Part shown: one piece after another, positions 1 to 22,912 of the stretch | How the letters are laid out: each line of letters starts with the position of its first letter | How positions within the stretch are numbered: position 1 is the first letter of the stretch | IMG/VR virus record: IMGVR_UViG_3300044613_000731 | Span: 1-22,912 of that record | Source: a virus | Direction: 5' to 3' (one strand) | DNA length: 22,912 nt | Notes under the pieces: generated by a model | The model's input: only the letters and a program-made list of their open reading frames with translations | Told to the model about the DNA's origin: nothing | Database searches by the model: none | Translations under genes and position numbers: made by a program

Positions 1-2
1 TC

Positions 3-647
3 ATCATCCCCGTCCTGAACCGGTATGACCTACTGGAACGGTGCCTGCAATCCATTGACTATCCCGTTGAACATCTGATCATCATTGACAACGGCGGCGA
101 GTCCAGCCTGCAATTTTATCCTTGGGTGATTGATAGGCGGCTAGTCAGCAACTATCACGTCTGGTCAATGCCAACCAACCTCGGTGTCGCACCATCATGG
201 AATCTTGGTATCAAAGCAACCCCTCACGCACGAGGCTGGATCATGTTGAACTCGGATGCCTGGTTCAAGCCTGGAGAACTGCAACACTTCTACGATGACT
301 GCGATGACACAATGATTGTTCGCACCCAACACAACTGGTCGTGTGTGTGGGTTGGGCAGGATGTGGTGAGCAAGATCGGTCTATTCTCGGAGTGTTACGT
401 TCCCGCCTACTTCGAGGACAACGACTATGAGCAACGTGCGAAAGCATTCAACATCTCTGTCATGGTTTCGGATGCTGAAGTTGAGCATGACAATTCGTCA
501 ACGCTCAAGGCGAATCCTGCGTTTGGCGAGAAGAACAACCGCAGCTTCGCAGACAACAGCAATCTCCACGACTTGCGATGGCGGTCAGGAATACCTGATG
601 CAGGGGCTTGGGATTTGGGTCGACGACGAACACTCGGGTGGGATTGA
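3..647 (+). CDS. Family 2 glycosyltransferase, 5' end missing
   Basis: The frame is open from the window edge, so the true start lies outside. The visible N-terminus IIPVLNRYDLLERCLQSI followed by IIIDNGG is the nucleotide-binding start of a GT-A fold family 2 glycosyltransferase. Further family features are NLGVAPSWNLG, the hydrophobic strand ending in LNSD (the DxD-type metal and nucleotide-sugar site, here N-S-D), and FEDNDYEQRAK, which matches the acceptor-side ED motif. It would transfer a sugar from a nucleotide sugar to an acceptor in the host cytoplasm. It is the first of three sugar-transfer genes directly upstream of the head-tail connector, so a virion protein is a reasonable acceptor, but this is inference. 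The stop overlaps the next ATG (TGATG). Confidence 0.85.
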   Translation: MIPVLNRYDLLERCLQSIDYPVEHLIIIDNGGESSLQFYPWVIDRRLVSNYHVWSMPTNLGVAPSWNLGIKATPHARGWIMLNSDAWFKPGELQHFYDDCDDTMIVRTQHNWSCVWVGQDVVSKIGLFSECYVPAYFEDNDYEQRAKAFNISVMVSDAEVEHDNSSTLKANPAFGEKNNRSFADNSNLHDLRWRSGIPDAGAWDLGRRRTLGWD

Positions 648-1381
648 TGCGCGTCTTTGATGGTGTTCTATACAACGGTGAGGCTGATGTTCTTGAGTGT
701 CGTTTGTGGGAGTTGGCTGACACTGTTGATGTCATGGTGATTGTTGAGGGTGACAAGACTTTCACCGGCAAGCCACGCCAACGTGCAGATCGTGAACGGT
801 TTGCCAGGTGGGCTGATCTGATTCATTGGGTGGACTTTGAAACACCAAGACATCACAATCCTTGGACTGTTGAGAAGGCAACTCGTGACCAGTTGTTGGT
901 TGAGTTTGATCGGCTTGGTTGTCAGGCTGATGATGTGATCACTGTGTCGGATGTGGATGAGATTTGGCATCCTCGGATGGTGGACAGTTTTGCTCAGGGT
1001 TGGCATCGAGCGATGATGCGGAACTTTGCTTTCAGTGTTCATTGGGAACGCCCGTTGCATTACACGATGATTGGTGGCACTCGTGGGAAGGCTGCTGATT
1101 CTTTGGATTGGATGCGCAGATTTGATCGGATCAATATGCCTGTCGCTTTTGGCGGGTTTCATCTTGGTTGGATGGGTGGGGTGGATTGGTGTGTGAATAA
1201 GTTGACTGAGTTCTCGCATCAGGAATACAACGTGGGTGACACGCGCACAATGATTGAGGCTTGTTTCGCTGAGGGGAAGTTCATTGATGGTGAAGTGATG
1301 AACCAGGTTGAACTTGATGCTGATTGGCCTTGGTGGATTCGCAACGACTTGCATCCTGAGTCGTGGAGGGTGAAGCGATGA
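647..1381 (+). CDS. Family 17-like glycosyltransferase (beta-1,4-GlcNAc transferase type)
   Basis: This 244-residue protein starts with MRVFDGVLYNGEADVLECRL, then VMVIVEGDKTFTGKPR, which is the signature of glycosyltransferase family 17 (relatives of eukaryotic MGAT3). SDVDEIWHP near residue 105 carries the DxD metal site. The ATG at 647 was chosen because it overlaps the previous stop (TGATG) and begins exactly at the family's N-terminus; a TTG at 608 would add 13 unrelated residues. The gene's stop overlaps the next ATG (ATGA). Family 17 members are found scattered in phages and bacteria, usually with unknown acceptor. The coding strand is strongly G/T-rich, like the next gene and unlike the first 600 bases. 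Confidence 0.85.
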   Translation: MRVFDGVLYNGEADVLECRLWELADTVDVMVIVEGDKTFTGKPRQRADRERFARWADLIHWVDFETPRHHNPWTVEKATRDQLLVEFDRLGCQADDVITVSDVDEIWHPRMVDSFAQGWHRAMMRNFAFSVHWERPLHYTMIGGTRGKAADSLDWMRRFDRINMPVAFGGFHLGWMGGVDWCVNKLTEFSHQEYNVGDTRTMIEACFAEGKFIDGEVMNQVELDADWPWWIRNDLHPESWRVKR

Positions 1382-2034
1382 GTTTCTTGTTGACGCATTG
1401 TTGTTCGATTGAATACTGGGAGAAGTTTGGCAAGCAGTATGTTGCGATGATTGAGGCGATGAACCCTCAACCTGATGAGGTGATCCTTTCATCGTTGGTT
1501 CCTTTGCCTGTGCCTTCATCCATTCGGAACATCATCACGAAGGAACTGTTCTGGGATGGTGTCAATGAGGCTGTTGAAGCATCGTCTTGTGATTGGGTTG
1601 TACCGGCAGGGGTTGATCAGATCATGTTGCCTGATGCGTTGGTCGGCTTGGATCGTGATTGTGATGTTATCTCGATTGCTGGTCGTACCCAGCATGGGGA
1701 ATCGTTTCAGGCAAGCCCTGATGGCTATTCAGGTATTTTGACTTCAACAACTAATCCGATGGCAGGCATGACGGTTCTGAGGCGGAATGTTCATTTGGCT
1801 TATCCTGCTCGGCGCAGCATGTACAGCGATTGGATTCAGTGGATGGAGTTCCGCAAGGCTGGTTTGCGGGTTGAGTTTGATACCACTCAAAGGTTTATTC
1901 ATTGGCGGCATCCAGAGGCGGTATCATTTCAACCTCATCCACAAGGTGAGGCTGATGTTGCTTTGTTCCGTACTTTTGTGAATCACTATGAGATTGTGCC
2001 TGGTCAAGAGTTTCCACCTGTTGTGGTGAAGTAA
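1378..2034 (+). CDS. Putative GT-A-type glycosyltransferase, divergent
   Basis: The product has 218 residues from the ATG that overlaps the previous stop. The order of elements resembles family 2 glycosyltransferases: an early strand and helix (IEAMNPQPDEVILSS), a central WVVPAGVDQIMLPDAL where the usual DxD would sit, then a segment with GMTVLRRNVHLAYP, SDWIQWMEFRKAGLRVEF and a final IHWRH. The DxD is reduced to GVD, so either the metal site is degenerate or the fold assignment is loose. Operon position behind two clear glycosyltransferases supports a role in the same decoration pathway. It could alternatively be a non-catalytic partner. There is no signal peptide or membrane segment. Confidence 0.6.
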   Translation: MSFLLTHCCSIEYWEKFGKQYVAMIEAMNPQPDEVILSSLVPLPVPSSIRNIITKELFWDGVNEAVEASSCDWVVPAGVDQIMLPDALVGLDRDCDVISIAGRTQHGESFQASPDGYSGILTSTTNPMAGMTVLRRNVHLAYPARRSMYSDWIQWMEFRKAGLRVEFDTTQRFIHWRHPEAVSFQPHPQGEADVALFRTFVNHYEIVPGQEFPPVVVK

Positions 2035-2046
2035 CATGGGAACACC

Positions 2047-2673
2047 ATGAGCATCACCAATGGCTACGCGACCAGAAATCAAATCAAAGCCGCCCTCAGA
2101 ATTGGGACGGCTGACACCCTTGATGATGAGTTGATTGACAACTGTGCTGGGGCTGCTTCACGTCTCATTGACGGATATTGCAACCGCCAGTTCTGGTCTG
2201 TTGGTTCTGCAACCAGTCGGGTCTATATGGCTGAGAATGATTTCTATTGCAGCATTGATGACATCGCTGGAACTGCGATTGTGTTGAAGACTTCTGGTGC
2301 TACCGATGGCAACTTTGATGTGACTTGGTCGCCGTCTGATTATCAGTTGGAACCGTTGAATGGTCGCTTGGATGGTTTGCAGTGGGCGTATGACAAGATT
2401 CGTGCGGTTGGTGACTATCTGTTTCCAACAGTCAACGGCAACTATGGTGAGCAGGCTTTGGTTCAGGTGACTGCTGTGTTCGGTTGGCCGTCTGTGCCTG
2501 AACCTGTCACACAGGCCACAATCATTCAGGCTTCACGAATCTTCAAACGATATGACTCACCGCTTGGTGTTGCAGGTTTCGGTGACTTGGGTGCCATTCG
2601 TGTTTCTCGTTTCCTTGATCCGGACATGGCACAACTTGTCGAACCGTATCGACGGCTGCGAATGTTCGCATGA
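2047..2673 (+). CDS. Head-tail connector (adaptor) protein, HK97 gp6-like
   Basis: A 208-residue protein whose N-terminus (ATRNQIKAALRI, then DELIDNCAGAASRLIDGYCNRQF) follows the helical pattern of the gp6/gp15-type adaptor that docks under the portal: a short helix followed by a helix of the form 'ID..C..ASR.ID.yc.R.F'. The central portion is beta-rich and the C-terminal helix contains QATIIQASRIFKRYDSPLG, also usual in actinophage connectors. It would form the first ring of the neck. Position before the tail terminator and major tail protein agrees. The stop overlaps the next ATG (ATGA). Exact family membership cannot be proven by eye. Confidence 0.7.
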   Translation: MSITNGYATRNQIKAALRIGTADTLDDELIDNCAGAASRLIDGYCNRQFWSVGSATSRVYMAENDFYCSIDDIAGTAIVLKTSGATDGNFDVTWSPSDYQLEPLNGRLDGLQWAYDKIRAVGDYLFPTVNGNYGEQALVQVTAVFGWPSVPEPVTQATIIQASRIFKRYDSPLGVAGFGDLGAIRVSRFLDPDMAQLVEPYRRLRMFA

Positions 2674-3083
2674 ACGAAGCAACAACACTCACTCAGATCA
2701 AAGAAGGTTTGCAGGTTCGCCTGGCAACGATTCCTGGTCTAAGGTCGTATGCCTATCAGCCAGACAATCTGAACGCCCCGTTCGCTTGGCCGATGCTAGA
2801 CACCATCACCTACAACGGTGCGATGCGTGGCGGTCTGATCACTTCCACGTTCACAATCTCTGTGGTGGTGGGTCGGTCAGCTGAACGGTCTGCCCAGGCT
2901 GCGTTGGATGGGTTCTTGTCCTATGAGGGTGCGACTTCTATTCGTGCCGCTTTGGAAGGGGATCGCACGTTGGGTGGTGCGGTCGCGAACCTACTGGTCG
3001 AGTCGGCTTCAAACATCTCCACAATGGAAGGCAATGACACCACCTACCTGATGGTGGACTTCCGTGTCATCGTCTATCAGTAG
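2670..3083 (+). CDS. Probable tail terminator (tail-to-head joining) protein
   Basis: The protein has 137 residues. The N-terminal helix (TTLTQIKEGLQVRLATIPGLRSYAYQP) followed by beta strands, with the late elements SIRAALEGDRTLGG and a final strand VDFRVIVYQ, matches the alpha-beta shape of the small tail terminator proteins found just upstream of the major tail protein in many actinophages. Such a protein caps the finished tail tube and binds the neck. It is translationally coupled to the connector by an ATGA overlap and followed by a 97-base leader before the major tail protein. A head-closure role is the main alternative. Confidence 0.6.
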   Translation: MNEATTLTQIKEGLQVRLATIPGLRSYAYQPDNLNAPFAWPMLDTITYNGAMRGGLITSTFTISVVVGRSAERSAQAALDGFLSYEGATSIRAALEGDRTLGGAVANLLVESASNISTMEGNDTTYLMVDFRVIVYQ

Positions 3084-3086
3084 CGG

Positions 3087-3116
3087 TTGCCCGCTTGCGG
3101 TTTGTGCGTGTAGAGT
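3087..3116 (+). promoter_or_regulatory. Possible promoter of the major tail protein gene
   Basis: TTGCCC (3087-3092) and TAGAGT (3111-3116) are 18 bases apart, each matching 4 of 6 positions of the -35 and -10 consensus. This lies at the start of the only sizeable gap in the neck-tail block, and a start near 3123 would give a leader of about 58 bases with a good Shine-Dalgarno (AGGAG at 3170-3174). A separate promoter is plausible for the most abundant tail protein. The match is moderate. Confidence 0.3.
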
Positions 3117-3122
3117 TATCGC

Positions 3123-3164
3123 ATCGGCTCAGCCGAGCAGAAGTAGTTCATCTCGATAGCCGAT
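3123..3164 (+). promoter_or_regulatory. Leader with two mutually exclusive stem options
   Basis: TCGGCTCAGCCGA (3124-3136) is a perfect dyad that folds as a 5-bp stem with loop TCA. A second copy of AGCCGAT at 3158-3164 can instead pair with ATCGGCT at 3123-3129 (7 bp). The two foldings share the 5' arm and exclude each other, and the second ends only a few bases before the Shine-Dalgarno of the major tail gene. Whether this is used for control is unknown. Confidence 0.35.
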
Positions 3165-3180
3165 AAGGCAGGAGCATCAA

Positions 3181-3603
3181 ATGGCAAAGCAAGTTCTCAC
3201 CAACGTAGTAGTCACCTTCGGTACTGCTAACACCGATATTTCTCAGTATGTAGGATCAATCACTTTGTCCACGACTGCTGCGGAAGTTGCGACTACAGCA
3301 ATGGGTTCTTCGGCTGTGACACGCATCCAAGGCTTGATCGATAACTCGGTCACACTTGAGCTGCATCAGGACTACCCAACGATCGAGAAGTTGTTCTACG
3401 ATGCGTTCGTTGCTGGTACTGCCGTGCCAATGACTGTGAAGCCAAACGGAACTGCTGCTGCTTCGTCTGCTAACCCACAGTATGCGTTCAATGCTCTTCC
3501 CGTTTCCTGGACACCCGTGGCAGGGGCGGTGGGCGACCTTGCAGTGGTCAGCATCACCTACCCGATCTCTGGTGCAATCACCAAGACTGGCACTGGCGCA
3601 TAG
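3181..3603 (+). CDS. Major tail protein (tail tube)
   Basis: A 140-residue beta-rich protein with few charged residues. It opens with VLTNVVVTFGTANTDISQYV, continues with a middle element TRIQGLIDNSVTLELHQDYP that resembles the strand-turn-strand of actinophage tail tube subunits, and ends in Thr/Gly/Ala-rich sequence. It sits just before the frameshifting chaperone pair, the invariant place for the tail tube gene in long-tailed phages. The start has a strong ribosome site (AGGAG, eight bases upstream). It would polymerise into the tube around the tape measure. The size is small for the family, which often carries an extra surface domain that is missing here. Confidence 0.75.
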   Translation: MAKQVLTNVVVTFGTANTDISQYVGSITLSTTAAEVATTAMGSSAVTRIQGLIDNSVTLELHQDYPTIEKLFYDAFVAGTAVPMTVKPNGTAAASSANPQYAFNALPVSWTPVAGAVGDLAVVSITYPISGAITKTGTGA

Positions 3604-3638
3604 TTTCAACATAACAACCCTTACCTGCGGAGGTATAC

Positions 3639-3929
3639 ATGAAGATTGCACTTGAATTGACGAGTGCGCTTGACAACAAGTCACGAAAGATTGTTGCTGC
3701 GTTCCCAGACTTCATTGCGTTTGAGAACAAGTTCAATCGAAGCGTTGCCAAGTTTGAAACAGAACTCACATTGACTGACCTTGCATATTTGGGTTGGCAT
3801 GCTGAGCATCGTTTGAAGAAGACTGGCCTTGACTTTGAATCATGGTGCGATGAGATTGAATCGCTTGAAGTGGGAGATGCTGCTGAAGCAGTGATCGTCC
3901 CTTTGGAGATCAGTCAGCCCACTGGATGA
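3639..3929 (+). CDS. Tail assembly chaperone, G product
   Basis: The 96-residue protein is acidic and helical (for example KFETELTLTDLAYLGWHAEHRL and FESWCDEIESLEV), as in the G half of tail assembly chaperones that hold the tape measure protein during tail building and are absent from the finished virion. It follows the major tail protein and starts with a good ribosome site (GGAGG seven bases upstream). The stop at 3927-3929 is bypassed by the frameshift described separately. The similarity is in position, size and composition rather than in a sharp motif; the frameshift makes the call firm. Confidence 0.8.
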   Translation: MKIALELTSALDNKSRKIVAAFPDFIAFENKFNRSVAKFETELTLTDLAYLGWHAEHRLKKTGLDFESWCDEIESLEVGDAAEAVIVPLEISQPTG

Positions 3930-4048
3930 TCGCGTACCTGTCTTGCGAGACAGGTATTGCACCATCAGTGTTGCTGGCAGAATCACCACGAATGATCTTC
4001 ACAATGCTCGCCTATCTTCGTTGGAGAGCGATTCATCTGAAGAGGTAG
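3639..4048 (+). CDS. Tail assembly chaperone, GT fusion made by -1 frameshift
   Basis: A -1 slip on CCCTTTG (3899-3905) joins 89 residues of G to 47 residues in the other frame, giving about 136 residues. That frame is open from 3887 to the stop at 4046-4048 and has no convincing start of its own. The added part reads HWMIAYLSCETGIAPSVLL, then MIFTMLAYLRWRA, which fits the T extension of many actinophages (HW...A...G..P..LL....L..ML..L). In known long-tailed phages the GT form is made in a small ratio to G and recruits the tail tube subunit to the tape measure. Ratio and actual slippage cannot be judged from sequence. Confidence 0.8.
3899..3905 (+). other. Programmed -1 frameshift slip site CCCTTTG
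   Basis: In the G frame the bases read C CCT TTG, a perfect X XXY YYZ heptamer. Slipping back one base re-pairs the two tRNAs with CCC and TTT and moves ribosomes into the T frame. It is the only such heptamer I see in the 3887-3929 window in which both frames are open. Confidence 0.8.
3935..3956 (+). other. Perfect 9-bp stem-loop downstream of the slip site
   Basis: TACCTGTCT (3935-3943) and AGACAGGTA (3948-3956) pair without mismatch around the loop TGCG; a G-U pair could add a tenth. It begins 29 bases after the slip heptamer, farther than the usual 5-9 base spacer, and no T-run follows, so it does not look like a terminator. It lies inside the T-coding frame and after the G stop codon. 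Confidence 0.7.
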
Positions 4049-4057
4049 TCTGAGCCA

Positions 4058-4627
4058 ATGGCAATCAAACCAGTAGGTCGTGGAGGGCAAGTTAGTTTCC
4101 CTCCTGGTGGGAAGACTGTCGTTGAGATTGTTGGTATCACGCAGTTCATCCGTGAACTAGCCAAATCGGATGAACGATTCAAGAAAGAAGCCAACACGGC
4201 AGCCAAGGCCGTTGCTGAGTTGTTGATTGTGGCCGCCAAGTTTGAGGCAACAACAGTCACCCGAAGCAGTCAAGCAGCTGAAGTCATGAAGGGCATGAAG
4301 GCTAGGTCGTTCAATTCTTTACCTGCTGCGGTTCTGTCTGAGAAGAGTGCATTTGTTTCCAAGTCTCGCCCCAACCGTAAACGCAAGCGCAAGGTGACTC
4401 GGGGTGACGTGTTCTTTGGTGCGGAGTTCGGTGGCGGTAAGTTCGGCAAAGGAACCCCAACTGTCGCTGGGAGGGGTCGTAAGGGTGGGGGATACACAAG
4501 CCAGTTCTTGCGACATCGAGGCACGGCAGGATACTTCTTCTGGCCTGCGGTCACCAAGAACAAGGAGCGAATCGCCAAGGAATACCTAGATGCCATCACG
4601 AGGGTTCTGGATAAATTGGATACTTGA
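4058..4627 (+). CDS. Putative HK97 gp10-like tail completion protein
   Basis: A 189-residue basic protein. It opens with a helix (VGITQFIRELAKSDERFKKE), has a very basic centre (SRPNRKRKRKVTRGDV) and then GDVFFGAEFGGG ... TSQFLRHRGTAGYFFWPAV, followed by a C-terminal helix. The order helix, strand, 'GaEfGg', then 'q.l...G..Gyf..PA' resembles the HK97 gp10 family of neck/tail completion proteins. These usually lie before the major tail gene, so the position after the chaperones is unusual. The ATG is ten bases after the GT stop, with no strong ribosome site, which suggests coupled translation. Another minor tail role remains possible. Confidence 0.5.
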   Translation: MAIKPVGRGGQVSFPPGGKTVVEIVGITQFIRELAKSDERFKKEANTAAKAVAELLIVAAKFEATTVTRSSQAAEVMKGMKARSFNSLPAAVLSEKSAFVSKSRPNRKRKRKVTRGDVFFGAEFGGGKFGKGTPTVAGRGRKGGGYTSQFLRHRGTAGYFFWPAVTKNKERIAKEYLDAITRVLDKLDT

Positions 4628-4651
4628 CTTTTCCTGCCAGTTCGCTACCCT
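4624..4651 (+). promoter_or_regulatory. Possible promoter of the AEP-like gene
   Basis: TTGACT (4624-4629) is five of six bases of the -35 consensus; sixteen bases later comes TACCCT (4646-4651), a weak -10 of the TANNNT type common in actinobacteria. It overlaps the stop of the preceding gene and is followed by an exceptionally strong ribosome site (GGGAGGTGG). Weak on the -10 side. Confidence 0.3.
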
Positions 4652-4670
4652 CAAGAGTAGGGAGGTGGTC

Positions 4671-5375
4671 ATGGCGGTTCTGTTCAAGAATGTGAAGTCA
4701 ATCTATCCGAAGCCGTTGGCTTCGTCTTGGGAGCAGCTGCGTGAGTTGTTGGCGTTCCATGAGGAGAACGCTGTCAAGACTGATGGCGCGTTGTGGTCAC
4801 CGGTGGAGTACTACCCGAGTTCCACTCGTGGGAATCGCAATGTTCGGTTCATTGAGGCGTTGGTGGTGGACATGGACGGTGAGTCGTTCCGTGAGGCAAG
4901 GCTTGATGGGTTGGAGTGGTTTGCGTATTCAACTTATTCGCATCGTGATAATGATCCTCACTATCACTTGGTGTTGCCTTTGGCTGAGCGTGTGCCTGCT
5001 TCATTGTGGCGGGCTGTGTGGCAGGGGTTGCATGAGCGGTTGAATCTTGTTGGTGACCCACAGACGAAAGACCCTGCACGGTTGTTCTATCTTCCTCAGC
5101 ATGCACCTGGTGAGACCTTTGAGTTTCATGAGGGTCGTGGCGTGTTGTTGGATACTGATTTCAGTTGGGATGTTGTTGAGCAACCTCAGCCGATCAAGTC
5201 TCGGGAGGTGCGTCAGCCTCGTGCGCGTCGACATGAATCGTATTTATTCACTGAGCAGTTCTGGAATGAACCTGCGAAGGTTTGGTCGTGGACAGGTTTG
5301 GAAGGTTCTGAGAAGTGGAAGGCGGCTGCAACAGAGTTTCGTGCTTTGCGTCAGCGGTTGGAGGCAGGCGAGTAG
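4671..5375 (+). CDS. Stand-alone primase domain of the archaeo-eukaryotic (AEP) type
   Basis: The product has 234 residues from the ATG with a near-perfect ribosome site (GGGAGGTGG); an in-frame ATG at 4590 would intrude into the previous gene. The conserved order of AEP/primase-polymerase proteins is visible: a strand with D-x-D (ALVVDMDG, about residue 65), then YSTYSHRDNDPHYHLVLPL carrying the S-x-H motif, then a third acidic site in KDPARLFYLPQHAPG. These three blocks would bind two metals and the nucleotide. There is no helicase or zinc domain. It would make primers or extend DNA. Its place between tail genes, directly before the tape measure, is not explained by function; it looks like an independently expressed insert. 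A nuclease-like derivative of the fold is the main alternative. Confidence 0.65.
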   Translation: MAVLFKNVKSIYPKPLASSWEQLRELLAFHEENAVKTDGALWSPVEYYPSSTRGNRNVRFIEALVVDMDGESFREARLDGLEWFAYSTYSHRDNDPHYHLVLPLAERVPASLWRAVWQGLHERLNLVGDPQTKDPARLFYLPQHAPGETFEFHEGRGVLLDTDFSWDVVEQPQPIKSREVRQPRARRHESYLFTEQFWNEPAKVWSWTGLEGSEKWKAAATEFRALRQRLEAGE

Positions 5376-5384
5376 AATTGGCGC

Positions 5385-7565
5385 ATGGCTGGTGAGCGCA
5401 CGTTTGTTGTCAAGTTTGTTACCGATATTGGTGATGCGACTACTGGCATTGGAAAGATGGCTAAGAGTTTCTCTGGGTTGACTGGTCAACTAGAGAAGGG
5501 TGTTGGCTCGGCGTTGAAGAATCTTGTCCCGTCGTTTAGGACGATGGCGATTGCTGGTACTGCTGCGGCTGGTGCTGTGGCTGCGGCTTCGTTCAAGTTG
5601 GTGCAACAGGCATCAAATCTTGAGGAGTCGCAGTCGAAGGTGAACACGGTGTTCGGTGACTCGGCGTTTATTGTTGAGAACTTTGCGAAGACTTCAGCAA
5701 CGTCGTTCGGTATCACGAAGCAGGCTGCGTTGGAGGCTGCTGGTACGTTCGGCAACTTGATTCAGGCGTTTGGTATTGGTCAGGGTGAGGCTGCGACGAT
5801 GTCAACCACGTTGTTGCAGTTGGCTGCTGACTTGGCTTCGTTCAACAACACCGGCATTGAAGATGCCATTCAAGCATTGCGTTCAGGTTTGTCTGGTGAA
5901 ACAGAACCGTTGAAGAGATTTGGTGTTGCGATCAACGATGTTCGCTTGAAAGAAGAAGCAAGGACTCTGGGGTTGTATAGCGGCAAGGGTGCGCTTGACA
6001 TCACAGCCAAGACTCAAGCCGCCTATGCGTTGATTTTGAAAGATACCAATTTGGCTCAGGGTGACTTCGCTCGAACCTCGGAAGGTTTTGCCAACCAGAT
6101 GCGTATCTTGCAGGCTTCGTTGTCTGATGCTGCAACTGAGGTCGGCATGGTCTTGTTGCCTTACTTCAAAGAGTTTGTGAGTTTCATCAATGACAACATT
6201 GTTCCTGCAATCACAGCGTTCGCTGACAACCTTGGTGAGGAGGGTGTTGGTCGGGCGTTTGAGTTTGCGATTGCTGCAATGGGTGACTTCGGTATCAAAG
6301 CCATTGAGGTAATGAAAGGTGCGTACATTGCCACCCTTGAGTTCTTGCGCAGTTTGGCTGATGTCATTGAGAAGTTGGGTCAGGTCGGAGTTATTGCTAG
6401 TGCAGCGTCATTCAACGCTGTTGGTGCATTCAAGTCTCTTGCGGTTGGTGTAACGGCCAGCAACATCGGTGACCGTATTGACGAGCAACTTGCTGGCGCG
6501 GATCAACTGTTCCTGGATTTGGCTAACGGTGTGAGGTCGGCACGGTTGGAGTTGGATGCGTTGAAGTTTGCGAGCAACAGGACTACTGAACAGCAGGTTC
6601 GGAACGCGGAGCGTGTTGGCAAAGTCATTCGGACTGGTATCAAAGAGGAAGAGGACAAGGACAAGGCGACGACTGGTGCGGCTAAGGCTGTGGAAACTGC
6701 GAAGCAGAAGTTGGAGAAGTACACGGATGCGATGCGGGCTTCGACGAAAGCATCGAAGGCGTTTACGAATGCGCAGAAGGATTCAAAGAAAGCCAATGAG
6801 GCTAAGGCTCAGGCTGATGCTGATCTAGCCACAGCGGAAGCGAACTTGGCTCAGATCACTGCTGGGTTTGGTGCTGGTTCACCACAGGCGAAAGCAGCTG
6901 CGTTGGCTTTGGATCAGGCTCAGCGTGGGGTTGAGCGGGCTGGGTATCGGATTGAGCAGTCGACGTTCGCGGTAACCGATGCTGAGTTGGAGTTGGCGAA
7001 GGTTCGCAAAGACCCTGAGTCTTCTTTGCAAGCAATTCGTGAGGCTGAGATTGCGTTGGCTGAAGCGAAGTTGGCTTTGAAGGATGCGACTGATGATCAG
7101 ACTGATGCGACTGGTGAGTTGAAGGATCAGCAGCAGTTGTTGAATGAGGCTGTGTCTGGTGCGACTGATGGCAGTAAGGCTTATGAGGAGGCGTTGCTTG
7201 CGGTCAATGATGCGAAGAAGAAGCAGGCTGAGGCGAATGAGCGTGTGGCTGATTCTATTGAGCGAGAGGCTGAGGCTCAGGAGCGTTTGAATGATGCTGA
7301 GGAGAAGCGGGGTGAGTTGGCGAAGTTGTATCCGAAGATTGCAGCCAACAACCCGATGGCACCGTTTGCTGGTTCTGTCCCTTCGACGGTGACTGGGAAT
7401 GCTGGTGGTGCGACGTTTGCTGATAATCCTGGTCAGATGAACGTAACGATCAATGCTGGTTTGGGTGCTTCTGGTGTTCAGATTGGTCAGGAGTTGAACG
7501 ATTATTTGTCTGACTATTTGAGGTTGAACGGCGGGTCAATAGGAAACTTTGTCGGGGTTCGTTAG
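5385..7565 (+). CDS. Tape measure protein
   Basis: The 726-residue product is the longest in the window. It starts with a short basic beta/helix segment, has a hydrophobic stretch near residues 55-75 (IAGTAAAGAVAAASF) and a conserved early block (LEESQSKVNTVFGDSA, AAGTFGNLIQAFG, TGIEDAIQALRSGLSGETEP) that is typical of actinophage tape measures, followed by long Ala/Glu/Lys coiled-coil repeats at roughly 420-650 and a globular end. It fills the tail tube and sets tail length; at about 0.15 nm per residue, the usual scaling, it predicts a tail near 110 nm. The ribosome site is poor, so translation may be coupled to the preceding gene ten bases away. Confidence 0.92.
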   Translation: MAGERTFVVKFVTDIGDATTGIGKMAKSFSGLTGQLEKGVGSALKNLVPSFRTMAIAGTAAAGAVAAASFKLVQQASNLEESQSKVNTVFGDSAFIVENFAKTSATSFGITKQAALEAAGTFGNLIQAFGIGQGEAATMSTTLLQLAADLASFNNTGIEDAIQALRSGLSGETEPLKRFGVAINDVRLKEEARTLGLYSGKGALDITAKTQAAYALILKDTNLAQGDFARTSEGFANQMRILQASLSDAATEVGMVLLPYFKEFVSFINDNIVPAITAFADNLGEEGVGRAFEFAIAAMGDFGIKAIEVMKGAYIATLEFLRSLADVIEKLGQVGVIASAASFNAVGAFKSLAVGVTASNIGDRIDEQLAGADQLFLDLANGVRSARLELDALKFASNRTTEQQVRNAERVGKVIRTGIKEEEDKDKATTGAAKAVETAKQKLEKYTDAMRASTKASKAFTNAQKDSKKANEAKAQADADLATAEANLAQITAGFGAGSPQAKAAALALDQAQRGVERAGYRIEQSTFAVTDAELELAKVRKDPESSLQAIREAEIALAEAKLALKDATDDQTDATGELKDQQQLLNEAVSGATDGSKAYEEALLAVNDAKKKQAEANERVADSIEREAEAQERLNDAEEKRGELAKLYPKIAANNPMAPFAGSVPSTVTGNAGGATFADNPGQMNVTINAGLGASGVQIGQELNDYLSDYLRLNGGSIGNFVGVR

Positions 7566-7567
7566 TC

Positions 7568-8821
7568 ATGGCGAAGTTGATGAAGTGGGGGGAAACTGTA
7601 AAGGTGTTGCTTGATGTCGGCTTCTTGTCTGACCAGTTTATTCTTGACACGTCAACACTGAATGGCACTGACACCCTGGATGGTTCAACAGACTTTGTGG
7701 ATATCACCGAATATGTGACATCGGTGAACATCAATCGTGGCCGTGCCACCCAACTTGACACATTCAACGCAGGCAACTGCTCGATCGTCGCTGACGATAA
7801 AGCGTCTGGCCGTCAGTTTGATCCGTTGAACACTGACTCGACTTGGTATCAGGGTTCGTTGGGTATTGCGCCACGTCGACAGGTGCAGGTGTATGGCGGT
7901 TCGGCTGGAACAGCAGCAATGTTCACTGGATTCATTTATGACATGAACATTGATTATGCGGAACCACAGTTGTCGTCGGCTGCGATCACGGCTGTTGATG
8001 CTTTGGCACAAATATCACAGACCACTCTGACCGGTTTCAGTCCTGCATCGGAGTTGACTTCTGATCGTGTGAACACAATTCTGAACAGGTCTGAGGTGGC
8101 TTGGTCTACGGCGTTGCGTTCTATCTCTACCGGTGTGGCAACGTGTGGCACGGTTGCCTATGAGGATGCGACGAATGCGTTGGCTGCTTTGCAGGCTGTG
8201 CAGTTCGCTGAGGATGGCCGTTTGTTTGCGACTCGTTCTGGGTTGATTGAGTTTGATTCCAGGGTGTCGGTTTCGTTTGGGACGGCTGTGGCAAGTTTGG
8301 GTGGAACTGCGGTCAATGCAATCCCGATCTTGTCGTTGTCAAATCTTTATGGTGCTGAGACTGTGGTCAACCGTGCATCAGTTCAGATATCTGGTGGGAC
8401 GGTGTCGAGCATCGCGAATGGGACGGCTTCACAAACTGAGTACGGCATCAAGAACTTCTCGTTGACAGACATCCCGTTGGCGACTGAGGCGGCTGGGTCG
8501 GCTTTGGCTACGAACCTAGTGGGACGGTTCTCGGAGCCAGTTGTCAAGTTCAATGAGGCTTCGGTGCTGGTCAACATGTTGACAACCGCCCAACAGGAAC
8601 AGATTGCAGCTTTGGAGATTGGTGATATTCTGTCGGTGACCCGAGTGTTTGAGTCTGGTGCGCCCTTGACGGTCACCCAGAATGTGGTCGTCGAATCCAT
8701 CCAACACCGACTCAGCCCTGCCAGACATGAAGTGAATATCGGGTTGGGGCAGATTCAGTTGATCACACCGTTTATACTTGACGAGTCGCAACTTGACGAC
8801 GCAACCGTTGGACTACAATAG
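7568..8821 (+). CDS. Minor tail protein (distal tail / hub type)
   Basis: A 417-residue beta-rich protein three bases after the tape measure. The region from about residue 40 to 130 (ITEYVTSVNINRGRATQLD, NAGNCSIVADDKASGRQFDP, LGIAPRRQVQVYGG, MFTGFIYDMNIDYAEP) follows the pattern of actinophage minor tail proteins: 'sv...RGr...ld.f.aG...i...n..r.fDP......y.......p.r.v.v.....g..FtG.i.....'. It would form part of the tail tip beneath the tube. The middle contains DALAQIS, as in similar hub proteins, and the end is acidic. The order tape measure then minor tail protein is standard. Confidence 0.8.
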   Translation: MAKLMKWGETVKVLLDVGFLSDQFILDTSTLNGTDTLDGSTDFVDITEYVTSVNINRGRATQLDTFNAGNCSIVADDKASGRQFDPLNTDSTWYQGSLGIAPRRQVQVYGGSAGTAAMFTGFIYDMNIDYAEPQLSSAAITAVDALAQISQTTLTGFSPASELTSDRVNTILNRSEVAWSTALRSISTGVATCGTVAYEDATNALAALQAVQFAEDGRLFATRSGLIEFDSRVSVSFGTAVASLGGTAVNAIPILSLSNLYGAETVVNRASVQISGGTVSSIANGTASQTEYGIKNFSLTDIPLATEAAGSALATNLVGRFSEPVVKFNEASVLVNMLTTAQQEQIAALEIGDILSVTRVFESGAPLTVTQNVVVESIQHRLSPARHEVNIGLGQIQLITPFILDESQLDDATVGLQ

Positions 8822-8828
8822 GAGAACT

Positions 8829-9212
8829 ATGGCACTCAGACCTTCATTCGCTCCAGCCGATGTGCTGACCGCTGCAAATATGAACATCATTGCAAACAGT
8901 CTCATCGCTGTTGCTGCACAAACTGGAACCGCATACACAATCGGGACAGCTGATGTAGGCAAACTTGTCACGCTCAGCAATGCTGCTGCACAAACCATCA
9001 CCATTCCAGCGAACTCTTCTGTCGCATTCGCTATCGGTGACCAAGTCAACTTCATGAATCTGTCTACCGGTACCGCAACCTTTGCTGCTGGTGGTACTGC
9101 TGTGATCCGTTCGGCTGGATCAAAGTTGAAACTCGCTGATCAATACGCTGTTTGCACCGTACTCAAGATCGACACCGATGCTTGGGTCATGCTCGGCAAC
9201 GTCAAGGCCTAG
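8829..9212 (+). CDS. Small tail-tip protein of unknown role
   Basis: A 127-residue, strongly beta-type protein of small residues, preceded by a good ribosome site (AGGAG, six bases). It opens with MALRPSFAPADVLTAANMN, a pattern seen at the start of phage tail-tip and fibre proteins in which 'vLtAa..N.i...' repeats; a segment TVGKLVTLSNAAAQTITIP-like follows, resembling trimeric fibre head domains with TITIPANSSVAFAIGDQVNF. I infer a structural role in the tail tip or as a fibre head, because it lies between the minor tail protein and the poly-glycine protein. The ATG at 8829 was preferred over an in-frame one at 8778 that overlaps the previous gene by 44 bases. Confidence 0.6.
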   Translation: MALRPSFAPADVLTAANMNIIANSLIAVAAQTGTAYTIGTADVGKLVTLSNAAAQTITIPANSSVAFAIGDQVNFMNLSTGTATFAAGGTAVIRSAGSKLKLADQYAVCTVLKIDTDAWVMLGNVKA

Positions 9213-9214
9213 CC

Positions 9215-10108
9215 ATGCAACTCCTTGCGGGTGTAGGTGCTGATTCAACAGTTCCATCGGTTGAATACTTGGTTGTCGCTGGTGGCGGTGGTGGTGGTTC
9301 TGCAAGAAACAGTGATGCACATGTTGGTGCTGCTGGAGGAGGCGCAGGTGGATTCCGAACGTCAGCAAGTTTTGCTGTATCAGGAAGCGTGACTGTCACT
9401 GTTGGTGCTGGTGGTGCAGGTTCAACTGTCAATGCGGTCAATGGCACTTCAGGTTCAAACTCTGTGTTTTCCACTATTACTTCTGCTGGTGGTGGTGGTG
9501 GTGGTTCGGGCGTAAACGGTGGCGGCTCGACAAACGGTACTAGCGGCGGTTCGGGAGGCGGTGGAAGCGGAACATACTATGGTGCAGGAGCAAGAACTGG
9601 TGGAGCAGGCAACACACCATCAACAAGTCCGTCACAAGGAAATACAGGTGGGAACGGTCATGTCGAAACTGGGAACAGAGGCGGCGGCGGTGGTGGCGGT
9701 GCAAATGCTGTTGGCGGTAATGCAAACGGTACGACTTCTGGTGCTGGTGGTGCTGGCACCGCATCTAGCATCACTGGTTCTTCGGTAACTTACGCTGGCG
9801 GCGGTGGCGGCGGTGCTTTCAGTTCGGGTGCTGGTGCTGGTGGTACAGGTGGTGGTGGAAACGGTACGGCAGAAGGTAATGGTGCAAATGGAAGCACCAA
9901 TCTTGGCGGCGGCGGTGGCGGCGGCGGCGGGTTGAGTGACAAAAATGGCGGCTCTGGCGGTTCGGGAGTTGTGATTATTGCTTATCCGAACACATTTGAC
10001 GCGATAAGTTCTATTGATGTTGGTCTGACATATTCTGTTTCGACTGTTTCTCGTTCGGGATTTCGTGTCTATACATTTACAGCAGGCACAGGAACGGTGA
10101 CATTCTGA
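9215..10108 (+). CDS. Poly-glycine tail-tip protein, putative adhesin
   Basis: A 297-residue protein. After a short start (MQLLAGVGADSTVPSVEYLVVAGGGGGG) it has at least five glycine tracts separated by Ser/Thr/Asn-rich spacers and ends with GGSGGSGVVIIAYPNTF and a small beta domain. 'YLVVAGGGGGG' with 'GGSGVVIIAYP' is the frame of the glycine-rich domain found in many phage tail proteins. Polyglycine type II helices pack into the receptor-binding adhesin of Salmonella phage S16, so a role in host recognition is plausible by analogy. The ATG lies just after the preceding stop; no good ribosome site is present. Tract lengths differ and are made of mixed GGT/GGC codons. Confidence 0.75.
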   Translation: MQLLAGVGADSTVPSVEYLVVAGGGGGGSARNSDAHVGAAGGGAGGFRTSASFAVSGSVTVTVGAGGAGSTVNAVNGTSGSNSVFSTITSAGGGGGGSGVNGGGSTNGTSGGSGGGGSGTYYGAGARTGGAGNTPSTSPSQGNTGGNGHVETGNRGGGGGGGANAVGGNANGTTSGAGGAGTASSITGSSVTYAGGGGGGAFSSGAGAGGTGGGGNGTAEGNGANGSTNLGGGGGGGGGLSDKNGGSGGSGVVIIAYPNTFDAISSIDVGLTYSVSTVSRSGFRVYTFTAGTGTVTF

Positions 10109-10458
10109 TGGCACACTACGCATTTCTAGATGAGAACAATGTTGTGACTGAGGTGATTGTTGGTCGCAATGAAGATGAAGTTGTTGATGGCGTGTCTGAT
10201 TGGGAGGCGCACTATGGTGCGTTTCGTGGTCAGCGTTGTGTGAGAACTTCGTACAATGCAACGAATGGCTTCAGAAAACAGTTCGCTGGAATAGGGTTTA
10301 CTTACGATGAGGACGCTGATGAGTTTGTTGCTCCTCAACCGTTTGCGTCTTGGTCGCGTGATTTGAATAATGATTGGCAACCGCCGACACCGCAACCCGA
10401 AGGTGCTTTCTATTGGGATGAGGATTCGTTGTCGTGGGTCGCATCCCCCGTTGGCTGA
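10108..10458 (+). CDS. Conserved small phage protein next to fibre genes
   Basis: A 116-residue protein starting MAHYAFLDENNVVTEVIVG and containing VRTSYNATNGFRKQFAGIGFTYDEDADEFVAPQPFASW and a Trp-rich end. This composite ('MaHyA.LdeNn.Vt.Vivg', 'R.NFAGiGytYde..daFi.PqP..SW') is one I recognise from many marine and freshwater phages, where the gene sits beside tail-fibre or glycine/collagen-rich genes. No biochemical role is known to me; a virion-associated part or fibre attachment is plausible. It overlaps the previous stop (TGATG) and the next gene by 25 bases. Confidence 0.7.
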   Translation: MAHYAFLDENNVVTEVIVGRNEDEVVDGVSDWEAHYGAFRGQRCVRTSYNATNGFRKQFAGIGFTYDEDADEFVAPQPFASWSRDLNNDWQPPTPQPEGAFYWDEDSLSWVASPVG

Positions 10459-11870
10459 TAGTTCTCCCTGCGGTAGTTCTCGGTTTCTTTCCGTTCGTTG
10501 CTCGTGCTGATGCGGTTCAAGGCTTGGATGCCTCTTACTATGTTGTAGACGAGATTCCACCTCAGCAGTCAACTTCGCTGTACACGTTGTGTGCGAGTGA
10601 GGTTGAGAACAACATCAATCGCAGCTATGACGGTGAGCCTGTTGAGGGTTGTCCTGATGATCTGTTCATGGTGCATCTGACCGGCTTCATCACGATTCCT
10701 GAACACACGACCATCGAGTTCTGGTTGGCTTCAGATGACGGAGGTGAAGCAACTATTGGTGGCAATACTTGGGGATCGTGGACTGATCAGGGTTGTTCGG
10801 CTTGGCAGTCAGGCAATCTCAGTCTTGAGCCTGGCAGTCTGCCACTAGAGGTGTGGATGTATGAGAATGGCGGTGGTGCCTGCCTCATGTTGGCTTGGAA
10901 GATTGATGACGGTCAGTGGGAGATTGTGCCAGATGAGGCGTTCACCACAAGTGCGACCGTGTCCACAACGACGAGCGAGGTGTCCACAACGACTGTGGCC
11001 GAATCAACAACAACTCAAGCATCAACTACTTCTTCCGCACCGACCACAACATTGCTAGAAGTAGAGCCGACCATGCCAGAACAATCAACAACGTCTTCAA
11101 CTACATCCACCACTTCAACGACGACCACCTCGACGGTTGTTGAAACCACAACCACCACAGAACCCGTATCACCACCGCCAGCGCAGCCACCTGCAACGGT
11201 TGAGCCACCACCCACAACGATGCCAGCACCACCAGATACGGAACCCACACCACCAGAGACACAACCAATTCCACCAGAAACAGCACCCGAACCTCCCGAC
11301 ACAATAGAAGAACCAGCCGTCACCCTACCGTTGCCTGACGACACAAGCCCACCAGAAGCGCCACAAGCCCCTGAGACGCTCCCAATCCCCGACACCGCGC
11401 CACCGCCACCCGAGACCGTCCCAGCCCCACCAGACGTGAAAGAAGCCTTGACCGAAGAACAGTTTGATGCCGTCATCGAACAGCTCTCCGAAGCAACCGA
11501 AGAACAGATCGTTGCCCTAGTCGACGACCTCATCACCAAAGACCTAGACACCAGCCAAGCCGCCGCATTCGTCTCTAGCCCTGAAGTACTTGCCGCCATC
11601 ACCAGCGTTCAGGCTGAGGCTTTGTTCAGTGAGATCAGCACGGATGAGTTGTCTGTGGAGCAAGCTGCTGAGGTGGTGGCTGCGGTGCAGGATGCACCAC
11701 CTTCGGTGCGTCAAGCGTTTGAGTCGGTGTTGAATATCTTCTCAGGGTTCGCCGATAGTTATGTGCCGTTTGATTCACGCATCCCTGTGTCTGAGCGTCG
11801 TGCGTTAGTTGCGTTGGGTGCGGTACTATTAGCGGCAAGTCCTGCGCCTACTTTACGGAGACGACAATGA
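10434..11870 (+). CDS. Secreted PA14-type protein with Thr/Pro stalk and C-terminal membrane anchor
   Basis: The 478-residue product starts at GTG (10434), the only start that keeps a full signal peptide: a basic start, a hydrophobic core (WLIVLPAVVLGFFPFV) and an ARADA-type cleavage site near residue 27. Residues 30-165 resemble a PA14 carbohydrate-binding beta fold (FITIPEHTTIEFWLASDDGGEA, then GACLMLAWKIDDG). Residues about 167-335 are a low-complexity Thr/Ser then Pro/Glu/Thr stalk. After that come helical repeats (LTEEQFDAVIEQLSEATEEQ), then RRALVALGAVLLAASPAP and RRRQ, a hydrophobic end with basic tail but no LPXTG. This implies export and surface display. It overlaps the previous gene and is coupled by ATGA to the holin-like gene. 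The role is unknown; masking of the host surface is one possibility. Confidence 0.7.
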   Translation: MGRIPRWLIVLPAVVLGFFPFVARADAVQGLDASYYVVDEIPPQQSTSLYTLCASEVENNINRSYDGEPVEGCPDDLFMVHLTGFITIPEHTTIEFWLASDDGGEATIGGNTWGSWTDQGCSAWQSGNLSLEPGSLPLEVWMYENGGGACLMLAWKIDDGQWEIVPDEAFTTSATVSTTTSEVSTTTVAESTTTQASTTSSAPTTTLLEVEPTMPEQSTTSSTTSTTSTTTTSTVVETTTTTEPVSPPPAQPPATVEPPPTTMPAPPDTEPTPPETQPIPPETAPEPPDTIEEPAVTLPLPDDTSPPEAPQAPETLPIPDTAPPPPETVPAPPDVKEALTEEQFDAVIEQLSEATEEQIVALVDDLITKDLDTSQAAAFVSSPEVLAAITSVQAEALFSEISTDELSVEQAAEVVAAVQDAPPSVRQAFESVLNIFSGFADSYVPFDSRIPVSERRALVALGAVLLAASPAPTLRRRQ

Positions 11871-12034
11871 GATTCTGGGGCGAGATTCACGCACTCCTCT
11901 GGACTATCGGCGCATCCATCATTACGATTGGCACGTTGTCTGGGTTCACCCAGCAACTTGCCATCTGGGTGACGGTTGGGACATTGGCTCTTCATTTGGT
12001 TGGCGCACTAACCAAGAAAGAAGACAAGTCATGA
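11867..12034 (+). CDS. Small two-helix membrane protein, holin candidate
   Basis: A 55-residue protein with two hydrophobic helices (LLWTIGASIITIGTLSGF and LAIWVTVGTLALHLVGAL) and a charged C-terminus (TKKEDKS). The ribosome site GGAG is seven bases before the ATG, and both ends are coupled by ATGA overlaps. Short two-helix proteins directly before another holin-like gene and an endolysin are common lysis components in actinophages (holin or antiholin). There is no sequence-specific motif, so the function rests on topology and position. Confidence 0.6.
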   Translation: MRFWGEIHALLWTIGASIITIGTLSGFTQQLAIWVTVGTLALHLVGALTKKEDKS

Positions 12035-12264
12035 AGAAGATGCAAGATGTCGCAGGCCGTATCGTGGCTGTGTTCCTCTCGTCAGCCCTCGCCATTGTTG
12101 GCGGTTCTGCTGTGATCGCACCGGAACTAGAGATATGGAAGTCGGCTGTGTTGGCTGGGTTCGCTGCTGTCGCCACTGTTGTGCAGAAGTTGGCTCAAGC
12201 CTCTCTCGATGGTCAGTTGACGATTGAAGAAATCAACGAGGCGTTCGGCGCAAAGAAGAAGTAG
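12031..12264 (+). CDS. Holin-like membrane protein
   Basis: This 77-residue protein has two predicted helices (RIVAVFLSSALAIVGGSAV and IWKSAVLAGFAAVATVVQKL) and then DGQLTIEEINEAFGAKKK. The ending 'DG.LT..EIN.AF' is characteristic of a group of actinophage holins. The gene is coupled by ATGA to the preceding small membrane gene and stands two bases before the endolysin start, so the cassette would produce membrane lesions timed with endolysin accumulation. Which of the two small membrane proteins is the holin and which the antiholin is not decidable here. Confidence 0.7.
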   Translation: MKKMQDVAGRIVAVFLSSALAIVGGSAVIAPELEIWKSAVLAGFAAVATVVQKLAQASLDGQLTIEEINEAFGAKKK

Positions 12265-12266
12265 CC

Positions 12267-12836
12267 ATGACCAAGATGCCTTGGCCTGTGGTGCCGATCA
12301 AGTTCTGTGAACATCTCAAAGGCAAGAAGCCGTCCGAGATAACGACACCGATGTTGCGTCGACTGTCTTGTGGCGGAATGATGCACCATTGTGCAGCTCG
12401 TGCAGTTGAAGCAATGATTGCAGCAGCGAAGGCTGAAGGTGTCATCTTGAAACCGACAAGCAGTGGGGATACTTTCCGCAGCATCGAACAGCAACGAGCA
12501 GGGTTCGTGACTCGCTACCAGAAGGCACCGTTGGCTGGGGCTACGACACGCACTTGGAACGGTGAGAAGTGGTATCTCAAGCCAGGCAACGCCCCACTCG
12601 CTGCACCTAACGACGACCCCAAGACTTGCTCACGTCACATGCTTGGTATCGCCATTGACATTGCGAATACCGGCAACAAGAAAGTGATGGACTGGCTGCT
12701 TGCCAACGAGCAACGCTTCGGTTTCAGCCATGAGGTTGTGGAGATGCCTGGTGCTGAGCCTTGGCACATTCGATTCACTGAAGGTCAAGCGATGCCTCAA
12801 GCCGTCCTCGATTACGAAGCGACACTTCCCGCATGA
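12267..12836 (+). CDS. Endolysin, M15 family zinc peptidase
   Basis: The 189-residue protein carries the M15 (VanY/L-alanyl-D-glutamate peptidase) signature: CSRHMLGIAIDIA with zinc ligands His124 and Asp131, and EPWHIRF with catalytic Glu164 and ligand His167. It would cleave peptide cross-links or stems in host peptidoglycan. No signal peptide is present, so release depends on the holin. The N-terminal 60 residues (with Cys-rich RRLSCGGMMHHCAARAVEAM) do not resemble a standard wall-binding domain. It lies behind the two small membrane genes and overlaps the next gene by ATGA. Confidence 0.88.
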   Translation: MTKMPWPVVPIKFCEHLKGKKPSEITTPMLRRLSCGGMMHHCAARAVEAMIAAAKAEGVILKPTSSGDTFRSIEQQRAGFVTRYQKAPLAGATTRTWNGEKWYLKPGNAPLAAPNDDPKTCSRHMLGIAIDIANTGNKKVMDWLLANEQRFGFSHEVVEMPGAEPWHIRFTEGQAMPQAVLDYEATLPA

Positions 12837-13087
12837 TGGACTGGGGAATTGTTCTCGCAGCTCTGATCGGCTTGGTTGGCACCGTGTTGACAACGCTGAT
12901 GATGGCGTTCCGCAAAGAGAACCACGATGACCACGCAACGGTGATGGAAGCAATTCGCACCATCGGTGGAAATGTGAACAAGATTGACAGTAAGTTGGAT
13001 TCACACATCGACTGGCATCTCAAGGGGACAAACAGTGGGCAAGTTTCTCAACGAAATACGGCAAGAAAGCCCACAAAAAAGGCGTGA
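12833..13087 (+). CDS. Small membrane protein with one helix and coiled coil
   Basis: An 84-residue protein with an N-terminal hydrophobic helix (WGIVLAALIGLVGTVLTTLMM), a helical segment MEAIRTIGGNVNKIDSKLDSHIDWHLKG and a basic tail. This layout (one membrane anchor, then a heptad-like helix ending in a WHL element) is seen in small proteins after the lysin in many actinophages, of the type annotated DUF2746. It may be a lysis accessory or membrane protein; the spanin comparison would be speculative. ATG at 12833 overlaps the endolysin stop; a second in-frame ATG follows immediately. Confidence 0.55.
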   Translation: MMDWGIVLAALIGLVGTVLTTLMMAFRKENHDDHATVMEAIRTIGGNVNKIDSKLDSHIDWHLKGTNSGQVSQRNTARKPTKKA

Positions 13088-13262
13088 CCGAATCAGCGAA
13101 ATCGTTGCTGGACTCAACGATCAAGACGGCAAAGACCTACTAGAAGCCCTGATCGACCCAACGATCACACCCGCCCAAATCATCAAAGCCCTCCAAGCGC
13201 GAGGGATAACATTGCACGGCTCAATCATCACCAGATATCGGGCAACCAATGTCTCTCGCTGA
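13035..13262 (+). CDS. Small helix-turn-helix DNA-binding protein
   Basis: The 75-residue product starts at GTG (13035) with AAGGGG eight bases upstream, which overlaps the end of the previous gene; an upstream ATG at 12984 is less supported. The C-terminal half ALIDPTITPAQIIKALQARG followed by ITLHGSIITRYRA matches a type of small actinophage protein: 'L.DP.it...I..AL..rG......i.rhR' with a helix-turn-helix at residues 45-70. It overlaps the metallophosphoesterase by 14 bases. The target is unknown; a terminase-associated role is also possible in this family. Confidence 0.55.
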   Translation: MGKFLNEIRQESPQKRRDRISEIVAGLNDQDGKDLLEALIDPTITPAQIIKALQARGITLHGSIITRYRATNVSR

Positions 13263-14223
13263 CACCATCCGCAACGGCATCACCCCAGCATGGCCAGTGG
13301 TAACACCAGGCAAACGGTACGCAGTCCCCAAACTCAACATCCAACCACCCACCGTCGGTGTCTACGAGAAGGCTGTGATTCTGCCTGACATGCAGATCGG
13401 CTACTTCCATCAAGCCAACGGCACACTTGAAGCCATCCACGATGAAGACGCAATCACCTGCGCACTAGCCATCGTCAAAGCAGCCAAACCCTCACAAGTG
13501 GTATTGGTTGGCGACAACCTTGACCTGTGCGAGTTTGGCAAATATCGCTACACCCCAGCGTTCGCCCGCACCACCCAAGCCGCCATCGACCGTGCCACCG
13601 AACTATGCGCCCAGATCAGAACGCTCGCACCGAAAGCCCGCATCATCTGGATAGCAGGCAACCACGAGGAACGCCTGGGCAACATGATCCTTGACTCAGC
13701 CTCCGCAGCCTTCGGGCTTCGACGTGGACACACACCGCACGACTGGCCTGTGATGTCAGTGCCATATCTGTGCAGGCTTGACGAGTCAGAAGTTGAATAT
13801 CTGAGCGGCTACCCAACTGGAGTTCATTGGGTGAATGAACGCCTGCACGTTATTCACGGCGACAAGGTTGCATCAGGTGGCTCGACTGCTCACAAGTATT
13901 TGGCAACACAGAAGACCTCAGTCATCTTCGGCCACATCCACCGACGCGAATGGGCTGAACGGACTAGAGATGACTATGACGGTGCGAGAACGATCTTGGC
14001 TGCATCGCCTGGCTGTTTGGCACGAACCGACGGTGCAGTGCCATCCACACGCGGAGGCCACGACTTGGATGGCCGACCCTTGTACCGGTCAGAAGACTGG
14101 CAACAAGGCTTGGCAGTTGTCGAGTATGAACCTGGTGACGGCGACTTCAACCTTGAACTTGTACCCATCCGTGACGGCTGGGCAAGGTGGCGCGGCGTAG
14201 ATTATTTGGCAGGCAAGTCATGA
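13249..14223 (+). CDS. Calcineurin-type metallophosphoesterase
   Basis: A 324-residue protein with all five motifs in order: PDMQ (D47, with Gln49 where the usual His stands), GDNLD (G88-D92), GNHEE (G137-E141), HGD (H203-D205) and GHIHR (G228-R232). Two metal ions would be bound. Phage relatives are often annotated as Mre11-like nucleases or phosphodiesterases; no Rad50 partner is visible. The segment WAGNH-type strand IIWIAGNHEE is textbook for the family. It begins inside the HTH gene and is coupled by ATGA to the next small gene. The substrate, DNA or phosphate ester, is open. The replaced DxH histidine would change one metal ligand. Confidence 0.85.
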   Translation: MSLADTIRNGITPAWPVVTPGKRYAVPKLNIQPPTVGVYEKAVILPDMQIGYFHQANGTLEAIHDEDAITCALAIVKAAKPSQVVLVGDNLDLCEFGKYRYTPAFARTTQAAIDRATELCAQIRTLAPKARIIWIAGNHEERLGNMILDSASAAFGLRRGHTPHDWPVMSVPYLCRLDESEVEYLSGYPTGVHWVNERLHVIHGDKVASGGSTAHKYLATQKTSVIFGHIHRREWAERTRDDYDGARTILAASPGCLARTDGAVPSTRGGHDLDGRPLYRSEDWQQGLAVVEYEPGDGDFNLELVPIRDGWARWRGVDYLAGKS

Positions 14224-14480
14224 ATCCGATTGTGTTGGTGACGTGGGCTGACACGCATTCTGGTGGCATTGGCTGGACACCGATCACGGATATTGACCAA
14301 GACGAATACATCATCAAGACATGCGGGTTCCTGTTGGCCACCTGTGATGGTGGAAAGAAAGATCATGTCACCGTGTACCAATCCGAAACCGAGGACGGCG
14401 ACCTCGATCACATTCTCCACATTCCTGTGCTGATGGTGCGTGGAATCAAGGTTTGCAGTCCTGAAACCCTTATTCCGTAG
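14220..14480 (+). CDS. Conserved small phage protein of unknown role
   Basis: An 86-residue protein starting MNPIVLVTWADTHSGGIGWTP, with DEYIIKTCGFLLATCDGGKK, DHVTVYQSETE and a final LHIPVLMVRGIKV. This arrangement ('v.W.Da......W.....', '..t.Gfl.......v.v..s', 'iP...v..i') recurs in many phages as a short conserved gene without assigned function. It overlaps the metallophosphoesterase stop by ATGA and ends the operon-like block before the 144-base gap. Confidence 0.6.
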   Translation: MNPIVLVTWADTHSGGIGWTPITDIDQDEYIIKTCGFLLATCDGGKKDHVTVYQSETEDGDLDHILHIPVLMVRGIKVCSPETLIP

Positions 14481-14567
14481 GGTTCGCAAAAGATAGTTCA
14501 TCACCACCCAACCGACTAGGCTAAAGGACGGATCGTTCTGCGACCTCGGCGGGCGCATGGAACATCC

Positions 14568-14594
14568 CCCGCATCTCCCCTCCTTGGGTGCGGG
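14568..14594 (+). other. Hairpin in the leader of the secreted lysozyme gene
   Basis: CCCGCA (14568-14573) and TGCGGG (14589-14594) form a 6-bp stem; inside, CCC (14577-14579) can pair with GGG (14586-14588) after a small bulge, leaving CTCCTT in the tip. TTATATAT follows, so it could be a weak terminator for the upstream operon. The tip also contains TCCTT, complementary to AAGGA of the next gene's ribosome site at about 14614-14618. The rest of the 144-base gap (14481-14624) shows no gene. Confidence 0.4.
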
Positions 14595-14624
14595 TTATAT
14601 ATCGGACAAACGGAAGGAAAACTA

Positions 14625-15146
14625 TTGAAACGCATCACCGCAATCGTCATATCCATATCCTCACTCACCTTCGGCTTAGGAGTAGCGAAAGCCACCCAAG
14701 CCCCCGAACCCCACCCAACCCACACCAGCATCCCAAGACACCTCAAAGAAGACCAGCCTCGCATCGTGTTCCAACACGGCGACATCAGCTGGCTCCCCAT
14801 CCTCGCAGCAGAAGCAGGATGGCCACGCAAGACCTGGGCGAAACTAGGCCACATCATCCTCCGAGAATCTGGTGGATGCCCGAACCGTATCGGCTCCTCG
14901 ATTGTTGACAAGAACTGCAACATCACTGGCTACACAAAGGCAACCAACAAGTCGGATTCGGGTCTGCTTCAGATCAACGGAGTCAACTACAACCTTGAAC
15001 GCAACGACCGAGCTGCGGTCTGCCTTGCCGGTATTGCCTGCGAACAAGCTCCACTGCTCGATGCCCTAACCAACCTGAAGGCTGGGTTGGTGCTGTTCAA
15101 GATCGCAGGCTGGCAACCTTGGACTCCTCCACCTGGCGGTTGGTGA
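14625..15146 (+). CDS. Secreted lysozyme-like transglycosylase
   Basis: The 173-residue product starts at TTG (14625) after GGAAGGA; this start gives a clear signal peptide (MKRITAIVISISSLTFGLGV followed by AKATQA). The mature part has GHIILRESGGCPN, where Glu is the expected catalytic acid of the lysozyme/SLT fold, and the downstream SDSGLLQINGVNY that forms the substrate cleft ('G..QIn'). Cysteine residues (GGC, KNC, AVC, IAC) suggest disulfides outside the cell. It would cut glycan strands after export. It is separated from the M15 endolysin by a different gene set and has its own leader, so it may act at another stage of infection. Confidence 0.78.
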   Translation: MKRITAIVISISSLTFGLGVAKATQAPEPHPTHTSIPRHLKEDQPRIVFQHGDISWLPILAAEAGWPRKTWAKLGHIILRESGGCPNRIGSSIVDKNCNITGYTKATNKSDSGLLQINGVNYNLERNDRAAVCLAGIACEQAPLLDALTNLKAGLVLFKIAGWQPWTPPPGGW

Positions 15147-15177
15147 CCATCCACCACTAAGTGCCACCAATGTCCTA

Positions 15178-15200
15178 CCTTTGTAACACCTACTACAAGG
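15178..15200 (+). promoter_or_regulatory. Hairpin touching the ribosome site of the next gene
   Basis: CC-T-TTGTA (15178-15185) can pair with TACAAGG (15194-15200) with one bulged T and loop ACACCTAC. The 3' arm covers the first half of the very strong ribosome site AAGGAGG (15197-15203), so folding would hide it. The stem is short. The 61-base gap holds nothing else that I recognise. Confidence 0.3.
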
Positions 15201-15207
15201 AGGAAAC

Positions 15208-15498
15208 ATGGAGCGAAACAAAATCAAAATAGGTTGGACAACAGCACTGATCGCAATCGGTTGGGTGATGATGTTCATGCCATCAGCAGAAGACCTACCA
15301 GATGCCGAACCTGCCAGCCGAGCAGATTGGATTGTTTGGATGGGAATCAATGTTGTTGCGTTGGGTGCAGTTCACTACTGGATATCGCAACCATCACGCG
15401 AGCAGAAGCGTGAGGCTCGTGCAGTCAAAAGTTCAAGACTTGTGGCTGCACGTCGCGCACAACTCAACGCCCGACACAGTCATCCAACTGCCCGATGA
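15208..15498 (+). CDS. Two-helix membrane protein of unknown role
   Basis: A 96-residue protein with two hydrophobic helices (IGWTTALIAIGWVMMFM and WIVWMGINVVALGAVHYWI), an acidic loop (SAEDLPDAEPASRAD) and a long basic C-terminal tail (REQKREARAVKSSRLVAARR and so on). With the basic tail in the cytoplasm, both ends would be inside. The ribosome site AAGGAGG, five bases before the ATG, is the strongest in the region. It directly precedes and overlaps the WhiB gene (ATGA). I do not recognise the family; a membrane-located role at infection onset, such as superinfection exclusion, is a guess from topology only. Confidence 0.7.
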   Translation: MERNKIKIGWTTALIAIGWVMMFMPSAEDLPDAEPASRADWIVWMGINVVALGAVHYWISQPSREQKREARAVKSSRLVAARRAQLNARHSHPTAR

Positions 15499-15782
15499 GC
15501 AACGGCCATGTCGTTGATCTGTGGTCTGAAGGTGAAGGTGTCTTCAGACCTGACAGACCGAAATGGCAAGACCAAGCCCGATGTCGAGGGATGCTGGACT
15601 TGTTCTTCAACGAAGGCTCATCAATATCTATACGCAAAGCAAAAGAGATTTGTGCGATGTGTCCAGTGCGCAAACCGTGTTTGCAGTTTGCGTTAGATAA
15701 CGAGGAGTATGGTGTGTGGGCTGGGACAACTACTGTTGAACGCGGCCGAAGGAAACCAAACAAGCCGAGGAGAAGAATATGA
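15495..15782 (+). CDS. WhiB-family iron-sulfur transcription regulator
   Basis: The 95-residue protein has the four cluster-binding cysteines in the WhiB arrangement: C30 (ARCRG), C53 and C56 (CAMC), C62 (RKPC), then the GVWAGTT turn at 73-79 and a basic C-terminal end (RGRRKPNKPRRRI). The family is restricted to Actinomycetota and their phages; it binds a 4Fe-4S cluster and the housekeeping sigma factor to alter transcription. In mycobacteriophage TM4 a WhiB protein lowers host whiB2 expression and blocks superinfection, so a similar role is possible here. It gives the best evidence for the host phylum. ATGA overlaps at both ends. Confidence 0.92.
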   Translation: MSNGHVVDLWSEGEGVFRPDRPKWQDQARCRGMLDLFFNEGSSISIRKAKEICAMCPVRKPCLQFALDNEEYGVWAGTTTVERGRRKPNKPRRRI

Positions 15783-16144
15783 CATCACCACAGAAGCGCA
15801 AAGGTTCGTCAGCTGAGTTGGCTGTGGCGAAATGGTTGCGCACTTGGGGTTGGGTGAATGCTGAACGCAGTCGTGCCGGTTGGACAGATGATCGAGGCGA
15901 CATTGACGGCATCCCTGGCGTGTGCATTGAGGTCAAGAACTGCAAGTCGATTGATATCCCTGGTTGGCTTGGCGAGTTGGAAGTGGAGATGGAGAACGCT
16001 GAGGCTTGGACTGGTCTGGTCATTGCCAAGAGGCGTGGTTCAACAGATGTGGATGACTGGTATGCGATCATGCCTGCCCATCTTTGGGCGGAACTGATGA
16101 CCACAGTTGACTTGATGATCAACCCTGATACACCCCCCAAGTAG
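15779..16144 (+). CDS. PD-(D/E)XK nuclease, Holliday-junction-resolvase-like
   Basis: A 121-residue protein with KGSSAELAVAKWLRTWGW (Glu13), then the core DRGDIDGIPGVCIEVKN (Asp41, Glu51, Lys53). Early Glu, then 'GD.....E.K', is the active-site order of Hjc-type resolvases and related phage nucleases. Size and lack of other domains fit a structure-specific endonuclease acting on branched DNA during replication or packaging. It is coupled to WhiB and ends 78 bases before the Cas4-like gene. A restriction-type or VRR-NUC-like nuclease would look similar. Confidence 0.78.
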   Translation: MTSPQKRKGSSAELAVAKWLRTWGWVNAERSRAGWTDDRGDIDGIPGVCIEVKNCKSIDIPGWLGELEVEMENAEAWTGLVIAKRRGSTDVDDWYAIMPAHLWAELMTTVDLMINPDTPPK

Positions 16145-16150
16145 GCATAC

Positions 16151-16179
16151 CTGACCAGAGCAGATTCGTCTGCTATGGT
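16151..16179 (+). promoter_or_regulatory. Good promoter candidate before the recombination genes
   Basis: CTGACC (16151-16156) and TATGGT (16174-16179) stand at the ideal 17-base distance, and the -10 is preceded by TGC, giving the extended form TGnTATGGT. Each box matches 4 of 6 consensus positions. A start near 16186 would give a leader of about 37 bases with AAGGAG before the ATG at 16223. It lies in the 78-base gap after the nuclease gene. Confidence 0.5.
16159..16174 (+). repeat. Dyad AGCAGA-TTCG-TCTGCT within the promoter spacer
   Basis: Two perfect 6-base arms around TTCG fill the spacer of the promoter candidate. As RNA it would make a very stable UUCG tetraloop, but if the promoter is real the dyad is upstream of the transcript, so it fits better as a DNA operator. 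No T-run follows. Confidence 0.55.
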
Positions 16180-16222
16180 GACCATTCCAATAATTCCCAA
16201 AACACAAAGGAGTCCCTGCAAC

Positions 16223-17374
16223 ATGACCGCCGATACTTTCCTCACTGAGGAAGCACCCAAAGACCGCTGGGGTCGATACAAGATTCAACACCCTGACACA
16301 GGGAAAGAACTTGGCTACACCCGAGTTACAACAATCGCCAAGACACTCGATGACACGGGTTCACTTGCTGATTGGAAGACACGAATGGCGTTGACAGGAA
16401 TTGTTCAACGACCAGACTTGCTTGCGCAAGCATCAACCGCGTTGGATGATCGTTCCAAGATGAACAAGATCGCACAAGATGCGATTGATGCAGCAGGCGC
16501 ATACAGCCGAGCCAATCTTGGTACAGCGTTACACGCAATCACAGAGCAGATTGATCGAGGTTTGAAACCACAAATCTTGCAAGGATTGCAAGCCGATATC
16601 GAGACGTATGTTGCGGCAACAGCTGCATGGGATATGCGCATGCAGGCTGAGTGGATTGAAGTGTTGTTGATCAACGACGAACTTCAATACGCTGGCACCG
16701 CTGACCGCATCGTGCAGTTGCGTGACGGTCGTTTAGTCATCTTTGACTTGAAGACAGGCACCGACCTGTCCTATTCATACGGTTCGATAGCGGTGCAGTT
16801 GGCTGCGTATGCGAACGCTGAATGGATTTATGACTGGCGCACCGGTGAACGCAAACCGCTCCCAGACATCGACAAGACCACAGGCATCATCTGCCACCTA
16901 CCAGCAGGCGAAGCAACATGCAGCTTCTACAGCGTTGACCTGGTCGCAGGATTGAACGCATTGAACATGTCAATCGCCACCCGTGAATGGCGCAAACGCA
17001 AAGACCTATTCAAGCCTTACAAGTTCTCCGAAGAGAAGCGGAGTGCCGACCAGCCTGTGGCCAGTCCGAAGCCACAGGCTGGAGGCGTTATCGCATCAGG
17101 TAACACCGCAATGACAGCACGAGCCTTATGGGTGAAACAACGCATCAGCGCACTTACCAAAGAAGCCCAAGCCCTCCTCATCCTTGCTTGGCCTGCTGAC
17201 GTGCCGAAACTACAGAACTGCGACAACGATCAACTGGATGCGCTGATCAAAGCCATTGAGCGTGTTGAGGCAGATCATTCGTCACCGTTCTTTGAACCTG
17301 ACCCAACGAAGCCGAAGCCAAAGTCACGCAAGATCGCAGGCTTTGACAATCCGAAAGATGCGTACCCAGGATGA
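16223..17374 (+). CDS. Cas4/RecB-like PD-(D/E)XK exonuclease
   Basis: The 383-residue protein starts at the ATG with AAGGAG upstream. Visible nuclease motifs are GTALHAITE (His104), GTADRIV (Asp161), IFDLKTG (Asp175, Lys177) and a following QLAAYA (Gln192), which is the His-Asp-DxK-QxxxY order of RecB and Cas4 family nucleases. The C-terminal third is a Pro/Lys-rich linker and helical tail. It would resect DNA ends for recombination or replication. The cluster cysteines of true Cas4 proteins are not evident. It is coupled by ATGA to an unknown gene and shortly followed by an SSB-like gene. Confidence 0.82.
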   Translation: MTADTFLTEEAPKDRWGRYKIQHPDTGKELGYTRVTTIAKTLDDTGSLADWKTRMALTGIVQRPDLLAQASTALDDRSKMNKIAQDAIDAAGAYSRANLGTALHAITEQIDRGLKPQILQGLQADIETYVAATAAWDMRMQAEWIEVLLINDELQYAGTADRIVQLRDGRLVIFDLKTGTDLSYSYGSIAVQLAAYANAEWIYDWRTGERKPLPDIDKTTGIICHLPAGEATCSFYSVDLVAGLNALNMSIATREWRKRKDLFKPYKFSEEKRSADQPVASPKPQAGGVIASGNTAMTARALWVKQRISALTKEAQALLILAWPADVPKLQNCDNDQLDALIKAIERVEADHSSPFFEPDPTKPKPKSRKIAGFDNPKDAYPG

Positions 17375-17802
17375 TTGACGACATCGAAGGCACCATCTAC
17401 GAAGTGCAACATCATGAGATGACTGCGCTCCGGCACATCCGTCAAACCATTGAAGGACTACCATCCCAAACACGTCAGAAATACATTGACCTGATTATTG
17501 AATCTGCATCAGCAGGCCGCTCAATCGGCTTGCATGCAGTGAAATCTCATCGGAGAATCGACATCGCCACAGGCATCCTGTGTCTGATGTTGGATCAACA
17601 ATACGATGCAGAGTTAGTGGTGGGCATCTGCTCGCACATCACGAAACAGCAATACACCAAAGCAGGAGAAGCATTAGCCAACCTTGACCATCGTCAAGCA
17701 CTGCTGTTCAAAGGCATCTGCGCACGAATCAAGGATGACGACCTGCATCTCATCTACAACCCAAAATCCAACAACTTCCAGATACAGGAGAAAGCATCAT
17801 GA
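17371..17802 (+). CDS. Unknown helical protein in the recombination block
   Basis: A 143-residue, mostly helical protein that I do not recognise. It has a His-rich early part (YEVQHHEMTALRHIRQT), a helix with LPSQTRQKYIDLIIESASAG, a Cys pair in ILCLMLDQQYDAELVVGICS, and a late charged helix (FKGICARIKDDDLHLIYN). It lies between the Cas4-like nuclease and the probable ssDNA-binding protein, coupled to both by ATGA overlaps, which suggests it acts with them. No membrane segment or known motif is visible. Confidence 0.6.
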   Translation: MIDDIEGTIYEVQHHEMTALRHIRQTIEGLPSQTRQKYIDLIIESASAGRSIGLHAVKSHRRIDIATGILCLMLDQQYDAELVVGICSHITKQQYTKAGEALANLDHRQALLFKGICARIKDDDLHLIYNPKSNNFQIQEKAS

Positions 17803-18197
17803 CAGACATATTCCTTAGCGAAGGTGGGAACAAATATCCCGCCCTCAAGTTTGATACACCAGGAGACAGCCACACAGGCAAAGTCATCGAGGTCAAGAAA
17901 CTTGAAGACCGTGACCCAGCAGGCAACATCAAAACATGGGACAACGGCGACACCCGCTACGTCTTCGTATTCACCATCTCCACCACAGACGGCTTCGGCA
18001 ATTTGTGGGCGCGCGGAAATATGGTGAAGGCGGTACGAGAGGCAGCAACCGCAGCAGGAGTCACCACAATGGTTGGCACCACACTGTCAGTCAAGTTCAC
18101 GGGACTCGGAGAAGCCAAGAAAGGCTTCAACGCACCGAAACTATTCAAAGCCAAAGTGGAAGCAGCCGCCAAGGACGACTCCGAATCAATGTGGTAA
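17799..18197 (+). CDS. Probable single-stranded DNA-binding protein (OB-fold type)
   Basis: A 132-residue beta-rich protein starting MTDIFLSEGGNKYPALKFDT, followed by GDSHTGKVIEVKK, a strand after DNGDTRYVFVFTI, then LWARGNMVKAVREAATAAG, VGTTLSVKFTGLGE and FNAPKLFKAKV. The order 'aLKFdt.Gd...G.v.....', '..rY.fvf.i', 'l...g.m..Avr.A', '.G..l.v.ftG.Ge.....n.PKL' is one I know from actinophage proteins annotated as ssDNA-binding. It would coat single strands exposed by the Cas4-like nuclease or helicase. It ends before the strong hairpin at 18213. The acidic tail (DDSESMW) is typical of SSB proteins. Confidence 0.55.
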   Translation: MTDIFLSEGGNKYPALKFDTPGDSHTGKVIEVKKLEDRDPAGNIKTWDNGDTRYVFVFTISTTDGFGNLWARGNMVKAVREAATAAGVTTMVGTTLSVKFTGLGEAKKGFNAPKLFKAKVEAAAKDDSESMW

Positions 18198-18212
18198 ACC
18201 GATAACCCGATC

Positions 18213-18259
18213 TGCTCGGCGGGATACCACCACCCCCAACACCGGTATCCCGTCGAGCA
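18213..18259 (+). other. Sixteen-base-pair hairpin, possible terminator or processing site
   Basis: TGCTCGGCGGGATACC (18213-18228) pairs along its whole length with GGTATCCCGTCGAGCA (18244-18259), with a single G-U and a 15-base A/C-only loop. It fills the 82-base gap between the SSB-like gene and the small-gene cluster. No T-run follows, but actinobacteria often use terminators without one. Other possible uses are RNA processing or a DNA site; the sequence alone does not decide. No gene is seen in the gap. Confidence 0.7.
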
Positions 18260-18279
18260 ACTATCCAAGAAAGACCAAG

Positions 18280-18414
18280 ATGACGAAACAAGACATCATC
18301 AACGCCATCCAATTCCTAGAACGCAGTTGGGTCGGACAAGGTGACCAAGAACGACTATTCAAAACCATCGAAGCACTCAAACTAGAACTAGCCAAAAGGA
18401 GCAAACCCAAATGA
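18280..18414 (+). CDS. 44-residue helical protein of unknown role
   Basis: A short protein, MTKQDIINAIQFLERSWVGQ followed by GDQERLFKTIEALKLELAKR. The ATG follows the hairpin gap; the frame upstream is open but runs into the preceding gene. It is coupled to the next gene by ATGA. The layout of two amphipathic helices with a basic end is plain; I do not recognise it. It is the first of a run of very short genes with overlapping ends. Confidence 0.6.
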   Translation: MTKQDIINAIQFLERSWVGQGDQERLFKTIEALKLELAKRSKPK

Positions 18415-18623
18415 ACGACCTAGCCCTACAATTTGCTGAACTGGAAATCCGTGTATCGGAACTCCACACAGCACTTGAACGTGTCACCGAAGAACGCAAC
18501 AACTACCGAGACACCGCCGACTCACTCTTCAAAGAACTTGAAGCCTGCAAAGTGACACTCACCCAAGCCCACTCAGACATCTCACGCCTCCGCGTCTACC
18601 TAGCCCAAGGAGCAGAACTGTGA
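18411..18623 (+). CDS. 70-residue coiled-coil protein
   Basis: The sequence (FAELEIRVSELHTALERVTE, then LFKELEACKVTLTQAHSDIS) is a nearly continuous heptad-type helix, so a coiled coil is very likely. AAAAGGAG lies nine bases upstream of the ATG. It is linked to its neighbours by overlaps (ATGA before, GTGA after). A self- or cross-assembling small protein is indicated; the partner may be the next gene product, which is also a coiled coil. Confidence 0.65.
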   Translation: MNDLALQFAELEIRVSELHTALERVTEERNNYRDTADSLFKELEACKVTLTQAHSDISRLRVYLAQGAEL

Positions 18624-18802
18624 CCCGATATCAGCAAGGCACCTATGGCCTGTCACAAGACCTACGCGAATCACGTCGCATGGGCATGGAACTGTCACGC
18701 GAACTTGCAGCCGTCAAAAAAGAACTAGAAGAAACCAAATACGAGTTGAACCTTCTGCGAGAAATCAACAAACATTTGGAGGCTTACGATGACCGCAGCT
18801 GA
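18620..18802 (+). CDS. 60-residue coiled-coil protein, GTG start
   Basis: Starts at GTG overlapping the previous stop (GTGA), with AAGGAG upstream. After a short N-terminus (TRYQQGTYGLSQDLRESRRM) it is a charged helix (LSRELAAVKKELEETKYELN) typical of coiled coils. With the preceding gene it forms a pair of adjacent, coupled coiled-coil proteins. It overlaps the next gene by 14 bases. Unknown function. Confidence 0.6.
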   Translation: MTRYQQGTYGLSQDLRESRRMGMELSRELAAVKKELEETKYELNLLREINKHLEAYDDRS

Positions 18803-19028
18803 CACATTCCCAGACGCGCCCTACACCGTCACCGTTCTCGCAGATCGAGACGGCGAAGCCCGCTGGGTAGGCAAAATCCAAAACTACGACATCACAGCAG
18901 CAGGCATCGCCGGAGGCATCCACCTCCTCGTCATGCTCGACTCAGACGGCCTCATTCGTGTCGCCACCAAACCTGGCTCAGCATGGGACTCAACCTGGTC
19001 ACCACCGATCCTGATGGAACGACGCTGA
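18789..19028 (+). CDS. 79-residue protein of unknown role
   Basis: A beta-rich small protein (YTVTVLADRDGEARWVGKIQ and AGGIHLLVMLDSDGLIRVAT) ending in a Trp/Pro-rich stretch. The ribosome site GGAGG precedes the ATG by six bases. The start overlaps the previous coiled-coil gene by 14 bases, and the stop overlaps the next ATG (TGATG). I recognise no family. Confidence 0.6.
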   Translation: MTAADTFPDAPYTVTVLADRDGEARWVGKIQNYDITAAGIAGGIHLLVMLDSDGLIRVATKPGSAWDSTWSPPILMERR

Positions 19029-19192
19029 TGGCTTGGATGAAGACAATGCAACAAGAATCCATCGACCACGAGTTCACCATTGCTGAACAGCGATACACCA
19101 TTGCGCTCCTAGAAGTGCAGGTGGCACGACTGACCGACACAGTCAACGAGCTGCATGGCATGTTGCATGCGTTACGAATGGATACCCAATGA
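19028..19192 (+). CDS. 54-residue helical protein of unknown role
   Basis: The ATG at 19028, which overlaps the previous stop, was chosen over an upstream in-frame ATG at 18983 that would intrude 45 bases into the previous gene. The product, MAWMKTMQQESIDHEFTIAE followed by a long helix with LLEVQVARLTDTVNELHGML, is another probable coiled coil. It overlaps the next ATG (ATGA). Function unknown. Confidence 0.5.
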   Translation: MAWMKTMQQESIDHEFTIAEQRYTIALLEVQVARLTDTVNELHGMLHALRMDTQ

Positions 19193-19374
19193 TTCTCCAA
19201 GCCAAATGTTTGAAGTGTCAGTCGTTGATCCGTCACGATCCGCAACGTGTCACAGGCTGCTTGTGTGATCCTGACGCACCAACATGGATTGCTATCACCC
19301 CAGAAGGTCGCATGATGGCAGGAAGCCACAGCGAATATCGGACAGCAAGCGAAGCCCATGACGACATTCGGTAG
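19189..19374 (+). CDS. 61-residue cysteine-containing protein, possible zinc binder
   Basis: The N-terminal half has CLKC at residues 7-10 and CLCD at 24-27 (four cysteines in a zinc-ribbon-like spacing), followed by PTWIAITPEGRMMAG and an acidic end. A small zinc ribbon is plausible. The start overlaps the preceding stop. Function not recognisable. Confidence 0.55.
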   Translation: MILQAKCLKCQSLIRHDPQRVTGCLCDPDAPTWIAITPEGRMMAGSHSEYRTASEAHDDIR

Positions 19375-19456
19375 ACGGAACAACCCATGCCCGTGCAGAC
19401 AGCCGATACCTGCTAAACCATTGTGCGGAGATCGAGGAGTGGAAGACGATGACTGA
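19358..19456 (+). CDS. Possible 32-residue cysteine-rich ORF
   Basis: An ATG at 19358 opens a frame to the TGA at 19454-19456 that spans the gap between two neighbouring genes, overlapping both (17 and 8 bases). The product is basic at first, then NPCPCRQPIPAKPLCG and an acidic end. Genes in this cluster overlap in just this way, and the spacing of cysteines hints at a partial zinc site. No strong ribosome site exists, so it may be chance. Confidence 0.35.
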   Translation: MTTFGRRNNPCPCRQPIPAKPLCGDRGVEDDD

Positions 19457-19673
19457 AGACCCAATCGCAGAATACATTGATGCCTGCACCGAAGGCATGT
19501 GCGATGCCTATGTTGTGATCGCAACAGTGCAACGTGCAGCAGGTCAACCATCATTCTGGATTACAACCCTGAAGAACCAAACCGCGTCAACTACACTCGG
19601 ACTCCTCGAATCGGCTAGTGCTGCGGAGAAATACCGTATCGCTAGATCGTTTGAGATAACAGAAGACGACTAA
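19449..19673 (+). CDS. 74-residue protein of unknown role
   Basis: The protein is acidic and helical with a middle WITTLKNQTASTTLGLLESA. GAGGAG stands nine bases before the ATG. It stands in the short-gene cluster with 19 bases to the next gene. The order AEYIDACTEGMCDAYVVIAT near the start resembles no family that I know. Confidence 0.55.
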   Translation: MTEDPIAEYIDACTEGMCDAYVVIATVQRAAGQPSFWITTLKNQTASTTLGLLESASAAEKYRIARSFEITEDD

Positions 19674-19692
19674 CAAAAAGGAACCCTGCGAA

Positions 19693-19971
19693 ATGGACAG
19701 ACAAGAAAAAATCTATACAGACGGATTGCTATTGGACAATCTCAATCTGCGCACCTGCTGTGACCTGCTAAGCCAGGCACTCATTCACGGTGGCATGGAT
19801 CGACAATGGGAAGCACTCCAAGTGTTTGAAACATTGATCAACAAGAAGCAACACTCACGCACACGGAAAGGAAAACCAATCACCTATCGCGTTGCAGGCA
19901 AACGCAAAGGCAAGTCATACGGGTTCAACTGCGAACCATTCCAACCAAAACATCCCACAGAAGACCAATAG
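19693..19971 (+). CDS. 92-residue basic protein of unknown role
   Basis: The first part is helical (LLDNLNLRTCCDLLSQALIH, then MDRQWEALQVFETLI), the second strongly basic (RTRKGKPITYRVAGKRKGKS) and may contact nucleic acid. AAAGGA precedes the ATG. It is nine bases before the next gene, which has its own good ribosome site. I do not recognise it. Confidence 0.55.
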   Translation: MDRQEKIYTDGLLLDNLNLRTCCDLLSQALIHGGMDRQWEALQVFETLINKKQHSRTRKGKPITYRVAGKRKGKSYGFNCEPFQPKHPTEDQ

Positions 19972-19980
19972 GAGGACTTC

Positions 19981-20295
19981 ATGAAACAGATATACATCAA
20001 CACACACCTCGGAACCATACGGATCAACTGGGATGAAACCTTGCCAGGTGATGTCATCATCACGGCCACACAAATCGGATCAATCCTTGGAGTGGTACAA
20101 GACCACATCGAAGCCACAGGCATCGACCCGCTCGACATGGAAACACACGACGCGCAACAGGCGTACTGCATTGTTCCCAAAGCCAACCTGTTCTCCGATG
20201 AGGAGATCACACAGCTCGCAGACGCATTCAAAGATGTGGATGATTCGGTGACCAGTTACGGTCATCAGCACGACACCGAATACGTCAACGACTGA
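19981..20295 (+). CDS. 104-residue acidic protein of unknown role
   Basis: It starts with a beta-type segment (MKQIYINTHLGTIRINWDET) and continues with TATQIGSILGVVQDHIEATG and a C-terminal acidic helix (FSDEEITQLADAFKDVDD). The ribosome site AGGAGG, five bases upstream, is strong. It overlaps the following HTH gene by one base (TGATG context). No family recognised. Confidence 0.55.
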   Translation: MKQIYINTHLGTIRINWDETLPGDVIITATQIGSILGVVQDHIEATGIDPLDMETHDAQQAYCIVPKANLFSDEEITQLADAFKDVDDSVTSYGHQHDTEYVND

Positions 20296-20525
20296 TGTCA
20301 GGCTGGAAGTATCCAGCGATCAGATTGATTGAACAGTTCCCACCGGACACGACCGCAAACTTCATCGCCGACATCTTCGGTCTAGAAAGAGCGACGATTG
20401 TTCGGTGGAGGAACCAAGACTGCAAACTGACCGAATACATGGCTGACCGCTATGCAATCATGCTGGGCAAACATCCGTTTGAGATATGGCCTGAATGGTT
20501 TGATGACTATCTGGAGAAGGTATGA
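20295..20525 (+). CDS. Helix-turn-helix protein
   Basis: A 76-residue protein containing IADIFGLERATIVRWRNQ, a clear helix-turn-helix, followed by LTEYMADRYAIMLGKHPFEI and WPEWFDDYLEKV. The combination of an HTH with 'AdryA..lG.hP.eiWP.W' is a known actinophage type of small DNA-binding protein. It would act as a transcription factor or as a DNA-docking protein in the replication area; the target is unknown. It overlaps the HNH-type gene by ATGA. Confidence 0.7.
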   Translation: MSGWKYPAIRLIEQFPPDTTANFIADIFGLERATIVRWRNQDCKLTEYMADRYAIMLGKHPFEIWPEWFDDYLEKV

Positions 20526-20905
20526 ACGAGTACCGATGCAGGAAATGCAACATCAACTGTGTAGGAGATTGGGTTCAGCGTCTTTGCAACCGTAACGTCA
20601 CACATCTCTACCGTCGCTGCACCAACTGCGATGGCAGAACCCAGTTCATCTCGATGAGCGAATGGGAGTTCATGGGTCAAAGCATTGATGAAGTCATTGA
20701 TGAACGATGCCAACTCTGTCTCGGTCAAGGATGCCCACGATGCGAAGTGAAACCATGCGAAGTCAAATGCTGCACCTCACCTCACAATCTTGTTGAAACA
20801 CATCACTGGGCACCGAAACGAAAGTTCAAACTAGATGCAGACCTCTGGCCAACATCTCGACTCTGTAAATATCACCACGACGAATGGCACAAGGTAATTG
20901 GATGA
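20522..20905 (+). CDS. HNH-type zinc-rich endonuclease
   Basis: The 127-residue protein has several cysteine pairs (C6/C9, C33/C36, C63/C66, C71/C74, then C79, C83 and C84) in the N-terminal two thirds, and a C-terminal HNH-type core: ETHHWAPKRKFKLDADLWPT, then SRLCKYHHDEWHK. The HH pair at 94-95 and the closing C115, H118, H119, H123 fit the beta-beta-alpha metal fold of HNH proteins in actinophages. It would nick or cut DNA, or bind it. It overlaps the primase-helicase start (ATGA), so both are likely to be made together. Confidence 0.7.
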   Translation: MNEYRCRKCNINCVGDWVQRLCNRNVTHLYRRCTNCDGRTQFISMSEWEFMGQSIDEVIDERCQLCLGQGCPRCEVKPCEVKCCTSPHNLVETHHWAPKRKFKLDADLWPTSRLCKYHHDEWHKVIG

Positions 20906-22893
20906 ACACACTAGACATCGCGCTCAGCTACGCCCAGAAGGGCATCAGGGTCATCCCTATCAAACCTGGACACAAATACCCTGGCATCGAAGCCTGGCAA
21001 ACGAAAGCCACCACAGACGTTGACACCATCAAGGCTTGGTGGGGTGGGGAGTACGCCACGTTTGGTATCGGTATTGCGACAGGGCGGACACAGCACGGGC
21101 AGGTGTTTGTGGTGGATGTGGATGATCGTGAGCAGTACCGAGGCTCAGACACGCTCCACGACCTGGAAGAACGGTACGGCAAGTTGCCTGACACCGTTGA
21201 GGCAATCACTGGCACTGGTGGTCGTCACCTGTACTTCTATGCACCAGTCGAGATTAGAAACGACGCAGGCTCACGGCTGGGTGTCGGGCTAGACATTCGT
21301 GGTGAAGGCGGGCAAGTCTTAGCCCACCCAACCCTGCACCCGAACGGCAAACGCTACGAATGGGAAGACGGCCACTCACCCTCAGACAGGAAGCCCGCAG
21401 ACGCACCACAATGGCTCCTAACGCTCCTCACCAGCCAACCAGCAATGGTCAAGCCCAAAGACGTATCAGACACCTTCCTGAACGATCCAACGACCCCATC
21501 AGCCCGATACAACGCACAAACCACATGGGAAGACCTACTCACCCGAGACGGCTGGACACTGGCAAAGACCGACCGACACGGTGAACAACACTGGGTTCGA
21601 CCAGGCAAAGACCCACGAGACGGAACGTCAGCCACCATCGGCCACAACGGCAATGACGCACTCATCGTCTTCACCTCCAGCATCCCCTGGCTACCAGAAG
21701 GCGGATACAACCGCTTCGGCTACATGGCCGCCCGAGACCACAACGGCAACTGGAAACAAGCAGCCACAGCCTACCTAGCCACCCCAAACGGCCAAGCCGA
21801 ACCACTACCACCCATCCCCACCGGCGACGAAATGCTTGGCATGCTTGTCAACTGGAAAGAGTTCTGGACACAAGAACACACCACAGAAGACTGGATATGC
21901 AAACCACTCATCGCCCGAGGCAGACAGACCGCCATCTTCGCTGGAGCCAAGACAGGCAAGTCATGGCTCACCTTGAATGCTGTAGCAGCTCTTGCCACAG
22001 GCAAACCGATCTTCGGCCAAGCAGCACAACCACCAGTCAACTGTCTCTATCTCGACTACGAAATGATTGAATCCGATCTCTACGAACGCTTAGAACAATT
22101 CGGCTACACAGAAGACGACGACCTATCCCACTTCCACTACGCCATCATTCCCTCACTGCCACCACTCAACACACCAGAAGGAGCATCAGCCTTGATGCAC
22201 CTCATCAGGCTGGTCAAGGCTGAGGTTGTCGTGATTGACACCACAGGACGTGCCATCGACGGTGAAGAGAACTCAGCAGACTCCTACCGTGAGTTTGCCC
22301 GCACCACAGGCCTAGCCCTCAAGCGTGAAGGCGTAGCATGTGTGCGCACCGACCACGCAGGCAAGAACGCCAAGTTAGGTCAACGAGGGTCATCAGCCAA
22401 GAACGACGACGTGGACATCGTCTTCCAACTATCCAAGACAGATGACGGCCTAAGACTCAAACGCACCCACACCCGTATCGGCTGGGTACCAGACACCATC
22501 GACCTCATCGTGGAAGACTTCGATGACACCATCACCATCAGACTCAAGACCAAAGAACGCACAGGCTTCACCAGCCAAGAGATCGCACTAGCCAAACGCC
22601 TAGACGAACTCGGCTACCCCAAAGAACTAGGAACCAACGAAATCATCCGGCAAGCCAAAGCCCAAGGCATCACACTCGCCCGCAAAACCACAATCTCCCG
22701 AGCCGTCCAAGCCCGCCAAATGCCAACCCCCGACCCCCTCAACACGGGAACCACCCTCGGGAACCACTTCACAGAACCCAACGGGTACAAGGGAACCAGT
22801 GTGTGTAACGTAGTTACACCACAGTTCCGTACTGAGCCTGACCACGAACAATCAAATCCCGATCACAACATCATGCCCAACGACCTCTGGTAA
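20902..22893 (+). CDS. Primase-polymerase fused to a RecA-type helicase
   Basis: A 663-residue replication protein. Residues 1-175 are a PrimPol (AEP) domain: VIPIKPGHKYPG, FVVDVDD (Asp72, Asp74), GTGGRHLYFYAP (His109) and GVGLDIRGEGGQVLAHP (Asp131). A middle part at 200-295 (with the phrase WVRPGKDPRDGTSATIG) is common between these domains in actinophages. Residues 335-510 are a RecA-like ATPase with Walker A GAKTGKS (348-354), LYLDYEM, Walker B VVVID (442-446) and TDHAGK. The end (RKTTISRAVQARQ) looks like a winged helix. It would prime and unwind DNA for phage replication. The ATG at 20902 was chosen for its overlap with the HNH stop and for AAGG upstream. Confidence 0.9.
   Translation: MNTLDIALSYAQKGIRVIPIKPGHKYPGIEAWQTKATTDVDTIKAWWGGEYATFGIGIATGRTQHGQVFVVDVDDREQYRGSDTLHDLEERYGKLPDTVEAITGTGGRHLYFYAPVEIRNDAGSRLGVGLDIRGEGGQVLAHPTLHPNGKRYEWEDGHSPSDRKPADAPQWLLTLLTSQPAMVKPKDVSDTFLNDPTTPSARYNAQTTWEDLLTRDGWTLAKTDRHGEQHWVRPGKDPRDGTSATIGHNGNDALIVFTSSIPWLPEGGYNRFGYMAARDHNGNWKQAATAYLATPNGQAEPLPPIPTGDEMLGMLVNWKEFWTQEHTTEDWICKPLIARGRQTAIFAGAKTGKSWLTLNAVAALATGKPIFGQAAQPPVNCLYLDYEMIESDLYERLEQFGYTEDDDLSHFHYAIIPSLPPLNTPEGASALMHLIRLVKAEVVVIDTTGRAIDGEENSADSYREFARTTGLALKREGVACVRTDHAGKNAKLGQRGSSAKNDDVDIVFQLSKTDDGLRLKRTHTRIGWVPDTIDLIVEDFDDTITIRLKTKERTGFTSQEIALAKRLDELGYPKELGTNEIIRQAKAQGITLARKTTISRAVQARQMPTPDPLNTGTTLGNHFTEPNGYKGTSVCNVVTPQFRTEPDHEQSNPDHNIMPNDLW
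22746..22819 (+). repeat. Three GGGAACCA repeats followed by a 17-base dyad
   Basis: GGGAACCA occurs at 22746, 22759 and 22791, and then GTGTAAC-GTA-GTTACAC (22803-22819), a perfect dyad of 7-base arms. All lie in the C-terminal tail of the primase-helicase gene, in a region that encodes no recognisable fold. The combination looks like a protein-binding site or replication-origin element, but could be chance plus codon usage. Confidence 0.4.
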
Positions 22894-22912
22894 CCCCCGG
22901 GGGCCCCCCCCC
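22894..22912 (+). other. G/C homopolymer at the window end
   Basis: After the primase-helicase stop the sequence is CCCCC, GGGGG and then nine C. This is unlike anything else in the window. Poly-G reads from two-colour sequencers, or a library tail, are likelier causes than a real terminus. Confidence 0.6.

Follow-up and report, generated by a model that had tools for sequence, protein, structure and literature searches.

The stretch of viral DNA analyzed here (IMG/VR record IMGVR_UViG_3300044613_000731, positions 1 to 22,912; hereafter the window, 22,912 nucleotides in length) carries a gene that resembles those of DNA primases among its tail genes. This raises the question of what such an enzyme does in the phage, and whether its placement in a tail operon says anything about its function.

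The gene at 4671-5375 and its product

A sequence-only reading of the window had described a 234-residue open reading frame at 4671-5375, lying between a gp10-like gene and the tape measure gene, preceded by a strong ribosome site and encoding a primase-like protein without a helicase. The open reading frame and its coordinates were confirmed, as was its position (in 93 distinct loci); GGGAGG was found 5 nt from the start codon, and Pfam and PHROG searches found no helicase. The features to which we refer below, all on the plus strand, are as follows.

4058-4627, +, upstream tail-module gene without a family match (gp10-like in the sequence-only reading)
4624-4651, +, predicted promoter of the AEP gene: TTGACT (4624-4629), 16-nt spacer, TACCCT (4646-4651)
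4660-4665, +, Shine-Dalgarno GGGAGG, 5 nt before the ATG; GGGAGG or GGAGG in relatives
4671-5375, +, predicted stand-alone AEP primase-polymerase gene; ATG at 4671, stop at 5375, 234 aa
4671-5165, +, predicted AEP catalytic domain, residues 1-165, from pLDDT blocks and the PDB match 6zp9
4869-4877, +, motif I, D67-M-D69, its two Asp invariant in 71 sequences
4929-4937, +, motif II, S87-T88-Y89, from alignments; Tyr where many AEPs have His
5055-5057, +, motif III, D129, invariant in the 71-sequence alignment
5079-5081, +, motif IV, R137, invariant in the same alignment; fits the Rh motif of PMC5862659
5166-5372, +, flexible basic linker and C-terminal helix, residues 166-234, from AlphaFold pLDDT
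5373-5378, +, TAGAAT (AEP stop codon plus AAT), candidate leaderless promoter -10, in 70 of 73 distinct junctions
5385-7565, +, tape measure protein gene, the downstream neighbour (phrog_7025, phrog_31409, tail length tape measure protein)
20884-22893, +, Prim-Pol domain fused to a RecA/DnaB-like ATPase (PF09250, 1.8e-43; AAA_25 PF13481, 8.3e-23)

Sequence comparison and structural modelling together indicate that the product of 4671-5375 is an archaeo-eukaryotic primase (AEP) domain protein. Over residues ~41-163 it matches the PHROG profiles phrog_9765 'DNA primase' (2.9e-16) and phrog_256 'DNA helicase' (2.1e-7), and in phages and plasmids its tblastn matches, at 22-32% identity, fell in the N-terminal portions of primases, helicases and VirE-type proteins. 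With the protein alone as query, Pfam and NCBIfam gave no match; PF09250 (Prim-Pol) was among the Pfam families not matched, so the protein falls outside PrimPol proper. A PDB sequence search and PADLOC returned either nothing or chance-level matches, and Pfam revealed no domain of PriCT, HTH or helicase type, the C-terminus consisting of a disordered linker and a helix.

To place the motifs we used an alignment of 71 sequences from four subfamilies in all, namely this tail-operon family and three distant ones (VirE-helicase-type, stand-alone C48C1-type and staphylococcal satellite-type). Identity between subfamilies is ~20%, and only R53, D67, D69, D129, R137 and P142 are invariant. The hhhDhD/E motif I of the AEP superfamily is present as D67 and D69 (retained in 109 of 110 distinct near homologues) and the hD of motif III as D129. 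The diagnostic His of motif II (SxH) is replaced, the protein reading S87-T88-Y89 at a position where AEP-helicase relatives read S-T-H. R137, downstream of motif III, corresponds to the motif IV Arg (Rh) that is a feature of the PrimPol-PV1 supergroup (Kazlauskas et al. 2018, PMC5862659). Because the motif II His varies in some AEP families, with His, Gln or Tyr found there in the PrimHYQ family (PMC5862659), the Tyr excludes neither activity nor membership of the AEP superfamily. We left the protein out of PrimHYQ because PriCT-1 and HTH were not found. In one homologue (contig L125, 5541-5549) the catalytic D-M-D is replaced by E-D-E (GAGGATGAAGAA in the contig), possibly a natural inactive variant or an assembly error.

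Consistent with these motifs, the AlphaFold model of the protein has an AEP-type fold. The model was computed from the 71-sequence alignment, the 25 near relatives alone having given a pLDDT of only 38, and its mean pLDDT is 79.1; block means are ~85-94 up to residue 160, fall to 58 at residues 161-170 and are low (disordered) over 166-194, with a helix at 213-232. The sole PDB match at E <= 0.001 in Foldseek was 6zp9_A, the AEP domain of S-2L PrimPol (9.7e-5, prob 1.00), and the weaker matches, among them the LigD polymerase domain of M. tuberculosis, AsfvPrimPol, CAPP and RepB', were nearly all AEPs. Among viral models the top match was A0A6J5S580, a 234-aa uncharacterized phage protein with 59% identity, followed by phage primase-helicases. 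In sequence positions, the spacing of motifs I and III (67/69 to 129) resembles that of S-2L (85/87 to 146).

The sequence-only reading had proposed a profile search and a structure prediction as checks; since the profile matches are to polymerase and primase families, as are the fold matches of the model, its AEP assignment survives. Its motif list needs correction: D-x-D holds (D67/D69), S-x-H is absent from the protein, which has S87-T88-Y89 there, and the motif III Asp is D129 of GDPQTKDPAR and not D134, while the Arg of DPAR, R137, is the motif IV residue. It had also suggested that the phage carries two unrelated priming systems, the second being a PrimPol-helicase at 20902, here the PrimPol-ATPase at 20884-22893. 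These are indeed two enzymes of different AEP families, with no detectable sequence similarity between the two proteins, but they are not unrelated, as both belong to the AEP superfamily. Of 12 long relatives, 9 carry the PrimPol-ATPase, and these are all nine of the resolvable genomes; judged by gene spacing, the remaining three contigs stop short of it.

Fixed position and conserved promoter-like elements

At least 347 IMG/VR stretches match the AEP gene. The best 80 were used, and independent locus searches by tape measure and by major tail protein gave the same picture. The order gp10-like gene, AEP gene, tape measure gene is found in 93 distinct loci (duplicates removed), in 90 of which the tape measure starts 9 nt past the AEP stop codon, and none of the related loci spanning the site in the AEP, tape-measure or major-tail-protein searches was found to be without the AEP gene. 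There are 110 distinct complete homologues. Identity among homologues ranges from 58 to 100%, and dN/dS values of 0.07-0.45 indicate that the gene is under purifying selection.

Among cultured phages the nearest relative is Pontimonas phage phiPsal1, which has a Microbacteriaceae host (neck 43%, tail-tube 34% identity). It shares the gene order, its tape measure gene directly abutting the preceding gene, and we found no AEP gene in it; nor does it have the PrimPol-ATPase, carrying RepO and a replisome organizer instead. No AEP was seen at the corresponding place in EBPR siphovirus 6 or Rhodococcus phage Shagrat, scans of GTDB genomes with short exact patterns gave no cellular or prophage relative of the gene, and a scan for relatives of henriette type found none. 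With phiPsal1 as single outgroup, the simplest reading is that the gene was gained in the ancestor of this phage group. From phiPsal1 and a WhiB-like gene, the hosts are probably actinobacteria.

Finding the same gene at the same position in related phages was a further check proposed with the sequence-only reading, which had called the gene a possible independently expressed insert. That idea is supported by the conserved promoter, by a second promoter-like element at the start of the tape measure gene and by the absence of the gene from phiPsal1. A recent or sporadic insertion was rejected: every related locus spanning the site has the gene, and its fixation throughout a large phage group argues that it is not recent.

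Several observations concern the surrounding genes. Pairwise mean identity is 48% for the tape measure and 73% for the adjoining AEP, making the tape measure far more variable, and the gp10-like gene is fairly variable. Across loci (4058-7565) tape-measure and AEP identities are nearly uncoupled (Spearman 0.21), which suggests recombination at their junction. Two glycosyltransferase genes (PF00535, PF04724) lie at 3-1381, just before the neck genes, and phiPsal1 has the like at the same place. A 189-aa protein encoded at 12267-12836, far from the tape measure gene, matches the tape-measure profile phrog_16823 (6e-31). A 1.5-kb stretch at 18198-19692 falls outside the gene list used and contains a minus-strand open reading frame (18952-19554) with no PHROG match; apart from it the genome is coded on the plus strand.

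A possible promoter of the gene's own had already been proposed, and the element at 4624-4651 proved to be conserved. TTGAC(T/A)-N16-TAnnnT is present in 89 of 89 distinct AEP upstream sequences from three clades, with -10 forms TACCCT, TACTGT and TAACCT that end 16-19 nt before the ATG. Among 51 distinct promoter 28-mers, TTGAC and positions T1, A2 and T6 of the -10 are invariant and most spacer positions vary, and the position of the element is constant even where the end of the upstream gene differs. The element thus bears the signature of a sigma-70-type promoter. Two other explanations of this region were rejected: a programmed frameshift joining the upstream gene to AEP (the in-frame extension upstream is not conserved, being anywhere between 4 and 54 codons long) and an operator palindrome over the -10 and Shine-Dalgarno (CTACCC...GGGTAG in some loci; the TACTGT and TAACCT variants come without a matching downstream change).

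At the other end of the gene, TAGAAT-N6-ATG (5373-5384), whose TAG is the AEP stop codon, stands at the start of the tape measure gene, for which no clear Shine-Dalgarno was seen. The arrangement resembles a leaderless promoter, a type common in actinobacteria, and the AEP gene may thus be bracketed by promoters on both sides. No terminator was called within 5300-5400, where the AEP gene meets its downstream neighbour. A conserved promoter-like element also precedes the major tail protein (region 3084-3183): TTGCCC-N18-TAGAGT lies at 3087-3116, with related forms in other clades, and the 5' leader of that gene contains the paired segments ATCGGCT/AGCCGAT, with a fold z-score of only -1.45. Because the major tail protein also has such an element, an internal promoter does not by itself prove that the timing of AEP expression differs.

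A proposed replication enzyme and its alternatives

We propose that the gene encodes an active stand-alone primase-polymerase that assists phage DNA replication and is transcribed independently of the tail operon, an account that we think has about an even chance of being right. The product would be a catalytically competent AEP core, followed by a basic, flexible tail and a helix at the C-terminus, carrying out two-metal nucleotidyl transfer at D67, D69 and D129. It would make or extend short primers, or fill gaps, on single-stranded template, in an accessory role in replication and in trans with the host replisome and the PrimPol-AAA ATPase. With a sigma-70-type host promoter of its own, the gene would be transcribed independently of late control, and its placement in the tail operon would be a matter of location, not function. 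We infer the enzymatic activity, the role in replication, the early or constitutive timing and the partnership with the PrimPol-ATPase.

We favour a role in replication because of the PHROG primase match, the AEP fold, the invariant catalytic residues, the purifying selection and the promoter present in all 89 upstream sequences. It is further favoured by the company that distant relatives keep, as large marine and Vibrio phages encode some of them as stand-alone enzymes next to genes for a DNA polymerase or helicase, while others are satellite primases or AEP-helicase fusions, and by the PrimPol-ATPase, which co-occurs wherever the contig reaches that gene whereas phiPsal1 lacks both. The isolated AEP domain of S-2L PrimPol retains DNA polymerase activity (PMC8065100), which also speaks for this role. 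Against it, the AEP gene is not near the replication module, its product showed no PriCT-like domain, and one of the 110 distinct homologues has E-D-E for D-M-D.

The strongest rival takes up the same biochemistry. As no PriCT-like domain was found, the product may act as a polymerase and not as a primase, and it could serve in repair or in gap filling and end processing, LigD-PolDom-like in use, without making primers; existing 3' ends would be extended, whether at gaps or at the ends of the genome, ahead of circularisation or packaging. We regard this as rather unlikely, though it ranks first among the alternatives because the bare S-2L core polymerizes and PriCT-2 is thought to help priming, the primase activity of S-2L PrimPol being undetectable in standard assays (PMC8065100). 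The bare core here, in which neither PriCT nor a zinc module was found, the LigD polymerase domain of M. tuberculosis among the weaker fold matches and the separate PrimPol-ATPase already available for priming are all consistent with such a use. However, the nearest sequence relatives are annotated as replicative primases or primase-helicases and not as repair polymerases, and no Ku or ligase partner was seen in the phiPsal1 record or in the scanned window genes.

That the gene lies between the same two tail genes in all 93 distinct loci, with the 9-nt gap to the tape measure fixed in 90 of them, would also suit a late role, in which the protein is made with the tail proteins, packaged and injected, and primes or repairs incoming DNA. 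Such a role had been raised in the sequence-only reading, and we found no positive evidence for it. The gene has its own host-type promoter, which argues weakly against purely late expression, co-transcription with the tape measure would be unnecessary given the promoter-like TAGAAT at its start, and the protein matches no structural-protein family; we consider this role improbable. More improbable again is that a whole phage group relocated an essential AEP polymerase to the tail block on account of a link between its action and virion morphogenesis or entry, the enzyme being loaded into the particle or acting on DNA during packaging or injection; to our knowledge, AEP chemistry linked in this way to the tail pathway has not been described.

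An accessory, moron-like gene using AEP chemistry for host takeover, superinfection exclusion or anti-defence would fit the cassette anatomy, with its own promoter (89 of 89), its site between tail genes and its absence from phiPsal1. We hold this to be as improbable as a virion role, since morons are typically variable in presence while the AEP gene occurs in every related locus spanning the site, no terminator was called before the tape measure and PADLOC gave no match for the protein; the anti-defence role that had been suggested earlier likewise gained no positive evidence. Finally, the tail-operon location and the homologue with an altered motif I might suggest that the AEP fold now serves, without catalysis, in tail assembly or regulation, which is highly improbable as all catalytic residues are kept in 109 of 110 distinct homologues and in far relatives.

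The proposed replication enzyme provides a functional hypothesis for an unannotated core gene of a widespread group of uncultured aquatic phages with hundreds of matching IMG/VR stretches. A minimal AEP, with a ~165-residue core and no PriCT or helicase found, lets one ask what a bare core does in vivo, and two AEP enzymes in one genome make a division of labour directly testable. The enzyme type is already known; what is unusual is its stripped-down form and the fact that a replication-type enzyme, with an invariant promoter of its own, keeps a single place within a structural operon. A limited literature search found no report of an AEP gene at this tail-operon position.

Comparison with known systems

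Phage morons likewise have their own promoter inside a late operon, but the AEP gene is fixed and not sporadic, has no terminator that we could find and encodes a replication-type enzyme. At the level of the protein, the closest solved fold to the predicted one is the AEP of cyanophage S-2L PrimPol (PDB 6ZP9), in which a similarly spaced acidic triad (E85, D87, D146) corresponds to D67, D69 and D129. In S-2L the AEP domain is followed by PriCT-2 and a VirE-type helicase-like domain, and the protein is described as its phage's sole possible polymerase, whereas the tail-operon AEP ends after the core and a short tail; identity between the two is only 11%. With PrimPol-PV1 and PrimHYQ (PMC5862659) it shares the DxD of motif I, the motif III Asp, the motif IV Arg and the lack of a helicase, and PrimHYQ tolerates Tyr at the motif II His position. 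PrimHYQ members are reported with PriCT-1 and HTH, which were not found here, and the likeness to PrimPol-PV1 is one of motifs.

A member of the same protein family has already been deposited: A0A6J5S580 (BFVD, uncultured Caudovirales phage), also of 234 aa and 59% identical, is an uncharacterized protein without an assigned function. Large marine and Vibrio phages (L230 and L396 in our set) have stand-alone AEP primases next to DNA polymerase or clamp/helicase genes. Phage C48C1 and Vibrio phage henriette 12B8 each have a separate AEP gene of ~310 aa, without a helicase domain and with an alignable core; their genes adjoin DNA polymerase or clamp/helicase genes, whereas the AEP described here is shorter and is found in a tail operon.
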